Source of the DNA: Stackebrandtia endophytica
Lineage (GTDB): Bacteria; Actinomycetota; Actinomycetes; Mycobacteriales; Micromonosporaceae
Assembly (NCBI RefSeq): GCF_006716355.1
Contig: NZ_VFOW01000001.1
Span: 434,001 to 498,000 of the forward strand
DNA length: 64,000 nt
Direction of reading: 5' to 3'
The translations under genes and the position numbers were made by a program. Below, one piece after another: positions 1 to 64,000 of the stretch; positions within the stretch are counted from its first letter, which is position 1, and every line of letters begins with the position of its first letter. The notes beneath the pieces were generated by a model. That model worked only from the letters and a program-made list of their open reading frames with translations. It was not told where the DNA came from and did no database searches.

Positions 1-1054
1 ATTGGGCGATGCCGTTGGTTCGGGCCTCGGTCAACGAGTCCCCGTTGTAGGCGATCGCTCCGAGTTCGGCGGAGGCGGCTCCGGCGGTGTCGGCCACCAG
101 CTGATGCTTCCTCACCCAGTCGGCGGCGGAGTCCGCCTCGACCTGGTAGCCAGCGGCGGCCAGCGCCTGTCCGGCCAAGCCGGTGCTGTTGGTGTTGGCG
201 GCGGCGGTGGGTCCGGAACCACCGAACGAACCGTCACCGTTCTGAATGGACTTCAACCAGTCGGCGCCCTTGCGTGCCGCCGCCTCGGCGCCGTCGACGT
301 CGTCGAGTGCCGCGGCGGTGAACAACGCCTGCACCGCCATAGCGGTGGAATCGGGGTCCAGGACCGCCGCATCGCCCTGTTCGTCGCAGTCGCCGGTGAC
401 GACGCTGCCGCCGAAGGCGTAGGGGTACAACCGGAATCCGCCGCCCGAGCACTGCTGGTCGATCAGGAAGTCGACCGCGTTCTGCGGGACCCCGCCACTG
501 CGCGACAGTCCCAGGACCGCCAGGGACTGTCCGAAGGTGTTGCTGTTGTCGACCGACGGCGCCGCTACGAGGTCCTTGACCCGGCCGTCCTCCAATCCGG
601 CCTCAGGTCCGGCGATCAGGTCGATGGTCTCCTGTCGGAGGTCGTATTCACCGAACGCGGCGGGGTCGGAGTCGGTGATGACCGCCGCGTACAGCAGTTT
701 CGCGGTGGCACCGGCGACGCGTTGTCCGGGCTGGCCCCACGCGTCGTAGCTGTTGTAGTCGCGGACGTGAAGTTTCAGGCCGTCGGTGATGCGCTGCGCC
801 ACGTCGGGGGCGGCGCCGGTGGCCTCCAAGGCGATGAGTGCGTCGATGGTCAGGCCCCAGTCGGTACCCACCATTCCGGGCATTCCACCGGCGTCATCGA
901 TCTCGCCCGCGAGCCAGTCGGCAGCGGCGACCGCTTCGGCGGTGGGTTCATCGGCGGTGGCGACACCGGGCAACATGACGGCCGCAGCCAATACGGCGAT
1001 ACTGGCGCCGGCGGTGACCGACCACCGTCTGGCACCGGATCCAAGGGCACGCAA
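1..1054 (-). CDS. secreted prenyltransferase/transcobalamin-like repeat protein (C-terminus outside window)
   Basis: The minus-strand reading gives an uninterrupted protein of about 351 residues whose 3' end lies beyond the window edge. The TTG start at 1054 follows a GGAGGA ribosome binding site (1061-1066). The first 33 residues form a Sec signal peptide: an Arg-containing start, a hydrophobic core and an Ala-rich cleavage region. The rest is alpha-helical repeats of the prenyltransferase/squalene-oxidase type, with segments such as MPGMVGTDWGLTIDALIALE and DGSFGGSG. This alpha/alpha-barrel fold is shared with mammalian intrinsic factor and transcobalamin. A cobalamin riboswitch lies just upstream, so I infer a role in extracellular B12 capture rather than terpene chemistry. 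The part that could carry a DUF4430 domain or a surface anchor is outside the window. Confidence 0.82.
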   Translation of the reverse strand, partial: MRALGSGARRWSVTAGASIAVLAAAVMLPGVATADEPTAEAVAAADWLAGEIDDAGGMPGMVGTDWGLTIDALIALEATGAAPDVAQRITDGLKLHVRDYNSYDAWGQPGQRVAGATAKLLYAAVITDSDPAAFGEYDLRQETIDLIAGPEAGLEDGRVKDLVAAPSVDNSNTFGQSLAVLGLSRSGGVPQNAVDFLIDQQCSGGGFRLYPYAFGGSVVTGDCDEQGDAAVLDPDSTAMAVQALFTAAALDDVDGAEAAARKGADWLKSIQNGDGSFGGSGPTAAANTNSTGLAGQALAAAGYQVEADSAADWVRKHQLVADTAGAASAELGAIAYNGDSLTEARTNGIAQ

Positions 1055-1056
1055 AG

Positions 1057-1113
1057 GGGTTCCTCCGAAGGGGGCGGGCCGACGTCGAAACCCGCGGTAT
1101 CCCGGAAGAACCC
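1057..1113 (-). promoter_or_regulatory. Shine-Dalgarno-masking helix, likely riboswitch expression platform
   Basis: On the minus-strand RNA, GGGTTCTTCC (1113-1104) is complementary to GGAGGAACCC (1066-1057), ten pairs with one G-U wobble. The second arm contains the GGAGGA ribosome binding site of the downstream TTG start at 1054. Pairing would hide the site, which fits translational control by the upstream cobalamin riboswitch. The pairing is seen in the sequence. The mechanism is inferred. Confidence 0.6.
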
Positions 1114-1199
1114 TGGATGCGGGGAAAGCCCCGTGGGTTCGGTGAGGATGTCACCGGGCTTCAGACCGCAGACCATGGCGGGCAGAAGCAGTTCTTGGA

Positions 1200-1320
1200 A
1201 TTCAGGTCAGGCATTCCGGCTGTCAGCGTGGTGGCTGAATCACGGTTGCAGGTCAGCGCCGGATTCGCACCGGCTTCCCCTGAGGCTGTTCCTATTCAGT
1301 TGTGGTGTGGCTGTGATCGC
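1200..1320 (-). promoter_or_regulatory. cobalamin (B12) riboswitch aptamer
   Basis: Read on the minus strand, 1280-1241 contains the conserved aptamer core GGGGAAGCCGGTGCGAATCC followed by GGCGCTGACCTGCAACCGTG. The B12-box equivalent (AGCCGGAATGCCTGACC) follows at 1221-1205. These match the adenosylcobalamin riboswitch consensus in order and spacing. The outer P1 boundaries are approximate. It precedes the transcobalamin-like gene by about 150 bases and is expected to reduce its expression when B12 is plentiful. Confidence 0.9.
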
Positions 1321-1391
1321 ATCATATAGCCGTTCGATGGGTCGGCACCAGGGTCGGGCCGAAGCGATCATCGACACACCGGCGACTCGCC

Positions 1392-1889
1392 TCATCCCGC
1401 CAGGACGTTGGCGACCATTCCGGACAGTCGTGTGCGCAGTCTCTCGATGCGTTCGGCTTCGCCGAGCGTGTTGACCGGTTGCACCCGGCGGGGTCGCTTC
1501 AACTGTCGTATGTAGGCGGAGCAGGACAGGTCACTGCAGAAGTAGTTGCCCACGCTGTCGCCCCGGCGGCCGCGCGTACCGGCTTTGATCGCCGTGAACA
1601 GGGTGACGCCGCCGGCGGAGTGCACCGTGTGGCAGAACTCGCACATGGACGAGCGCATCGCTCCGGCGGCGTTGCGGGCCGCGGCGATCCGAAACACCAG
1701 GCCGACCGGTCCGTCGGGCATCGGCGCGACCAGGTAGGCACGCTGCGGGGTCCGCGCGTTGCGCCAGGCGAGAAAGTCCAGATTCGCCCAGGTCAGGTCG
1801 GACAGGTCCGGCAACGGTATCGACGTGGCCTCACGCTTCGAACAGTTGATGAACGAGGTCTGCAGCTCAGTGGCGGTCAGCGGGTTCAT
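1392..1889 (-). CDS. FBP-domain (FusB/FBP-like treble-clef) zinc protein
   Basis: The 165-residue protein begins MNPLTATELQTSFINCSKRE, the usual opening of actinobacterial FBP (fibronectin-binding/FusB-like) domain proteins, so I place the start at 1889. An in-frame ATG at 1925 would add 12 residues. The C-terminal half has a treble-clef zinc finger with CEFCHTV and later FCSDLSC as the likely four cysteine ligands. Relatives of this domain bind elongation factor G and rescue ribosomes from fusidic acid, but most actinobacterial members are uncharacterised. The gene is divergent from the YbaB-like gene at 2036. Confidence 0.75.
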   Translation of the reverse strand: MNPLTATELQTSFINCSKREATSIPLPDLSDLTWANLDFLAWRNARTPQRAYLVAPMPDGPVGLVFRIAAARNAAGAMRSSMCEFCHTVHSAGGVTLFTAIKAGTRGRRGDSVGNYFCSDLSCSAYIRQLKRPRRVQPVNTLGEAERIERLRTRLSGMVANVLAG

Positions 1890-2035
1890 TCCCGCGACGG
1901 TAACCGCCGCGTGGGTGACTGTCATTCGGTTTTCGCCGATCCCGTTTGCGGATTCGCTGCGGACTTTTTGCAACCTTTCGGGCGCACGCTGACCTCGCAG
2001 CACCGTTTCAGACCTTCCAGCCGAAGGGGGCACAC

Positions 2036-2554
2036 ATGTCGGACGGTTACACCGATCTGATGGAGAGGTTGACCATCAGGGCGACCTCACCGGATCACAG
2101 CGTCAAGATCACGTTGAACCGATCGTCGGGGTTGGGGGTCGAGTTGGATCCGGCGCACCTGCGACGTCACAGCGCGACGTCGCTCGCCGACCAGCTGGCG
2201 ACCACATTGGAGAACGTGTTCTCCGCCTATGAACGCGGTGAGCGGCTCGCCGCCGATCGGGCTCTCGGCGACGACGCCGAGAAATACGGCCGGGTGAGTC
2301 GGCAACGGCGTGAGGCTTTCGCGGAGTTGGAGGCCTCGGGGACCTCACGCAACGGCTGGATACGGGTCATCCGCTACTGCGACACCGCGACCGTTCGGGT
2401 CGACGTCGACGCCGCCGCGCTGCGCGACCCGGATCACCGCGCCGTGGCCGACAGCGTCGTCGAGGCGACGCACCTCATGATGGCGCGCCTGGTGAACGAG
2501 CGCATCACGATCATGGTTCGCCGGCTTCGACGGCAAACCACCCCATTCGGATAG
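2036..2554 (+). CDS. YbaB/EbfC-like protein at head of type VII-associated cluster
   Basis: The start ATG at 2036 follows a purine-rich AAGGGGG site. The 172-residue protein looks like two YbaB/EbfC-type halves. In the first, residues 1-70, a short beta region (SVKITLNRSSGLGVELDP) is followed by a helix. The second half (IRVIRYCDTATVRVDVDAAA, then a helix) repeats the pattern. YbaB family proteins bind DNA, and in actinomycetes divergent copies sit beside ESX/WXG100 genes. Only 8 bases separate it from the next gene, so the two probably share a transcript. Its role in the cluster is unknown. Confidence 0.6.
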   Translation: MSDGYTDLMERLTIRATSPDHSVKITLNRSSGLGVELDPAHLRRHSATSLADQLATTLENVFSAYERGERLAADRALGDDAEKYGRVSRQRREAFAELEASGTSRNGWIRVIRYCDTATVRVDVDAAALRDPDHRAVADSVVEATHLMMARLVNERITIMVRRLRRQTTPFG

Positions 2555-2562
2555 GAGACGTC

Positions 2563-3867
2563 ATGACCTCGGTATTCAACGGTGTCGACATGGACACCGA
2601 CACCCTGCGCGGCTACGGCCGCCTACTGTGGCGAGACGCCCTGGACACCGCCCGGACGAGAACCCGAATGACGGAGTCGGCCGGCCTTCCCGGTTGGGTC
2701 TTCGGTGAGCTGCCCGAGTCCGTCGAGTGGCACGGCAACTGGAACCGGTACCTCGACAACCGGCTCGAAGAGGGACTGACACTGGCGACCGAACTGGGTG
2801 AACACGCCGGAAAGATCCTCCAGGTCGCCGCCGATCACTCCTCGGCCGACGAACAGGCCGCCGAGCAGATCGGCGCCGTCGTCGAGTACTCCACCACCGA
2901 CGATTACACGGTTCCGAAGTTCACGAAACACGGTCAACCGTCCAGTCCCGACCTGACCGTGGATACCGGTGAGTACGGGCCGGTCGGCGAGCTGATGCAA
3001 CCGAGCCCGAAGACGGGCATGACCAACCATGTGACGCGGATCCCGTTTCCGAAGCCGAAACCCGGCGACGTGCTCGCGCCCGATCTCGGAATCTCCAAAG
3101 CGTTGATGCACGAGTTCGGCACCCTAGCCGAGGCCACGACGCCGATCCCCGACTTCTCGCAGCAGGCCGAGGGCGATCGGCTGGACCAGGTGATGGCGGA
3201 GCACGGTGCCGACCTGCACGACGCCGAGATGGTCGCGAAGTTCTACGGCGCGGAGATCTCCGACCAGGAGAGTCCGCTGCGCCGATTCATCATTCCCGCG
3301 TGGAAGTCATCGCCCAAAACCATCCGGCAGGCTTCCGACAATCTTCGCGAACTCGGTGGCAACGGGTACTACCAGAGTCTCTCCGGTCACTACGACATCG
3401 ACACCCAGACCGCCGAGGAGGCTTGGGAGAGCGCGGAAGGTTCCAAGGCCTGGTCCTCCTACGCCTCGACCACGGGCGACTACATCAAGACCGTCACTCA
3501 ACGCGTCGACGGGTTGGCGACCTACGGCGGCGACATCGCGGGTCGGTTGCGTTCGATTCGCGACACCTGCGCGGCGGTGGTCTCCCAGAAGGCCCTGGAA
3601 CTGGAGAAGGCCAAAGGCGAGGTCTACAAGGCGATGGGAGACACCGTCGGAGTGCTCAGCGCCGACCCGGTCGGGGCGCCCGCCGCGCTACTGAAGGCCG
3701 CCATCGTCGGCATCACCAACGAGATCCAGAAGGACGTGCTGGCCCAACTGACGGCCAAGTCCGAAACCAGTTCGATCAACGCGCAGACCAACACCGACGT
3801 CTCGCATGACGCCGCACTGACGATCGCCGCACCGTTCCCACGCGGCGAACTCTCCAGATCCTGGTAG
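2563..3867 (+). CDS. large WXG/ESX-like helical protein
   Basis: This is a 434-residue protein with no signal peptide or membrane segment. The N-terminal ~110 residues are helical, with a Trp-rich turn (PESVEWHGNWNRY) resembling the WXG100 hairpin. A Pro- and Thr-rich linker follows. Residues ~280-400 form a second long helical region (EEAWESAEGSKAWSSYAS, then RSIRDTCAAVV) of the same general type. An AGGAGA site lies just before the ATG. I infer a substrate or chaperone-type component related to type VII secretion. No EccC, EccB, EccD or mycosin gene is visible in the window. I cannot assign a named family. Confidence 0.55.
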   Translation: MTSVFNGVDMDTDTLRGYGRLLWRDALDTARTRTRMTESAGLPGWVFGELPESVEWHGNWNRYLDNRLEEGLTLATELGEHAGKILQVAADHSSADEQAAEQIGAVVEYSTTDDYTVPKFTKHGQPSSPDLTVDTGEYGPVGELMQPSPKTGMTNHVTRIPFPKPKPGDVLAPDLGISKALMHEFGTLAEATTPIPDFSQQAEGDRLDQVMAEHGADLHDAEMVAKFYGAEISDQESPLRRFIIPAWKSSPKTIRQASDNLRELGGNGYYQSLSGHYDIDTQTAEEAWESAEGSKAWSSYASTTGDYIKTVTQRVDGLATYGGDIAGRLRSIRDTCAAVVSQKALELEKAKGEVYKAMGDTVGVLSADPVGAPAALLKAAIVGITNEIQKDVLAQLTAKSETSSINAQTNTDVSHDAALTIAAPFPRGELSRSW

Positions 3868-3905
3868 CCGCCTCAACCCACCTCGTATGACAGGAGTTCA
3901 CCGAC

Positions 3906-4295
3906 ATGACCGAGATACCGGGGGACGCACCGTCCGTCACCCTTGAATCCTCCGATGTGTACGGATTCGCGGCGATGCTGCGAGAGCATTCGGCGGCGGT
4001 GTCCGAACAGGTGGCCGCCGCGGTCGACACCTTCGGATCCGCCGAATCCATGCGGGACGACCGGCCGTGGGCGGCCGATCCGCGCAACGAACCGGCACAA
4101 CCGATCGTGGACTACCACGGTGAGGCGATGGAGTTGGCCGTGACCCAGCTGGGAGACGTGGCGACGGGACTGTCGCGATTGAGCGCCCTCACCGCGAAGA
4201 TCGTCGGCAGGTTCCAGACCACGGACGAACTCAACGCCGCCGAACTCGACGAGATCCACGACCTGCTGAACCCGACGGGAAACCGGGAGCGATGA
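3906..4295 (+). CDS. small WXG100-like protein
   Basis: This 129-residue, mostly helical, acidic protein has two long helices around residues 17-45 and 65-100 separated by a loop containing RPWAADP. That layout resembles WXG100/EspB-type secretion substrates, although a strict WXG triplet is absent. An AGGAGTTC site precedes the ATG. Its stop overlaps the next start (ATGA at 4292-4295), which indicates translational coupling with the proline-rich protein that follows. The function is not known. Confidence 0.55.
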   Translation: MTEIPGDAPSVTLESSDVYGFAAMLREHSAAVSEQVAAAVDTFGSAESMRDDRPWAADPRNEPAQPIVDYHGEAMELAVTQLGDVATGLSRLSALTAKIVGRFQTTDELNAAELDEIHDLLNPTGNRER

Positions 4296-5923
4296 CCATG
4301 ACACTTTTCGACTCATTGAGCATCGAGGACCTCCGCGAGGTCGTCGAACCCGACCGGCCGGAGTCGATGGAGCGACAGGCCGGCCGCTGGGCGGCGATCG
4401 GTGACTTCTACACCGGACAGGCCGCTGTTCTCGACGACCACCTGACCGCGATCCGTCCCTCGTGGACGGGATCGGCGGCCGAACGGTTCTACTTCGAGGT
4501 GGAACGTGTCGTCGACGATCTTCGGCTGGCGGCGGAGGTCGCCGAGGGAAACGCGACCGGATGGCTGTCCATCACCGAGCACGTGCGCTACGCGCGAACC
4601 GAGATCATCGCGCTGCACGACGAATGGCTGCTGGTCAAAGCGGAATTGGACGGCGAGGACGACGAGGCGACCCGTGAGACGCGACGGGCCTACGACGACG
4701 CGGCCCGCGCCATCATGACCTTCACCGCCGATGAGACCACCGACGTCTACCTGCGCGAACTGTGGCACCCGGAACCCTTCGAACCGATCGGCCCCGACGG
4801 CGACGACCATCAGGCCGAGTACACCCGACGCTCCACAATGATCACCGAACACGGCAACGAGACGACCGGGGACGATCGCCGGGAACAATCCGAGCCGAAG
4901 GGCCCCGCCGAGAACGAGAACACGACCGAGAACACGACCGAGAACGACGATCGGAACATGATCGACGGTCACGGCCCCCGCGAGGATCGCGACCTCATCG
5001 ACGGTCACGGGCCGGAGGGCGACGAGTTCGTCACCATTCTCAATGGTCCACAGTATGACGCCGTGGACCCGGACGGCCCGCCGTCGTATCGAGAGGAGCC
5101 GATCCTCCAGAATCCGCCGTCGGTGACACCCGTGGCGCCCCAACCGACACCGACCGTCCCGCCCGGCCCGACGGGGCCACCGGCGACCGGGCAGCCGGTC
5201 GTGCCGCCGACGGGTTTCGGCACCCCACCGGGTCTCCACAGAGGATTCACATCGTCGCCGTCGACCGCGCGGAACACCCCGTTCCACACTCCACAACAGA
5301 ACACGGTCCGCCCCGTCATCGGTGCCAGACCCGGACCCTCCGCGGGCATCCCCACCGCCGGCTCGGCCTCCGAGGGACTCAATCGTCCCGTCGTGGGCAA
5401 CCGCCCCGCCTCGGCGAAGGCCGCCACACCCCGCAAGCTCATCGACGGCAAAGGGGTCATCCGCTCCGGCGGCAACCGGACGCCGGTGCGGGGACCGGTC
5501 GCCTCCCGGTCGAGCACTCGGCGACTGCCGCGGGGCGCGATGCTGCCGCAACCGCGCCGACACCGGGCGGTGCCGATCGCCGAAGACGTTCGCAACCTGA
5601 AACGGCGCCGTTCTCGGCCGGAGCAGGACGCCTTCGAGCCCGAAACGACGACGGTGCCCGGAATCATCGACGGCTCCCACACCGCCACACCGATCGATCC
5701 CGGTCCCGTCCTCAACCGACCACCGACCATCCGGGAGGACCCCGACGAGCACGCCACCGTCACCCGACTCTCCGAACGGCCCGAAACCCCGTCGGCCGAT
5801 CAGGAGCTGTGGTCTCCGCCCACCGAGGTGTCTCCCGCCGTGATCACCTCCCGTCGTCCCGACACCGCCAGCCGGCATGACCCCGGAACCCTGTTCCCCC
5901 AACGATCACGGCGTCAGGATTAA
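4292..5923 (+). CDS. WXG-domain protein with long Pro-rich tail and IDG repeats
   Basis: The 543-residue protein starts with a ~150-residue helical domain containing PSWTGSAAERFYFEVERV, a WXG-type turn as in WXG100 and PPE-like proteins. A charged linker and a very Pro/Thr/Arg-rich tail follow. The tail carries a repeated short motif: MIDGHGP and LIDGHGP close together near residues 228-246, LIDGKGV near residue 386 and IIDGSHT near residue 458. No membrane segment or catalytic motif is visible. It overlaps the previous gene by 4 bases. A SARP regulator begins 40 bases downstream on the same strand. I infer a secreted or envelope-associated type VII substrate. Confidence 0.6.
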   Translation: MTMTLFDSLSIEDLREVVEPDRPESMERQAGRWAAIGDFYTGQAAVLDDHLTAIRPSWTGSAAERFYFEVERVVDDLRLAAEVAEGNATGWLSITEHVRYARTEIIALHDEWLLVKAELDGEDDEATRETRRAYDDAARAIMTFTADETTDVYLRELWHPEPFEPIGPDGDDHQAEYTRRSTMITEHGNETTGDDRREQSEPKGPAENENTTENTTENDDRNMIDGHGPREDRDLIDGHGPEGDEFVTILNGPQYDAVDPDGPPSYREEPILQNPPSVTPVAPQPTPTVPPGPTGPPATGQPVVPPTGFGTPPGLHRGFTSSPSTARNTPFHTPQQNTVRPVIGARPGPSAGIPTAGSASEGLNRPVVGNRPASAKAATPRKLIDGKGVIRSGGNRTPVRGPVASRSSTRRLPRGAMLPQPRRHRAVPIAEDVRNLKRRRSRPEQDAFEPETTTVPGIIDGSHTATPIDPGPVLNRPPTIREDPDEHATVTRLSERPETPSADQELWSPPTEVSPAVITSRRPDTASRHDPGTLFPQRSRRQD

Positions 5924-5962
5924 GGTCTTTGACGGGCGGCGGGTTCGTGCTTCCATTGTGCA

Positions 5963-8935
5963 ATGGGCACAACGGAATCCGGGCTCGTCGTCACCATGCT
6001 CGGACCGGTCGTACTGCGGCACGATCGGCGACGCATCACGGCGGGCACGCCGAAACAAGCCTGTGTGCTGGCGGTGCTGGCCTGGAATGCCGGGTCGGCG
6101 GTACCGGCGGAGACGCTGATCGACTACGTCTGGGGGCAGGACCCGCCGAATACCGCGCGCAAGACGTTGGCCGGGTACGTCACCCGACTGCGACAGTCGT
6201 TCAGCGGCACCGAGGTGACGATCTCGTGCCGATCCGGGGCCTACACATTGGAGATCGACCGTGACGCCGTCGACGTGCATCGCTTCCGACGGCTGGCGGC
6301 CGACGGGCGGACCCGATCGAACCCGGCCGAGGCCTTTGCACTGCAACGCGAAGCCGTCAACCTGTGGCACGGCACCCCGCTGACGGGCCTGGTCGGCCAT
6401 TGGGCCGACCGCGTCCGCACCGGACTCGAACAGGAACACATCGAGGTGTGGACGGACCTGTTCAACAGTGAGTTCGCCTGCGGAAACGAGCGGCGCTGCT
6501 TGAGCAAACTGTCGGAATGGGTTTACCATCGCGCCCCGATGGCCCAGGAACTGGTCGGCTTGTACATGCTGGGCATGTATCGCACCGGCAAGCCCGCCGA
6601 GGCACTGGCGTGCTTCCGTCGGACCCGGCAATTGCTGCGCACCGAGTTGGGCATCGAACCGGGGCCGGAACTGACCGAACTGCACCGGCGAATCCTTCGT
6701 GACGACCCGGATTTGATGATCCGGCGGCCGGTCGATCATGATGATCAGCCGGTCCCGCGTCAGCTTCCCGCCCCACCGCACGCGTTCTGCGGACGAGGTG
6801 CCGAGATCACCCGACTGACACGTCAACTCGACGTCGGGACCGCCGTCCTCGCGGTCGTCGGAGTCGGCGGGATCGGCAAGACCGCGTTGGCGGTGCAGTG
6901 GGCACACCACATCGCCGACCGCTTCGGCGACGGCCAGTTGTTCTACGATCTTCGCGGTTTCTCCCCCGGCGAGGCGGTGCCTCCGGGGGTCGCGCTGGCC
7001 GGGTTCCTTCGGGCGCTGGGTGTGGAGCCCGATCGCATTCCCACCGACACCGCTGAGCGCGCCGCGCTGTATCGATCACTGCTGGCTCACCGGCGGGTCC
7101 TCATCGTGTGCGACAACGTCCGGGACGCCGCCCAACTGCGGCCGTTGATACCGGGTAACCCACGCTGCCAGGTCATCGCGACCAGTCGAGGCGACCTTCA
7201 TGGACTGGCCACCACGCACGACTATCACGCGGTGCCGCTCGACGTGTTGCCCGACGACGAGTCCGTGATGTTGCTTCAACGGTTGACGACCGACTCGGGC
7301 GCGGCGACCACCGAGTTGGCCGAACTGACGGGACTGTGTGGCGGCCTACCGTTGGCCCTGCGGTTGGCGGCGAGCCAGCTGTCGGCACATAGTGGACCGA
7401 CGCCGGCCGAGCTCACCGAACTGCTCGGTGAGGACTCCCGACTGTCCGCTCTCGATGACGCCGATGATCCGCACCTGGGACTATTGGCGACCTTCGATTC
7501 GTCATATCGGGCGTTGGACGCCGATGCCCGGCACATGTTCCAGCTGTTCGGTGCGCACCCGGCGTCCACTCCCGACACCCGGTCGCTGGCCGCCATGGCG
7601 GGACTGAGCCCCGCGAAGACCGCCGCCCGATTGCGCCGGCTCGGCGCGATGCACCTGGTTCATCGCGCTGACGACGACCGGTGGAGCGCTCACGACCTGA
7701 TCCGCGAGTTCGCCGTACGGCGGTCCGACGACCTCGACACCGGGGAACGTGCCGAGGCATTGGATCGTTGCTACGACTGGTATCTGGCCGCCGTTCACCG
7801 CGCCGGCGCCGTAGCCTTCGACCTGCCCGCTCCGACCTCGACGATCACCACGTTGCCCACGGTGGACGATCGCGCCGCCGCGTTGACCTGGCTCGGCGAC
7901 CGAGTCCGGGCGATCGTCGCCGTCATCGGGCACACCCATCAAGCGGGCGCACCGATCCACACCGTTCGACTCGCCGGCGCCATCGGCAGGTATCTGAACT
8001 TCAGTCAACGTATCGAGGAGCTACGAACCGTCCTGGACATGGGATTGGCGGCCGCTCACCGACTGGACGACGACACGTACCGAGTCGACATGCTGCGTCA
8101 CCTCGGGCACCTGCACTTCATCACCGGCGACATGACCGCCGCGGCCCGGCACTTCGGTGACGCGGTGGAGGGCACCCCGCCGGACGATCCCATGCGGACC
8201 GTCTTCCTACAGAACCTCGCTCAAGCCCGATTCGCACTCGGGCACTTCTCGGCGGCCCGTGACCACGCCGTCGAGGCCATCGAATTGCTGGGCGACGACG
8301 GCCGTCGACCCAATCTGGCCTATTCCATCGCCACACTGGGACACATCGCATTCGTCCACAACGATCTCATCGCCGCCGAGAAACACTTCAGCACCGCACT
8401 GGACATCGTGCGCGCCAACGACTTCCGCTTCGAGGTCGGCGACCTGCTGACAAACCTCGCCAAGATCAATCTGAAACTCGGTCGCTGTGACGAGGCCGCG
8501 GAACAACTGTCGCAGGCACTGGAACACGCCACCGCCGAACAGGACCCGGTCAGCACCGCGTTCGTCCACAGTTTCATCGGTCGAACCCACACCGGGCGGG
8601 GTGACCACGAGCAAGCCGTGACCAGCCACCAACGAGCGCAGGCGCTGGCTCAGGACATTCACCAGACCGGTACCCGGTTGGAGATTCTGCACAACGCGGG
8701 GGTCTCCCACCTTCACGCCGGACAGCCGGCGATCGCCGGTGAACTACACCTGGAGGCGCTCGATCTCGCCGAACGGGGCCACGACCGATTCGAGGCGGCA
8801 CGGTCCCACCACGGTCTCGCCCGATGCCTGACACTTATGGAGGACCATGAACGCGCCCGCCATCACCGGGAACGCGCCACCGCGATCTACCGAGACCTCG
8901 GCATCACCGCCCCGGGCGCGGATGAGGACGCCTGA
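5963..8935 (+). CDS. AfsR/SARP-family transcriptional regulator with NB-ARC and TPR domains
   Basis: The protein has 990 residues. The N-terminus is a winged-helix OmpR-like DNA-binding domain (residues ~10-90, with LIDYVWGQDPPN and TLAGYVTRLRQ). A BTAD domain follows (~95-245, ending ELGIEPGPELTELHRRIL). Then comes an NB-ARC ATPase with P-loop VVGVGGIGKTALAVQW near 298 and GLPLALRLAASQL. The C-terminal third is TPR repeats (ALGHFSAARDHAVEAIELLG and others). AfsR-type proteins activate secondary metabolism or development genes, and their ATPase/TPR parts gate activity. The gene follows the WXG cluster on the same strand and may control it. No antibiotic cluster is present nearby. Confidence 0.92.
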   Translation: MGTTESGLVVTMLGPVVLRHDRRRITAGTPKQACVLAVLAWNAGSAVPAETLIDYVWGQDPPNTARKTLAGYVTRLRQSFSGTEVTISCRSGAYTLEIDRDAVDVHRFRRLAADGRTRSNPAEAFALQREAVNLWHGTPLTGLVGHWADRVRTGLEQEHIEVWTDLFNSEFACGNERRCLSKLSEWVYHRAPMAQELVGLYMLGMYRTGKPAEALACFRRTRQLLRTELGIEPGPELTELHRRILRDDPDLMIRRPVDHDDQPVPRQLPAPPHAFCGRGAEITRLTRQLDVGTAVLAVVGVGGIGKTALAVQWAHHIADRFGDGQLFYDLRGFSPGEAVPPGVALAGFLRALGVEPDRIPTDTAERAALYRSLLAHRRVLIVCDNVRDAAQLRPLIPGNPRCQVIATSRGDLHGLATTHDYHAVPLDVLPDDESVMLLQRLTTDSGAATTELAELTGLCGGLPLALRLAASQLSAHSGPTPAELTELLGEDSRLSALDDADDPHLGLLATFDSSYRALDADARHMFQLFGAHPASTPDTRSLAAMAGLSPAKTAARLRRLGAMHLVHRADDDRWSAHDLIREFAVRRSDDLDTGERAEALDRCYDWYLAAVHRAGAVAFDLPAPTSTITTLPTVDDRAAALTWLGDRVRAIVAVIGHTHQAGAPIHTVRLAGAIGRYLNFSQRIEELRTVLDMGLAAAHRLDDDTYRVDMLRHLGHLHFITGDMTAAARHFGDAVEGTPPDDPMRTVFLQNLAQARFALGHFSAARDHAVEAIELLGDDGRRPNLAYSIATLGHIAFVHNDLIAAEKHFSTALDIVRANDFRFEVGDLLTNLAKINLKLGRCDEAAEQLSQALEHATAEQDPVSTAFVHSFIGRTHTGRGDHEQAVTSHQRAQALAQDIHQTGTRLEILHNAGVSHLHAGQPAIAGELHLEALDLAERGHDRFEAARSHHGLARCLTLMEDHERARHHRERATAIYRDLGITAPGADEDA

Positions 8936-9057
8936 TCCTCCCCCAGGGGTTGCCATGGTGTTCGGGGACAGCGGATCGATTCCGGATCACCAGCTTCCGG
9001 GGGATACGCACCAACAACCATCCAGTCTGGCCGGTCATCAGGCGGTGAGAGGACGAA

Positions 9058-9243
9058 CTACCTGACGATGTCAAGCAGAGCGAGAAACTGATCGCGGTCG
9101 ACGGCGAGGCTCCCCAACTCGGGAGCCTTGCTGTCGCGCACTTCGACGGGTGCGGTCAGCGTGTCCTGTGTGCGGGTCTCGACGCAGCTGTTCCCTTGAG
9201 CGGTACTGCGGGTGGACTTGCGCCACTTGCCGGGCGTAGTCAT
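9058..9243 (-). CDS. DUF397 small protein
   Basis: This is a 61-residue protein with the DUF397 signature: WRKSTRSTAQGNSCVETR near the start and VEVRDSKAPELGSLAVDRD in the middle. DUF397 proteins are short actinomycete regulators usually encoded beside XRE regulators of the WhiJ/AbaA type. They modulate development or antibiotic production, apparently by binding the XRE partner. An XRE-TPR regulator is encoded on the same strand at 9866-11167, with a NUDIX gene between them. Confidence 0.85.
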   Translation of the reverse strand: MTTPGKWRKSTRSTAQGNSCVETRTQDTLTAPVEVRDSKAPELGSLAVDRDQFLALLDIVR

Positions 9244-9358
9244 GCGGGGCTCCCTCGCCGTTGTGACACTCGTGCACCATCGTAATCAGACAGGCTGTCC
9301 ACCGATAGATCCACTTGTGCCAACCACGTCAACCGCTTCAACGGTTAGCCTGTGCAGC

Positions 9359-9895
9359 GTGGCAGCCACGCAATGGACGATTCACGGCGAACGAATCATC
9401 GACGACACCCGGCGTGCGAAGTGGTCAATCGCTGAGGTGGAGTTGCCCGATGGAGTGCGGTTTGAACAGTATGTGTATCGCGCGCCGAAGGCGGCCATGA
9501 CGCTGCTTGTGGTTGACGATCGAGTATTGATGATGCACCGGCACCGGTTCGTGATCGATCGGTGGGTGTGGGAGTTGCCTGGCGGGTATTGCGATGACGG
9601 CGAGGACATCACCGCCTGCGCCGCGCGGGAAGCCGAAGAGGAGACCGGGTGGCGGCCAACGGCACTCAAACCGTTGGTGATGTTCCAACCGTGGGTGGCT
9701 ACTGCTGATGCTGAGAACTGGTTGTTCGTCAGTTACGGTGCCGAACAAATCGACACTCAGCCGACGGACATCAACGAGGCCGAGGCGTTGAAATGGATTC
9801 CGTTGGCTGACATCCCCGGACTGATCGCCTCCGGTGAGATCATCGGGTCGGCGAGTGTCATCGGGCTACAAGCGGTATTGCTGGACCGCGGTTGA
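9359..9895 (+). CDS. NUDIX hydrolase
   Basis: The 178-residue protein carries a NUDIX box close to GX5EX7REUXEEXGU: GGYCDDGEDITACAAREAEEETGW at about residues 79-102. The neighbouring WELPGG strand resembles the ADP-ribose pyrophosphatase (MutT/NudF) subgroup. I chose the GTG at 9359 because family similarity begins there. A TAGCCT -10-like box at 9346-9351 suggests leaderless transcription. An upstream in-frame ATG (9212) would add 49 residues unlike the family. The 3' end overlaps the convergent XRE regulator by 30 bases. GC content is visibly below the window average. Confidence 0.88.
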   Translation: MAATQWTIHGERIIDDTRRAKWSIAEVELPDGVRFEQYVYRAPKAAMTLLVVDDRVLMMHRHRFVIDRWVWELPGGYCDDGEDITACAAREAEEETGWRPTALKPLVMFQPWVATADAENWLFVSYGAEQIDTQPTDINEAEALKWIPLADIPGLIASGEIIGSASVIGLQAVLLDRG

Positions 9896-11167
9896 GAACT
9901 CCCGGACGACGGTGATGTCGTAGCCGGCGAGTTCGGTCTGCAACCGGTCGAGGTAGGTGTTGGCACGGACTGACCGCATACCAGTGGTCAGTTGCAGGGC
10001 CTCGTGTCCGTGGCTGCATGCCTCGTCGGGGTCACCGGCTGCGGCAAGGGACGTCGCCAGTAGCGACAGATTGAACATTCGTCCGCGCACGTAGTCGTCG
10101 TTCATGTCGAGGGAACGGCGTGCGGCGTCGATCGCACCGTAGTGGTCGCCGACTGCCAGGAGGAAGTGCCCGCGCTTGGCGGAGAGGTAGGCGTCGTCGA
10201 AGTAGGACACCCATTTCGGGTCGGAGGCTCGGTCGGCTCGGTCGAGTGCCTGTTCGGCTTCCAGGAGGAGCCGTGCGCATGCTGCGGTGTTGCCTTGGAC
10301 CGCATGCCCATGTGCACCCATGACCGCTGCTTCGGCGGCGAGGACGTGCGCACCGCAGTCTTCTGCGGCACGGCGGGCAGTGGCAGCGAGCTGGACAGCT
10401 TCAGGTCCGTGACCGAGATGCGCAGCTTGGTGCGCCATTGCTGCCAGGATTTCGATCGCCAGATGGGTGTCGGTGCTGGCATCGGCAAGGCGCAGAGCCT
10501 GGATGAAGTATCTCTCGGCGGCACCGTGCATCCCTGAGTCATAGGACATCCAACCGGCGAGATGAGTCATCTCAGCTGCTGCACTGAGTAGTGCGGGGCC
10601 GGCGGTGTTGGTGAACTGTCCGTGTTTCAGCAGCGGTCCGACTTCAGTGTCGAGGAACGCCACGACCCCTTCTCGGCTGGTGAGTCCACCGAATCGGTTG
10701 TCGAGGCTGCGGAATGCTGTGGCTACGGTCCGGATAGTTTCGATCTCGGGTGTACCAATTCGACGGGTTCCGGTTTCGGACGGCCCCGTCGCAGGTCGCA
10801 CCCAACCATCCAAAGTCGTCGCGATTGCCGCAGGACTGTATACCGCGGCCCGAATCAGGTCACGGCGGGACACATCATGCTGCCACATATTGGTGATAGT
10901 CCTCAGACTCTCTGTCCAGTCAGGATCGTATGAGAGTCCAGAGCTGCCAGCAACAAACTCGACCAGTTGACCATTGGCATACAGCGCGGCATCGAGGTCG
11001 ACGAGTTGTTCCGGACTGATACTACGACGATCAGCCTCCCAATGGGAGATCTGAGCACGCGACGTATAGACCCTTGCACCCAACTGTGGCTGCGAGAGTC
11101 CTGCCAGTTTGCGGAGCCTCTGAATCTCAGCACCAACCGTACGGGGTGATTCGGTTGTCTTCCCCAT
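9866..11167 (-). CDS. XRE-family regulator with TPR domain
   Basis: The protein has 433 residues. An N-terminal HTH_XRE domain (residues ~12-65, LSQPQLGARVYTSRAQISHW) is followed by a linker (VSRRDLIRAA) and a long helical TPR-like region to the C-terminus, including ALRLADASTDTHLAIEILAA and EAVQLAATARRAAEDCGA. Such regulators control adjacent small operons and often work with DUF397 proteins. The gene is divergent from the four-gene operon beginning at 11307, and the shared 139-base space is the likely control region. Base composition is lower in GC than the flanking core genes. Confidence 0.88.
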   Translation of the reverse strand: MGKTTESPRTVGAEIQRLRKLAGLSQPQLGARVYTSRAQISHWEADRRSISPEQLVDLDAALYANGQLVEFVAGSSGLSYDPDWTESLRTITNMWQHDVSRRDLIRAAVYSPAAIATTLDGWVRPATGPSETGTRRIGTPEIETIRTVATAFRSLDNRFGGLTSREGVVAFLDTEVGPLLKHGQFTNTAGPALLSAAAEMTHLAGWMSYDSGMHGAAERYFIQALRLADASTDTHLAIEILAAMAHQAAHLGHGPEAVQLAATARRAAEDCGAHVLAAEAAVMGAHGHAVQGNTAACARLLLEAEQALDRADRASDPKWVSYFDDAYLSAKRGHFLLAVGDHYGAIDAARRSLDMNDDYVRGRMFNLSLLATSLAAAGDPDEACSHGHEALQLTTGMRSVRANTYLDRLQTELAGYDITVVREFSTAVQQYRL

Positions 11168-11306
11168 GTCAGCCCTATGTGTAGCGGTCTGTAGCGGTTG
11201 GAACAGTGAAACCGCGTTGAGTGTCAGTCAGGCTACAGATGTGGAGCAGCCCGGTGAGTTTGGGACCACGGGCCGCTCCACCATCCACAAGCGTTTGGAG
11301 ACAGTA

Positions 11307-11627
11307 ATGGATGGCACGATCAGGATACGCGGCCTTGGTGTGCCGCGCCAGCATCGCGTGCTTTCGTCAGTGTCGGATACCGAATTGGGGCGGGGTTCTT
11401 TTCTGGGGCATGGGTTCCGGGTCACCAGGGGTGCCTCGCCGGATGAGGCGCGGGTGGAGGTGTATTCGCGGGATCGGTGGTGGGTGATGTGCCGGGCCAT
11501 CGGGATCTCCGGTACCGAGTACGCCTTCGAGTGGGATCGGGCGTGGCGGCGAGTGGGGCGGCCGTGGCGGGACGGCGTCGAGGACGCTGTCGCCGAGATC
11601 CTTGCGGGGGTGCGGGATGCGGTCTGA
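11307..11627 (+). CDS. hypothetical protein, first gene of four-gene small operon
   Basis: The protein has 106 residues. The ATG at 11307 is preceded by TTGGAG. It is Arg- and Trp-rich, with EVYSRDRWWVMCRAIGISG in the middle and a helical C-terminus (GVEDAVAEILAGVRDAV). No signal peptide or known domain is recognised. The stop overlaps the start of the next gene by 11 bases. It lies divergent from an XRE-TPR regulator and is probably controlled by it. An upstream ATG at 11166 is less likely, because it would overlap the regulator's start. Confidence 0.6.
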   Translation: MDGTIRIRGLGVPRQHRVLSSVSDTELGRGSFLGHGFRVTRGASPDEARVEVYSRDRWWVMCRAIGISGTEYAFEWDRAWRRVGRPWRDGVEDAVAEILAGVRDAV

Positions 11628-12015
11628 GGCGATCGTTTACGGCACCGACCAACCCACGCACCTGCAGGGTAGGACGCTGCACATCACCAGCGGCCCCTCT
11701 TACGATTCGGTTCGCGCGTACGGGTTGTGGTTGCCGGGGCATCCGCTGCTGGTCACCGTCACCGGCCTGGCGACGGGGAACCCGGTCATCGTGTGGGAAT
11801 CGCCGTGGCGGGAACACACCACCGGCGTGTGGCGCGAAGCCGTCGTTGAGTCGGCGATCCGGGTCAGGCACCACCACCGACACGGCACAGAACCGGTACC
11901 CGGCAACGGTTCCGGTGACGCTGAAGGAGGACAGGTCCGAACAAGTCCACACCAGACCACACGCCACGCCAATCCGAACCCGGGGGTCGTTGATCGTTCG
12001 GAGGTGGCGGTATGA
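11617..12015 (+). CDS. hypothetical protein, second gene of small operon
   Basis: This 132-residue protein starts at ATG 11617 inside the end of the previous gene, after a GGGGGTGCGGG purine stretch. The N-terminal ~80 residues look like a compact beta-rich domain (LRAYG-like strands, LPGHPLLVTVTGLATGNPV). The last ~45 residues are polar, His-, Gly- and Asn-rich and probably disordered. Its stop overlaps the next start as ATGA. The family is not recognised. Confidence 0.55.
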   Translation: MRSEAIVYGTDQPTHLQGRTLHITSGPSYDSVRAYGLWLPGHPLLVTVTGLATGNPVIVWESPWREHTTGVWREAVVESAIRVRHHHRHGTEPVPGNGSGDAEGGQVRTSPHQTTRHANPNPGVVDRSEVAV

Positions 12016-12284
12016 CCCGTCCTGCCCGTCACTACGGGACGTTTCAACCCGAGGAAGCAGTGAAGCCACTGGAGTTGGTGTCACCGCGACCGGGGATCTT
12101 GGAGGTGCGGACCGTCTGGCGCAACCAGACCACCACGATGGTGACCATCACCGACCCGGACGTCCACATCGACATCCAATGGGCCGACGGCTGGGCCGAC
12201 AACCCGGCATCGTGGCGGTACGCCATCACCAATGCCGCACTCCACCTCTACCGACAGGGAGAGGTACGGATATGCGACGGGTGA
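12012..12284 (+). CDS. hypothetical protein, third gene of small operon
   Basis: This 90-residue, Trp-rich protein, predicted to be mainly beta-strand, includes LEVRTVWRNQTTTMVTITD and DIQWADGWADNPASWRYAI. It starts at ATG 12012 with a 4-base overlap with the previous stop and overlaps the next gene by 13 bases. No signal peptide, metal-binding motif or known domain was seen. It is clearly co-translated with its neighbours. Confidence 0.55.
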   Translation: MTRPARHYGTFQPEEAVKPLELVSPRPGILEVRTVWRNQTTTMVTITDPDVHIDIQWADGWADNPASWRYAITNAALHLYRQGEVRICDG

Positions 12285-12526
12285 AACCCACCGGTGCTGG
12301 CCACAACGGCACCGCAACGGACACCACGAACCGGGCACCGACACCGACCATCCAATGCCGACGGTGCTCGGGCGACGGACGCCAACTCACCGACATCTAC
12401 ATCGGCACCCGCGATGGACGGCCCGTGTATCGACTGCGGCCCCAGGACTGCGCCCACTGCGACGGTCTGGGCCACCTGACCTACCAACCAACCGCCGGGC
12501 CACCGAGTCCACGACCGTTCGCATGA
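12272..12526 (+). CDS. small zinc-knuckle protein, fourth gene of small operon
   Basis: The 84-residue protein starts at ATG 12272, after a GGGAGAGG site, inside the end of the preceding gene. It contains two CxxC pairs, CRRCSGDGRQ and CAHCDGLGHL, arranged like the CxxCxGxG repeats of the DnaJ zinc finger. It probably binds one zinc ion. The N- and C-termini are Thr- and Pro-rich. It may act as a chaperone-like or nucleic-acid-binding partner for the three proteins encoded upstream. A perfect 17-bp hairpin follows directly. Confidence 0.65.
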   Translation: MRRVKPTGAGHNGTATDTTNRAPTPTIQCRRCSGDGRQLTDIYIGTRDGRPVYRLRPQDCAHCDGLGHLTYQPTAGPPSPRPFA

Positions 12527-12530
12527 AGTC

Positions 12531-12572
12531 CCGGCATCGTCCCCGCCGCTGTCATGGCGGGGACGATGCCGG
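12531..12572 (+). terminator. hairpin terminator after small operon
   Basis: A perfect 17-bp inverted repeat (CCGGCATCGTCCCCGCC at 12531-12547 and its complement at 12556-12572) with an 8-base loop lies 4 bases after the operon's last stop. There is no T-run, which is common for actinomycete terminators. Confidence 0.75.
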
Positions 12573-12694
12573 CTTCGCGGTCGTTGGGGATGTGCGGGTT
12601 TGCGGGGGAAGGGGCGGTCGGGCTCGCACCGTTGGGGAAGCACAGGGGGAACGGGTCAAGCTCGCACCATTGGAGAAGCGCGGGGCGCCAAACT

Positions 12695-13141
12695 CTATTT
12701 CTGGTTTTTGGCGCGGGGCGCCAAAAACTCAATCCGGTTCCCGTGTGGATCGTTCACGTAGAACCGGAACATGCCCGCCTCCGACGTCGGCGAACCCGGC
12801 GCACCGTTCAACCGCATCGGAGTGTCGTGCAACTCACCGTCCCATGTCACGGAGTGGCCGGCGGCCTCAAGCCGGGACGCCAACTCCCGCAACGACGCCA
12901 GGTCTCCCCAGACGATGCCGGGGTGTCCCTTGACCGACGGCTGAAAGTCCTGCTGCACCCCCAGGTGCAGCTCAACGCCCGGATCCTCGTTCAACCGGAA
13001 CCAACAACCGCCACGGGGTTGCAACGACACCGGCTTGGTCACCTCGGTAAGCCCGATGACGTCGACATAGAACTTTCTTAGGGTGTCCTCACTACCGGGC
13101 GGGCAGGTCAATTGGACATGATGAAGGCCGAAGTACTTCAT
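12695..13141 (-). CDS. VOC-family (glyoxalase/bleomycin-resistance fold) protein
   Basis: This 148-residue protein has the paired beta-alpha-beta-beta-beta modules of the vicinal oxygen chelate superfamily. A metal-ligand-type His lies at the start (GLHHVQLTCP), a strand VELHLGV in the middle, and FYVNDPHGNRIEFLAP, the typical closing motif with its Glu ligand, at the end. The substrate cannot be predicted. The 3' end contains a strong hairpin (12705-12727) within the last codons. It diverges from acnA, whose start lies 158 bases away. Confidence 0.85.
   Translation of the reverse strand: MKYFGLHHVQLTCPPGSEDTLRKFYVDVIGLTEVTKPVSLQPRGGCWFRLNEDPGVELHLGVQQDFQPSVKGHPGIVWGDLASLRELASRLEAAGHSVTWDGELHDTPMRLNGAPGSPTSEAGMFRFYVNDPHGNRIEFLAPRAKNQK
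12705..12727 (-). terminator. hairpin overlapping the 3' end of the VOC gene
   Basis: TTTTTGGCGC (12705-12714) and GCGCCAAAAA (12718-12727) form a perfect 10-bp inverted repeat with a 3-base loop, lying inside the last codons of the VOC gene. Because both arms end in A/T runs it could terminate transcription from either strand. A second copy of GCGCGGGGCGCCAAA lies just to the left, at about 12678-12692. Confidence 0.5.
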
Positions 13142-13299
13142 TCAGATCTCCGTTCGTGGGATGTGGTTGACATCTTAACAAGACGGACGTACGGTTTGGT
13201 TGAGGCTGGTTGACCGGACCGCATCAGCCGTCTGGCGACGCCGGACGACCTCGTCCGGCACACTGAAGACGAATACGGACATACGACTTGGGAGCACCT

Positions 13300-16035
13300 G
13301 TGCCGAGCATCGACACCTTCGCAGCGCGCACCGACCTGACCGTTGGTGACCAGAACTATCAGATCTTCCGCATCGATCGCGTTCACGGGCATGAGAGGTT
13401 GCCCTTCAGCCTGAAGATTCTGCTGGAGAACCTGTTGCGCACCGAGGACGGCACCAACATCACCGAGGGGCACATCCGCGCACTCGGCGCGTGGGACCCC
13501 AAAGCCGCCCCCAGCGTCGAGATCCAGTTCACTCCGGCACGCGTCATCATGCAGGACTTCACCGGCGTCCCCTGCATCGTCGACCTGGCGACCATGCGCG
13601 AGGCCGTGGCCGAACTGGGCGGCGACGCCACCAAGATCAACCCGCTGGCGCCCGCCGAACTGGTGATCGACCACTCGGTCATCGTCGACTACTTCGGACG
13701 CCCCGACGCCTTCACTCGCAACGTGGAGCGGGAGTACGAGCGCAACCGCGAGCGTTACCAGTTCCTCCGCTGGGGACAGACCGCGTTCGACGAGTTCAAA
13801 GTGGTGCCCCCGGGCACCGGCATCGTGCACCAGGTCAACATCGAGCACCTCGCTCGGGTCGTCATGACCCGCGACGGGCTCGCCTACCCGGACACCTGCG
13901 TCGGCACCGACTCCCACACCACCATGGAGAACGGCATCGGCGTTCTCGGTTGGGGTGTCGGCGGTATCGAGGCCGAGGCCGCGATGCTGGGCCAGCCCAT
14001 CTCGATGCTGATCCCGCGAGTGGTGGGCTTCAAGCTGACCGGTGAGCTGCCCGCCGGCGCCACCGCCACCGACCTGGTGCTGACCGTCACCGAGATGCTG
14101 CGCGACCACGGCGTGGTCGGCAAGTTCGTCGAGTTCTACGGTGAAGGCGTCTCCTCGGTGCCGCTGGCCAACCGGGCCACCATCGGAAACATGAGCCCGG
14201 AGTTCGGCTCCACCTGCGCCATCTTCCCCGTCGACGACGAGACCATCTCCTACCTGCGGCTGACCGGCCGCGACGAGGAGCAGCTGGCACTGGTCGAGGC
14301 CTACGCCAAGGCCCAGGGCATGTGGCACGACCCGGCCAACGAGCCGGTCTACAGCGAGTACCTGGAACTGGACCTGTCCACGGTGGTCCCCTCCATCGCC
14401 GGGCCGAAGCGTCCGCAGGACCGCATCGCGTTGAGCGCGGCCAAGGCCACCTGGCGTCACGACGTCAGCGACTACGTCGCCGAGGGTGACGAGGTCGGCA
14501 AGGAGAGCTTCCCGGCCTCCGACGCACCGGCCCAGACCATCAGCGAACGGCCGCACCGGCCCACTCCGCTGGTCCTGGAGAACGGAACCCAGACCGAACT
14601 GGACCACGGTTCGGTCGTGATCGCCGCGATCACCTCCTGCACCAACACCTCCAACCCGTACGTCATGATCGGCGCGGCGCTGCTGGCCAAGAACGCCGTC
14701 GACAAGGGACTGTCCAGTAAGCCGTGGGTCAAGACTTCGCTGGCACCCGGTTCACAGGTGGTCACCGGCTACTTCGAGCGCGCCGGACTGACCCCGTACC
14801 TCGACAAGCTGGGCTTCAACCTGGTCGGCTACGGCTGCACGACCTGCATCGGTAACTCCGGCCCGCTGCCGCCGGCGGTCTCCAAGGCCGTCAACGACGC
14901 CGACCTCGCGGTCACCTCGGTCCTGTCGGGCAACCGCAACTTCGAAGGCCGGATCAACCCCGACGTCAAGATGAACTACCTGGCCTCGCCGCCGTTGGTG
15001 GTCGCCTACGCGTTGGCCGGCTCGATGGACTTCGACTTCGAGACCGAGGCCCTGGGCGCCGACGCCGACGGAAAGCCTGTGTTCCTCACCGACATCTGGC
15101 CGTCGGTGGAGGAGATCACCACCGTCGTGAACTCCTCGATCGGCCGGGAGATGTTCACCAAGGACTACGCGAACGTGTTCGAGGGTGACGAGCGGTGGAA
15201 GGCCCTGCCGATCCCGACCGGCAACACCTTCGAGTGGGAGGCCGACTCGACGTACGTGCGCAAGGCACCCTACTTCGACGGCATGCCCGCCGAGCCCGCA
15301 CCGGTCAGCGACATCTCCGGCGCCCGGGTACTGGCCAAGCTGGGTGACTCGGTCACGACCGACCACATCTCCCCCGCCGGCGCCATCAAGGCCGATTCCC
15401 CGGCCGGGAAGTACCTCAAGGACAACGGTGTCGAGCCCGGTGACTTCAACTCCTACGGTTCGCGCCGTGGAAACCACGAGGTCATGATTCGGGGAACCTT
15501 CGCCAACATCCGGCTGCGTAACCAGATCGCACCGGGGACCGAAGGCGGTTTCACCCGCGACTTCACCCAGGCCGACGCACCGGTCGCCACGATCTACGAC
15601 GCGGCGCAGAACTACGCCGCCAATGAGGTTCCGCTGGTGGTGCTGTCCGGCAAGGAGTACGGTTCGGGATCGTCGCGTGACTGGGCGGCCAAGGGCACCT
15701 CACTGCTGGGTGTCAAGGCCGTCATCGCCGAGTCCTACGAACGGATCCACCGGTCCAACCTGATCGGCATGGGTGTGCTGCCGCTGCAGTACCCCGACGG
15801 CCTGTCGGCGGAGAAGTTGGAGCTGGACGGTACCGAGGTCTTCGACATCAGCGGTATCACCGAACTGGCCGACGGCATCCCGCAGACCGTTCGGGTGACC
15901 GCGTCCAAGGAGGACAGCGACCAGACCGTCCACTTCGACGCAGTGGTTCGCATCGACACCCCCGGTGAAGCCGACTACTACCGTCACGGCGGCATCCTGC
16001 ACTACGTGCTGCGTTCGCTGATCAGCAACAAGTAA
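13300..16035 (+). CDS. acnA: aconitate hydratase A
   Basis: This TCA-cycle enzyme interconverts citrate and isocitrate using a 4Fe-4S cluster. The 911-residue product starts at GTG 13300, preceded by GGGAG, and opens [16 protein letters not shown] as in other actinobacterial AcnA. Cluster ligands are Cys447 (SCTNTSNP), Cys513 and Cys516 ([16 protein letters not shown]), corresponding to Cys435/501/504 of E. coli AcnA. The C-terminal swivel domain has the [20 protein letters not shown] and [13 protein letters not shown] motifs. An alternative TTG at 13288 would overlap the ribosome binding site. A strong hairpin follows. Its likely repressor, AcnR, is encoded about 9 kb downstream. Confidence 0.98.
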
Positions 16036-16047
16036 GACGATCGACCG

Positions 16048-16080
16048 GATGGCGCCCACCCGTTGCGGGTGGGCGCCATC
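16048..16080 (+). terminator. terminator between acnA and the convergent aminotransferase gene
   Basis: This is a perfect 15-bp inverted repeat, GATGGCGCCCACCCG with its complement, and a 3-base loop (16063-16065), 12 bases after acnA. It also lies 7 bases beyond the stop of the convergent gene and probably works in both directions. Confidence 0.8.
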
Positions 16081-16086
16081 GTCGTG

Positions 16087-17238
16087 TCAGGAGCGTTCGA
16101 GCACCGAGGCGATCCGGTCGACGGCCTCGGTGATCATCGCCGGGGACGTCGCGATGTTCATGCGGACCCGGCCGGCGGCCTCGACACCGAACGAGAGTCC
16201 ACTGTTGACGGCTACTCGACCGTATTCGAGGATCGCCGCGGCCGGGTCGTCCCCCAGGCCGGTGTCGCGGAAGTCCAGCCAGGCGAGATAGGTCGCCTCC
16301 GACGGCCGGTATCGGACACCGGGCAGTCGGTCGGCCACCAGGTCGGCAAGCAGATGTCGATTGTGGTCCACCGCGGCCACGACCTCGTCCAGCCACGGAA
16401 CGGCCTCCTGGAACGCGGTGGTTCCGGCGATGACACCGAAGAGCCCTGCGGCGGCCCACAACTCCGACGACAGCCCCGACACCGGTGCGGTCGGGCCGGG
16501 GATCAACAGGGCCGCTTTGAGTCCGGCCAGGTTCCAGGCCTTCGACGCCGCGGCGAGGGTGAACGACGCCCGCGCGGCATCGGAGTCGAGCGCGGCGAAC
16601 GGGATGTGCCGGTGGCCGGGCATCATCAGTGGCGCATGGATCTCGTCGCTGATGACCGTGACACCGTGTCGCGTCGCCAGTTCGGCGATCGCCGTCAGCT
16701 CCGACTCGGTCAGGACGTGCCCGGTCGGGTTGTGCGGGTTGCACATCAGATACGCCGAGGCGGTTACGAAGTCACGTTCGAGCCGGTCCAGGTCGATCCG
16801 CTGCCCCTCGTCGGAGTCGGTAAGCGGGCTGGCCACCACGACCCGACCGATCTGTTCGATGGCGGAGTAGAAGGGCGTGTACACCGGGGTGGAGATGACC
16901 ACCCGGTCACCACGTTCGGTGGCGGCCTCCAGCGCGGCGTGGACCCCGGCCATGACGTCGGCTACCAGAATCGGCGCGGTGGTCAGGTTCCAGCCGTACC
17001 GGTCGGCCGCGAACCCGGCGAAGGCCTCACCGAACCCACCGTCGAAGGCGTAACCGGTGTCGCCGGTCTCCACCGACTCCCGCAACACCTCGGCGATCGG
17101 CGCGGCGAGCGCGGTGTCCATCTCGGCGACCCACAGCGGTAGCACATCCTCGGGGTAGGTCCGCCATTTCACGCTGTTGCGTCGCCGCAGCTGTTCCAGG
17201 CCGACGACTTCGAAGGGTGACCTCGCAGAATCGCTCAT
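16087..17238 (-). CDS. PatB/MalY-type PLP-dependent C-S lyase (cystathionine beta-lyase)
   Basis: This 383-residue fold-type I PLP enzyme has the MalY/PatB opening RRNSVKWRTYP and LPLWVAEMDTALAAPI. The central motifs are CNPHNPTGHVLTESEL and VISDEIHAPLMMPGHRHIPF. The PLP lysine is in SKAWNLAGLK. Family members cleave cystathionine or related thioethers to give homocysteine or thiols, pyruvate and ammonia. Some MalY proteins also have regulatory roles. The length is standard. It is convergent with acnA. Confidence 0.92.
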   Translation of the reverse strand: MSDSARSPFEVVGLEQLRRRNSVKWRTYPEDVLPLWVAEMDTALAAPIAEVLRESVETGDTGYAFDGGFGEAFAGFAADRYGWNLTTAPILVADVMAGVHAALEAATERGDRVVISTPVYTPFYSAIEQIGRVVVASPLTDSDEGQRIDLDRLERDFVTASAYLMCNPHNPTGHVLTESELTAIAELATRHGVTVISDEIHAPLMMPGHRHIPFAALDSDAARASFTLAAASKAWNLAGLKAALLIPGPTAPVSGLSSELWAAAGLFGVIAGTTAFQEAVPWLDEVVAAVDHNRHLLADLVADRLPGVRYRPSEATYLAWLDFRDTGLGDDPAAAILEYGRVAVNSGLSFGVEAAGRVRMNIATSPAMITEAVDRIASVLERS

Positions 17239-17299
17239 ATCGCCAGGATGCCCGAATCGGGCGTCGACGTCACTGTGCCGCCGGTCACCAGTTACCGGT

Positions 17300-18676
17300 T
17301 CAACTCACCTCGATGTAGTCGAGTTCGGTGTACGAGGCGCGTTGGTTCAACCGGATCGTGTTCCAGCCCGTCGCCAGTTCGACCACCACACCCAACTCGG
17401 TCCAGTTGTCCCAACCCGTGAACGGGTAGCTCACGATGGTGGGCTGCTCGCCGTTGACGGTCAGGGTGTGTCGGGCCCCGTCGACCGATCCGTTGGCGAA
17501 GCCGATGACCACCTGGTGTCGTCCCGCCGACGGGGTGAATACCGACAAGTCCACATAGCTGTTCGAATGGTCGATGTAGGCGGCGACGGCCCCCTGTGAC
17601 GCACCCCGGGCATCGGTGCGGACTCGACATTCGTTCAGATCACCGGACTCCGCCTCATACCGCACCCGACTGCCCCGAACCACCGGGTAGTCGTTGGCCC
17701 ATCCGAGATCGGCGACGTAGACGCCGCGACCGCCGGAGGGAAGATGGCCGTGAAAGACGATGTGGTCGGTGTCGCCGCGAACGATGTCGGCGCCACCGGG
17801 TCCGTCCACCGCGCCGTCGAGGCTGCCGTTGGTCATCAACGGTCGGTACGCCTTCGTGTAGGGGCCGCCGATGGAGGTCGCCACGGCGTAGCCGGTGAAG
17901 TAGCTGCCGTTCCAGTATTCTCCGCCGGCGTAGAAGAGGACGTAGTTGCCGCCCTGTTTCAGTAGGACGGGCGCCTCGATGATGTTGCGTTCGTAGTCCT
18001 GATCGTTCTCCATGATCCGAATCGGTTCTCCGGACAGGTGCAGACCGTCGGCGCTGGTCTGTTGCAGGTAGATTCCCGGGCGCAGTCCCACCGCGTTGCC
18101 GTCGGTCTTGTAAATCAGGTAGTGGTCGTCGTCTTCGGAGAAGCTGGCGGCATCGATGGCCCCGCCCAATTCGGACGGGCAGACCAGTGGGGCGTCTCCA
18201 ACGGGTTGGAACGGGCCCATCGGGGTCTCGGCCACCGCCGCGCCGATGCACTGGCGGTCCGGGTTGAGGCTGTGGGCGGTGTAGTAGAGCAGGTAGGTGC
18301 CGTCGGGGCGTTGCGACACATCCGGTGCCCAGGTGCGGCCGGGCTGGGCCCAGGATCCCAACTGTGGCAGGGCATCCCGTTGAGCCATGGACCATGGTCC
18401 CTCTATTGAGGACGCCGTGGCGACCGGCAGGTTGGGACCGCTGTTGGTCGAGTAGGCGTAGTAGGTGTCACCGAATCGGCTGACGTCGGGGTCGGGAAAG
18501 TCCCGGTCGATGATCAGCCGGGGTGGTATCGCCTCGGCTTCGACCGTCGGAGTGTTGAGCGATTGGGCTTGGGCTTGTGCGTTGGCGATCCACACCCCCG
18601 CCACCGCCACCACGGCGAGCGCGATGACGGCGACCAATGTGTACCGGGTGGAACGACGCAGAGTACGTTCGGGCAT
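17300..18676 (-). CDS. secreted or membrane-anchored GH43 glycosidase with C-terminal CBM6/35-like domain
   Basis: The protein has 458 residues from ATG 18676, preceded by GGAAAG. An N-terminal hydrophobic segment (residues ~12-30) is a signal peptide or anchor. The five-bladed propeller carries the GH43 residues: base Asp62 (FPDPDV), pKa modulator Asp175 (GGAIDAASF) and acid Glu234 (NIIEAPVLLK). Residues ~330-458 form a beta-sandwich carbohydrate-binding module (YEAESGDLN at the start, ELDYIEV at the end), typical of CBM6/CBM35. GH43 enzymes release arabinose or xylose from plant hemicellulose. The exact substrate is open. Confidence 0.9.
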   Translation of the reverse strand: MPERTLRRSTRYTLVAVIALAVVAVAGVWIANAQAQAQSLNTPTVEAEAIPPRLIIDRDFPDPDVSRFGDTYYAYSTNSGPNLPVATASSIEGPWSMAQRDALPQLGSWAQPGRTWAPDVSQRPDGTYLLYYTAHSLNPDRQCIGAAVAETPMGPFQPVGDAPLVCPSELGGAIDAASFSEDDDHYLIYKTDGNAVGLRPGIYLQQTSADGLHLSGEPIRIMENDQDYERNIIEAPVLLKQGGNYVLFYAGGEYWNGSYFTGYAVATSIGGPYTKAYRPLMTNGSLDGAVDGPGGADIVRGDTDHIVFHGHLPSGGRGVYVADLGWANDYPVVRGSRVRYEAESGDLNECRVRTDARGASQGAVAAYIDHSNSYVDLSVFTPSAGRHQVVIGFANGSVDGARHTLTVNGEQPTIVSYPFTGWDNWTELGVVVELATGWNTIRLNQRASYTELDYIEVS

Positions 18677-18782
18677 GTTTCTTTCCATCTGGCCGGATGA
18701 CGGCACCCCAGACTAGGACAGTTCGATGCCGACATGGGGCAGCCCGACCGTGGGTAATCGAAGGACTGACACAATCGCCGGT

Positions 18783-19355
18783 ATGAGTGACTGGAGCCCC
18801 TACATCACCAAGACCAACGGCATGGCGCCCCGCGATACCTATGTCGACGCGGTGGAGCGGTTCGACGTCCCCGGTGACGCGATCGACCTCGGATACGGCG
18901 CCGGCAATGAGGTGATGGACCTGTTGGGGCGCGGCTGGCGGGTGCACGCGATCGACGCCGACCCGGCCGCCGAGGCGGCGTTGCGGAACCGAGCCGCCGA
19001 CGATGCCGGGCTGCGCATCAGCACGATGCGCCTCAACGACGCCCCGTTGTCGTCGGCCGATCTGATTCACGCCGGATCCAGTCTGTTCTTCACCGACGCC
19101 GATCGGTTCGACACCCTGTGGGGAGACATCGTCGACGCCCTGAATCCCGGCGGCCGTTTCGTGGGGAACCTGTTGGGGCCCCGTGACAGCTGGGCTGGAA
19201 GCTCCACTGTGTTCTCTCTCACCCGGGAGCAGGTCGAGTCGCTGTTGACCGGGCTTGAGGTCGAGTCGCTGCGCGAGCAGGATGAGGCGGGACGATCCAT
19301 GCAGGGGCCGAAACACTGGCACGCCTTCCACATCATCGCGCGCAAACCGGCCTGA
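18783..19355 (+). CDS. class I SAM-dependent methyltransferase
   Basis: This 190-residue protein has motif I as DLGYGAGNEVMDLLGRGW (~36-53), then the acidic strand end VHAIDADPAAEAAL and the motif ALNPGGRFVGNLLG. The layout resembles small TehB/UbiE-like methyltransferases that act on small molecules. The ATG at 18783 is preferred over the upstream ATG at 18726, since homology starts near WSPYITK. The substrate is unknown. The gene is divergent from the GH43 gene. Confidence 0.85.
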   Translation: MSDWSPYITKTNGMAPRDTYVDAVERFDVPGDAIDLGYGAGNEVMDLLGRGWRVHAIDADPAAEAALRNRAADDAGLRISTMRLNDAPLSSADLIHAGSSLFFTDADRFDTLWGDIVDALNPGGRFVGNLLGPRDSWAGSSTVFSLTREQVESLLTGLEVESLREQDEAGRSMQGPKHWHAFHIIARKPA

Positions 19356-19418
19356 CTGCCGACTTCGAAGCCGGAAGTCCTGCGATGCTGTGGGGCCACG
19401 ACCGCACCGCGTTAATCG

Positions 19419-20321
19419 ATGGACGCACCGGAGCCGACCGTGTTTGATCGCGGGGTGTCGATTTCACTGAGCACGCCGACCACCGCCGACCTGGACGAGG
19501 TCGTCCGCGCACTGGCTCGATGGCGGCGAGAGGACGCCCCCATGCAGCTGCACCCGGGGGACGTCGGGTTCTACTGGCAGCTCGGACCCGAGGCCACCGC
19601 CGCCGCCCTGCGAGTGTGGCGTGACGGGCAGCGGATTCTCGCCGTCGGTCTGCTCGACGGATCCGAACTGGTGCGGCTGGCCGTGGATGCCGACCGGCGA
19701 ACGGATCACGCACTCGCCCGGCAGATGGCCGACGATGTGTCGGATCCCGGTCGTGGCGTCCTGCCAGCGGGCGAGGCCTACGTCGAAGCCCTGTGGGACG
19801 GGCCGTTCCGGGAGTTCATGCAAACCGACGGCTGGGAACCGGACGCACCGTGGATCCCGATGGCCCGTGACTTGAGCGAACCGGTGGCCGGCAGCGGTCT
19901 GCGGATCCAGATCGTCGGTCCCGAGCACATCGCCGACCGCGTCGCGGTCCACCGTTCCGCGTTCGCCCCATCGAAGTTCAGCGCGGAACGATGGCACGCC
20001 ATGGCAGCCGGAACAGCCTACTCCGACGCCCGATGCCTCGTCGGGTACGACGACCGGGGCGACGCCGTCGCGGCCACGACGGTCTGGTCGGCGGGCCCGG
20101 GCAAACCCGGACTGCTCGAACCCCTCGGTGTGCACGATGACCATCGTGGACACGGGTACGGAACGGCGATCGCCGTCGCGGCCGCCGCCGTACTGCGGGA
20201 TCTGGGTTCCTCCAGCGCCACCGTGTGCGCCGAGGGCTCCAACACCGCGGCCGTCGCCACCTACCGCGCGGCCGGATACCGGCCGCGGGGTGAAGTCCAG
20301 GATCTACACCGCAACGGTTAG
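19419..20321 (+). CDS. tandem GNAT acetyltransferase
   Basis: The protein has 300 residues. The C-terminal half (residues ~165-300) is a clear GNAT domain, with the acetyl-CoA loop HDDHRGHGYGTAIAVAAA (~242-259) and NTAAVATYRAAGYRPRG. The N-terminal half is a degenerate GNAT-like domain without an obvious pyrophosphate loop, as in mycothiol-synthase-like double GNATs. The substrate is unknown. It follows the methyltransferase gene with a 63-base gap and may be cotranscribed. Confidence 0.85.
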   Translation: MDAPEPTVFDRGVSISLSTPTTADLDEVVRALARWRREDAPMQLHPGDVGFYWQLGPEATAAALRVWRDGQRILAVGLLDGSELVRLAVDADRRTDHALARQMADDVSDPGRGVLPAGEAYVEALWDGPFREFMQTDGWEPDAPWIPMARDLSEPVAGSGLRIQIVGPEHIADRVAVHRSAFAPSKFSAERWHAMAAGTAYSDARCLVGYDDRGDAVAATTVWSAGPGKPGLLEPLGVHDDHRGHGYGTAIAVAAAAVLRDLGSSSATVCAEGSNTAAVATYRAAGYRPRGEVQDLHRNG

Positions 20322-20463
20322 GGCGTGTGTATGAATACTGTGGAGTGGGTGGTTACGTCGGGCCGCCCAGGTAGGCGCCTGGCCGCGTTGTCGGGTCACA
20401 CCGGGGCAGCCGCGAGCGCCATCCACTGCTTCATACCGCCGACCTGAGCCGGCGATACCGTCC

Positions 20464-21279
20464 CTAGTCGATGGTCACGGTGTCGCCGATGTGGATGACA
20501 CCGGTGTGCAACGGCACCAGGTACACCCCGAATCGGGCCTTGCCGTCGATGTTGCGGTGTCGTGCGAGGGTACGCAGTGGTTCCTTACCACGGGCGTGGC
20601 TCGACGGATCGATGGTGGTGAGCACACACCGACCGCACTCGCCGGCGACCCGGTATCGGGTGGCGCCGATCGTGATGGACTTCCCCTCCGCCTCGGCGAA
20701 CGGTTCGGTGGAGTCGATGACCACGTTGGGACGAAACCGCCGCATCGTCAGCGGATCGGCCTCCTCCTCCCCCTCCTCGCGTCGACGTTCGCTCACCCAC
20801 CGGTTGAGCTGGTCCAGGGAAGCGGTCGAGGCGGCCAGCAGGGGGTAGGCGTCGGCGGCGCTGACGACCTCACCGGGATGATCGTCGTCTCGGCCCGGTC
20901 GCGAGTTCGGGTCGAACTGGTACATCATTCGCACCGGCACTCCGACGATTCGGGTGAACCATTCGGCGGCGGAGGCACCGGCGTCGGCGGCGGCGAACGG
21001 CCGGTTCCACACTCGAACGGTCTCGGCCGATTCGGGGCCTGGCCGGGTGACTCGCAAGTCGGGGACGCCGGGCGCGGTGAGCAGCAGGCCGTCCTCAAGC
21101 AGCGTCGCCGACACGGTCAGCATGGCCGGGTGCGTGCGCGCGGTCAGCTGATCGCCTGCGGCATCGATGACCAGCCAACGCCGGTCGTCGGCCATTCCCT
21201 GCGACTCGACGGCGATACCGTCCACATCGATGGGAGCGATGGATTTGACGGGGTAGATGTGCAGGGAGGCCACGCGCAT
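20464..21279 (-). CDS. MOSC-domain molybdenum-cofactor protein (YcbX/mARC-like)
   Basis: This 271-residue protein starts at ATG 21279 (MRVASLHIYPVKSIAP), the usual opening of the MOSC N-terminal beta-barrel. The C-terminal MOSC domain includes MRRFRPNVVID and GECGRCVLTTIDPSS. The second cysteine of that motif corresponds to the molybdenum-ligand Cys of mARC/YcbX proteins, which reduce N-hydroxylated compounds. The C-terminal 2Fe-2S ferredoxin domain of E. coli YcbX is absent, so a separate redox partner is needed. It diverges from the gene at 21438. Confidence 0.88.
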   Translation of the reverse strand: MRVASLHIYPVKSIAPIDVDGIAVESQGMADDRRWLVIDAAGDQLTARTHPAMLTVSATLLEDGLLLTAPGVPDLRVTRPGPESAETVRVWNRPFAAADAGASAAEWFTRIVGVPVRMMYQFDPNSRPGRDDDHPGEVVSAADAYPLLAASTASLDQLNRWVSERRREEGEEEADPLTMRRFRPNVVIDSTEPFAEAEGKSITIGATRYRVAGECGRCVLTTIDPSSHARGKEPLRTLARHRNIDGKARFGVYLVPLHTGVIHIGDTVTID

Positions 21280-21437
21280 TGCTAGACAGTAGCGCAATCG
21301 CCGCCACGTGGCCGTCGACGGCGGGGACCGAACGATGTCACACCCGACCGGCATCATCGAAGCGCCACCGTGGCAACGGCGGCCGATCCACTCACACCGC
21401 CGCGCGTCGTCGCGGTCAGTCCCCCTATGGAGGCTCG

Positions 21438-22037
21438 ATGACCGTCACCGCCGAGGATCTGGACACCGCCGTGACCACTCTGGTGACCGCACTAAGCCCG
21501 GAAACGGCGCGAGACTGGCACGCCACCTCCGGCACCGGGGACCTGGACGGCTGGCACACTGCCGAACACCTCGGGGACTGTCTTCTCTCCTATGCGGCGC
21601 AACTGGTGGCGCAACCGTCCGACCGCTATGTTCGCTTCATGGCTGGCGCCGACACCGACGCCGATTCGGCCCAACTGTTGGAGTTCGCCGCCGCGGCGGG
21701 GAACATCCTGGCCGCCACCGCTCGCAGCGCCCCGGAGTCGGTGCGGGCCTACCACCCCACCGGCATGGCCGATCCCGCCGGTTTCGCCGGCATGGGCTGT
21801 GTCGAGGTGCTGGTACACGGCGAGGACATCGCGAGGGGACTCGGCGCGTCACTGACCCCACCGTCCGACCTCTGTTCACGAGTGCTGGCGCGCATGTTTC
21901 CCCATGTGGCCGCCGACCTGTCCGAGGAGGACCCGTGGACGGCGCTGTTGTGGGCCACCGACAGGACGTCACTGCCGGGTCGGCCTCAACAGACGGGCTG
22001 GCGGTGGCGGGGTGCACCGATCGACTCGTCGGCGTGA
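21438..22037 (+). CDS. DinB/maleylpyruvate-isomerase-fold protein
   Basis: The ATG at 21438 follows GGAGGC. The 199-residue protein resembles the actinobacterial maleylpyruvate isomerase N-terminal (DinB-fold) family. It has an early DWHATSGTGDLDGWHTAEHLGD segment and EVLVHGEDIARGLG late, supplying the His/Glu metal ligands of the four-helix bundle. These proteins often act as mycothiol-dependent transferases or isomerases. The actual reaction is unknown. A hairpin terminator follows. Confidence 0.75.
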   Translation: MTVTAEDLDTAVTTLVTALSPETARDWHATSGTGDLDGWHTAEHLGDCLLSYAAQLVAQPSDRYVRFMAGADTDADSAQLLEFAAAAGNILAATARSAPESVRAYHPTGMADPAGFAGMGCVEVLVHGEDIARGLGASLTPPSDLCSRVLARMFPHVAADLSEEDPWTALLWATDRTSLPGRPQQTGWRWRGAPIDSSA

Positions 22038-22043
22038 TGACGA

Positions 22044-22083
22044 CGGCGGTGGATGGCCCGTCACCAAAGACCATCCACCGCCG
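22044..22083. terminator. bidirectional hairpin between convergent genes
   Basis: CGGCGGTGGATGG (22044-22056) and its exact complement (22071-22083) enclose a 14-base loop. The hairpin lies between the stop of the DinB-like gene and the stop of the convergent protease gene. Confidence 0.7.
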
Positions 22084-22136
22084 CCGAGGCTGCCGGTTAC
22101 GTTTCGCGCGAGTCAGCCTCGGCGAGAATGTCGCTG

Positions 22137-23690
22137 TTACTTGTTGCAGACCGGGTCGCTTCCCGACACCGGTACGCTCACCGCGTCGAAGGACGCCTTG
22201 GCGGCGTCGTACTCGGCACAGGTGGCGAACACCGGGCTGGAGGCGGCGAAGTTGAGTGCCGCCGACCGCACCTGGGTGTAGGTCCAGCCGGAGGTCTTAC
22301 CCATCAACGCGCCCATGTAGACCTTTCCGGCGTTGTCGATGCCGACACCGGTCAGGGTGCTGTTGTTGCAGGTCGGGCTGCCGGGCACCCCGGGACCGCC
22401 GGCGGCGGTGCCTTCGGCGGTGAGGTAAAACCAGTGGTTGATCGGTCCGGCCGCGGCGTGAACCGGGGTCGTCGGAATCGAACTGCTCCAGCAGGACGGG
22501 TGTCCCTTGGCCGCGGGGTTGGCCATGTCGCGGATCAGGAAGTCGGCGCGCTCACCCACGAGGTAGTCGGGGGTATCGTGGTTGCCGTCGTCGGGCTGGC
22601 CGTCGTACCACTCGGTCAGCGCACCGAAGATGTCACCGGTCCCCTCGTTGAGACCGCCGGTCTCGTTTCCACCACCGGAACCGCCCGGAGTGGTCTGGAA
22701 GATTCCGTGACCCAGTTCGTGAGCGACCACGTCCAACGGAACCAACTGGCCACCCGGCGCGTAGCCGAACGTCGCCGAACTGCCGTTCCAGTAGGCGTTC
22801 TGCACATTGAGGCCGACGTACAACGGGTAGGCGCTGCCGTTGCCGTTGATGCCGTCGCGGTCGACCCAGTCGGCCAGCATGTCCCACAGGACACCCGCGG
22901 CGTACATGGCGTCGACGCATGCGGTCACGAGGTCGTCTCCGGTGGCGTTGCCCCAGGTGTCCTGGGTGTTGGTGTAGGGCGAGCCGCCCTGTCGAGCACA
23001 GGACAGGTTGGGGCGGTTCGGGTCACGCATCACGTAGCCACCACTTTGGGCGGTGGTGCCGAACTCGATGGTGCCGCCACGACCGTTGTACCAGGTGTTG
23101 CCGGTTCCGGCACGGGTCTGGTCGTGCGACTGGATGAACTCGCCGGTCGTCGCGTCGGTGTAGGCGTAGGTGAGGGTGGGCATGCCGGTGTCGGTGGCGG
23201 ACAACAGAGTGGTCTGCCAGGCCAGAACGGGTTCGTCCCAGGCCAGGATCACCAGTCGGGGTGCACTGGTGACGTCGCCGTCGACGGTCGTGGCGGCGGT
23301 GTCGATGGCGGCGGCCGCGGTGAAGGTGGGCTCGGTGACGACGTCGATCGGTTCGGACAGTCCCGATTGGGCGTATTGGAACGCGCCGGCCTGGTCGGTG
23401 ACGATCACGACGTCCCCGCCGAGAACCGGTAGGCCGTCATGGCTTCGCTCGTATGACACGAAGTGCAGGCCCATTCCACTGTCGACGTCGAGCCGATGGA
23501 ACCGATCGGCCGGGCCGGCGATCAGTTCGGTGCCGGGGTCGGCGACGAGTCGGTCAGCGGTTTGGATCGCCGACGCGGCACCGGCCGCGTCGGTGTGGGC
23601 GGGGTCGGCACCTGGATCGGCGGCGGCGACACCGGACAGTGTGGCCACCGCGAGCCCGGTTGTCAGACCCACGGCGAGAAGCCGTCTCAT
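22137..23690 (-). CDS. secreted M4-family (thermolysin-like) metalloprotease
   Basis: This is a 517-residue preproprotein from ATG 23690, preceded by AGGAGA. Residues 1-24 are a signal peptide ending GVAAA. An FTP/PepSY-type propeptide follows (LHFVSYERSHDGLPVLGGDV), then the catalytic domain with zinc motif HELGH (His324, Glu325, His328). The third ligand is Glu349 in LNEGTGD. The C-terminal helical domain is present. Cysteines in SCAR, ACVD, SCWS, TCNN, TCAE and PVCN suggest disulfide stabilisation. It is an extracellular peptidase that cleaves before hydrophobic residues in the family generally. Confidence 0.95.
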   Translation of the reverse strand: MRRLLAVGLTTGLAVATLSGVAAADPGADPAHTDAAGAASAIQTADRLVADPGTELIAGPADRFHRLDVDSGMGLHFVSYERSHDGLPVLGGDVVIVTDQAGAFQYAQSGLSEPIDVVTEPTFTAAAAIDTAATTVDGDVTSAPRLVILAWDEPVLAWQTTLLSATDTGMPTLTYAYTDATTGEFIQSHDQTRAGTGNTWYNGRGGTIEFGTTAQSGGYVMRDPNRPNLSCARQGGSPYTNTQDTWGNATGDDLVTACVDAMYAAGVLWDMLADWVDRDGINGNGSAYPLYVGLNVQNAYWNGSSATFGYAPGGQLVPLDVVAHELGHGIFQTTPGGSGGGNETGGLNEGTGDIFGALTEWYDGQPDDGNHDTPDYLVGERADFLIRDMANPAAKGHPSCWSSSIPTTPVHAAAGPINHWFYLTAEGTAAGGPGVPGSPTCNNSTLTGVGIDNAGKVYMGALMGKTSGWTYTQVRSAALNFAASSPVFATCAEYDAAKASFDAVSVPVSGSDPVCNK

Positions 23691-23879
23691 GAGGTGGTTC
23701 TCCTCTCGACTGTGCGGCTTTGGAGGAGTCAAGCCGTCTGCTACGCAGCGTGGCAGAATCGAGCACCACCGTCAATTGATGCTTATCGATGAATAGTCGC
23801 TGGCCCCCTGTTCATCCGCCGAACACCCGATTTCACTGAAATACTCCGACACTCCTTGTGCCGCAAGCGATCTGGCGGA

Positions 23880-24743
23880 TCAAGATTCGACGGAGACCGT
23901 CTGCCGAGCCGAGACGTCGGAGCGGATGTCAGACAACATCGTGTGAGACGCCCGCACCTCGGCGAGCTTCTGCGCCTCCAGATCGGCCACCGCCATGCCG
24001 GTGCCCGACATCGGCGCCTGGTCGACCGAACGCCCCTCCGGGTCGAAGATCGCGCTGCCGCCGGACAACTCCCACGGCGCCGTCCCTCCGGTCGCACCGG
24101 AGAACACCACGTAGAAGGTGTTGTCGAGCGCCCGGGCCCGGTAGTACAGATCCCGACGATGCTCCCCACCGACGTTGTAGGCGCCGCCGCACACGTACGC
24201 GTGACAACCGGTGGTGGCCGCCGCCCGCGCGTGCTCGGGAAACGCCGAGTCGTAACAGATTCCCAGTCCCAGTCGCCAACCGTTGACCACCAGCGTCGTC
24301 CCCGACTCCCCCGGTGTATACAACGGACGTTCCACTTCGACCAGATGCTGTTTGTGGTAGACGTCGCGTGCCTTACCCAGACGGTCGATCAACACGGTGG
24401 CGATGAAACGACGCGGCCCCTGCCGAAGGCTCGCACCGACCAGTACGCAGACACGGTGGCGTTGAGCGATGTCCCGCAACGGATCCAGGCGCCGGTCGGC
24501 GATCTGACCGTAGAAGTCCACCTCCAGATCGCACTGCACCGGCCGGGATTCCAAGGTTGGTGGGTGATAACCCGGCAGATAGAGCTCCGGGAACACCACG
24601 ACGTCGGCGCCGGCGTGGTCGGCGCGATCGACCAGCTTCGCCGCCGCCGTCGCGTTGGCGAGGACGTCACCGGGGGTCGAGGGGGCCGATACCGCGGCCA
24701 CCCGCAGGAACGCGGAGGGGTCATCAGGGTGCATCACGCCCAT
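23880..24743 (-). CDS. nitrilase-superfamily amidohydrolase
   Basis: The 287-residue carbon-nitrogen hydrolase has its catalytic triad in place: Glu53 (FPELYLPGY), Lys131 (VYHKQHLVE) and Cys163 (LGICYDSAFPEH). A second conserved Glu follows in FPEHARAAA. Members hydrolyse amides, carbamoyl groups or nitriles. The closest general class is N-carbamoyl or omega-amidase-like rather than true nitrilase. ATG starts at 24743 and 24734 are both possible. It is divergent from acnR across 327 bases. Confidence 0.88.
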   Translation of the reverse strand: MGVMHPDDPSAFLRVAAVSAPSTPGDVLANATAAAKLVDRADHAGADVVVFPELYLPGYHPPTLESRPVQCDLEVDFYGQIADRRLDPLRDIAQRHRVCVLVGASLRQGPRRFIATVLIDRLGKARDVYHKQHLVEVERPLYTPGESGTTLVVNGWRLGLGICYDSAFPEHARAAATTGCHAYVCGGAYNVGGEHRRDLYYRARALDNTFYVVFSGATGGTAPWELSGGSAIFDPEGRSVDQAPMSGTGMAVADLEAQKLAEVRASHTMLSDIRSDVSARQTVSVES

Positions 24744-25070
24744 AATGGTGCCAGGCTCCGAAGCGAACCGACACCTCGCTCAGAAGCTGTACTGTTCTGT
24801 TGCGCGCTTGCCCTGACGGGCACCTCGCGGCGTTGTCGGTGTCCCCCCATACACAGTGCCTTTCCACAAGCGCCGGTATGCGCCGAATCCCTCCGCCACC
24901 GCGATCCACTCGCCCTGGCGCCGCTCACGACAAACGAGGCCCAAAGACGCCTCGCTCAGCCCGACACCACAGCGGGCTCAGGCTCGGACCGAGCCATATC
25001 ATGCCCTCGAAGCCGAGCAATCCGTACGTCCTTCTTGCATGGGCGTCGAGGGCCTGTCAGGATCGAAGGC
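24744..25070. other. 327-base divergent intergenic region between the amidohydrolase gene and acnR
   Basis: No convincing coding sequence was seen. The right end holds the acnR promoter. The left part contains GCTGTACTGTTCTG near 24786, which has a partial GTACTG half-site of the kind bound by AcnR in corynebacteria. No complete inverted pair is present. Confidence 0.4.
25035..25063 (+). promoter_or_regulatory. promoter of acnR, probably leaderless
   Basis: A TTGCAT -35 box (25035-25040), a 17-base spacer and a CAGGAT -10 box (25058-25063) end 7 bases before the GTG start at 25071. The mRNA would begin at or next to the start codon. Confidence 0.6.
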
Positions 25071-25646
25071 GTGCCTAGGGTCAGTCCAGAACGCCTTAAC
25101 TCACGCCGCCGTGAAATCCTCGCCGGTGCGCGTGCCTGTTTCGCACGCCACGGCTACGAAGGCGCGACCGTCCGACGCCTGGAAGAACAGATCGGCCTGT
25201 CTCGCGGCGCGATCTTCCACCATTTCCGTGACAAGGACTCGCTGTTTCTGGCTGTCGCCGAGGACGACGCCGTACAGATGGCCGACACCGTCGCCACCCA
25301 CGGTCTGGTCCAGGTGATGCGGGACCTCGCCGACGAATCCAACAGCCCCGAGATCACCGGCTGGCTGGGCAGCCAGTTGGAGGTCAGTCGGCGACTGCGC
25401 ACCGACGAGGAATTCGCCAGGGCCTGGGAAGACCGCAAGCACGCCATCGCCCAGGCTACCCGCGACCGATTGACCCGACAGCGCGAGGCCGGGGCCCTGC
25501 GCACCGATCTGCCGATCGAGGTACTCGCCCAGTTCCTCGAACTCGCCTACGAAGGCTTGATCACCCGACTGGCCATGGGCGCCGACACCGCCGATCTCAC
25601 CCCCGTGCTGGACATGGTCGAAAGCGCGGTACGCCGCACCGGGTGA
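25071..25646 (+). CDS. acnR: TetR-family repressor of aconitase (AcnR homologue)
   Basis: This 191-residue TetR/AcrR regulator opens VPRVSPERLNSRRREILAGA. Its HTH (ATVRRLEEQIGLSRGAIFHH, residues ~29-48) closely resembles actinobacterial AcnR, including the FRDKDSLFLAVAEDDAVQMA and GLVQVMRDL segments that follow. In Corynebacterium AcnR represses acn and senses citrate with magnesium. The usual genome position is right beside acnA. Here it is about 9 kb away. The GTG at 25071 is chosen because family similarity begins there and a promoter abuts it. Confidence 0.88.
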   Translation: MPRVSPERLNSRRREILAGARACFARHGYEGATVRRLEEQIGLSRGAIFHHFRDKDSLFLAVAEDDAVQMADTVATHGLVQVMRDLADESNSPEITGWLGSQLEVSRRLRTDEEFARAWEDRKHAIAQATRDRLTRQREAGALRTDLPIEVLAQFLELAYEGLITRLAMGADTADLTPVLDMVESAVRRTG

Positions 25647-25839
25647 ACGAGAAGAATCCGTGGGACACCGTGCTTCTGCGGCGTGACTGAATACTGTGGA
25701 GCAAGTGCCGACGTGGGCGCCGGCAAACCAACGGAGCACCGCACCCGGTACGGCTCCATCGTCTTCGACGGGGCACGCCGACAACTCGTCGTCAAAAGAC
25801 CACCCCGGCACCGGCGGCCTTGAGAAAACGCGCGCATCG

Positions 25840-26751
25840 TTACCGGCTCGGTACGCCAGCCCGCTGCCAGGTGTCGTTTCGGCCGATCACGGTGAAACCC
25901 ACGGATTGATACAGCGCCCGCGCCGACGGATAGTCCGCATCACCGCGGGCACACACTCGCGCCACCTCGGCTCCCCACCCGGCGGCCTGGCGCAACGCCG
26001 CGTAGATCACCGCCGAGGCCAACCCCGATCGACGGTGCCCGGGGTGACAGCCCACCGGCTCCAGGCAGGCGGAGTCGTTCGACGGATCCCACCACACCAG
26101 ACAGAACGCGGCGGCCCCGTCGGCGTGCTCGACGATCCAGTCCAACCCCGGTCGGTAGTTCGGAGCCGACATCACCCGCCGATACGTCTCACCCGTCATT
26201 CGGGACGGCCGGTCCGGACGGGAGAACGCCGCAGCGTGAACGGCGGCACGCATCCCGGACTCCTCGACCCCGGTCACCGGGCGCAGCCGGTAGCCGTCGG
26301 GGACCGACGGCTCCGGAACATCGGTCAGGTCACGAGTCAGATGGACGAAGAACGGGCCCGAATCCTCGGACGTGTACCCACGCCGCGCCAGCTCCTCGCT
26401 GATGTGCGTTTCATCACGCAGAACGGTGACCCGCAACGGATCGTCCACCGAATGAGCACTGTGGCCGGGCAGCGCCTCGAACCAGTCCAGAACCGACGAG
26501 ACCGCATCGGGTCGAGCGGGATCGACTTGAAGATCCAGCCGACCCGGTACCGGCACCCGCGCCCAGGCCACCACAGTGTCACCGTGGCACCACGCTGCGG
26601 CCGGGCACCGGGCGGAAAGGTCCCGCTCGCACACACTCCAACTGATGTCCCCACTGTGCCAACGGGTCCGGGGAGTCCATATGCGAGAAGCCAACGTGGT
26701 CGCGGCCGTCAGTTCGTCGGCTGGGTCACTGAGGTGTCGGTGGGAGAGCAT
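25840..26751 (-). CDS. GNAT-family acetyltransferase (double domain)
   Basis: The protein has 303 residues. The C-terminal GNAT domain has the acetyl-CoA loop VGCHPGHRRSGLASAVIYAA (residues ~233-252) and ARALYQSVGFTVIGRND. The N-terminal ~150 residues look like a second, degenerate GNAT fold (CHGDTVVAWARVPVPGRLDL). The substrate is not predictable. It is convergent with acnR, with a 193-base gap that holds no gene. Confidence 0.87.
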   Translation of the reverse strand: MLSHRHLSDPADELTAATTLASRIWTPRTRWHSGDISWSVCERDLSARCPAAAWCHGDTVVAWARVPVPGRLDLQVDPARPDAVSSVLDWFEALPGHSAHSVDDPLRVTVLRDETHISEELARRGYTSEDSGPFFVHLTRDLTDVPEPSVPDGYRLRPVTGVEESGMRAAVHAAAFSRPDRPSRMTGETYRRVMSAPNYRPGLDWIVEHADGAAAFCLVWWDPSNDSACLEPVGCHPGHRRSGLASAVIYAALRQAAGWGAEVARVCARGDADYPSARALYQSVGFTVIGRNDTWQRAGVPSR

Positions 26752-26963
26752 CGGGCAATGCTAGGTGTTCGGTCCGAAGAAGTCGTGTGTGAATGCTGGG
26801 GAGCAATGGTCGCCGGCCCGGTTGGACGGTCGGCGGCGGAGGCCCTCCCACTCAAACCACGGCCAAAGAGCCTGGCCCACATCGATCACCAGCCATCCAC
26901 CAGCAGAGTGCAACCACGACGACAGAACCCGTGCGGAGCCGCAAGATCCCAGGCCCCACATAT

Positions 26964-27004
26964 GAAACAGGCCGATCCACCCGGTCGGTGGATCGGCCTG
27001 TTTC
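26964..27004 (-). terminator. terminator downstream of DEAD-box helicase gene
   Basis: This is a perfect 18-bp inverted repeat, GAAACAGGCCGATCCACC (26964-26981) and its complement (26987-27004), with a 5-base loop. On the minus strand it lies 15 bases after the helicase stop and ends in a short T-run. The 26752-26963 stretch beside it shows no gene. Confidence 0.8.
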
Positions 27005-27018
27005 GCCACGTTTAGTGG

Positions 27019-28764
27019 TCAGTCCTCGTTGCGGCGGTCGCGCCAGCGGTCGCCACGGTCGAAGGAACGGTCACCACGGTCGAACGACCGGGGCGCGCTG
27101 CGATCGAAGTGTCGGCCACCGCGGTCGTGACCACGACGGTCGCCACCGCCGCCACGGTTCTCGCGCCAGCCGGCGCGGTCACCTCGGGTGTCACCGCCAC
27201 GGCGGGGACGGTCGTCGAAGCGGCCGTGTCCCCGGAACTCCCGGCGTCCGCCACCACGGTCGTCACGACGCGGACGATCGCGATCGCGCTCCTCGCGGCG
27301 GCCGGTTCCCTGGCCCCGGTACGGTTTGCGTTCGCGGTCGCCACGCGGCGGCCGGTCCCGGTACTGGCGACGCGGTGCCTCCACGGCGATCTCTCCGGAC
27401 CGCTCCTTCTCGGCACGGTCACGCAGTCGAGCGGCCTCACCGCTCAACCGTGCGGCCTTGGCCGCCAACGATTCGGCGCGCGCCGACAGTTCCTCGGCTT
27501 CACGCTGGGTCGCCTCAGCCTCGCGGGCGACGGTGTCGGCTTCCATGTCGGTGAGCGACCGGGCGCCGGTGATGCGCACCAGTTCCTCGTCGAAGGTGCC
27601 GTTGACTAGGTGCCGCGAGACGTCGACGTCGACGCGCTCCAGCATCCCGAACACGGTCTTGCGCTGGTGGGGCAGCGCCAGCGTGACAACGGTTCCGCTG
27701 CGGCCGGCGCGCGCGGTACGGCCGGCGCGGTGCAGGTAGTCCTTGCCGTCACGGGCCGGGTCGACGTTCATGACCAGGTCGATGCCGTCGACGTGGATGC
27801 CGCGAGCGGCGACGTCGGTGGCGACGAGGGCGTCGACCTTGCCCTCCTTGAAGTCCTCCAACACACCGGTGCGTGCCTGCTGAGTCATGCCGCCGTGCAA
27901 CGCGTCGGCGCGGACGCCGGCCTGTCGCAGCTGGTCGGCGACCCGGTCGGCGCCCATCTGGGTACGCACGAACACGATGGTCCGGCCCTTACGACCGGCG
28001 ATCGCGGCGGTGACCGGAGCCTTGGTGTTGGGTTTGACGACCAGCACGTGGTGGCTCATCGTGGTCACCGCGCCCGCCGACGGGTCGACCTCGTGGGTGA
28101 CCGGCTTGTCGAGGTAACGCTTGACGAGGGTGTCGATCTCGCGTTCCAGGGTCGCCGAGAACAGCATCCGCTGGCCACCGGCCGGAACCAGGTCCAGGAT
28201 CGCGGTGACCTCGGGCAGGAAGCCCATGTCGGCCATCTGGTCGGCCTCGTCGAGCACCGCGATGGAGACCTCGTCCAGACCACACAGGTTGCGGTCGATG
28301 AGGTCGCGCAGCCGTCCCGGAGTGGCGACGAGAACGTCGACGCCCTGCTTGAGGGCTTCGATCTGGCGCTGCATCGAGGTTCCGCCGCAGACGACCTTCA
28401 TCTCCAGGCCCAGGATGCGGGCGTAGGGGTCGAGTGCATCGGCCACCTGCATGGCCAGTTCCCGGGTCGGGGTGAGGATGAGGCCGCGGGGACGCTTCGC
28501 GGTGGTGGTGCGGCCATCGGCGGACAGGCCGACCAACAACGGCAGTCCGAAGCTCAGGGTCTTACCGGAACCGGTCCGGCCACGACCGAGAACGTCCTTT
28601 CCCGACAGTGCATCGGGGATGGTGGCGGCCTGGATCGGGAACGGTGTGGTGACACCGCGTCGGCCCAGTTCGGCCACGATGGCCTCCGGCAGACCGAGGG
28701 CGCCAAAGCCCGGTTCGTCGCCGGATTCGGGCATGAGAGGTTGCTCCAATTGAGCAAGGGTCAT
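27019..28764 (-). CDS. DEAD-box ATP-dependent RNA helicase with RGG/RD-rich tail
   Basis: This 581-residue protein starts at ATG 28764, with GGAAGG upstream. It has the Q motif (FPIQAATIP), Walker A GRGRTGSGKT, DEAD in VLDEADQM, FSATL, and HRAGRTARAGR. The alanine usual at the start of Walker A (AxTGSGKT) is Gly-Arg here. Residues ~440-490 form an Ala/Glu coiled coil. The last ~90 residues are Arg/Gly/Asp-rich with RGGG and FDRGD repeats, an RNA-binding tail as in RhlE/CsdA-type helicases. The likely role is RNA remodelling in ribosome assembly or cold adaptation. Confidence 0.95.
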   Translation of the reverse strand: MTLAQLEQPLMPESGDEPGFGALGLPEAIVAELGRRGVTTPFPIQAATIPDALSGKDVLGRGRTGSGKTLSFGLPLLVGLSADGRTTTAKRPRGLILTPTRELAMQVADALDPYARILGLEMKVVCGGTSMQRQIEALKQGVDVLVATPGRLRDLIDRNLCGLDEVSIAVLDEADQMADMGFLPEVTAILDLVPAGGQRMLFSATLEREIDTLVKRYLDKPVTHEVDPSAGAVTTMSHHVLVVKPNTKAPVTAAIAGRKGRTIVFVRTQMGADRVADQLRQAGVRADALHGGMTQQARTGVLEDFKEGKVDALVATDVAARGIHVDGIDLVMNVDPARDGKDYLHRAGRTARAGRSGTVVTLALPHQRKTVFGMLERVDVDVSRHLVNGTFDEELVRITGARSLTDMEADTVAREAEATQREAEELSARAESLAAKAARLSGEAARLRDRAEKERSGEIAVEAPRRQYRDRPPRGDRERKPYRGQGTGRREERDRDRPRRDDRGGGRREFRGHGRFDDRPRRGGDTRGDRAGWRENRGGGGDRRGHDRGGRHFDRSAPRSFDRGDRSFDRGDRWRDRRNED

Positions 28765-29102
28765 TAAAGAACCTTCCACAGTAGTTAAAGCACGCACCGC
28801 GGAAAGACTCTCGGGATATCGCCTACTGCGATTCAAGTGAGAAGTTTCGTCGGGACGCGCCCGTAGGTGCCCGTCATCGGCACCGGGAAATGGGTCAAAC
28901 AGTGGTCAACACTAGACCAGGCCTCCCGGTTGATCCAAGGCGGGGGCCAGCGCCGTTGATCACACCGGACTTCCCATTGCTCTCAGGAGGGGACAAAGCG
29001 CCGGTCCACCGGCGTTTCTCCCGCTCTCCGGCACGATCGGCGTCGCCCGCCCGGTCCCGGTCGGAACCCGTCGCGGATCGGCCGGAACCCGACCGGTGGT
29101 GA
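28765..29102. other. 338-base divergent intergenic region, helicase / lipoprotein
   Basis: No protein-like reading frame is convincing. The helicase side (28765-28880) is relatively AT-rich and could be a regulated 5' leader, as is common for cold-induced helicases. A small hairpin (CGCCGGT/ACCGGCG with a 2-base loop, 28999-29014) followed by TTT lies on the lipoprotein side. Confidence 0.4.
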
Positions 29103-30065
29103 ATGCGTCACAGCCATATGAAACGACTGCTGATTCCCGTGGCACTGGCGAGCATGGCTTTGACGGCGTGCGGCCAGGGCGGCGGTGGGGAACAACAACA
29201 ACCGGCCGACCCCGGACCGGCACGACAGGCCTTCGACGAACAGGCGCAACGCATCGCACAGGCGTGGGAGGGCCAGGAACAGCCCTGGACCGGCGACCTG
29301 GTGGTACTGGACCGCCCGGTATCCGTACCGACTCAGGACCTGACCGAGGCGCAATCGGCGGCGTTGAACGCCGGCTGGTATGAGCTGGCGACCTCGCTGC
29401 CGTCGCAGGAGCCCTCGGGGACCGTCGACCTCGGCGACTCCGAGATCGCGGTGTCGGTGTGGGACGCGGCCACCGCCTACGAGAATCTCGCCGTGGGTGG
29501 TGAGCCGCCGGCCGACTGCCCCACCGAACCGGTACCGGATGAAACCAGTGGTACCGATGATGACGGGACGACCTCACATACCGCGGTGTGCGGGGTCTTG
29601 ACGATCACCGACATGACCGCCACGTCCACCACGGTGTGGAGCAACCGCGGAGCGGTGAAAGTTCCGGCGTGGGAGTACACGGCGGAGGGACTGTCGGAGT
29701 CGATCGTTCAGGTCGCGTTCGACATCGCAGCCCCGTCGACGCCCACGGTGGACGCCGGTGACGCGGAGCGGCCCGACGGGGTTGTCGGCGCGATCGGCTT
29801 GGACACGCTGCCCACCGACGAGCTGACGGTCCTGTTGGGCGTCGGAGCGTGCGATGAGGACATTCAGGTACTCGTCTACGAGGCACCATCGGCGATCGTG
29901 GTGGCCGGCACCGTCACGAGGGACGAATCCCAGATGTGCACCGAGCAGTTGCTGCTCCGCCCGGCGTCGGCGCCGTTGAGCGCGCCCATCGGGGACCGCA
30001 TGGTGATCGACGCGTACTCCGGTTCGGTGTTGAGTGTTGGAACCGGCGGTCCGATCCCGGCCTGA
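29103..30065 (+). CDS. lipoprotein of unknown function
   Basis: The 320-residue protein has a lipoprotein signal. The positively charged start and hydrophobic core end in the lipobox LTAC with Cys at about residue 24, followed by a Gly/Gln/Pro-rich linker (GQGGGGEQQQPADPGPA). The rest looks like an extracytoplasmic alpha/beta domain with two further Cys pairs (DCPTEPV...VCGVL and ACDED...MCTEQ). No family is recognised. ATG 29118 is an alternative start. A hairpin terminator follows. Confidence 0.75.
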   Translation: MRHSHMKRLLIPVALASMALTACGQGGGGEQQQPADPGPARQAFDEQAQRIAQAWEGQEQPWTGDLVVLDRPVSVPTQDLTEAQSAALNAGWYELATSLPSQEPSGTVDLGDSEIAVSVWDAATAYENLAVGGEPPADCPTEPVPDETSGTDDDGTTSHTAVCGVLTITDMTATSTTVWSNRGAVKVPAWEYTAEGLSESIVQVAFDIAAPSTPTVDAGDAERPDGVVGAIGLDTLPTDELTVLLGVGACDEDIQVLVYEAPSAIVVAGTVTRDESQMCTEQLLLRPASAPLSAPIGDRMVIDAYSGSVLSVGTGGPIPA

Positions 30066-30084
30066 TCCCCGACCGACAACGACC

Positions 30085-30113
30085 GAGCGGTCCAGCCGTC
30101 GGCTGGACCGCTC
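30085..30113. terminator. bidirectional hairpin between convergent genes
   Basis: GAGCGGTCCAGCC (30085-30097) pairs exactly with 30101-30113 across a 3-base loop, between the lipoprotein stop and the convergent membrane-protein stop. A CCCCCTCTT tail follows. Confidence 0.75.
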
Positions 30114-30131
30114 CCCCTCTTGGTCGAACAA

Positions 30132-30725
30132 TCAGTTGTGGTCGCCGGGCAGGATGATCTGTTGCGGCGCGCGGTCCTTGCGGAAGTAGTCGTTGGAGGC
30201 CGGCAGCGCCAGCAGGATGATGACCAGCAGGTAGGCCAGCACCGATATGACCAGACTGACGGTGCTGAAGGCGTTGTACCAGGACGGGACCGCTGCCAGT
30301 CCGGCTTCGGTGGCCTCGGCGAAGTCGACGCCGTCGACGCTGCTGGCGCCGATCAAGGCCATGATGCCGACGCCGCCGATGCTGCACAGCAGCATCAGGC
30401 CGCTGACGACCCAGGTGGTGATGCGGGCGCCGTTGGATCCACGCAGCACGAAGAACGCCAGTATGAGGGTGGCCAACCCGGGCGCCATGTTGAAGACCAA
30501 CGACAGGGCGTCGTCGCCGGCGCTCATCGAGTTGATGATGTCGGGGGCGGCCCCCTGCGCTTCGAGGTTGGCGCGCATCGCCTCGGTGACGTCCGCCCCG
30601 TAGGTCAGGGTCAAGGTCACCCCCACCACCGACAGCACGAACAACAGAATCTGAAGAGCCGCCGCCGTGGTGACCGTGGCGGGACGTGACTTGGCAACTG
30701 GGGCTTCAAACTGTGGTACGGCCAT
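30132..30725 (-). CDS. four-helix integral membrane protein
   Basis: This 197-residue protein has about four hydrophobic helices (residues ~20-42, ~78-95, ~102-125, ~150-175) and short polar termini. The N-terminus is cytosolic-looking (APVAKSRPATV) and the tail is basic (DYFRKDRAPQQ). No catalytic or transport motif is visible. It is a single-gene unit between hairpins and the two-component operon. The 183 bases upstream of it contain a weak AAGGAG/CTCCTT hairpin near 30870-30890 that may end the operon. Confidence 0.65.
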   Translation of the reverse strand: MAVPQFEAPVAKSRPATVTTAAALQILLFVLSVVGVTLTLTYGADVTEAMRANLEAQGAAPDIINSMSAGDDALSLVFNMAPGLATLILAFFVLRGSNGARITTWVVSGLMLLCSIGGVGIMALIGASSVDGVDFAEATEAGLAAVPSWYNAFSTVSLVISVLAYLLVIILLALPASNDYFRKDRAPQQIILPGDHN

Positions 30726-30908
30726 CGTTCACTCCGTCGTCTATGTGACTGTGTCACCAATGACGTTACGGCCCGTCCACCATCGATCAGTCCGGCTTCG
30801 GTAGGAAGTTCACCCTCCGACGAGAGGCGGGCACCGTCTACTCCGACAGGTGGTGGCTCTCCGACTCAAGGAGGATCACGATCTCCTTCTTCTCACCGGA
30901 ACCCCTGG

Positions 30909-31550
30909 TCAGTCCGGGCGTACGAAACCGGACTCGTAGGCCCAGATGACGGCTTGGGTACGGTCGCGCACCGCCAGCTTGGCGAGGATCTTCGCCACGT
31001 GCGACTTGACGGTCTCGGAACTGACGTACAGCTGAGCGGCTATCTCGGCATTGGACAGTCCGGTCGTCATCATGCGCAGCACCTCGGATTCACGTTCGGT
31101 CAACGTGACGGCGGTGGCGTCCTCACGCCCACCGTGGTGCCCGGCGGCCAGTTTGCGCACCGCTGCCGGGTACAGCAGCGCGTCACCGGCGGCGACCACG
31201 CTGATCGCGTCGACCAGGTCGGCGGGTCGGGTCCGTTTCAGCAGGAATCCGTCGGCTCCGGCACGCAACGCCCCGTAGACGTAGTCGTCGTTGTCGAAGG
31301 TGGTGACCACGATGATCTTGGGCGGTCGGTCCATCATGCGCAGGATCTGTCGTGTCGCCTCGATACCGTCGACGCGGGGCATCCGCACGTCCATCAGCAC
31401 CACGTCGGGACGCAGTCGGCGAGCCTCCGACACCGCCTCGACCCCGTCGGCGGCCTGCCCGACCACCGTCATGCGGGGGTCGGCGTCGATGATCACGGCC
31501 ATTCCGCTGCGGATGAGTTCTTCGTCGTCGGCCAGAAGCACGGTTGTCAC
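30909..31550 (-). CDS. NarL/LuxR-type response regulator
   Basis: The 213-residue protein starts at GTG 31550, which overlaps the kinase stop as GTGA. The receiver domain has its acidic pocket (LLADDEELIR) and the phosphorylation Asp in VVLMDVRMPRVDG. The switch Thr is in VVTTFDNDDYVYGALRAGADGFLLK, with Lys near the end. The C-terminal LuxR HTH is TLTERESEVLRMMTTGLSNA through SSETVKSHVAKILAKL. It pairs with the sensor kinase encoded immediately upstream. Targets are unknown. Confidence 0.95.
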   Translation of the reverse strand: MTTVLLADDEELIRSGMAVIIDADPRMTVVGQAADGVEAVSEARRLRPDVVLMDVRMPRVDGIEATRQILRMMDRPPKIIVVTTFDNDDYVYGALRAGADGFLLKRTRPADLVDAISVVAAGDALLYPAAVRKLAAGHHGGREDATAVTLTERESEVLRMMTTGLSNAEIAAQLYVSSETVKSHVAKILAKLAVRDRTQAVIWAYESGFVRPD

Positions 31551-32785
31551 GAACCAGACGGTATCGGAAGCTCCGCGGTGACGCGCCAAAGGTGGTCCGA
31601 CTCGCCGACGACCGGACCGGCGGTGAGTCGTCCGCCCAGGATCGTCGCACGCTCGGCCAACCCGGTGCGGCCGTATCCGGTCCGGTCACGGGAATCGCGA
31701 TCGGTGACCGGTCCCGACACGGCGATCGGATTAGTCAGTTCAATATGGAGAGTTCCGTTGCGGGACACCACGAGGTGAGCGGTACCGTCGCCGTACCGCA
31801 ACGCGTTCGTCAGCCCCTCTTGGACGATGCGATACGCCTCACGGGACAGGTGCGCCGGAAGATTCTCGGTGACCGGGTCGATGTCGGCGGTGACGACGAC
31901 GCCACTGTCGGCGAGCAACTCGGGCAGGCCCGACAACGTGGGCGCCGGGCGGGTATCACCGGCGTCACCCTCCTCCCGCAACACCTTCAGCACCTGATCG
32001 AGTTCCTCCAACGCCCGACGCGCCGACTCCGAAATCGACGACAGCGCCCGCGACGCGAAATCCGGATCCGAGGTGAGCACCCTCGCGGCGGCGTCAGCCT
32101 GAATCGTGACCACCGACAGCGAATGCCCCACCGAGTCGTGCAGCTCCCGGGCCAGCTGATTGCGTTCGGCGAGCCGCCGAGAATGGCGCCGCGCGGCATC
32201 GAGCCGTTCGGCGGCGGTGGGTCCCAGCAACCGCTCGGCGACGGTGCGCATCAGTACACCGACCCCGGCGATCAGATAGATGAAGGCGGCCAACGTCAGC
32301 GGCGCCACAATCGGCCCCCACCAGTCCTGCCAGCCGACGCCGCTCAACACGTCCGCAGTCATGCCACGCTCGGGAAGGATCGGCAACAGGCCGATCATGA
32401 CCAAGAACGGCACCAAGGCCAACGTGACCCCGCTCAACAGGCCGCCGACGCCCAGATGAATCGTCAACCACACCGCGTCCCGCCAGCGCCGGTCACGCGA
32501 CCGCCCCGTGCCGGTCTCCGACGGCACCGTCGCGCCCAACAGACTGCGCGCCAACACCTTCGAAGCCGGTGCGACCGGCAACACCAGACCCGTCGCCAGA
32601 ACCAATGGCAGCATCACGGCGAAAGTCCCCAACCCCGCGATGGCGAAGACGCCCCCTCCCGACTCCCCCCAGATGACGATGCGGACGACCTCGCCCAGCA
32701 GCACGAACGGCATGACCAGGGCACCGCCCACGATCACCCACAGCCACCCGCGGTAGGTGGCCGGGTTCACCAACGGCCGCAACAT
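31547..32785 (-). CDS. HisKA_3 sensor histidine kinase
   Basis: This is a 412-residue membrane kinase. About five hydrophobic segments occupy residues ~10-200. The dimerisation/phosphoacceptor helix has His in ARELHDSVGHSLSVV, and the HATPase domain includes REAYRIVQEGLTNALRYG and GYGRTGLAERATILGG. This is the NarX/DesK-like class. The start ATG overlaps the upstream gene's stop by 1 base (TGATG), and GTG one codon earlier is an alternative. It forms a three-gene operon with the membrane protein before it and the regulator after it. Confidence 0.93.
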   Translation of the reverse strand: MLRPLVNPATYRGWLWVIVGGALVMPFVLLGEVVRIVIWGESGGGVFAIAGLGTFAVMLPLVLATGLVLPVAPASKVLARSLLGATVPSETGTGRSRDRRWRDAVWLTIHLGVGGLLSGVTLALVPFLVMIGLLPILPERGMTADVLSGVGWQDWWGPIVAPLTLAAFIYLIAGVGVLMRTVAERLLGPTAAERLDAARRHSRRLAERNQLARELHDSVGHSLSVVTIQADAAARVLTSDPDFASRALSSISESARRALEELDQVLKVLREEGDAGDTRPAPTLSGLPELLADSGVVVTADIDPVTENLPAHLSREAYRIVQEGLTNALRYGDGTAHLVVSRNGTLHIELTNPIAVSGPVTDRDSRDRTGYGRTGLAERATILGGRLTAGPVVGESDHLWRVTAELPIPSGS

Positions 32786-33612
32786 CACGCAGCGATCCTG
32801 GCATACCGGGTGCGGCCACAACACCGACACGGCCGCGCGGTGGCGGCCAGATAGTCCAGGGTGACGATCAGCAGACACACCGCCCACGTGCCGAACGAGA
32901 GGTAGACGAACCAGCCCGCCCACGGCGCCAGCAACGGGTTCTCCGGCGGATCGAACAGCATGATCACGTTGTAGGCGATGCCCAACAACGACACCGGCAG
33001 CAACATCGCCAACCCCACGAACGCAGCGGCGACCAGCGACCAACGGGGAAGCCGCCACCGTCTGATCATGGCCGCGACCAGACCGATACCGACCACCGAC
33101 AGCAACACCGTGTCGAGGTATCCGGGGGTGACCAGGTCGACGTCGGCGAACGCGGCGGTGTCGGCCACACCGAGGTCACCACCGAACGCCCAGTGCAGCT
33201 TCAACGCCGCGTATCCCGCGATCGCCGGGATCGACGCCACGGCCGCGATGCGGGCGGCACGTCGCAGGTCCCGAGGCGTCGCAGGAATCCCGCATCGCTC
33301 ACAGTCACCGCGGCTGCGACGTTGATATCGGAGCGTTCGGTAGCCGAGGAACACCGCCGAGACGAGAACCAGGAGGCGAATAACAATCCCCAGTGGATCG
33401 ACCTTGAACGGGACGGCCTGATCGGTGAACCAACCCAAAACGGTGAGTATCACCCCCAACAGATCCTTGGGAATGCCGTCCTGCCAGAAAGCGGCGAACA
33501 GGCTCGCCGCCGCCGTCGTCGTCCATCCGGCGATCAACCGGACCTCCCGGCGCCCGCCCGCAACCGGCGACTCGTCGTCTCGTCGCCTCGGCGACGTAGT
33601 GGGTTCGCTCAC
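32785..33612 (-). CDS. membrane protein with two cysteine pairs, operon partner of sensor kinase
   Basis: This 275-residue protein has about six hydrophobic helices and a basic N-terminus. A cytosolic-loop motif CERCGIP at about residue 103 and a C-terminal CRCCGRTR motif near residue 264 could together bind a zinc ion. The protein is not recognised as a known family. Its stop overlaps the kinase start by one base, so it is translated with the two-component system and may be its sensory or target partner. Confidence 0.7.
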   Translation of the reverse strand: MSEPTTSPRRRDDESPVAGGRREVRLIAGWTTTAAASLFAAFWQDGIPKDLLGVILTVLGWFTDQAVPFKVDPLGIVIRLLVLVSAVFLGYRTLRYQRRSRGDCERCGIPATPRDLRRAARIAAVASIPAIAGYAALKLHWAFGGDLGVADTAAFADVDLVTPGYLDTVLLSVVGIGLVAAMIRRWRLPRWSLVAAAFVGLAMLLPVSLLGIAYNVIMLFDPPENPLLAPWAGWFVYLSFGTWAVCLLIVTLDYLAATARPCRCCGRTRYARIAA

Positions 33613-33709
33613 CCCACAACGGTGCGGCCATCACCGGACGCTCAGCCTGCCCCACGGGAGTGTCCGCCATCCCCCGACCGGGGGATCATCGAGCACTGTG
33701 GAGGGCCGG

Positions 33710-35065
33710 TCAGGCGTCCGGGTCCTCGGTTTCACCGGGATCGGTGGGAGTCGGCTCACTGGGCGGCGGATCGTCGGTGGGCTCAGTCGGTTCATCGTCG
33801 CCATCCGACGGATCCGGGCTGGACGGTTCCGGCGACGACGGCTCCGGCGACGACGGGGAGGTCTCCGGATCGACCGGTTCCTGCCAGCCGCCATCGTCGT
33901 AGGACTCGGTCGGCGACGTCGGCTGGTTACGTGTCGTCGGGTTGTCCTCGACGGTCGTGGTCGTCGTGTCGTCGGCGGGTTCGGTCACCGCCGGGGTCTC
34001 CCACGGTCGCCACGCCGCAGCGGTGCCGACCAACAGCAGAACGAACACCGCGGCGAGGATCGCCGCCAACTGACGACGCTTGCGACTGCCGGCATCCGAC
34101 CCACCCGACGCGACATCCGCGTCATCGGACACGGCCGTCATCGACTGGGTGTCACCCACCGCGGGTGCGGCGACCCGCACCGTCTGTCCGGTGTCGCTTT
34201 GGGCGTCCAGGGGTTCGGTGGAGTCGCCCTGCGGCAGCCGAGCGGCCACCCTGCGGCACTGCTCGGCGAGCTCGGCTCCGCTGCTCCACCGGTCGCCGGG
34301 CTCCTTCTTCAGGCAACGCATGACGATCGCGACGACCTCGCCGGGGATGTCCTCGGGCAGCGGCGGAGGCTCCTGCTGCAACTGCGCCCGGATGACGGCG
34401 GCGGGCGCGTCACCGGTGAAGGGTTTGACCCCGGCCAGACATTCGTACGCGACGATGCCCAACGAGTAGAGATCCGTGGCGCCCGACAACTCCTCGTCGT
34501 AGAGCTGCTCGGGGGACACGTAGGCGACCGTCCCCATCACCTGACCGGTCGCGGTCAGCCCGGATTCGCCGTGCGCCCGGGCGATACCGAAGTCGACGAC
34601 CTTGATGCTGCCGTCGTCGAGCACCAGGATGTTGCCCGGTTTGACGTCACGGTGAATGATTCCGGCCTGGTGCGCCGCGTCCAAGGCCTTCGCGCACTTG
34701 CCGATCATCGCCATCGTGTCGCCGGGTGGTATCCGGCCCTTCTCCGCGATGACCTTCGACAACGCGACTCCGGGAACGAACTCCATCACCAGGTAGGAGA
34801 TGACGGTTCCGTCCTCCGGGTGATCCTCGCCGTAGTCGTACAGGTCCACCACCCCGGGAGCACGCAACGCGGCGGCCGCCCTGGCCTCGGCGCTGAACCG
34901 TTGGCGGAACTCCGTGGTCGTCGACAACGCCGCGTGCAGAACCTTGACGGCCACCTGTCGATTCAGGCGAGTGTCGGTTCCTCGCCAGACATCGCCCATC
35001 GCGCCACCGTCAACCCGTTCATCGAGGCGGTAACGCTTGCCCAGAATGTCGCCAGCCCGCACCAT
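33710..35065 (-). CDS. PknB-like Ser/Thr protein kinase with extracellular Pro/Ser/Thr-rich tail
   Basis: The 451-residue protein starts at ATG 35065 after GGAAGAG. The kinase domain has the Gly loop VDGGAMGDVW, Lys41 (VAVKVL), IIHRDVKPGN, DFGIARAH and the activation segment GTVAYVSPEQL. A single transmembrane helix lies near 332-351. The ~100-residue external tail is acidic and rich in Pro, Ser and Thr (repeated SSPEPSS), without PASTA domains. It therefore probably does not bind peptidoglycan like PknB. Phosphorylation targets are unknown. Confidence 0.93.
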   Translation of the reverse strand: MVRAGDILGKRYRLDERVDGGAMGDVWRGTDTRLNRQVAVKVLHAALSTTTEFRQRFSAEARAAAALRAPGVVDLYDYGEDHPEDGTVISYLVMEFVPGVALSKVIAEKGRIPPGDTMAMIGKCAKALDAAHQAGIIHRDVKPGNILVLDDGSIKVVDFGIARAHGESGLTATGQVMGTVAYVSPEQLYDEELSGATDLYSLGIVAYECLAGVKPFTGDAPAAVIRAQLQQEPPPLPEDIPGEVVAIVMRCLKKEPGDRWSSGAELAEQCRRVAARLPQGDSTEPLDAQSDTGQTVRVAAPAVGDTQSMTAVSDDADVASGGSDAGSRKRRQLAAILAAVFVLLLVGTAAAWRPWETPAVTEPADDTTTTTVEDNPTTRNQPTSPTESYDDGGWQEPVDPETSPSSPEPSSPEPSSPDPSDGDDEPTEPTDDPPPSEPTPTDPGETEDPDA

Positions 35066-35295
35066 CAGCTCTTCCGTGAATAGACCAGTCGTCAAATATG
35101 CCACGCCGATCTGACCGCACAGTCGGATAAGCACGGCAAATCGGGTATTCCCGAAACGGATGCCACACCATCCGTTCATGGGACACCGGCAACCCTAGGG
35201 CTCGCGCGCCACCGCCACGCGAGGCGGTCCGACGCCTACGAGCCGTCGGGGGATGCCTACTACCGAAGCGCGCGGATGTCGCCTACTCTGATGCC

Positions 35296-35514
35296 ATGCC
35301 CCGTTACGACTACCGGTGCCGCACCTGCGACAGCACCTTCGAAGCATCCCGGCCCATGAGTCAGGCCAACGACCCGGCGACCTGCCCCAACGGCCACGAG
35401 AACTCGGTGAAGTTGCTGACCACGGTCGGATTGGCCGGCGCGGTCAGCTCATCGGCCCCCGCAGGAGAACCCGCCGGTGGCGGTGGCTGCTGCGGTGGCG
35501 GCTGCTGCGGCTGA
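35296..35514 (+). CDS. FmdB-type zinc-ribbon protein with Gly/Cys tail
   Basis: This 72-residue protein matches the FmdB/CxxC_CxxC regulatory family: MPRYDYRCRTCDSTFEASRP, then TCPNGHENSVKLL, giving a Cys/Cys/Cys/His zinc site. The last 15 residues are Gly and Cys only (four Cys in CCGGGCC). Such tails are frequent in actinobacterial FmdB-like proteins and may bind additional metal. FmdB relatives are linked to formamidase regulation, but most are uncharacterised. Confidence 0.85.
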   Translation: MPRYDYRCRTCDSTFEASRPMSQANDPATCPNGHENSVKLLTTVGLAGAVSSSAPAGEPAGGGGCCGGGCCG

Positions 35515-35543
35515 CCCGGCCCACCGCAGGTGGTGCGGTCGGC

Positions 35544-36437
35544 TCACGCGGCGGTACGGACCTGCTCGTCGGTAGCCGCCTCGTCCAGTTCGGCGGGCTG
35601 CTCGGTCTTGGCGTGATCGGGAGCGTTACGGCCCAACACGATCGTGCCGGCGATCAGCAGCGCCGCGCACGCCAACGCGGGCGCGATCAGCATCGGGTCG
35701 GTCGGCAGTGGTTCGCCGAGTAGTCCCGCACCCGCCAACACCGAGGCGACCGGGTCCGCGACCTGCGCCGCGGCGTACGCGATACCGAAATAGCCGACCG
35801 CATACGACTTCTGCAGCAGGATCGTCGCGACGATCAACATCGTGGGGACCACCAGGGTGAACCAGTGGATCAGGTTGCCCAGGTCGGTCTGCATTCCCGC
35901 ACCGACCAGGCGGACGAACGTGGACACCGTGCCCGTGGCGACACCGGCGCCGATGGCGAACACCAGGGCCTTCACCGGACCCGACACCCGTCGGCCGATC
36001 AACTGGCTGGCGACCACGGTCACCAGGACCGCCGCCAGGAACCACAAGGCGAGGCCGTCGCCGAGGACCGGGGTGTCGGCATCGTGGATGGGAATCATGA
36101 GCATCAACCCGGCCAGGCCGACCGAGACCGCCGCCGAACCGAGCAGTTCGGCCTTCCGGGGACGTCGCCCGTGCAGTTTCGCCGCCAACGGGACCGCGTA
36201 CACCAGCGTCGTCATGCTGATGGGCTGAATGATCGTCAACGGCGCCATGCTCAACGCGACCGCGTGCAGGCAGGCTCCGGTGAAACTGATCGCCCCGCCG
36301 ATCCACCAGCGAGGCTGTTTCATCAACTGACGGTTGGCACCCAACCGGACCGCGTCGAGTTGTTGAATCGCCGCCCCCAGCGCGTATCCGAACGCGCCGG
36401 CGAACGCGATGATGACTCCCCACCACTCCTGAGTCAT
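35544..36437 (-). CDS. DMT-superfamily (EamA/DUF-like) membrane transporter
   Basis: This 297-residue protein starting at ATG 36437 has about nine or ten hydrophobic helices. An internal repeat typical of drug/metabolite transporters is visible: GVIIAFAGAFGYALGAAIQQ at the N-terminus and IAYAAAQVADPVASVLAGAG in the second half. The ends are polar. Actinobacterial relatives are annotated as magnesium-transporter-like NIPA/DMT proteins. The substrate cannot be assigned. Confidence 0.8.
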   Translation of the reverse strand: MTQEWWGVIIAFAGAFGYALGAAIQQLDAVRLGANRQLMKQPRWWIGGAISFTGACLHAVALSMAPLTIIQPISMTTLVYAVPLAAKLHGRRPRKAELLGSAAVSVGLAGLMLMIPIHDADTPVLGDGLALWFLAAVLVTVVASQLIGRRVSGPVKALVFAIGAGVATGTVSTFVRLVGAGMQTDLGNLIHWFTLVVPTMLIVATILLQKSYAVGYFGIAYAAAQVADPVASVLAGAGLLGEPLPTDPMLIAPALACAALLIAGTIVLGRNAPDHAKTEQPAELDEAATDEQVRTAA

Positions 36438-36739
36438 CGAGTGACCTCGATCGGGCCCGAATCGGCCATCTGGCTGCCCCACCTCTCCGTCGTGCCCAAC
36501 CACAGGCGACATTGGCGAGTTTCGCACATCGTGTCCAACCGGTTCATCGGTCACCGCCACCGAGTACCCAAGGCCACTGACCTGCCACCCATCGTCAAGG
36601 CGAGCCGACGGCGCACGGTCGATGCGGCCGCGCCTGATAGAAATGAACGCCGCCTCACAGCTCGTTGTCAGCGGTTCCTTCGACGGGAGTTCACAGGCTC
36701 TCGCCCGGGACGACCCCCACCTGTGGAGAGGACCGTTCG
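36438..36739. other. 302-base intergenic region before the first Spo0M gene
   Basis: No convincing gene was seen. The sequence holds the divergent start signals for the DMT transporter and the first Spo0M-like gene (ribosome binding site GGAGAGG at 36725-36731). No hairpin or repeat stands out. Confidence 0.35.
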
Positions 36740-37498
36740 TTGGTACTTCGCAAACTCACCGCCGCCTTCGCCGCCGGAGTCACCGTCGACACGGTGCTGG
36801 ACCGGTCTCGCGCCGTCGGCGGCGACGTCGTTCAGGGCGAGGTCCGACTGACCGGTGGTCGTCAAACCCACCGGGTTCAACGGGTCGTTCTCGACCTGGA
36901 GGCGGTCGTCGAGAACTCCGGATTGAGTGGGCCGCAGGGCTTCTTCAGCTACGAGGTCGGTTCCGGGTTCGAACTGCCGGCAAACGGTCCGGTCACCCTG
37001 CCGTTCCGGTTGAGTCTGCCGTGGGAGACCCCCATCAGTGGTATCGCCGGGGAACCGTTGCCGGGCATTCGATTGGGTGTGGCCACCGAGCTCGCACTGG
37101 AGCACGCCCTCGACAAGGGCGACCTCGATCCGCTGACCGTCGAGCCGCCGCCGGCGCAGACCGCGGCGCTCAAAGCCGTTGACAGTCTGGGTTTCGCGTT
37201 CCACAAGGCGACCATCGTGCCCGGCGCGCTGCCGCAGTCGGCGTTGCCGTTTCGTCAGAAGTTCGAGTACTGGCCGACCGGTGAGTTCGCGCAGGCGTTC
37301 CGGGTGTTGCGGGTCTCGTTCTACTGTGACGACGGCGGTGCCGAGGTCTACCTCGAGGTCGACAAGTACGAAGGTGACACCAGCACCGGTGGCAGGGCGG
37401 GCAGCCACATCCACATGAGCCACGACGAGGGCGACGTGATCGAAGCACTGCGCGCCGAGCTGCGGATGCTCGCCAGTCGACCCGGCATGTTCGGCTGA
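36740..37498 (+). CDS. Spo0M-like arrestin-fold protein, copy 1
   Basis: The TTG start at 36740 is supported by GGAGAGG eight bases upstream and by alignment with the second copy, which also starts M-V-L-R. The 252-residue product has the Spo0M two-sandwich layout: GVTVDTVLDRSRAVGGDVVQ, then the conserved PWETPISG and LALEHALDKGDLDPL. The C-terminal ~50 residues are specific to actinobacteria. In Bacillus Spo0M influences sporulation and cell shape, binding partners through an arrestin-like fold. Here it sits 196 bases before a close paralogue. Confidence 0.88.
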   Translation: MVLRKLTAAFAAGVTVDTVLDRSRAVGGDVVQGEVRLTGGRQTHRVQRVVLDLEAVVENSGLSGPQGFFSYEVGSGFELPANGPVTLPFRLSLPWETPISGIAGEPLPGIRLGVATELALEHALDKGDLDPLTVEPPPAQTAALKAVDSLGFAFHKATIVPGALPQSALPFRQKFEYWPTGEFAQAFRVLRVSFYCDDGGAEVYLEVDKYEGDTSTGGRAGSHIHMSHDEGDVIEALRAELRMLASRPGMFG

Positions 37499-37694
37499 AA
37501 TACCGGACCGGAACGCACGACTGTGGACCGAACCGTCGCCGACGGTGATCACTGTGGAGGCGGATTCAGCCCGAAGAGGAGTTCGCGCCACCGTATTCCA
37601 CGGCGAGAACCCCCGGCCGAGTCGCCACCGGATGCCCATTGCGGGTTAACCTGTTTTGCGAGCTGATCAAATCCCTCCCGAAAGGATCCACCCA

Positions 37695-38462
37695 GTGGTT
37701 CTTCGTATTCTCAAGGCCGTTCTGGGCGTTGGAGTCACCGTCGACACTGTTCTCAGCGAGACGACCATCTCCCCCGGTGGGACGCTGCACGGCGAAGTGA
37801 AGTTCACCGGTGGCGAGGTGGATCAGAAGGTTGAGGGCATCACGTTGGAGTTCACCGCTCTGGTGGAGAACGACGCCAAGGGCGAATCCCACACCTCCAC
37901 CTATCATTTCCACCGCGCTCAGGTTTCCGGTCCGTTCCAGTTGGCTCAGGGCTCCACCCACAGCGTCCAGTTCGAGATCCCCGTGCCGTGGGAGACCCCG
38001 GTCAACTCGTTGGACGGACGGCCGCTGCCGGGTATGACCCTGGGTGTGTCCACTGAGCTGGCATTGGACAAGGCGTTCGACAAGGGCGACCTCGACCCGT
38101 TGACCGTTGAGCCGTTGCCGGTGCAGGCCGCCGCACTGCGCGCCATGGAGACGTTGGGCTTCGTGTTCCAGGTCGCCGACTTGGAGGCGGGCACGATCCC
38201 CGGGTCGCACATGCCGTTCTACCAGGAGATCGAGTACTGGCCGTCAGGCGACTTCCGTGACAGTTTCCAGGAGGTCGAGATGACCTTCGTGTCGGGCAAG
38301 TCCACCACCGACATCGTGTTGCAGGCCGACGATCGGGGCAGCCTGACCAGTCCCAGCCACGACACCTACCAGCGCTTCACCGTCAACAACGACGAACCGG
38401 GCGACCTGGTGGAGCAGTTGCGCGGCCAGTTGCAACAGTTGGCCAGTCGTCGCACCGCCTGA
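37695..38462 (+). CDS. Spo0M-like arrestin-fold protein, copy 2
   Basis: This 255-residue protein from GTG 37695 (GAAAGGA upstream) is clearly homologous to copy 1 along its whole length. Shared blocks include GVTVDTVL, PWETPVNSLDGRPLPG, LDKAFDKGDLDPLTVEPLP and IEYWPSGDF. The copies differ most at the C-terminus, where this one ends LRGQLQQLASR. Tandem placement points to an old gene duplication. Whether both are active is unknown. Confidence 0.88.
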   Translation: MVLRILKAVLGVGVTVDTVLSETTISPGGTLHGEVKFTGGEVDQKVEGITLEFTALVENDAKGESHTSTYHFHRAQVSGPFQLAQGSTHSVQFEIPVPWETPVNSLDGRPLPGMTLGVSTELALDKAFDKGDLDPLTVEPLPVQAAALRAMETLGFVFQVADLEAGTIPGSHMPFYQEIEYWPSGDFRDSFQEVEMTFVSGKSTTDIVLQADDRGSLTSPSHDTYQRFTVNNDEPGDLVEQLRGQLQQLASRRTA

Positions 38463-38598
38463 CGGCCCGGCCGGTAACTTGGTTCGAGGGGTTCGGCGGT
38501 GACACGCCGCCGACCATGTCCAACCGGTTCCGGCCGGCGCACGAACCGCGGTGCCCCGCCGACGCCGGGCCGCCACCCGAACGGGAAGTGAGACGCGA

Positions 38599-39399
38599 TT
38601 GATCGGCGACGACCGACTGGACCTGGACGCACGGGTGGATTCCGGTGTCGCACAATTGATCGCCGATCCGGGTCACCCACAGGGGTGGACCCTGGTGGTC
38701 AACGACGTCGCGCAGTCCTATGTCGATCTCGCCGATCCGACGCGGCTGCCGATGATGTACGCGAGGCTGCTGGCCGCGGTCGCCGATTCGGCGGGCGCGG
38801 CCGCCATGCCCCTGCGGGCCCTGCACCTCGGCGCCGGAGGGTTGACCTTGCCGCGCTACATCGCCGCCACCCGACCGGGCAGTCGTCAAACCGTCGTCGA
38901 GATCGATCGTGGACTGGCCGAGTTCGTCCGATACGGCCTGCCGCTGCCACCGGGCGCAGAGATCTCCATCGAACTAGACGACGCCGCCGACGCGATCCTT
39001 CGTCAACCGCCCGGCGAATACGGGCTGATCGTCTCCGACATCTATCGGGGCGGTCGGATGCCGGCGGCGGTCGCGGGGGTGCCGTTCGCGGAGCGAGCCG
39101 GTGAGTCGTTGGCCCCCGATGGACTGTTCGTCGTCAACGTGCTCGATGCAGTGGGTCTGCTCGGGACCCGGAAAGCGGCGGCGACCCTACGCGTGGTCTT
39201 CCCGCACGTCGCGGTGATCGCGACCCCGCCCATGCTCCGTGGTCGCCGCGACGGCAACGTCCTCGTCATCGGGGCCCGGGTTCCGCTTCGGCCGCAACGC
39301 ATCCTCGCTGCGGCGAATCGACATGACGCCACCGCACGGTCACTGTCCGGTGACGACCTGTCGACCTTCATCGCCGGAACCGCGCCGATCACCGAGTGA
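38599..39399 (+). CDS. spermidine-synthase-like methyltransferase-fold protein
   Basis: This ~266-residue protein has the spermine/spermidine synthase Rossmann fold: ALHLGAGGLTLPRYIAATRP (SAM-site loop), VVEIDRGLAEF and LIVSDIYRGGRMPA. The paired active-site Asp of true spermidine synthase is replaced (SDIYRG), and the N-terminal beta-hairpin domain is short, so polyamine synthesis is doubtful. Many actinobacteria carry such homologues. The TTG at 38599 follows GGAAGTGAG. A GTG at 38551 would add 16 Arg-rich residues. Confidence 0.78.
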   Translation: MIGDDRLDLDARVDSGVAQLIADPGHPQGWTLVVNDVAQSYVDLADPTRLPMMYARLLAAVADSAGAAAMPLRALHLGAGGLTLPRYIAATRPGSRQTVVEIDRGLAEFVRYGLPLPPGAEISIELDDAADAILRQPPGEYGLIVSDIYRGGRMPAAVAGVPFAERAGESLAPDGLFVVNVLDAVGLLGTRKAAATLRVVFPHVAVIATPPMLRGRRDGNVLVIGARVPLRPQRILAAANRHDATARSLSGDDLSTFIAGTAPITE

Positions 39400-39560
39400 G
39401 TGGTTCAACTCACCGCCCGGGCCACTGCCCCAAAATCGACCACCGCGCGCCGTCCAGGTGCGGTTTTCCCGCCGTCCAGCCCATGCCCGCCCTTGAGCGG
39501 CGTTGATACCGTGTGCCGCAAGGCCGCCGAGCATCACGACAACAGCAACGAGGAGCCGCA

Positions 39561-40709
39561 GTGGGACTGTTCGACAAAATCCGGGGCGAACTTGTCGACA
39601 TCATCGAATGGACCGACGACAGTCGAGACACCATAGTGTGGCGGTTTCCTCGTTACGACAACGAGATCAAGATGGGCGCCCAGCTGACGGTGCGCGAGTC
39701 GCAGGTCGCGGTGTTCATCAACGAGGGCCAGTTGGCGGACACCTTCACACCGGGTATGCACCGGCTGGAAACCCAGAACATGCCGATTCTGTCCACTTTG
39801 AAGGGGTGGAAGCACGGCTTCAGTTCGCCGTTCAAGGCCGAGGTGTACTTCGTCAACACCCGGCAGTTCACCGATATGAAGTGGGGCACCAAGAACCCCA
39901 TCATCCTGCGCGACCCCGAATTCGGCATGGTTCGCATCCGGGCGTTCGGCGCGTTCTCGATGCGGGTGGTCGACGCCCCGAAACTGCTGCGGGAGCTGGC
40001 CGGCACTGACCCGCAGTTCCGCACCGAGGAGGTCGAGGACTACCTACGCCAGATGATCGTGGGCCGCATCGCCAGCGCGCTGGCCCGCGCCGAGGTGCCC
40101 ATGTTGGACCTGGCCGCGGATCAGCACTCGATCGGTGAACGGCTGGCCCCGCTGCTGTCGGAGGACCTGGCGTCGTACGGTCTGGCGATTCCGAAGTTCA
40201 TCATCTCCAACATCTCGCTTCCGCCGGAGGTCGAGGCGGCGCTGGACAAACGCACCCAGATGGGAATGCTGGGCGATCTGAACCAGTATTCGCAGTTCCA
40301 GGCGGCCAACGCGATGGAGGCCGCCGCCAAGAACCCCAACGGCGGTGCCGGGGAGGGCCTCGGCCTGGGTATGGGGATCGCCGCCGGGCAACAGATGGCA
40401 CAGGCGCTGTCGCCCCAGCAACAGCAACAGCAACAGCCCGCACCACAGCAGTACGCGCCGCCGCCGGCAGCCCCGGCCCAACCCGGCCCGCCGCCGCTGC
40501 CGCAGCAGGACCAGTGGTACATCGGAGTGAACGGACAACAGCTCGGCCCCTTTGACCTGACGGGCCTGGCCGCGCAGGTCAGCGCCGGAAATCTCACGCC
40601 GACGACCCTGGTGTGGAAGGCGCAGTTGCCCGCGTGGACGGCCGCCGGTCAGGTACCGGAGTTGGCGCCGGTGCTGTCTAGCGCTCCCCCGCCGCTGCCC
40701 CCCGGCTAG
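39561..40709 (+). CDS. SPFH-domain protein with C-terminal GYF_2 domain
   Basis: This 382-residue protein from GTG 39561 (AGGAG upstream) opens GLFDKIRGELVDIIEW as in YdjI-type SPFH proteins. The SPFH/band-7 domain spans ~25-230 (SQVAVFINEGQLADTF, FVNTRQFTDMKWGT). A Gln-rich linker with a poly-Gln run near residue 295 and a Pro/Ala stretch follow. Residues ~320-370 are a GYF_2 domain (WYIGVNGQQLGPFDLTGL). No membrane helix is seen. The next gene encodes a zinc-ribbon membrane protein, a pairing that suggests a membrane-scaffold complex. Confidence 0.9.
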   Translation: MGLFDKIRGELVDIIEWTDDSRDTIVWRFPRYDNEIKMGAQLTVRESQVAVFINEGQLADTFTPGMHRLETQNMPILSTLKGWKHGFSSPFKAEVYFVNTRQFTDMKWGTKNPIILRDPEFGMVRIRAFGAFSMRVVDAPKLLRELAGTDPQFRTEEVEDYLRQMIVGRIASALARAEVPMLDLAADQHSIGERLAPLLSEDLASYGLAIPKFIISNISLPPEVEAALDKRTQMGMLGDLNQYSQFQAANAMEAAAKNPNGGAGEGLGLGMGIAAGQQMAQALSPQQQQQQQPAPQQYAPPPAAPAQPGPPPLPQQDQWYIGVNGQQLGPFDLTGLAAQVSAGNLTPTTLVWKAQLPAWTAAGQVPELAPVLSSAPPPLPPG

Positions 40710-40903
40710 CCGCCGGTCCGCGCGGGGACCTTGGTGCCCGCGCGGAATCCCCCGACCCTTTCGTCGGCCGGCCGCACGTTCCACGCCGCAAGCGCCCCGG
40801 TCGACGAACACCCGACATCCGATTCCACCGACGACGACCGACATGTGCACCGTGTCGGCCGTGTCGCCCGCGCAGCCCCTGGCACACCCTCCAGTGAGGA
40901 TTC

Positions 40904-42016
40904 ATGTCCGACCAGACCACCCCCGCCGCCTCCGCCGCGCCACAATCGTTCCCGTGCACCAGCTGTGGCGCGCGAGTCGAGTTCGCTCCGGGAACCAACA
41001 CATTGCAGTGTCCATATTGTGGACACCAACAGAACATTCAGGCGACCGGTGCTCGCATCCAAGAGCACTCCTTCGCCCAACTCGCGCACAAGCCCCGGCG
41101 TTCGGCGCAGCAGATGGCCGCGTATCGCCTGGTGTGTCAACAATGCGGGGCGCACACCGAGAGCTCCGCGCTGTCCCAGAAGTGTCAGTTCTGCGCCGCC
41201 CCACTGGTTGCCGACACCTCCGAGGATCACCAGATCGCCCCGGAGGCGGTACTTCCGTTCGCGTTGGACCGCTCCGCGGCACGCGACGCACTGCGTACCT
41301 GGGTCAAGTCACGGTGGTTCGCCCCCAACCGGCTGAAGAAGGTCACCGAAGCCGAGTCCACCAAGAGCACCTACGTGCCCCATTGGACATACGACTCCCA
41401 CACGACCTCCCAGTACCAGGGTGAACGCGGCGACTACTACTACGTGACCGAGACCTACACCGTGACCGTCAACGGCAACACCGAGACCCGTACCCGCCAG
41501 GTACGCAAGATTCGGTGGAGTCCGGCGGCCGGCAGAGTCAGCCGGTTCTTCGACGACGTTCTGGTCATCGGCTCACGACACGTCACCCACGAGCAGCTCT
41601 CCGAGCTGGAACCCTGGCCGCTCAATCACGCTCAGCCGTATCAACCGACCTATCTGGCCGGACACCACACGCTGCGCTACGACGTCGAACCCGAAGCCGG
41701 CTTCGAGGTTGCCAAGCAGAAGATGGCCAAGGTCATCGACGGGGACTGCCGCCGCGACATCGGCGGTGACCAGCAACGGGTTCACCAGGTGAACACCGCC
41801 CACGCCAAGACCACCTACAAGTTGATGCTGCTGCCGGTGTGGATCTGCTGCTATCTGTTCGCCGGGAAGAACTGGCAGGTGCTGATCAACGGCCAGACCG
41901 GCGAGGTGCAGGGAGCCCGCCCGTACTCGGTCGCCAAGATCGCCACCGCGGTGACCGCGGGTCTGCTGGTCGTCGCGCTGATCATCTTCCTGTTCGTCAT
42001 CAACGGCAACCCCTGA
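40904..42016 (+). CDS. zinc-ribbon protein with C-terminal membrane anchor
   Basis: The protein has 370 residues. Two N-terminal zinc ribbons are visible, CTSCGARVEF...CPYCGHQQ (~18-42) and CQQCGAHTES...CQFCAAPL (~78-100), of the TFIIB/rubredoxin-knuckle type. A central beta-rich domain includes YYYVTETYTVTVNGNTETRT. Near residues 340-365 a hydrophobic helix (AVTAGLLVVALIIFLFVI) anchors the C-terminus. It follows the SPFH gene by 194 bases on the same strand. I infer a partner that links the SPFH scaffold to the membrane. Confidence 0.8.
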   Translation: MSDQTTPAASAAPQSFPCTSCGARVEFAPGTNTLQCPYCGHQQNIQATGARIQEHSFAQLAHKPRRSAQQMAAYRLVCQQCGAHTESSALSQKCQFCAAPLVADTSEDHQIAPEAVLPFALDRSAARDALRTWVKSRWFAPNRLKKVTEAESTKSTYVPHWTYDSHTTSQYQGERGDYYYVTETYTVTVNGNTETRTRQVRKIRWSPAAGRVSRFFDDVLVIGSRHVTHEQLSELEPWPLNHAQPYQPTYLAGHHTLRYDVEPEAGFEVAKQKMAKVIDGDCRRDIGGDQQRVHQVNTAHAKTTYKLMLLPVWICCYLFAGKNWQVLINGQTGEVQGARPYSVAKIATAVTAGLLVVALIIFLFVINGNP

Positions 42017-42073
42017 GGCGGGTCTGGTCGCCGCCGCGCATCTCGGGAGAGTCCGAGTGTGTGCGGGGCGACC

Positions 42074-42529
42074 TCACCGCGCCAGGTTGTCGTCGACCAG
42101 CCCCAGAAGTTCGGCCAGTTGGCGCTTCTGGGGCTCGGTCATTCCCGCGGTGGTGCGGGCTTCCAATTCACGCCAGCAGTCGACGATCGCGTCGGTCAAC
42201 GCCCGCCCCTTCTCCGTGATGGAGACGAGACTGACACGGCCGTCCTCGGGACAGGGCCGTCTGGCGACCAGCTCCGCCCGCTGCAATCGCTGCAACATCT
42301 TGGTGACCGTCGACGGATCGATGGACAGCGCCAGAACCAGTGACGACTGACGCTGGTCACCGTGTTCGGCCAGATAGGACAACATGATCTCCTGGCCGGG
42401 GAACAGCCCGACCTGGCGCAACAGATTGCCGGCGGCCAACCGATGTGCCCGTGACACCCGGTAGAGCAGGTGCCCCAGCGGCGCGGCGGCCTCCTCAGAC
42501 CGGCACCGTTTGTCTCGTGGATCGTCCAT
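42074..42529 (-). CDS. MarR-family transcriptional regulator
   Basis: This 151-residue winged-helix protein starts at ATG 42529 with GAGGGG upstream. It has LRQVGLFPGQEIMLSYLAEH, the recognition helix region LALSIDPSTVTKMLQRLQRA and the wing RRPCPEDGRVSLVSITEKGRA. It lies divergent from the pirin gene, with two identical palindromes in between. This is the standard arrangement for a MarR protein repressing itself and its neighbour in response to small phenolics or oxidants. Cys residues in CRSEEAAA, RPCPED and DCWRE could sense oxidation. Confidence 0.92.
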   Translation of the reverse strand: MDDPRDKRCRSEEAAAPLGHLLYRVSRAHRLAAGNLLRQVGLFPGQEIMLSYLAEHGDQRQSSLVLALSIDPSTVTKMLQRLQRAELVARRPCPEDGRVSLVSITEKGRALTDAIVDCWRELEARTTAGMTEPQKRQLAELLGLVDDNLAR

Positions 42530-42557
42530 GACACCCCTCACCTCGGCCCACCAATAA

Positions 42558-42592
42558 TAGTTGGTCGACCAATGTTATAGTTGGTCGACCAA
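42558..42592. promoter_or_regulatory. doubled palindromic MarR operator
   Basis: The perfect palindrome TTGGTCGACCAA occurs twice, at 42561-42572 and 42581-42592, exactly 20 bases apart, each within a TATAGTTGGTCGACCAA-like context. The copies lie between the divergent MarR and pirin starts, about 30-50 bases from each. A 20-base period places both on the same DNA face. This is a probable binding site for two MarR dimers. Confidence 0.85.
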
Positions 42593-42643
42593 CAAAGATT
42601 AGCCGATCTCATCATCGAGCTAACAGGTACTCCGGGAGGACCC

Positions 42644-43606
42644 ATGCCAGCCGTGACCGTGTCCGACATCCTGGTGCTGCCGCGCATCGCGCCGCCAGCC
42701 CCCGATGCCGCCGCCCGACCGGTAGACCAGATCACCGACTCTCAACGCACCCTGGAAGGCGCCGGATTCCCGGTGCGCCGCCCGTTCCCGACGCCTCGTG
42801 CCAGCCAGGTCGATCCGTTCCTGCTGCTGGACCACATGGTCGCCGCCTACGAACCCCAGGAGGCCAAGGGAGCCCCGTGGCACCCGCACCGGGGATTCGA
42901 AACCGTCACCTACCTGATGGACGGCACCTTCGTCCACCACGACTCCAACGGTGGCGGCGGCGTCATCAACGACGGCGACACCCAGTGGATGACGGCCGGG
43001 TCCGGGATCCTGCACGACGAACTGCCCAGCGAAGAACTCGTGATGAAGGGCGGCTACTTCAGCGGAATCCAGCTGTGGGTGAACCTGCCCAAGGCCGCCA
43101 AGTGGGCCAAGCCCCGCTACCAGGACATCAAGGGCCCCAACCTGACACTGCTGTCCTCGTCGGATGGTGGCTCCCTGGTGCGGTTGATCGCCGGAGACCT
43201 CGGTGAACACAGCGGGCCGGGCATCACCCACACGCCGATCACCCTGGCGCACGCGTCACTGTCGCCCGGCGCTCAGCTGACGTTGCCGTGGAACCCCGGC
43301 TACTCGGCGATGGCGTTCGCCATCGAGGGAGACGGCGCCGCAGGGCTCGAACGCCGCCCGATGAAGGAAAGCCAACTGGCCACCTTCGGACCCGGTGGCT
43401 CGGTCACGATCAGCGCCGCCGACAAACAGCACGGCCGCACCGGACAGTTCGAGGTACTACTGCTGGGCGGGCTGCCGCTCAACGAGCCGGTCGCCCGGTA
43501 CGGACCGTTCGTCATGAACACCCGAGCCGAGATCGTCCAAGCGGTCGAGGACTTCCAGGCCGGTCGGATGGGAACCATCCCCGCCACCCACCTGGGCGGC
43601 GAGTAG
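42644..43606 (+). CDS. pirin-family cupin protein
   Basis: This 320-residue bicupin starts at ATG 42644 after GGGAGGA. The metal-binding motif WHPHRGFETVTYLMDG (two His and a Glu, residues ~77-92) and the later GSGILHDELPSEE (His) form the iron site of the N-terminal cupin. The C-terminal cupin (GYSAMAFAIEGDGAAGLE) is degenerate, as usual. Bacterial pirins have quercetinase-like or redox-sensing roles. It is controlled with the divergent MarR gene through the doubled operator. Confidence 0.92.
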   Translation: MPAVTVSDILVLPRIAPPAPDAAARPVDQITDSQRTLEGAGFPVRRPFPTPRASQVDPFLLLDHMVAAYEPQEAKGAPWHPHRGFETVTYLMDGTFVHHDSNGGGGVINDGDTQWMTAGSGILHDELPSEELVMKGGYFSGIQLWVNLPKAAKWAKPRYQDIKGPNLTLLSSSDGGSLVRLIAGDLGEHSGPGITHTPITLAHASLSPGAQLTLPWNPGYSAMAFAIEGDGAAGLERRPMKESQLATFGPGGSVTISAADKQHGRTGQFEVLLLGGLPLNEPVARYGPFVMNTRAEIVQAVEDFQAGRMGTIPATHLGGE

Positions 43607-43617
43607 TTCGACACCAC

Positions 43618-43650
43618 GGTGGGGCGGCCCGGTCAACCGGCCGCCCCACC
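43618..43650 (+). terminator. terminator after pirin gene
   Basis: GGTGGGGCGGCC (43618-43629) pairs with GGCCGCCCCACC (43639-43650) across a 9-base loop, 11 bases after the stop. The following 43651-43855 stretch contains no gene that I can support. Confidence 0.75.
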
Positions 43651-43855
43651 GCCTCGTCATCCGTTGTCGGCCACCGCCCGGCGGCGTCAGCCATCGTCGG
43701 GTAGCCGACACGAAGCAGACAACGCGTCGTACCAGCGGTTACGCTCGATCGGTCACAGTAAGCATCCAGGCGGGCACAGGTGATCGCATCACCGGCCGGT
43801 GTCTCGGATCGGTCGTCGGCCGACCGCTTGGACCAGCTCGGAGGGGAACGCCGCC

Positions 43856-44134
43856 ATGGCGACTCGTGAAGAGATCGAAACCCTGATCGAACAGGTGAAG
43901 AGTCAGATCACCTCGACTCAGACGTCGCTGGCCGAGGCGATGAATCAGACCTCGGAATCCGGTGCCGAAGAGGCCTCCCGCGGGCACCACGGAATCGCGA
44001 CCCTGTATCAGAGTGGTCGACAGAAACTTGAGGAGTCCCACCATCAGATCGCCTCGTCGATCACTCTGCTGGAAGAGGCCAAGACACTGATCTCCCAGGC
44101 GCAGGGGTTACCGACACACCACGATGGAGGATGA
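43856..44134 (+). CDS. small coiled-coil protein
   Basis: The 92-residue protein, from ATG 43856 with GAGGGG upstream, is almost wholly helical. Helix 1 is EEIETLIEQVKSQITSTQTS and the later helix is RQKLEESHHQIASSITLLEE, joined by a Gly/His turn (SRGHHGIA). The hairpin length resembles WXG100 or DUF6244-like actinobacterial proteins, but no WXG is present. It lies 45 bases before another uncharacterised gene and may be cotranscribed with it. Confidence 0.65.
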   Translation: MATREEIETLIEQVKSQITSTQTSLAEAMNQTSESGAEEASRGHHGIATLYQSGRQKLEESHHQIASSITLLEEAKTLISQAQGLPTHHDGG

Positions 44135-44179
44135 CCGAGGACGGTCCGGTGATGGTCCCGGACGTCATCAAGCCAGCTC

Positions 44180-44713
44180 ATGAGTTACGCCGTCCATGTC
44201 GACAGTGTGGAGCCCGATTCACTCACTCGTGCCGTGGCATCGGCATTCACCGTGGATCCACCATTGATCTACGTCGGCGACCCCGATTCACTGGCGACCC
44301 ATTCCGGTCCCGACCCGGACGTACTGATCAATCCCGCACCCGCCGGTGACCACGGCTTCGGATGCCTGCTCGAAGCCGGTGACGCACTACGCCGCGCCAG
44401 CCAGGACATGAGCGACATCGAACTGACGACCCGACTGTGCCGGGAACTGTCCTGTCGGGCACTGGTCGACGACGGCGGACTGGCCTCCCAGAGTTGGATG
44501 TTGATCACCTCGGACGGCTGGCACGGCCGCGTCGTCGTCGAGGAGGCGGCCCTCGACCAGGGCCGACTGGTCGTCCATCACGCGTTGCAACCTGTACCGT
44601 CCGCGCCGGACATCCCCGTCGAACCACCGCCGACATGGGAATCGGGGTGGTACCCGGACAACCGGGTACCGACAGGGATACCTGCCCGACCCCGAATGAC
44701 CCCTCACCAGTGA
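44180..44713 (+). CDS. hypothetical protein
   Basis: This 177-residue acidic protein has no signal peptide or membrane helix. The N-terminal ~140 residues look like an alpha/beta fold (SYAVHVDSVEPDSLTRAV, LVDDGGLASQSWMLITSDGW, RVVVEEAAL). The C-terminal ~35 residues are Pro-rich and probably unstructured. No known family is recognised. Its partner may be the coiled-coil protein encoded just upstream. Confidence 0.6.
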   Translation: MSYAVHVDSVEPDSLTRAVASAFTVDPPLIYVGDPDSLATHSGPDPDVLINPAPAGDHGFGCLLEAGDALRRASQDMSDIELTTRLCRELSCRALVDDGGLASQSWMLITSDGWHGRVVVEEAALDQGRLVVHHALQPVPSAPDIPVEPPPTWESGWYPDNRVPTGIPARPRMTPHQ

Positions 44714-44776
44714 GTGTCTTCACCCGCCGCGCTTAAACCGGTGGACGGATTCGCCGACCCGAGGCACGCTCAACCG

Positions 44777-45247
44777 GTGACCAGCTGGCCCGAACACCTT
44801 GAGATTCGCGCACTCACCGCCGCCGACGCCGACGTGATCGCCGAATGGCGGTACGACGGTGCCTGGCGCATCTACGATCCCGGTGTCCTATCCACCGACG
44901 ACGGCTACCTCGCCGTCGCCGGGCGCGACGGCGGCCCACTGGTGGGCTACTGCTGCGGCGGCGCCGAGGCACGGGTGCCCGGGCTGGCCGAGGACCCGGC
45001 CCATCTCGACGTGGGCGTGGGCATGGACCCGCGCTGGGTCGGACGGGGGCACGGCTCGACGTTCGGCGCCACGGTCCTGACCTTCCTCCGGAAACAGGCG
45101 GACGGGCGCGGCCTGCGAGCAGTCGTACAGACCTGGAATCACCGTAGTCTGCGGTTGACGGCGCGGCTGGGCTTCACCCCCTCCGGGACACACACCTGCA
45201 TCCAGGATGGACGCCCGGTCGAGTACACGGTCGTGACACTGGCCTGA
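44777..45247 (+). CDS. GNAT-family acetyltransferase
   Basis: The 156-residue RimI-like enzyme (GTG 44777) has EIRALTAADADVIAEWRYDG at the start. The acetyl-CoA loop MDPRWVGRGHGSTFGATVLTF lies near 83-103, followed by WNHRSLRLTARLGFTPSG. An upstream GTG (44714) would add 21 residues without family similarity. The substrate is unknown. It is convergent with the LysE gene, 9 bases apart. Confidence 0.87.
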   Translation: MTSWPEHLEIRALTAADADVIAEWRYDGAWRIYDPGVLSTDDGYLAVAGRDGGPLVGYCCGGAEARVPGLAEDPAHLDVGVGMDPRWVGRGHGSTFGATVLTFLRKQADGRGLRAVVQTWNHRSLRLTARLGFTPSGTHTCIQDGRPVEYTVVTLA

Positions 45248-45256
45248 GCCGACGAG

Positions 45257-45889
45257 TCACACCCGAGTCGGGTCGACCACCATCCGAACCGCGAAACCGG
45301 CCAGCACCGTACCCATGAACCAGCGCTGTACCCGCATCCACACCGGACGCCGTCGCAGGAACCCGGCGAGACCACCCGCACTCATAGCGATCGCGGCATT
45401 GCCCGCCATCGCCACGACGATCTGAACACCGCCCAACGCCAACGACTGCACCACCACGTTGCCCGACGGATCGATGAACTGCGGCAACAGCGACACGTAC
45501 AGGATCGCGATCTTCGGGTTCAACAACGCGGTCAGCAGTCCCATCCCATACAGCCGCAACGGATCTGCGGCCGCCACCGGTTCCGGCGAGAACGGGGACC
45601 TGCCACCGGGCCGAAACGCCTGCCACGCCAGGTACAGCAGGTACGCGGCACCGGCGACCTTCAACACCGTGTACGCCATCGGAACCGCCGCGAACACCGC
45701 CGTCAAACCGGCCGCGGTGGCCGCCAAGTAGACCACCAGGCCGGTCGCCACCCCCACCAACGAGATCAACCCCGCCCGTCGGCCCTGACTGATGGTCCGC
45801 GACACCAGGTAGATCATGTTCGGTCCGGGAGTCAGCACCATGCCCAACGACACCAACGCCATACCCAAAATCGCGACACCGTCGATCAC
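45257..45889 (-). CDS. LysE/RhtB-family amino-acid exporter
   Basis: This 210-residue protein starts at GTG 45889 after GGAGGTGG. It has about six transmembrane helices and the family signature GMVLTPGPNMIYLVSRTISQGRRAGL near residues 16-41. The second half carries GLLTALLNPKIAILYVSLLPQF, also typical. It probably exports an amino acid or homoserine-lactone-like compound by proton antiport. No LysG-type regulator is nearby. Confidence 0.92.
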   Translation of the reverse strand: MIDGVAILGMALVSLGMVLTPGPNMIYLVSRTISQGRRAGLISLVGVATGLVVYLAATAAGLTAVFAAVPMAYTVLKVAGAAYLLYLAWQAFRPGGRSPFSPEPVAAADPLRLYGMGLLTALLNPKIAILYVSLLPQFIDPSGNVVVQSLALGGVQIVVAMAGNAAIAMSAGGLAGFLRRRPVWMRVQRWFMGTVLAGFAVRMVVDPTRV

Positions 45890-45985
45890 CGGCCACCTCC
45901 ACAAGACTGCGCCGAGGCTACGGGCTCGCCCCCATGATCACCAGTCGATTCCCACGGCGGAGACTGTGATCGTCATCCCCTCGAC

Positions 45986-47680
45986 TCAGCCGCCCTTGGC
46001 CAGGAATTTCTTCAGTCGCTGCCACGGCCAGGTGTTGATCACGTCGTCGGTGGTCAACCACGCCCGCTGCGCCAAGCCGACACCGAACCGCTGGAAGTCC
46101 AGATGCGGCACCGCATGGGCGTCACTGTCGATGGAGAATCTCACGCCGTGATGGCGTGCCAGCCGAACCAGGTCGACCGGCAGATCCGACCGGTCCGGAT
46201 AGGAGTCGATCTCCATGGCGGTACCGGTGCGGGCCGCGGCCTGGAACACCGCCTCCCAGTCGGCGTCGACCGGCCCGCGCTTACCGATCTTCCGCGTCGT
46301 GGGATGTCCGATGATGTTGACGTTCGGATTCTCACACGCGGCGATGAACCGTCGGGTCATGGCGTCACGGTCCTGGTTGAAGTGTGAGTGCACCGAGGCG
46401 ACGCACACGTCGAACTCGTCGAGTATCTCGGCGGGCCAGTCGACACCACCGTCGGCGTCGATGTTCAATTCGGTCCCGTGCAACAGTCGCAGCTTGGGAT
46501 GATCCGCCTGCAGCTCCCGCAGTTGATCACGCTGCGCGCGCGCCTTCTCCAAGGTCATCCGCTGCATGACCAGGTCGGGAGCGTGATCGGTGACCGCGAA
46601 GTAGGAGTATCCCAACTCGGCGGCCCGAGCGACCATATCGGACAGTGACGCGACGCCGTCGGTCAAGTCGGTGTGGGAGTGGAGATCGCCACGCAGGTCC
46701 TCACGCTCGATCACCGTCGGCAGCTCCTCACGCCGCGCCGCCGCCACCTCGCCGCTGCCCTCACGCAACGGCGGCGGCACGTATTGCAGGCCCAACCGCG
46801 AATAGATCTCGGCCTCGTCGGCGGCCGCCAATACGGTGTCACCGCTGAAGAGGCCGTACTCCGACAGCTTCCACCCCTTCTTCACCGCCATCTCGCGAAG
46901 CTCCACATTGTGCTCTTTGGAGCCCGTGAAGTACTGCATCGCCGCACCCCACGACTCCGCCGGGACCAGCCGCAGGTCCAGCTGAAGCCCCTCGACGGTG
47001 CGCACCGAGGTCTTCTTCTCACCGGAGACGAGCACCTCGGCGACGTAATGCTGATCCCGGAACACCGCCATCACCGACGGATCGGCGACCGCGAGGATGT
47101 CGACATCGCCGATGTGGTCCTTCATCCGCCGCAACGAACCGGCGTAGTCGATCCGCTCGACGTGCTCCCGCAGCGAATCGATCACCTCCTCGGCGACCCC
47201 CATCGCAATACCTATGTGGACCTGCCCCTGAACCTCGGCGAGCTCGTCGATGCCCTTCAACAGGTTGGTACGAGTCTTCTCCCCCAACCCCTTCGCGCGA
47301 TCCAGTCGGCCGGAACGGATCGCCTCGGCCAACGCCGGCGGAGAGTCCACCCCGTACTCCTCGAACAACATCACCGCGGTTTTCGGGCCCAGGCCGGGGA
47401 TTCGAGTCAACCGCCGCACCCCGTCGGGCACCTGCTGCCGCAGCTCGTCCAATTGCCGGAAACTGCCCCGCTCCATGAATTCGGTGACCTTCGTGGCGAT
47501 GGCCTGCCCCACTCCCGGGACGTCACGCACCGGCGCCGTGGAGATGTCACGGGCGTACCCACGGATCGCCTTGGCGGCCTTCTGATAGCTGCGTACCCGA
47601 AACGCGTCCCCGCCGGTCAAGGCGAACAATTCGGCGTACTCGTCCAAGGCGGCGGCGGCCTCATCGTTGGCGCGTGGCAT
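45986..47680 (-). CDS. polX: DNA polymerase X with PHP domain
   Basis: The protein has 564 residues. The N-terminal HhH/8-kDa region ([38 protein letters not shown]) is followed by the PolX nucleotidyltransferase core. Its metal-binding pair is in [20 protein letters not shown], with a third Asp in LQLDLRLV. The C-terminal PHP domain has its metal ligands: [43 protein letters not shown] and [15 protein letters not shown] gives 3'-5' exonuclease or AP-site activity. The enzyme is used in base-excision and gap repair. Confidence 0.95.
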
Positions 47681-47756
47681 CTGGCCAGCATAGAACCGGG
47701 TGATCCGATCCGTCCGGTCAACGAGGAGTCTGCGCGGAGCGGCATTCTGTAGTCAA

Positions 47757-47779
47757 ATTGTGGCTCGAATGTACACAAT
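47757..47779 (+). promoter_or_regulatory. inverted repeat upstream of Cys-rich peptide gene
   Basis: ATTGTG (47757-47762) and CACAAT (47774-47779) are perfect inverted 6-mers 11 bases apart in a locally AT-rich stretch about 50 bases before the peptide start. This is a plausible operator. No matching regulator was identified. Confidence 0.35.
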
Positions 47780-47828
47780 CGCCACCAATCGTCGGAACTC
47801 TCCGACCCTCACAGATCGGCACCCAAAC

Positions 47829-48038
47829 ATGCGCGTCATGCAACGAATCAACTCACTCGCCGACCAAGCCCTCACCAAACTGCTGGGCGAGACCACCGCG
47901 GCCGCCGGCTGCATTCCCGAATGCGGAGCCTGGGGAACCTGCGTCATGAGCACCGCACACTGTTCCGGTGGCTGGCACAAGAACCGCACCTGCATCAACA
48001 CCGCGTGCAACGCGTACACCCAGGTCGGTTGCTGCTGA
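47829..48038 (+). CDS. cysteine-rich peptide precursor (putative RiPP or secreted microprotein)
   Basis: The 69-residue peptide starts at ATG 47829, or three codons later at 47838. Residues 1-27 form an amphipathic leader (RINSLADQALTKLLGETTAA) ending in an Ala-rich AAAG. The remaining 42 residues hold eight cysteines at positions 28, 32, 38, 45, 55, 60, 68 and 69, plus several Thr and Ser. Related short actinobacterial peptides with LADxxL leaders and Cys-rich cores exist but are uncharacterised. No LanB, LanM, radical-SAM or YcaO gene is in the window. Local composition is less GC-rich than its neighbours. Disulfide or lanthionine crosslinks are both possible. Confidence 0.65.
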   Translation: MRVMQRINSLADQALTKLLGETTAAAGCIPECGAWGTCVMSTAHCSGGWHKNRTCINTACNAYTQVGCC

Positions 48039-48195
48039 CCCGCCAGGATCGCCGGAACCTCCACTGAGATGAGATGACGGCATCGCGGAGGCCGATGGGA
48101 TCCCGCCACGCCTCCGCGCTTCACCTCACCCGATTCCCCCGCGACACGACACGGTTGTCGACCGAACTGTCGCACCCCGATGGTTGAGTGCGGGT

Positions 48196-49833
48196 ATGAA
48201 GACCGCACTCACTCCCGACGCCCACGGGGGCGGGTGGCTGCAAGAACTCCACGCCGACGGCTCACCCGCCGCCGAACCGCGTCACGTCGGCGATCTGGCC
48301 GGGCACCTCGACGCCGCCGAGACCGCCGAGGAGACACCCCGCTGGGTCCTCGCCGAGACCCGACTGGTCTACCCGCCGCTGCTGGAACGGGGGACCCGCC
48401 TCACCCGCACCTGGGACGCCACACTCACCGAGGCGATCCTCCTGAGCACCGAGAAACAGGCCGGCCAGCCCGCCGGGCTCGCCGCCGCACACGCCCGCAT
48501 GAACGGCCTTCCGGTGCCTGAGGCCCCGACACGACACGCACCGGAACAGGACACCCTGTTCGACACCGCGCCCGCATCCGATCCGCTGGCCGAACTCGCC
48601 ACCCTGGTCGCCGTGCATCGGAATCAGCGCGAGCGGCTGCACGACGCCGGACTTGGTTATCTCATCGCCGCCGAATCGGCGGGCGGCCTGATCGCCGCCG
48701 AGATGACCCACCACGGCCTCCCCTGGCGCAGAGACATCCACGACCAACTCCTGACCAACCTCGTCGGGCCTCGCCCGGTGCGGGGAATGCGGCCCAAGAA
48801 GCTCCAGCAGTTGGCCGACGAGATCTCCGAAGCCTTCGGGCACCGCTTCAACCCGGACTCGCCGCAACAGGTCATTGACGCATTCCACCAAGCCGGACAC
48901 CCCATCGAATCCACCCGCGCCTGGGAGATCAGCGACATCGACCACCCCGCCGTCACACCGTTGCTGCGATACAAGGAACTGGCTCGCGTCCACTCGGCAC
49001 ACGGTTGGACCTGGCTGCGCGACTGGGTCAGCGACGGGCCACTCGGCACCGACCATCCCCACGCCCGGTTCCGCCCCACCTATGTCGTCGGCGGCGTCGT
49101 GACCGGACGTTGGGCCACCGACGGCGGCGGTGCCTTGCAGATCCCCAAAGCCCTGCGCCCGGCATGCCACGCCGACGACGGATGGAAACTCATCGTCGCC
49201 GACGCCGCGCAGTTGGAGCCGCGAGTTCTCGCCGCGATGTCACACGACGACGGCATGGCCTCCGCCGCGGGTGCCGACGACCTCTACGCCGCGCTCGCGC
49301 CCACCTTCGACGGCAGCCGCGACGACGCCAAGATCGCCCTGCTGTCGGCGATGTACGGCGGAACCGCCGGTAACGCGAGCGCGCTGCTGGCCGTCATGAA
49401 ACGGCGTTTCCCCCGTGCGTGGGACTACGTGCAAACCGCGGCGCACACCGGCGAGACCGGCGGACTCGTGAGCACCTGGCTGGGACGCACCTGTCCACCG
49501 CCCAGCAACAACTGGTGGAACAAACGCACCGAAAGCACCCGGGCCATCCGGGACCGGGGACGGTTCACCCGCAACTTCGTGGTCCAGGGAACCGCCGCCG
49601 AATGGGCGCTGACAATGATGGCGTACCTACGCGGTCGACTTCGTGACCTGGGTGAACTCGTGTTCTTCCAACACGACGAGATCATCATCCACTGCCCCGG
49701 GGACAACGCCGAACAGATCCGGGAGTTCATTCAGGACGCCGCCGACGCCGCCACCCGAGTGTTGTTTCAGGACACCCCGGTGCGGATTCCGTTGACCGGG
49801 AAGATCGTGGATCACTATGGCGAAGCCAAGTAA
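48196..49833 (+). CDS. family-A DNA polymerase (bifunctional 3'-5' exonuclease/polymerase type)
   Basis: This 545-residue protein lacks the 5' nuclease domain of Pol I. The polymerase motifs are present: motif A VADAAQLEPRVLAAMSHDD, motif B RDDAKIALLSAMYGGTAGNA and motif C FFQHDEIIIHCP. The fingers-region Lys is present. The N-terminal ~160 residues correspond to a degenerate 3'-5' exonuclease fold without the usual acidic DEDD set. Actinobacteria carry this short form beside full Pol I, and its role is unclear. A GTG at 48184 is an alternative start. Confidence 0.88.
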   Translation: MKTALTPDAHGGGWLQELHADGSPAAEPRHVGDLAGHLDAAETAEETPRWVLAETRLVYPPLLERGTRLTRTWDATLTEAILLSTEKQAGQPAGLAAAHARMNGLPVPEAPTRHAPEQDTLFDTAPASDPLAELATLVAVHRNQRERLHDAGLGYLIAAESAGGLIAAEMTHHGLPWRRDIHDQLLTNLVGPRPVRGMRPKKLQQLADEISEAFGHRFNPDSPQQVIDAFHQAGHPIESTRAWEISDIDHPAVTPLLRYKELARVHSAHGWTWLRDWVSDGPLGTDHPHARFRPTYVVGGVVTGRWATDGGGALQIPKALRPACHADDGWKLIVADAAQLEPRVLAAMSHDDGMASAAGADDLYAALAPTFDGSRDDAKIALLSAMYGGTAGNASALLAVMKRRFPRAWDYVQTAAHTGETGGLVSTWLGRTCPPPSNNWWNKRTESTRAIRDRGRFTRNFVVQGTAAEWALTMMAYLRGRLRDLGELVFFQHDEIIIHCPGDNAEQIREFIQDAADAATRVLFQDTPVRIPLTGKIVDHYGEAK

Positions 49834-50230
49834 GAAATATGGTGGCGAAGCCGAGAAGCAGTACGGCGGTGGGGCGCGACGCCGGTGCGTCGTTCCCAGC
49901 AGCCGTCGTGAATGTGGTTCATCGCGCGCAGTGGTCGAGGCCCTAAACGCGAGCGGTGCACTTCAGCAGCGTCGCGCTGGCAGCCGTCAGAGTATGCGCG
50001 CGACAGGACAACAGGTTTGACGCCGCCCCTCGATGGATTCGCACTCCCATGGTGCGTGCGTCGTGAGCAGATTCGCGATCGGATTCGACTGCCCGAAGCC
50101 TTCCGTCTCACGTGCTGAACGACCGAGGCGAACACGACTGACGAACTGGACGACATGAACCGATCGGCGTAGATGGTCTCCTGGGCCGTCTCCCACGGAG
50201 CCACCCGGCGCGAGTGCCGCCTCCGCCCCG
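49834..50230. other. 397-base region with no supported gene
   Basis: A 67-codon frame beginning at 49817, overlapping the polymerase end (MAKPSKKYGGEAEKQYGGG), repeats the sense of the polymerase C-terminus and may be a slipped duplication. TATGG(T/C)GGCGAAGCC-like segments recur at about 49818 and 49841. The remainder is unremarkable. Frames on the minus strand look like non-coding shadow. Confidence 0.35.
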
Positions 50231-50809
50231 TCACACGCTCGACCAACCGGCGTCGACGGCCAACACCACCTCACGCCTGGGCGGAATCCGCGGGTCGGTT
50301 GACAGCCGGGCGTAGGACTCGACATCGAACCGTTCGCCGCCGTAACACAACTTCGCCCGCTCCACTCCCTCCGAGATGAATCCCGCGCGCCGAGCCACCC
50401 CGCCGGAGGCCGGATTGTTCACCCGGTGTCCCAGCTCAAGTCGGTAGATCCCGGCCACATCGTGAACCCACGGCACCATCGCCGCCAACGAGTCGGCGGC
50501 GACCCCGCAGCCGCGAGCCGCCGAGGCCACCCAGTACGACACCCACGCACAGTCATGGGTATCCACATTGGTCACCGCAATGTTCCCCACCGGGACGTCG
50601 TCGGCAGCGGTCACCGCGAACACGAAACCGGTCTGCCGAGTCGTCTTGCCACACGCCCAATCCAGCCAACGGTTCGCCGACGCCAGATCGACGATCGGCT
50701 CACCCGCCTGCTGAGCCATGTCCAGAGCCGAGAACGCGGCCAGCACGGCCGGTGCGTCTGCCCGACGCCACGGCCGCAACACCAGAGGGGTCTGTCGATC
50801 GAAACGCAT
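50231..50809 (-). CDS. RimJ/RimL-type GNAT acetyltransferase
   Basis: This 192-residue protein starts at ATG 50809 (MRFDRQTPLVLRPWRRADAP). It has the RimJ/RimL pattern: FVFAVTAADDVPVGNIAVTN, SYWVASAARGCGVAADSLAA (acetyl-CoA loop) and HRVNNPASGGVARRAGFISEG. A TTG- or ATG-extended form from 50902 would overlap the upstream endonuclease gene. It probably acetylates a protein N-terminus or small molecule. The substrate is unknown. Confidence 0.87.
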   Translation of the reverse strand: MRFDRQTPLVLRPWRRADAPAVLAAFSALDMAQQAGEPIVDLASANRWLDWACGKTTRQTGFVFAVTAADDVPVGNIAVTNVDTHDCAWVSYWVASAARGCGVAADSLAAMVPWVHDVAGIYRLELGHRVNNPASGGVARRAGFISEGVERAKLCYGGERFDVESYARLSTDPRIPPRREVVLAVDAGWSSV

Positions 50810-50879
50810 CCCCCCACTGTCACACGCCGTGGCCGACTCAACCAGCAGATCCCGCACCCATCCGGGTAACGGTTCGGCG

Positions 50880-51692
50880 TCAAGCCGCCACGACCGGCTC
50901 ACCCGACGGAGACGACAGCAGCGCCCCCACGTTTCCGCAGCGATAGCGCCGATAGGCGTTGAGACTGAGAACCGTCTTCCCCGCGACCGCCGCCAACTCG
51001 ATCAGATACATCCAGCCGTCACCGTCGACGATGAACAACAGATCCACCTCGTCGGGATCATAGGGAACGGCCACGTCACGATCCGGCCCATGAGTACGTC
51101 GCGGTGCGATGGCGACTATGTATCCGCCACGTCGAGCGTCATGCCGTACACAGCTCTTCACCTGTACTCGTTTCGTCCCTTCCGTCGTCGACACCACAAA
51201 GTCGTAGACCACCGGCTCAACCGGCACCGATGGAGTCCACCCCCTCAATAGAAACCACGCCATCGCCAGTGATGGGGCCGCACGCCGGAGCTCACTCAAA
51301 TCCGCTGGTACCTGCAACATCGGGGCCGCCGGAACCACAGCTGAACTCGTCAGATGATCAATACACAATCCGAGTCTTCGCGCATGGGCTTTAACCGCAA
51401 TCCGTGTGTTAACCGAATTCGAAGAGAGGCCGAGCAGATCACTCAACTGATTCCAATCTGAAGCCTGGCACACCGCACTCTTGAGCATGGCGTCATTCCA
51501 GCGTCGCCGACCGGAGAAGTGTGTTGTCGACAATTCCAATTCCGCCGCACGACGTTGTACCGACCGCTTGGACCCACGAGAGCTAGGGTTCAAATTCATT
51601 TGGCGCAATACGGCAGTCCATGAACGACTGTCGGCGACAGCAGCCGTCAGATCAGAGTCGCTCCATCGAACCCGTGAACGTGATGAAACCAT
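50880..51692 (-). CDS. PD-(D/E)XK endonuclease-like protein (group I intron-associated type) beside tRNA-Pro
   Basis: The protein has 270 residues from ATG 51692. The N-terminal ~110 residues carry two homeodomain-like or HTH repeats (RWSDSDLTAAVADSRSW and RRWNDAMLKSAVCQASDW). The C-terminal ~140 residues match a PD-(D/E)XK nuclease fold, with Asp in PVVYDFVVSTTEGTKRVQVKS and the core Q-x-K (QVKS). Composition is clearly AT-richer than flanking genes, especially at 51300-51690. An earlier ATG at 51767 lies inside the tRNA terminator and is unlikely. No intron or intein was seen. It may be a homing or defence nuclease. Confidence 0.72.
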   Translation of the reverse strand: MVSSRSRVRWSDSDLTAAVADSRSWTAVLRQMNLNPSSRGSKRSVQRRAAELELSTTHFSGRRRWNDAMLKSAVCQASDWNQLSDLLGLSSNSVNTRIAVKAHARRLGLCIDHLTSSAVVPAAPMLQVPADLSELRRAAPSLAMAWFLLRGWTPSVPVEPVVYDFVVSTTEGTKRVQVKSCVRHDARRGGYIVAIAPRRTHGPDRDVAVPYDPDEVDLLFIVDGDGWMYLIELAAVAGKTVLSLNAYRRYRCGNVGALLSSPSGEPVVAA

Positions 51693-51747
51693 GTCATCAC
51701 GATAAGCAATCGGTATGACATCCTCAGCTATGAGACTGCAGGAAACC

Positions 51748-51784
51748 AAAAACGGACATTCCAACATTGTTGGAATGTCCGTTT
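51748..51784 (-). terminator. terminator downstream of tRNA-Pro
   Basis: On the minus strand a 15-17 bp perfect stem (AAACGGACATTCCAA at 51750-51764 with its complement at 51770-51784) is followed by TTTTTGG. It ends transcription of the tRNA gene and separates it from the endonuclease gene. Confidence 0.88.
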
Positions 51785-51788
51785 AATG

Positions 51789-51863
51789 TCGGGTTGGCGG
51801 GATTTGAACCCACGACCTCCACACCCCCAGTGTGGCGCCCTAACCAAACTAGGCCACAACCCG
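51789..51863 (-). tRNA. tRNA-Pro (anticodon GGG)
   Basis: On the minus strand the acceptor arms CGGGTTG and CAACCCG pair. The anticodon stem CCACA/TGTGG holds the loop CTGGGGG, giving anticodon GGG. The T arm is GTGGGTTCAAATCCCGC and the discriminator is A. No CCA is encoded, as is usual in actinobacteria. The length is 75 bases. Confidence 0.95.
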
Positions 51864-51941
51864 AGTTTCACCATGGCTTGATGCCTGGCGACCTCCATAC
51901 TGTAGCGCAGCCGGAAAAGCCCGCCTCACACAGGCCCCACG

Positions 51942-53312
51942 CTAGTGGCGGCCCGGCTTTCCGCGCTTCTCGCGCGCCTTCACCGTGATCGAGATCGGCG
52001 ATCCGGTGAACCCGAAGTCCTCCCGCAGGCGCCGTTCGATGAACCGGATGTACTGCGGATCCAGCTGTCCGGAGGTGAACAGAACGAACTTCGGCGGCCG
52101 GATCCCGGCCTGGGTCATGAACAACACCTTGGGCGCCTTGCCACCGCGGATCGGGTGGGGTCGGGCCTGAATGAGTCCGGAGATCCACTGGTTGAGTTCG
52201 CCGGTGGGGATGCGCTGTTCCCAGCCGGCCAGCGCGGTGCGCAGTGCCGGAGCGAGTTTGGCGACGGCTCGGCCGGTGAGCGCGGAGACGTTGACGCGGG
52301 GCGCCCAGGTGATGCGGCGCAGTTCGCGTTCGATTTCGCGGGTCAGGTAGTGGCGACGGTCGTCGTCGACGAGGTCCCACTTGTTGAACGCGATCACCAG
52401 CGCCCGGCCCGCTTCGACCACTTGCGACAGTACTCGTTGGTCTTGTTCGCTGATGGGTTCGGCGGCGTCGAGCAGGACGACGGCGACCTCGGCGGCCTCG
52501 ACGGCGGCCTGGGTGCGCAGTGAGGCGTAGAACTCGGTACCGGAGGCCTGCTTCACGCGTTTACGCAGTCCAGCGGTGTCGACGAAGCGCCAGTCCTCGT
52601 CGTCGAGTTCGATCAGACTGTCGACGGGGTCGACGGTGGTTCCGGCGACCGAGTCGACGACGACACGGTCTTCGCCGGCCAGTCGGTTGAGAAGGCTGGA
52701 CTTGCCGACGTTGGGCCGCCCCACCAACGCGACTCGGCGTGGTCCGGATTCGATGTCACCGTCGGCGGAGGGCAGCTCGGGTAGCCGGTCCTGGATGATG
52801 TCGAGCAGGTCGCCGGAGCCGCGGCCGTGAAGCGCCGAGACCGGGTACGGCTCGCCCAGGCCCAGTGACCACAGGACGGCGGCGTCGGATTCGGCGCGGG
52901 TGTCGTCGACCTTGTTGGCCACCAGGATGACGGGTTTCCTGGTGCGGTGCAGGATCCTGACGGCCGCCTCGTCGGCGTCGGTGGCTCCGACTTGGGCGTC
53001 GATCACCAGGATGATGACGTCGGCCGTGGAGATGGCGACCTCGGCCTGCGCCGCGATGGCGGCGGCGCGTCCTTCGGCGTCGGGTTCCCATCCTCCGGTG
53101 TCGACGACGGTGAAGCGGCGGCCGTTCCAGATGGCGTCGTAGGCGATTCGGTCCCGGGTGACCCCGGGGGTGTCCTCGACGACGGCTTGGCGACGACCGA
53201 TGAGCCGGTTCACAAGGGTCGACTTGCCGACGTTGGGCCGCCCGACCACCGCGACGACGGGCGCCGCCGTCGTCGTGGTGTCGTCGGCGGTCATGGTCAA
53301 GTCGTCGGTCAT
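51942..53312 (-). CDS. der: ribosome biogenesis GTPase Der (EngA)
   Basis: This 456-residue protein has two tandem GTPase domains, each with GRPNVGKS (first at residues 24-31, second near 201), DTPGVTRD or [18 protein letters not shown] or DTAGLRKR, and NKVD or NKWD. The C-terminal KH-like domain ends in [10 protein letters not shown]. Der is needed for 50S ribosome subunit assembly. Its start overlaps the cmk stop (ATGA at 53309-53312), so the two are translationally coupled, as in mycobacteria. Confidence 0.97.
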
Positions 53313-53986
53313 GCGGTTCCCCCGTGGGCGATGAGTTCGTGAAGTGCGGTCAGTACTTGGTCGAGGTCGAGGTGAGTGGTGTCGACCACGACGGCTCCCG
53401 GCGCGGCGTCGTGAGGCCGGGTGGTCTTGGCGTCGGCGGTGTCGCGTCGCTTGATGTCGGCGGCGGTGGCGGCGAGGTCGGAGCCGTCCTGGCTGCTGCG
53501 CCGACGTGCCCGTTCGGCGGGGTCGGCGGTCAGGTAGATCTTGAGGTCGGCGTCGGGTGCGACGACTTCTCCGATGTCGCGGCCTTCGACCACGATGCCG
53601 TGCTCGGCGGCGGCGATGATCTCGCGTTGCGCGGTGATGAGGTATTTGCGCACCTCGGGGACGGCGGAGACGGCGGAGACCTGGCCGGTGACCTCGGGAC
53701 CGCGGATGTCGGCGTCGACGAGGACGTCATCGATGCGGGTGTAGCGGTCGGCGGGGTTGGTACCGAACTCGAAGCGGGTGCCTTCGATGACTTTCATGAT
53801 GGTGGCGGTGTCGCTGAGACTGACGCCTGATCGCATGACGGCGAGGGTCACCGCGCGGTACATGGCACCGGTGTCCAGGCAGGCGGCACCTAGTTCGGTC
53901 GCGAGCCGGCGGGAGACGCTGGACTTGCCGGAGCCCGACGGTCCGTCGATGGCGATGACCCCGTCGAACTGGGTGGTGGTAGGCAC
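53309..53986 (-). CDS. cmk: cytidylate kinase
   Basis: This 225-residue CMP/dCMP kinase has the P-loop [17 protein letters not shown] (residues ~13-29), [13 protein letters not shown] and [25 protein letters not shown]. The AAAD-type lid is [13 protein letters not shown]. It supplies CDP/dCDP for nucleic acid synthesis. It is encoded directly ahead of der with a 4-base overlap. The usual neighbours rluB/scpB are displaced to the other side of the ABC transporter operon. Confidence 0.96.
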
Positions 53987-54126
53987 GCTGGACTCCTGTC
54001 GATGCTATGTCGTTGCCGGTTCAATGATGCCTGGTGCGTCAGCGGATCACCGGGCGCGGGTGGGTGCGCCTGCACACGGCCACGCGAGTGGGAGTCGGCG
54101 GTCTGTCCTATGGGGTGACGGGGGCT

Positions 54127-54927
54127 CTATCGGTTTCGGCGTTTGGTTCCGGTGGCGGCGACGACGCGGCTCACCAGTCGCGGTGCCAGGCGTGCGGTGG
54201 TGGTCATTGCCCGCAGCAGTGGCGGGAAGACGACTTCGCGTCGTTCGCAGGCGACGGCGCGGACGAGGCGGGTGGCGACCTGTTGGCAGGTGAGCCGGGG
54301 CATCAGGCGCGAGATCTTGGGGATGTTCTGCGACGAGCCGGGGTTGTTGGTGAAGTACTCGGAGGCGACTTCGCCGGGGATGACCTCGGTGACGCCGACT
54401 CCGGTACCGGCCAGGTCGACGCGTAGTCCTTCGGTGAGGCCCCGCAGTCCCCAGCGGCTGGCGGCGTATCCGGCGCTGGCGGGCCACACCACGCGTGACA
54501 CCGGTGAGTTGACGTTGACGATGTGTCCGCTACCTCGTTTGATCATGGCGGGGGCGACCGCGGTGGTGAGGTATCCGGCGGCCAGATAAGGGACGGCGGC
54601 CATGGCGTGGAATTCGGCGGGGCTGGTGTCGTCGATGTAGGTGAAGCGCCCGGCTCCGGCGTTGTTGACCAGGATGTCGGGTGTGCCGTGTTCGTCGGTT
54701 ATCTCGGTGATGAGTTCGGTCACGGCTTCGGGGGTGGCGACGTCGGCGGGATGGATGTGGGCGATTCCACCGCGGCGGGTTATCTCACCGGCCAGGCTGG
54801 TGAGTTTGTCGGCACTTCGGGCCACGAGCAGGACGTTTGCTCCGTAGTGAGCGAATTCGGCGGCGGTGGCGGCGCCGATACCCATGGAGGCGCCGGTGAT
54901 GAGGACGGTGCTGCCGGTGATTCGCAT
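54127..54927 (-). CDS. short-chain dehydrogenase/reductase with Arg in place of the catalytic Lys
   Basis: The protein has 266 residues. The cofactor loop is TGASMGIGAAT (residues 11-21), with NNAGAG near 88-93. Catalytic Ser141 or Ser144 lies in NSPVSRVVWP and Tyr154 in YAASRW. The canonical YxxxK Lys is Arg158, an unusual change that may weaken activity or alter the proton relay. Arg37 in VARSAD suggests NADP preference. Mycobacteria carry an SDR (Rv1714) near der and cmk, so the location is not random. The substrate is unknown. Confidence 0.85.
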   Translation of the reverse strand: MRITGSTVLITGASMGIGAATAAEFAHYGANVLLVARSADKLTSLAGEITRRGGIAHIHPADVATPEAVTELITEITDEHGTPDILVNNAGAGRFTYIDDTSPAEFHAMAAVPYLAAGYLTTAVAPAMIKRGSGHIVNVNSPVSRVVWPASAGYAASRWGLRGLTEGLRVDLAGTGVGVTEVIPGEVASEYFTNNPGSSQNIPKISRLMPRLTCQQVATRLVRAVACERREVVFPPLLRAMTTTARLAPRLVSRVVAATGTKRRNR

Positions 54928-55585
54928 GTCGTCTCCGTTCGGTGGTGTCGTCGACGATACTGCGCGCGATGTGGGTGTCGCCGCTGCCTCACCGCGGGTG
55001 TCGGTCTGGGTGGTTTCACCGGGTTCGCGGTGATTGTCAGTGACGTTTCGACCGGGGGTGGCGACGCTGCGTTACTTGTGTCGGCCAGCGGAATAGCGAA
55101 TTGTAATGATGTCCTATTGTCTACCGTAGGACACCGCACCAGCTTGTGACCTGCGTAGATGAGCTACGGTGTCCATACGTGAAGTGATTGTCGGCGCCCC
55201 TTTGTGTGCCCGAGTACTTGCCGGTAGTCACCAGCCCCTGTCCCCGACCTTCCGTAGGAAACGTGAGTCAGTCTCTGATCGTCGTAGTGCGTTCACTGAC
55301 TGCCGCGTGCCCAAACGACGAGTCGAGTGTCGGTTGCTTCGCTGGGCGGCTTCCCTTCATCGGCGTCGGTCCACACCGCGCCCCGGTCATTTCGGTCGCG
55401 ACCCGCATACCTCCTTGCCCTTAGCGCACGGCCCGCCCACGCCGGGTGCGGACGTTGAGGTACCGGTTTGCCCTGTAACCGCCAGTGGAGGAGTCCTTCG
55501 GCAAATTATCCGTTTCACACCGGCCTGACGCGAATATTCGATTCGCCCGGTCGGCCGGAGAAGTTTCGGTCCCGTGTGAGGGGCC
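54928..55585. other. 658-base intergenic region upstream of ABC transporter operon
   Basis: No convincing gene was seen. The left part holds the SDR promoter. An inverted repeat TGTCCTA (55110-55116)/TAGGACA (55127-55133), with a related CCGTAGGAA at about 55252, may be an operator. From 55300 to 55580 the sequence is an unusually long leader for the transporter operon with several short stems. I looked for a c-di-AMP (ydaO) aptamer and could not match it. Confidence 0.4.
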
Positions 55586-56716
55586 ATGACGGAAGTAGAG
55601 AAAGTGTCAAACAACCCTGATGTAGCCGATGGCGATGGCCAACCGGCGATCACGGTGGAATCGGTGTACAAGATCTTCGGACGCCGTGCGGCTCGTGCCG
55701 TCGAGGCGTTGTCGGATGGTCAGCACCGCGACACCATTAAGAATTTGGATGTCACCGCGGCTGTCATCGACGCCGACTTCGAGGTGCGTCCCGGCGAGAT
55801 CTTCGTGGTCATGGGCCTGTCGGGTTCGGGAAAGTCCACGCTGATCCGCATGTTGAACGGCCTGCTGGAGCCGACCTCCGGGTCGGTGTCGGTGGATGGC
55901 GTGGTGTTGAACAACCTGCCCGCCAAGCAGCTGCGGCAGCTACGACGCGACAAGATCAGCATGGTGTTCCAGCACTTCGCGTTGCTGCCGCACCGGACGG
56001 TCTTCGACAACGTCGCGTTCGGCCTCGAAGTGGCCGGCCATCCGGCGGCCTTTCGCGCGGAGAAGGCGACCGAGGCCATCGAGATGGTGGGGCTGACCGG
56101 CTGGGAGGACAAGCTGCCGTCGCAGTTGTCCGGTGGCATGCGGCAGCGAGTCGGTCTGGCTCGCGCGTTGGCCGCCGGCACCGACATCATGCTGATGGAT
56201 GAGGCGTTCTCGGCGCTGGACCCGTTGATTCGGCGGGAGATCCAGGATCAGTTGCTGGTGTTGCAGAAGCAGCTGCAGAAGACCATCGTGTTCATCACTC
56301 ACGATCTCAACGAGGCGATGCGGCTGGGTGACCGGATCGCCGTCATGCGGGATGGTCGGATCGTGCAGATCGGTACGGCCGAGGAGATCCTGACGCAACC
56401 GGCCAACGACTACGTGGCCGAGTTCATCGCCGATGTGGACCGCACGCGGGTGTTGACGGCGGCGTCGGTGATGGATCCGCCGCCGACCGGTTCGGTCGAC
56501 AAGTCGGGGGTCGTCGTCGGCGAGGACACCCCGGTGGCGGATCTGTTCGGTCCGGTTTCGGAGTCGAACCTGCCGTTGCAGGTGACCAACGCCGATGGCC
56601 GACTGGTGGGTGTGATCCCCCGGTTGACGCTGTTGAACGCGTTGAGCCAGGTCAACGGCGAGGTCAGTTCCGATGATGACGCTTCCAGCAACGAAGGTGA
56701 GGTGGCGACGGCATGA
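55586..56716 (+). CDS. proV: glycine betaine/proline-type ABC transporter ATP-binding protein
   Basis: This 376-residue ATPase has Walker A GLSGSGKST (~88-96), signature LSGGMRQRVGLARALA, Walker B DIMLMDEAFSALDP and the switch His in ITHDLNEAM. The opening ITVESVYKIFGRRAARAVEA with its short insert (SDGQHRDTIKN) is typical of ProV/OpuAA. The C-terminus has one CBS-like module (KSGVVVGEDTPVADLF, GRLVGVIPRLTLL) and an acidic tail. It drives uptake of an osmoprotectant. Its stop overlaps the permease start (ATGA). Confidence 0.95.
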   Translation: MTEVEKVSNNPDVADGDGQPAITVESVYKIFGRRAARAVEALSDGQHRDTIKNLDVTAAVIDADFEVRPGEIFVVMGLSGSGKSTLIRMLNGLLEPTSGSVSVDGVVLNNLPAKQLRQLRRDKISMVFQHFALLPHRTVFDNVAFGLEVAGHPAAFRAEKATEAIEMVGLTGWEDKLPSQLSGGMRQRVGLARALAAGTDIMLMDEAFSALDPLIRREIQDQLLVLQKQLQKTIVFITHDLNEAMRLGDRIAVMRDGRIVQIGTAEEILTQPANDYVAEFIADVDRTRVLTAASVMDPPPTGSVDKSGVVVGEDTPVADLFGPVSESNLPLQVTNADGRLVGVIPRLTLLNALSQVNGEVSSDDDASSNEGEVATA

Positions 56717-57636
56717 GTCGTTCTGATGGAGTCCTGGCATCGGTGTCGGACTGGTTCGACGACGTCCTGTGGGACAACCTGCCCGCGATGCCACTGGGTA
56801 CGTGGTTCGCCGACATCGTCAACTGGTGCAAGGTCGAACTCCGCAGCCTGTTCCGCAGCCTGTCCGACGGCATCGAGTCCCTTGTCGACGGATTGACCGA
56901 CGTTCTGACGTTCCTGCCGTCGGTCGTGATGGTCCTGCTGTTCGCGGGACTGGCGTTGTGGCTCAAGGGATGGAAGTTCGGTCTGACGACCCTGCTGACC
57001 TTCCTCATCGTGGCCTGGACGCCCTTCTGGGAGCAGAGCATGATGACGTTGGCCCTGGTGCTGGTGGCCAGCGCCCTGGCCTTGTTGTTGGCCATCCCCA
57101 TCGGTGTGTTGGCTTCGGAGAACCCGTGGGTCTCCAAGGTCACCAAGCCCGTCTTGGACCTCATGCAGACGATGCCGGCCTTCGTCTACCTGATTCCGGC
57201 GATCTCGTTCTTCAGCGTCGGGGTCGTCCCGGGTGTCGTGGCGACCGTGGTGTTCTGCATGCCGCCCGGTGTTCGGTTGACCGAACTGGGTCTGCGTCAG
57301 GTCGACAAGGAGGTCGTCGAGGCCGGCGAGTCCTTCGGTGCGTCGCCCGCGACGATCCTCGGGCGCATCAAGTTGCCGCTGGCGCTTCCCACGATCATGG
57401 CCGGCGTCAACCAGGTCATCATGTTGGCCCTGTCGATGGTGGTCATCGCCGGAATGGTCGGTGGTGACGGTCTGGGCAAGGTCATCATGAGCGCCCTCAA
57501 CAACGTCGACCTGGCCACGGGCTTCAACGCCGGCCTGGCGGTCGTGATCATCGCGATCTTCCTGGACCGGATCTCTCACGCCATCGGATCGCGGACCAGG
57601 GTCGCCCGTGCCCAGAACGCGATGGCCAGGGACTGA
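56713..57636 (+). CDS. proW: glycine betaine/proline-type ABC transporter permease
   Basis: This 307-residue integral membrane protein has a cytosolic N-terminus of about 70 residues rich in Trp and Leu, then roughly six helices. The ABC-permease EAA loop is EAGESFGASPATILGRIKLP near residues 205-224. PVLDLMQTMPAFVYLIPAIS is typical of ProW/OpuAB. It forms the channel with the ATPase encoded immediately upstream and the binding protein encoded 64 bases downstream. Confidence 0.95.
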   Translation: MSRSDGVLASVSDWFDDVLWDNLPAMPLGTWFADIVNWCKVELRSLFRSLSDGIESLVDGLTDVLTFLPSVVMVLLFAGLALWLKGWKFGLTTLLTFLIVAWTPFWEQSMMTLALVLVASALALLLAIPIGVLASENPWVSKVTKPVLDLMQTMPAFVYLIPAISFFSVGVVPGVVATVVFCMPPGVRLTELGLRQVDKEVVEAGESFGASPATILGRIKLPLALPTIMAGVNQVIMLALSMVVIAGMVGGDGLGKVIMSALNNVDLATGFNAGLAVVIIAIFLDRISHAIGSRTRVARAQNAMARD

Positions 57637-57700
57637 CAACCCCTACCCCTTATTCAAAGTCCATTACAGACAGTTCAACCAGATCGGAAGGACAGCGAGT

Positions 57701-58576
57701 ATGTCAAACCTACTGCGCAAATCAGCCGCCATCGTGGCGGCGGCGGCCCTGGCGGGCACCATGGCCGCCTGCGGCGGCGATGACGCCGGAGATTCCAAAG
57801 AACTGACCATCGGCTACATCAACTGGGACGAGGCCGTGGCGGCCAGTCACATGTGGAAGCTGATCCTCGAGGAGGAGGGTTACGAGGTCAACCTTGAGGA
57901 GCTCGAGCCGGGCCTCATCTTCGAGGGTATGGCCAACGGCGACATCGACTTCTTCCTGGACGGTTGGCTGCCCACCACGCACGCCAGCTACATGGAGAAG
58001 TACGGTGACCAGCTGGAGACCCTCGGCGTCTGGTACGACAACGCGTCGCTGAGCGTGGCCGTGCCCACCTACGTCGAGGACGTCAACTCGATGGAGGACC
58101 TCGCCGACAACGCCGACACCTTCGACGGCAAGATCATCGGTATCGAAGAGGGCGCCGGCCTGACCAAGGCCACCCAGGAGGAGCTCATCCCCGGTTACGA
58201 ACTCGACGGGGTCATGAACCTGGTCACCTCCAGCACGCCCGCGATGCTCAGCGAGTTGGACACCGCCATAGCCAACAACGAGCCGATCGTGGTCACCCTG
58301 TGGCACCCGCACTGGGCGTACGCCAAGTACGACCTGAAGGACCTCGAGGACCCGCTGGGCACCCTCGGTGGCGCCGAGGAGATCACCATCTTCGCGCGGT
58401 CCGGATTCTCCGCCGACCAGGCCGAGGTCACCTCGATGCTGGAGAAGTTCGTCATGACCGATGAGCAGCTGGCCTCGCTGGAGGACCTGATGTTCAACGA
58501 GAACAAGGACGACCTGCCGGCCGGTGCGCAGGCCTGGCTCGACGCCAACCCCGATTTCGTCGGCACGTTGAAGTAA
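57701..58576 (+). CDS. proX: glycine betaine/proline-type ABC transporter substrate-binding lipoprotein
   Basis: This 291-residue protein starts at ATG 57701 after GGAAGGA. The lipoprotein signal ends GTMAAC, Cys at ~24. The OpuAC-type domain has the aromatic ligand-binding residues in IGYINWDEAVAASHMW, DFFLDGWLPTTHASYM and VVTLWHPHWAYAKYDL. These form the Trp/Tyr cage for quaternary amines in ProX/OpuAC. It delivers glycine betaine, choline or a relative to the permease. A terminator follows. Confidence 0.95.
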   Translation: MSNLLRKSAAIVAAAALAGTMAACGGDDAGDSKELTIGYINWDEAVAASHMWKLILEEEGYEVNLEELEPGLIFEGMANGDIDFFLDGWLPTTHASYMEKYGDQLETLGVWYDNASLSVAVPTYVEDVNSMEDLADNADTFDGKIIGIEEGAGLTKATQEELIPGYELDGVMNLVTSSTPAMLSELDTAIANNEPIVVTLWHPHWAYAKYDLKDLEDPLGTLGGAEEITIFARSGFSADQAEVTSMLEKFVMTDEQLASLEDLMFNENKDDLPAGAQAWLDANPDFVGTLK

Positions 58577-58593
58577 CGGGCTGACGGCAGCGA

Positions 58594-58629
58594 AAACCCC
58601 CGGGACCGCACGGCGGCTCCCGGGGGTTT
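58594..58629 (+). terminator. terminator after ABC transporter operon
   Basis: AAACCCCCGGGA (58594-58605) pairs with TCCCGGGGGTTT (58618-58629) across a 12-base loop, 17 bases after the binding-protein stop. The following TTTCGTC fits a rho-independent terminator. It also lies just 8 bases beyond the stop of the convergent rluB. Confidence 0.85.
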
Positions 58630-58637
58630 CGTCGTGT

Positions 58638-59393
58638 CTAGAGCCCGACCGCGCGGTACAGCGAGGCGATCTCGTCGGGGCGAAGTCGCCGGATGGTGCC
58701 GGGTTTGAGGTTGCCGAGCTTGACGTCACCGATGGCGATGCGCACCAGTCGGTTGACCGGAAGTCCGACTTCGTCGAGCAGGCGCCGCACCAGGTGTTTG
58801 CGACCCTCGTGCACCGCGACCTCGACGAGCGACTGGTCACCGAATTCGTCGATGACCTTGAAGTCCTCCACCTTGACCGGGCCGTCCTCCAGGGTGATGC
58901 CGGCGGCCATGCGCCGGGCGATGGCGGGGCCGGCGTAACCGGTGACCTGGCACCGGTAGACCTTGGTGATCTCGTGGGAGGGGTGTGCGAGCCGCTGGGA
59001 CAGTTCGCCGTCGTTGGTCAGCAGCAACAGACCTTCGGACTCCAGGTCCAGGCGACCGACGTGGAACACGCGTTCGTTGATGCCGGTGGTGAACTCGGTC
59101 AGGTTGCGACGGCCCTGCTCATCATCCATCGTGGACACGACACCGCGTGGCTTGTTCAGGGCATAGTGGACGGTGCGTACATCGGTGATGACACGTTCAC
59201 CGTCGACGTGGATGACGGCCGACTCCGGATCGACGCGCCGCCCCAGCACGGCCTTCTTGCCGTCGACGGTGACCCGGCCGGCGGCGATCAGTTCCTCACA
59301 CGCCCGCCGGGAGCCCACCCCCGCGGCGGCCAACACCTTCTGCAGCCGGATTCCGTCGGTATTGGTGCGGGGGTCAGGTTTCACTTGATTCAC
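58638..59393 (-). CDS. rluB: 23S rRNA pseudouridine synthase (RluB/RsuA type)
   Basis: This 251-residue enzyme has an N-terminal S4 domain (RLQKVLAAAGVGSRRACEEL, residues ~16-35) and the RsuA/RluB catalytic motif VFHVGRLDLESEGLLLLTNDG with its nucleophile Asp. ALNKPRGVVST and EGRKHLVRRLLDEVG are further conserved motifs. It modifies a uridine in helix 89-93 of 23S rRNA in the family. It overlaps scpB by 20 bases, in the conserved scpA-scpB-rluB order. Confidence 0.95.
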   Translation of the reverse strand: MNQVKPDPRTNTDGIRLQKVLAAAGVGSRRACEELIAAGRVTVDGKKAVLGRRVDPESAVIHVDGERVITDVRTVHYALNKPRGVVSTMDDEQGRRNLTEFTTGINERVFHVGRLDLESEGLLLLTNDGELSQRLAHPSHEITKVYRCQVTGYAGPAIARRMAAGITLEDGPVKVEDFKVIDEFGDQSLVEVAVHEGRKHLVRRLLDEVGLPVNRLVRIAIGDVKLGNLKPGTIRRLRPDEIASLYRAVGL

Positions 59394-60141
59394 CGATTTC
59401 TGTGAGGTCGGTGGGCAGGAACGGTGCCAGTGGCGGAAGCTCCGACACCGAGTTCAGGCCCAACTTTTCGAGGAACATGGAGGTGGTGCGATACAGGTGG
59501 GCGCCCGAATCGGGTTCGGCACCGCACTCTTCGATGAGGCCGCGAGTGGTCAGGGTACGGATGACCCCGTCGCAGTTGACGCCCCGGATCGCGGAGATAC
59601 GACCACGGGTGACCGGCTGCTGATAAGCCACCACCGCGAGAGTCTCCAGAGCCGCCTTGGTCAGCCGGACCTGCTGACCGTCCAGCACGAACCGTTCGAC
59701 GTAGGGGGCGAAGTCGTCACGGGTGTAGTAGCGCCAGCCACCGGCTTGCCGCCGCAGGTCGAAGCCCCGCCCGTCTCCGGTGTACTCGGCAGCCAGCTGA
59801 CGCAGCGCGTCGGTGATCTCGGTTTCGGGGCGTCCCAGGGCCTCGGCGAGAGCGGCCTCACCGACCGGTTCCTCGCACACCATCAGGATCGCCTCGAGGG
59901 TGCCGGGGAGGTCCTCCGCCAACGGCAACGGATCCACCGACCGGGCCGGGGTCCGTGTCGGCGGAGTCGGGGGTGGTTCCGGGGCTGCCTCGGGTGACAA
60001 CTGCCGGGGCGTGTCGGGTTCGACCGGCTCGTCGGGGGGCGTATCGGCACGGTCCTGGCGCTGCCAGGGCGGAGTCCAGTCGGCGATCTCGGCGGCCAGG
60101 TCGGTACCGGTGTTCGCCTTCGACGTGGTGTCGTCGGTCAT
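59374..60141 (-). CDS. scpB: segregation and condensation protein B
   Basis: The 255-residue product has two winged-helix domains (PGTLEAILMVCEEPVGEAAL near 80-99; LVVAYQQPVTRGRISAIRGV near 175) as in ScpB. A long Pro/Thr-rich N-terminal extension of ~75 residues (APEPPPTPPTRTPARS) is usual in actinobacteria. With ScpA it clamps SMC to condense and segregate the chromosome. The start overlaps the scpA stop (ATGA). SMC itself lies outside the window. Confidence 0.95.
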   Translation of the reverse strand: MTDDTTSKANTGTDLAAEIADWTPPWQRQDRADTPPDEPVEPDTPRQLSPEAAPEPPPTPPTRTPARSVDPLPLAEDLPGTLEAILMVCEEPVGEAALAEALGRPETEITDALRQLAAEYTGDGRGFDLRRQAGGWRYYTRDDFAPYVERFVLDGQQVRLTKAALETLAVVAYQQPVTRGRISAIRGVNCDGVIRTLTTRGLIEECGAEPDSGAHLYRTTSMFLEKLGLNSVSELPPLAPFLPTDLTEIGESSET

Positions 60142-61097
60142 GTCCCCTCCCGGGTGGTCTCATCAGTTGCCGAAGGCTCGACGTCCCCTCCGGTCGCATC
60201 CACCGCCTCCGACGGTTCCGCACCGTCGGCGGCCGCCGGATCCGCCCCGTCCGGTTCGGCCGGCGCACCGGCGTACTCGTCGACTTCGATGGCGTCGAGT
60301 TGGTCTCCCGCGATCCAGCGCACCGTCAGCTCCCCCAGCGCCTGCACCTGGTCGAAACCGATCAGGCCCTCGCGGTACAGCTCCAGCAACGCCAGGAACC
60401 GCGCCACGACCTCCAGAGTCGATTCGCAGTCACTGGTCAACGAGCGGAAGGTCGAGGTTCTGATCCGGCGCAGTCGTCGCTGGAGAATGATCGCATGTTC
60501 GCGGACGCTGACTCGCACCATGTGCACGTGTTCGGTCGCGACCGTCGGCGGTGGTTTGGGGCGAAGCGCCGCCGCCGCCAGCGCGGCCAGCTGATCCGGA
60601 CCGATCGACAGCACCAGTTCGGGAAGCGCCTCGGCGTAGCGCGGCTCCAGTCCCGCGGTACGGGGGAACCGAAGCGCCGCCGCGCTGCTGAGCTGGTCGA
60701 TGCGGGAGGCCGCCTCCTTGAACGCCTTGTACTGCAACAGTCTGGCGAACAACAGGTCTCGCGCCTCCAGCAGCGCGAGATCCTCCTCGTCCTCGACCTC
60801 GGCGGACGGCAGCAGGCGGGCGGCCTTCAGGTCGAGGAGGGTCGCGGCGATCAGCAGAAACTCACTGGCCTCGTCGAGGTCCCACTGATCTCCCAGGGCC
60901 TTGGTATAGGCGATGAACTCGTCGGTGACCTTGTGCAACGCGACCTCGGTCACGTCGAGTTTGTGTTTGCCGATCAGTTGAAGCAGCAGGTCGAACGGTC
61001 CGGTGAAGTTCTCCAGCCGAACCTGGAAGCCGGTATGGCCCGGTTCGGTCGACTCGGCGACCGGGTCGGGACTGGTGGAGGTGTCCGGCGTGTTCAC
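60138..61097 (-). CDS. scpA: segregation and condensation protein A (kleisin)
   Basis: This 319-residue kleisin has the N-terminal motif FQVRLENFTGPFDLLLQLI (~24-42) and KLDVTEVALHKVTDEFIAY, both conserved in ScpA. A middle helix region (ASEFLLIAATLLDLKAARLL) and a C-terminal winged-helix (FLALLELYREGLIGFDQVQ) follow. The last ~50 residues are acidic and Ala-rich. It bridges the SMC heads together with ScpB. It is encoded after the ParA and M50-like genes in the same direction. Confidence 0.95.
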   Translation of the reverse strand: MNTPDTSTSPDPVAESTEPGHTGFQVRLENFTGPFDLLLQLIGKHKLDVTEVALHKVTDEFIAYTKALGDQWDLDEASEFLLIAATLLDLKAARLLPSAEVEDEEDLALLEARDLLFARLLQYKAFKEAASRIDQLSSAAALRFPRTAGLEPRYAEALPELVLSIGPDQLAALAAAALRPKPPPTVATEHVHMVRVSVREHAIILQRRLRRIRTSTFRSLTSDCESTLEVVARFLALLELYREGLIGFDQVQALGELTVRWIAGDQLDAIEVDEYAGAPAEPDGADPAAADGAEPSEAVDATGGDVEPSATDETTREGT

Positions 61098-61119
61098 CGG
61101 ACCAGGGTAATCGTCTCGG

Positions 61120-61758
61120 TTATGCCCGCAGCAGCGGCGCTCCGATCAAGTCCAACAGTTGGTGTACCGGCGGAGAATCACCCACCGGCACGATCAACAA
61201 CAGCAGGAGGATTACCGCCCCCACCGAGCGGTCGGCCAACAGGACCGTCAGCCGGGTCGGTGGCGGATTCCACAGGTACCAACCGTCGGCGGGCGGTATC
61301 GGAAGCAGCGCCGTCAGCCCGAACCCGATCATTCCCACCGCGGCGGTGAACACCGTCTGTCCGCCCGCATCGATCCCACCGCCGGGCGCGCCGTGCAGGA
61401 CGTCCGAGGGCAGGTACAGGCCGCTGAGACTCTCCCCCGGCCATCCGAGGTGGTACACCGACAGAAGGAGGTATCCGGCGGCGATGACCGCGATCGGCCC
61501 GGATAGGACGTAGAGACGGCGGCGTGGACCGGTCAACTCACCGGGTGCGGGCCGGGGGTTGCCGAATCCGGTCCCGGTCAGGCATGCCGCCAGGATGCCG
61601 AGTGGGTGAAGGCCGAGACGCGCGAGGGATGGTTGCGGCAGGCCGGAACCGAGGGCACGCAACGTGGCGGCCTGCGCGAGATGCCGCAGAACGCCGGCGG
61701 TCGCGAAGCCGACGAGCAACCCGATGAGGGCGAACGGCTGCGCGAGCGCGAAGACCAC
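61120..61758 (-). CDS. M50 site-2-protease-like membrane protein with degenerate active site
   Basis: This 212-residue protein has about five hydrophobic helices. The second half retains LLPIPPADGWYLW, close to the conserved M50 motif NLLPIPPLDGG that supplies the third zinc ligand. The first active-site helix, where HExxH is expected, reads VLRHLAQAATLRALG, so the catalytic Glu and second His are absent. Overall shape, helix order and cytoplasmic ends fit a site-2 protease that has lost catalysis. It lies between scpA and the parA-type gene on the same strand, an unusual insertion. Confidence 0.6.
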   Translation of the reverse strand: MVFALAQPFALIGLLVGFATAGVLRHLAQAATLRALGSGLPQPSLARLGLHPLGILAACLTGTGFGNPRPAPGELTGPRRRLYVLSGPIAVIAAGYLLLSVYHLGWPGESLSGLYLPSDVLHGAPGGGIDAGGQTVFTAAVGMIGFGLTALLPIPPADGWYLWNPPPTRLTVLLADRSVGAVILLLLLIVPVGDSPPVHQLLDLIGAPLLRA

Positions 61759-61764
61759 GTGGCG

Positions 61765-62691
61765 TCAGCGGCGGTCGTCCTGCGCCGCGATGACCTCGCG
61801 AGCCAGTTGGCGATAGGCACGGGCGCCGGAGGAGGCCGGGGCCCAGGTCGTGATCGGTTCACCGGCGACGGTCGTCTCGGGGAAGCGGACGGTCCGGGTG
61901 ATCACTGTCTGGTAGACCCGGTCGCCGAAGGCCTCCACGACTCGTTGCAGCACCTGTCGTGAGTGGGTGGTGCGGGAGTCGTACATGGTCGCCAGGATGC
62001 CGTCGAGTTCGAGGTCGAAGTTCAGGCGTTCGCGAACCTTGTCCACGGTGTCCAACAGCAGCGCGACACCGCGGAGGCTGAAGAACTCGCACTCCAACGG
62101 CACCAGAACGGCGTGGGCGGCGGTCAACGCGTTGACGGTGAGCAACCCCAGCGACGGCTGACAGTCGATGATGATGAAGTCGTACTCGCTCATGACCGGG
62201 CGCAACAGTCGTGCCAGGGTCTGTTCGCGGGCGACCTCGTTGACCAGTTGGATCTCGGCGGCCGACAGGTCTATGTTGGCGGGCAACACGTGCAGACCGG
62301 CGACGTTGGTCTTGACGATGACATCCTCAATGGAGACGTCGTCCTGCATGAGGAGGTTGTAGACCGTCAGTTCCAGGGTGTGCGGGTTGACACCGAACCC
62401 GACCGACAGGGCGCCCTGCGGGTCGAAGTCGACCAACAAGACCTTGCGGCCGTACTCGGCGAGTGCGGCACCCAGGTTGATGGTCGTGGTGGTCTTGCCG
62501 ACGCCGCCCTTCTGGTTGGCCATGGCGACGACCCGGGCGGGGCCGTGACGCTCCAGTGGTTGAGGCTGTGGGATCTCCCCGCGACCGGTGTAGGTCTCCG
62601 GATCCGCGGCACCCGCCTCACCGTCCAGTTCGGACGCCGGTGGAGCGGCACCGCGCAGTGCGGCCCACTTGTCGTTGTCTGGACTGTTCAC
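61765..62691 (-). CDS. parA: ParA/Soj-type ATPase linked to scpAB
   Basis: This 308-residue protein starts at GTG 62691 with GGAGGG upstream. The deviant Walker A is MANQKGGVGKTTTTINLGAA (~58-77), followed by VLLVDFDPQGALSVGFGV and FIIIDCQPSLGLLTVNAL. It corresponds to the second ParA homologue of actinobacteria (Rv1708, SCO1772), not to the origin-linked ParA. It probably helps chromosome or SMC positioning. No parB gene or parS-like site (TGTTTCACGTGAAACA) was found nearby. The stop lies 6 bases from the next gene. Confidence 0.93.
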   Translation of the reverse strand: MNSPDNDKWAALRGAAPPASELDGEAGAADPETYTGRGEIPQPQPLERHGPARVVAMANQKGGVGKTTTTINLGAALAEYGRKVLLVDFDPQGALSVGFGVNPHTLELTVYNLLMQDDVSIEDVIVKTNVAGLHVLPANIDLSAAEIQLVNEVAREQTLARLLRPVMSEYDFIIIDCQPSLGLLTVNALTAAHAVLVPLECEFFSLRGVALLLDTVDKVRERLNFDLELDGILATMYDSRTTHSRQVLQRVVEAFGDRVYQTVITRTVRFPETTVAGEPITTWAPASSGARAYRQLAREVIAAQDDRR

Positions 62692-62925
62692 TTAACGCCC
62701 TCCTGCGATGAGTCCGGCGCCACTTGGCCTGCCTGGCCGCCCACCGTTGCTTTTCTCGGCCGCGCGAGTAGCCACGGCCCTCGATTGGTTCCCGGTTGAC
62801 GATGCCTTACTGGATGCGACTTTACGCCACTTTAGCGACACGCGCACCACAGCCGCGCCGCGCGGCCGACCGGGGGCGGTGGCCAGCGCGTCACGTCCAA
62901 CGGCATCAGGAAAGATCATGTTATG

Positions 62926-63816
62926 TCACCGGGCTCGAGGGTGGGACGTGGAGTACACCTCTCGTAGTCTATCCACTGTCACAAGTGTGTAGATCTGCGT
63001 CGTGCTGACCGCGGCGTGTCCCAGCAGCTCTTGCACCACACGGACATCCGCGCCGCCGTCGAGCAGATGGGTCGCATAGGAGTGTCGTAGAGTGTGCGGT
63101 CCGATACCGGTGGGCAGGCCGGCGGCATCGGCGCAGGTGCGCAGGATCAGGTGGGCACCCTGACGAGTCAGTCGGCCACCCCGGTGATTCAGGAACAGTT
63201 GCGGGCCGGTGGGTTTCCACTGCGATCGGCCCGCCAGATAAGCCGCCAACGCCCGACTCGCGTATCCCCCCAACGGAACGATCCGGGTCTTACCGCCCTT
63301 ACCCGACAACACCACACTGGACTCGGAGAGGTCGAGATCGTCGACGTCCAGGGCGAGGGCTTCGGAGACGCGCGCGCCGGTGCCGTACAACAGTTCCAGC
63401 AGGGCGACGTCGCGGGTTCCCCTGGGCGCGGGAGTCGATGCCGCCGCCGACAGGAGACGACCGACGGCGTCCACATCGATCGCCTTGGGCAACCGCAGCG
63501 GCGGCCGGGGAAGGACGGTCTCGTTGGTCACGTCCTGTTCGGTGTGTCCCTCGGCGACGGCGAACCGATGCAGACCTCGTATCGCACTGGCGGCTCGGGC
63601 GACCGATCGCGGTGCCAGCGGCGGATGGTCGTCGTCCCCCGTGGACAGTTCGGCGACGTACCGGTCGATGTCGGTCTGAGCCACCGCCGACAGGGCGGCG
63701 ATGTGCGAGGCGGCCAGCCATTCCCGATATCGATTCAGGTCACGACGATAGGCCGCCAGGGTGTTGGGCGTGTGTCCGCGCTCAACGGCGAGGTGATCCA
63801 GGAAGTCCCGGATCAC
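62926..63816 (-). CDS. xerD: tyrosine recombinase XerD
   Basis: This 296-residue recombinase starts at GTG 63816. The N-terminal SAM-like core-binding domain spans ~1-90. The catalytic domain has Arg in LYGTGARVSEALALD, Lys in SGKGGKTRIVPLG, HTLRHSYATHLL (His and Arg), LLGHAAVSTTQIYT (His and nucleophile Tyr). It resolves chromosome dimers at dif with XerC. The ald stop is 20 bases upstream. The 234-base gap to parA holds no gene that I can support. Confidence 0.94.
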   Translation of the reverse strand: MIRDFLDHLAVERGHTPNTLAAYRRDLNRYREWLAASHIAALSAVAQTDIDRYVAELSTGDDDHPPLAPRSVARAASAIRGLHRFAVAEGHTEQDVTNETVLPRPPLRLPKAIDVDAVGRLLSAAASTPAPRGTRDVALLELLYGTGARVSEALALDVDDLDLSESSVVLSGKGGKTRIVPLGGYASRALAAYLAGRSQWKPTGPQLFLNHRGGRLTRQGAHLILRTCADAAGLPTGIGPHTLRHSYATHLLDGGADVRVVQELLGHAAVSTTQIYTLVTVDRLREVYSTSHPRAR

Positions 63817-63836
63817 CTGCGCGATGGAGCGGGACG

Positions 63837-64000
63837 TCAGTGCAGGATCTCCTCGAGTTTCACGTATGGAAGGTCGTGGGCCTCGGCGACCGGGCCGTAG
63901 GTGAGGTGACCGTCGTGGGTGTTCAATCCCAGCGACAGTGCCCGGTCACGTTGCAGGGCACCCTTCCAGCCGTGGTTGGCCAGATCCAGGGCATACGGCA
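63837..64000 (-). CDS. ald: alanine dehydrogenase, C-terminal fragment
   Basis: The last 53 codons of a minus-strand gene enter from the right edge. The peptide (PYALDLANHGWKGALQRDRA, then LSLGLNTHDGHLTYGPVAEA) matches the C-terminal helix and NTHxGHLT motif of L-alanine dehydrogenase. The remainder is outside the window. The order ald-xerD-parA-scpA-scpB matches that around SCO1773-SCO1769 in Streptomyces. The enzyme interconverts alanine and pyruvate plus ammonia. Confidence 0.88.
   Translation of the reverse strand, partial: PYALDLANHGWKGALQRDRALSLGLNTHDGHLTYGPVAEAHDLPYVKLEEILH

Follow-up and report, generated by a model that had tools for sequence, protein, structure and literature searches.

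A riboswitch-led operon of Stackebrandtia endophytica that probably encodes a split transcobalamin-like receptor feeding an ECF cobalamin importer

Among the extracellular proteins that operate in a B12 context, the vertebrate carriers intrinsic factor, transcobalamin and haptocorrin are the obvious point of reference; in transcobalamin, B12 is sandwiched between a toroid and a beta domain (PMC1796856). For bacteria, Burroughs et al. proposed in 2007 that surface proteins which combine a toroid with an SLBB domain, and which are encoded beside CbiO- and CbiQ-like genes, act as B12 scavengers (PMC1796856). As described there, these SLBB/DUF4430 proteins carry the toroid and the SLBB domain in either order, have signal peptides and, in some cases, Gram-positive anchors; their operons contain genes similar to CbiO and CbiQ, at times together with a further SLBB gene; and their hosts are usually without key genes of B12 synthesis. 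The clade is given from low-GC Gram-positives, planctomycetes and euryarchaea, and a search of the available text of that paper yields no riboswitch, no Streptomyces and a single Mycobacterium, among the abbreviations of Figure 2 (PMC1796856).

On the side of import, the ECF transporter ECF-CbrT of Lactobacillus has B12 as a substrate and binds cobalamin with the S component alone, at a Kd of about 9 nM, so that an ECF importer, judging from this case, needs no surface receptor (PMC5997447). Riboswitch-led ECF modules, likewise located behind cobalamin aptamers, were described in acI actinobacteria by Kang et al. in 2017 (PMC5301498), and in neither case do the sections of these papers drawn on here mention surface alpha or beta proteins of the kind considered below (PMC5997447, PMC5301498). 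Surface capture of B12 is likewise the task of lipoproteins in gut Bacteroides (PMC6143338). Finally, NCBIfam holds two actinobacterial families, SCO2321 and SCO2322, that are known there by locus tag and whose names carry no function. The Bacteroides lipoproteins are different proteins, in a different cell envelope, from the system described here; to our knowledge, ECF importers are usually described as having no extracellular receptor.

The general idea of a B12-scavenging surface toroid dates from 2007 and was developed mainly for other phyla, whereas its actinobacterial form, with two genes behind a riboswitch, was not found in the open-licence PMC literature, as far as its accessible text goes, and neither was a function for the SCO2321 and SCO2322 families. 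The libraries scanned contain no named function for this form either.

The DNA analysed here (the window, 64,000 nucleotides) spans positions 434001-498000 of the single-contig, 99.98% complete, 5.66 Mb genome of Stackebrandtia endophytica. The operon, all on the minus strand, runs in the order aptamer, alpha, beta, EcfT, double EcfA, EcfS (Table 1). The alpha reading frame is cut by the edge of the window, and beta and the ECF genes lie to its left. An earlier note made from the window alone had placed the rest of the operon outside; the leftward extension that it proposed as a check brought to light the LPVTG end of alpha, a DUF4430-like beta protein (recognised by profile-profile comparison and structure, not by a Pfam scan) and an ECF transporter. 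We consider it highly probable that this operon encodes a split receptor, similar to intrinsic factor and transcobalamin, which is controlled by the riboswitch and feeds an ECF cobalamin importer. Unlike in the vertebrate carriers, the two halves are encoded by separate genes, bear wall and membrane anchors, and adjoin an ECF importer and a riboswitch.

Table 1. Positions of the features discussed; plain numbers refer to the window, and L004 is the left-extended locus, where position equals window position + 10000
Feature	Position	Strand	Basis or remark
Cobalamin riboswitch aptamer	1201..1302	minus	R1 match 1302-1181, Rfam match (RF01689) 1296-1201
Conserved aptamer core	1241..1280	minus	sequence and alignment to R1 and RF01689
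B12 box	1205..1223	minus	sequence and alignment to R1 and RF01689
Predicted hairpin pairing the Shine-Dalgarno; possible expression platform	1057..1113	minus	fold, and 11 chosen relatives by eye
Shine-Dalgarno GGAGG, 7 nt upstream of the TTG start	1062..1066	minus	sequence
Alpha gene, codons 1-351 of 447	1..1054 (L004:9711-11054)	minus	signal peptide, alpha/alpha toroid; remainder with LPVTG outside the window
Beta, 305 residues	L004:8797-9714	minus	start overlaps alpha stop by 4 nt
EcfS	L004:5170-6060	minus	PF12822 ECF_trnsprt 33.5 of 30.7 bits; start overlaps ATPase end by 4 nt
Second LPVTG toroid protein, apparently monocistronic	L006:7959-9343 (C1:5167958-5169342)	plus	own aptamer 75.2 bits (R1)
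BtuFCD-like ABC importer behind third aptamer	L005:8496-11408 (C1:3470495-3473407)	plus	below NCBIfam cut-offs

The earlier note had called a minus-strand cobalamin aptamer in the window; its place, core and B12 box stood, whereas a match at the Rfam gathering score was not obtained. Specifically, the gathering-score scan of the whole window returned a tRNA and no cobalamin match at or above the cut-off, and at the aptamer itself RF00174 attains 27.3 of 31.5 bits (E 1.1e-4, whole genome) and RF01689 (AdoCbl-II) 32.8 of 36.5 bits (E 6.4e-6, search of 501 bases), both below gathering. Since the earlier note had named the lack of a match above the Rfam threshold as one of the outcomes that would refute it, and this outcome applies to the letter, an independent model, R1, was built from 14 aptamers that precede homologous genes in other genomes, with the window left out; 11 of these 14 exceed the RF00174 cut-off, and two-sided changes that keep the pair occur at 5 of the 17 consensus pairs. 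R1 scores 57.0 bits on the window (E 3.1e-14), the second-best place in the window reaching 13.3 bits, and its search of the whole genome yields three matches, one of which is the window aptamer. The aptamer possesses the core, the B12 box and the pairing common to accepted cobalamin riboswitches; judged by sequence and structure it is real, and its switching is a prediction.

Between base 1201 and the alpha start codon, a TTG at 1054, there are about 146 nt, within which the Shine-Dalgarno would be paired in a predicted hairpin. The segment 1040-1120 (minus) folds with -36.1 kcal/mol (z -1.94), a stability that 8 of 200 shuffled sequences match. Among 11 chosen relatives inspected by eye, a similar pairing is visible in L142, L148 and L158 and is unclear or absent in the others. 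Such a hairpin would suit control of translation, which, given that similar pairing can be seen in just three of the 11, is put forward as a suggestion.

The alpha protein has a Sec-type signal at its N-terminus (by eye) and, at its C-terminus, LPVTG followed by a membrane stretch and basic residues; two sortase matches exceed their cut-offs in the same genome. Its prenyltransferase-type repeats give a weak match to Pfam PF00432 (20.9 of 26.5 bits, E 2.6e-4), and its AlphaFold model (pLDDT 81.4), with helices from 39 to 369, is an alpha/alpha toroid, a domain type shared with intrinsic factor and transcobalamin, in agreement with the note's description of a signal-peptide protein with such repeats. 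The further claim, which links the window protein specifically to these carriers, draws its support from the beta neighbour and the context and not from alpha by itself: a Foldseek search with the alpha model places terpene cyclases first and intrinsic factor (3kq4_A) at rank 36 (E 6.9e-4), the best matches in both sequence and fold are squalene-hopene and drimenyl cyclases, and in the PDB sequence search neither transcobalamin nor intrinsic factor occurs in the matches listed (60 of 71). Taken alone, alpha is less specific than beta, and the window protein is the toroid half only.

The beta protein has an N-terminal signal and a C-terminal membrane stretch (both by eye). Its AlphaFold model (pLDDT 86.5) begins with two strands and a helix, followed by a strand pair and two further strands, and thus shows a beta-grasp domain with a hairpin after the helix, and a strand pair at this place is described as the mark of the transcobalamin-like clade (PMC1796856). 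In a Foldseek search of this model against 350,542 PDB chains, ranks 1-14 are all occupied by transcobalamin (probability 0.85-1.00, best E 0.012), the 36 other matches listed having a probability of 0.18 or less; the E-values are modest, none of them being at or below 0.001. The TM score against the beta domain of transcobalamin (5np4) is 0.40 when normalised to the query and 0.56 when normalised to the target. At the level of profiles, hhalign relates the beta profile to a DUF4430 profile made from 18 proteins that match Pfam DUF4430, with 93.7%, E 1.9e-7 and a score of 48.9; in the controls, 100 column shuffles give at most 1.41% and a score of at most 17.7, and the EcfS profile gives 0.05%. 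The window beta is too diverged for the Pfam DUF4430 model (PF14478), which matches neither it nor anything else in its genome and, among the scanned ORFs of 10 relatives, gives one weak match (L047, 16.1 of 23.8 bits). The relation is a remote one, as the beta profile finds with HMMER none of 20 DUF4430 loci; a PDB sequence search with this profile returned no matches. With the modelled fold and the profile comparison in hand, beta is taken as a diverged DUF4430, or transcobalamin C-terminal, domain, and as the probable missing half of the receptor. Of the sets used in these comparisons, A1 has 22 of 26 beta rows, A3 adds to these 17 of 32 new rows, A4 combines 10 of 35 new rows with the 30 alpha rows from A2, A5 has 14 of 17 EcfS matches and A7 has 18 of 20 DUF4430 loci.

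The T, A and S components of an ECF transporter are encoded together behind beta. EcfT exceeds the cut-off of Pfam CbiQ, the cobalt transport family (29.2 of 25 bits), and EcfA is one protein with two ABC ATPase stretches (ABC_tran). A PDB sequence search with the EcfS profile found no match to solved S components, so that, in distinction from ECF-CbrT, no tie of this EcfS to CbrT can be drawn. Orf6 (L004:4577-5437) was rejected as a member of the operon, its matches in relatives overlapping EcfS out of frame. Its part up to 5137 (L004:4577-5137, minus), a small membrane-like protein after EcfS, has no NCBIfam match, and no homologue of it was seen in the operons of relatives.

How widespread is this arrangement? 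Alpha occurs in 23 of 150 genomes of the order, the present one included. Of 396 genomes in the phylum, the SCO2322 family is matched (E 0.001) by 54 and the DUF4430 family by 76. To describe the gene order, the best 80 of 192 relatives, fetched by beta, were taken as named loci, the closest beta homologue among them being that of Stackebrandtia albiflava (81% identity). EcfT, EcfA and EcfS are present in all 62 named loci with full flanks and alpha in 61; the strict order beta-EcfT-EcfA-EcfS is kept in 57, and among the five others L134 deviates solely by a split EcfA match. An aptamer of at least 50 bits (R1) was found in 77 of the 80, and in the remaining three (L120, L169, L171) the first beta is about 550 nt or less away from a contig end. 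Because the named loci were chosen by beta, these counts support the link between beta, aptamer and ECF genes and not the frequency of the system. The 119 aptamers of at least 50 bits, taken from 154 listed (the 35 weaker ones, of 37.1 bits or less, were left out), precede a same-strand alpha or beta domain within 507 nt in 118 cases, with a median of 195, the distance being taken to where the domain match begins, not to the gene start. As L167 and L168 show overlapping parts of a single contig, their two aptamers enter this count twice. In relatives, aptamers above the Rfam threshold stand at the same place as that of the window.

Of the 23 primary alpha loci (L004, L008-L029), with strand and position read from tables, 19 have a cobalamin-clan match at E 0.01 or better, two have a weak one (L014, 0.061; L026, 0.021), and none was seen in L024, where alpha is near the contig end, or in L029. 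Alpha adjoins beta in 23 of 30 loci of the phylum with short flanks, and 6 of 161 alpha-bearing ORFs are beta-alpha fusions, which support a joint function of the two proteins. In these six, beta always comes first; a single chain with alpha followed by beta, as in intrinsic factor and transcobalamin, was not found. Around the 20 classical DUF4430 loci, examined with short flanks, an EcfT-like match lies near 10 and an EcfA-like match near 5 others, although the EcfA profile could pick up ABC ATPases of other kinds as well. In five relatives (L011, L012, L013, L016 and L019), two divergent toroid genes stand back to back, each with its own cobalamin aptamer.

The window alpha and beta match the SCO2321 and SCO2322 families (E 5.1e-24 and 1.3e-6) far below the cut-offs, with 84.9 of 300 and 28.8 of 85 bits, and thus are not members by score. 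In the examined members over the cut-off the order of the alpha segments is permuted: in the 11 relatives that exceed the SCO2322_fam cut-off (L057-L067), wherever the segments were found, profile positions 131-313 precede 3-138, as if the toroid of these proteins were circularly permuted.

As to the need for imported B12, CobN (PF02514) has no match in the genome and no CobI exceeds its cut-off, the best CobI candidate fitting the uroporphyrinogen-III synthase and methyltransferase models better, albeit below their cut-offs too. MetH, the methylmalonyl-CoA mutase C-terminal domain and the lysine 5,6-aminomutase beta subunit are over their cut-offs. So is CobB, which implies that some corrin genes may exist and that partial synthesis or salvage is possible. 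Of the remaining two R1 aptamers of the genome, one stands ahead of another toroid protein with LPVTG and one ahead of an ABC importer of the BtuFCD-like kind (Table 1).

From these data, the following sequence of events can be envisaged. At low cellular cobalamin, the leader would allow expression of alpha and beta. Alpha, a toroid, would be secreted and anchored to the wall by its LPVTG end; beta, with its transcobalamin-type beta-grasp domain, would be secreted and anchored in the membrane. Together they would form two jaws that clamp a corrinoid at the cell surface, much as intrinsic factor and transcobalamin do with two domains of a single chain; we infer both the jaws and the ligand from the way in which toroid and beta domain sandwich B12 in transcobalamin (PMC1796856). 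The captured corrinoid would then be handed over to EcfS, acting with EcfT and the double EcfA, and, once imported, would serve MetH and the mutases. The comparison with the mammalian B12-carrier system, made in the earlier note, is supported, cobalamin binding being predicted here; alpha, however, resembles a protein anchored to the wall to capture its ligand for uptake more than a circulating carrier.

The nature of the cargo deserves separate consideration. The operon could import, instead of complete cobalamin, a precursor or part of it, such as cobinamide, alpha-ribazole/dimethylbenzimidazole or cobalt, bound by alpha and beta. Cobalamin riboswitches also control transporters of precursors and of cobalt (PMC3766115), ECF-CbrT takes cobinamide too (PMC5997447), EcfT matches the cobalt transport family CbiQ, a CobB match is present, and, with a BtuFCD-like system already provided with its own aptamer, a second system might take another corrinoid. 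Nevertheless, we consider this reading unlikely: the closest folds of beta are those of the cobalamin-binding transcobalamin, free cobalt would be of little use with no CobN match and no CobI over the cut-off, and a clamp made of toroid and beta domain would suit a whole corrinoid.

Still less probable, in our view, is an incidental association of the riboswitch with alpha, the latter being an enzyme akin to terpene cyclases or some generic toroid of the cell surface. The leading place of squalene-hopene and drimenyl cyclases among the matches of alpha, together with the alignment of its DPDST motif with DVDDT of squalene-hopene cyclase, speaks for such an identity; against it, the catalytic DxDD is absent from the window protein (the string occurs in 3 of 40 alpha family rows), alpha has a signal peptide and LPVTG, beta and ECF genes accompany it in nearly all full-flank relatives, and aptamers lie upstream across genera. 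Terpene cyclase identity was rejected for the lack of DxDD, the secretion and the neighbouring genes; the terpene or hopanoid surroundings that the earlier note had named as an argument against itself did not appear, the neighbours not being terpene enzymes. Equally improbable is that the aptamer match arose by chance, or that the riboswitch has decayed, and that the operon is regulated otherwise: this would account for scores below gathering with both Rfam models, but hardly for 57.0 bits with a model that excludes the window, so far above the second-best place, nor for the above-threshold aptamers at the same position in relatives; the aptamer of the closest named relative (L113) reaches 73.6 bits.

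With the split receptor as the preferred reading, one can ask how far its two halves act together. That a wall-anchored alpha and a separately membrane-anchored beta close on one cobalamin and pass it across the wall to a dedicated EcfS is quite possible, and we propose it tentatively. If true, this relay would represent an ECF importer equipped with an extracellular receptor of its own, and the operon in any case raises the question whether surface receptors can serve importers of the ECF type. The proposed function is a testable one for the SCO2321 and SCO2322 families, and with it the bacterial transcobalamin-like proteins would reach to Streptomyces, Micromonospora, Amycolatopsis and their relatives, there split in two and controlled by a B12 riboswitch.

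Several other features of the window may be mentioned. Directly upstream of the riboswitch and on the same strand, a gene at 1392-2033 (minus) encodes an FBP C-terminal treble-clef zinc-finger domain (PF16571). A large ORF at 5963-8935 (plus) resembles, by eye, a regulator of the SARP/AfsR type, and the tRNA gene of the Rfam gathering scan lies at 51789-51863 (minus).
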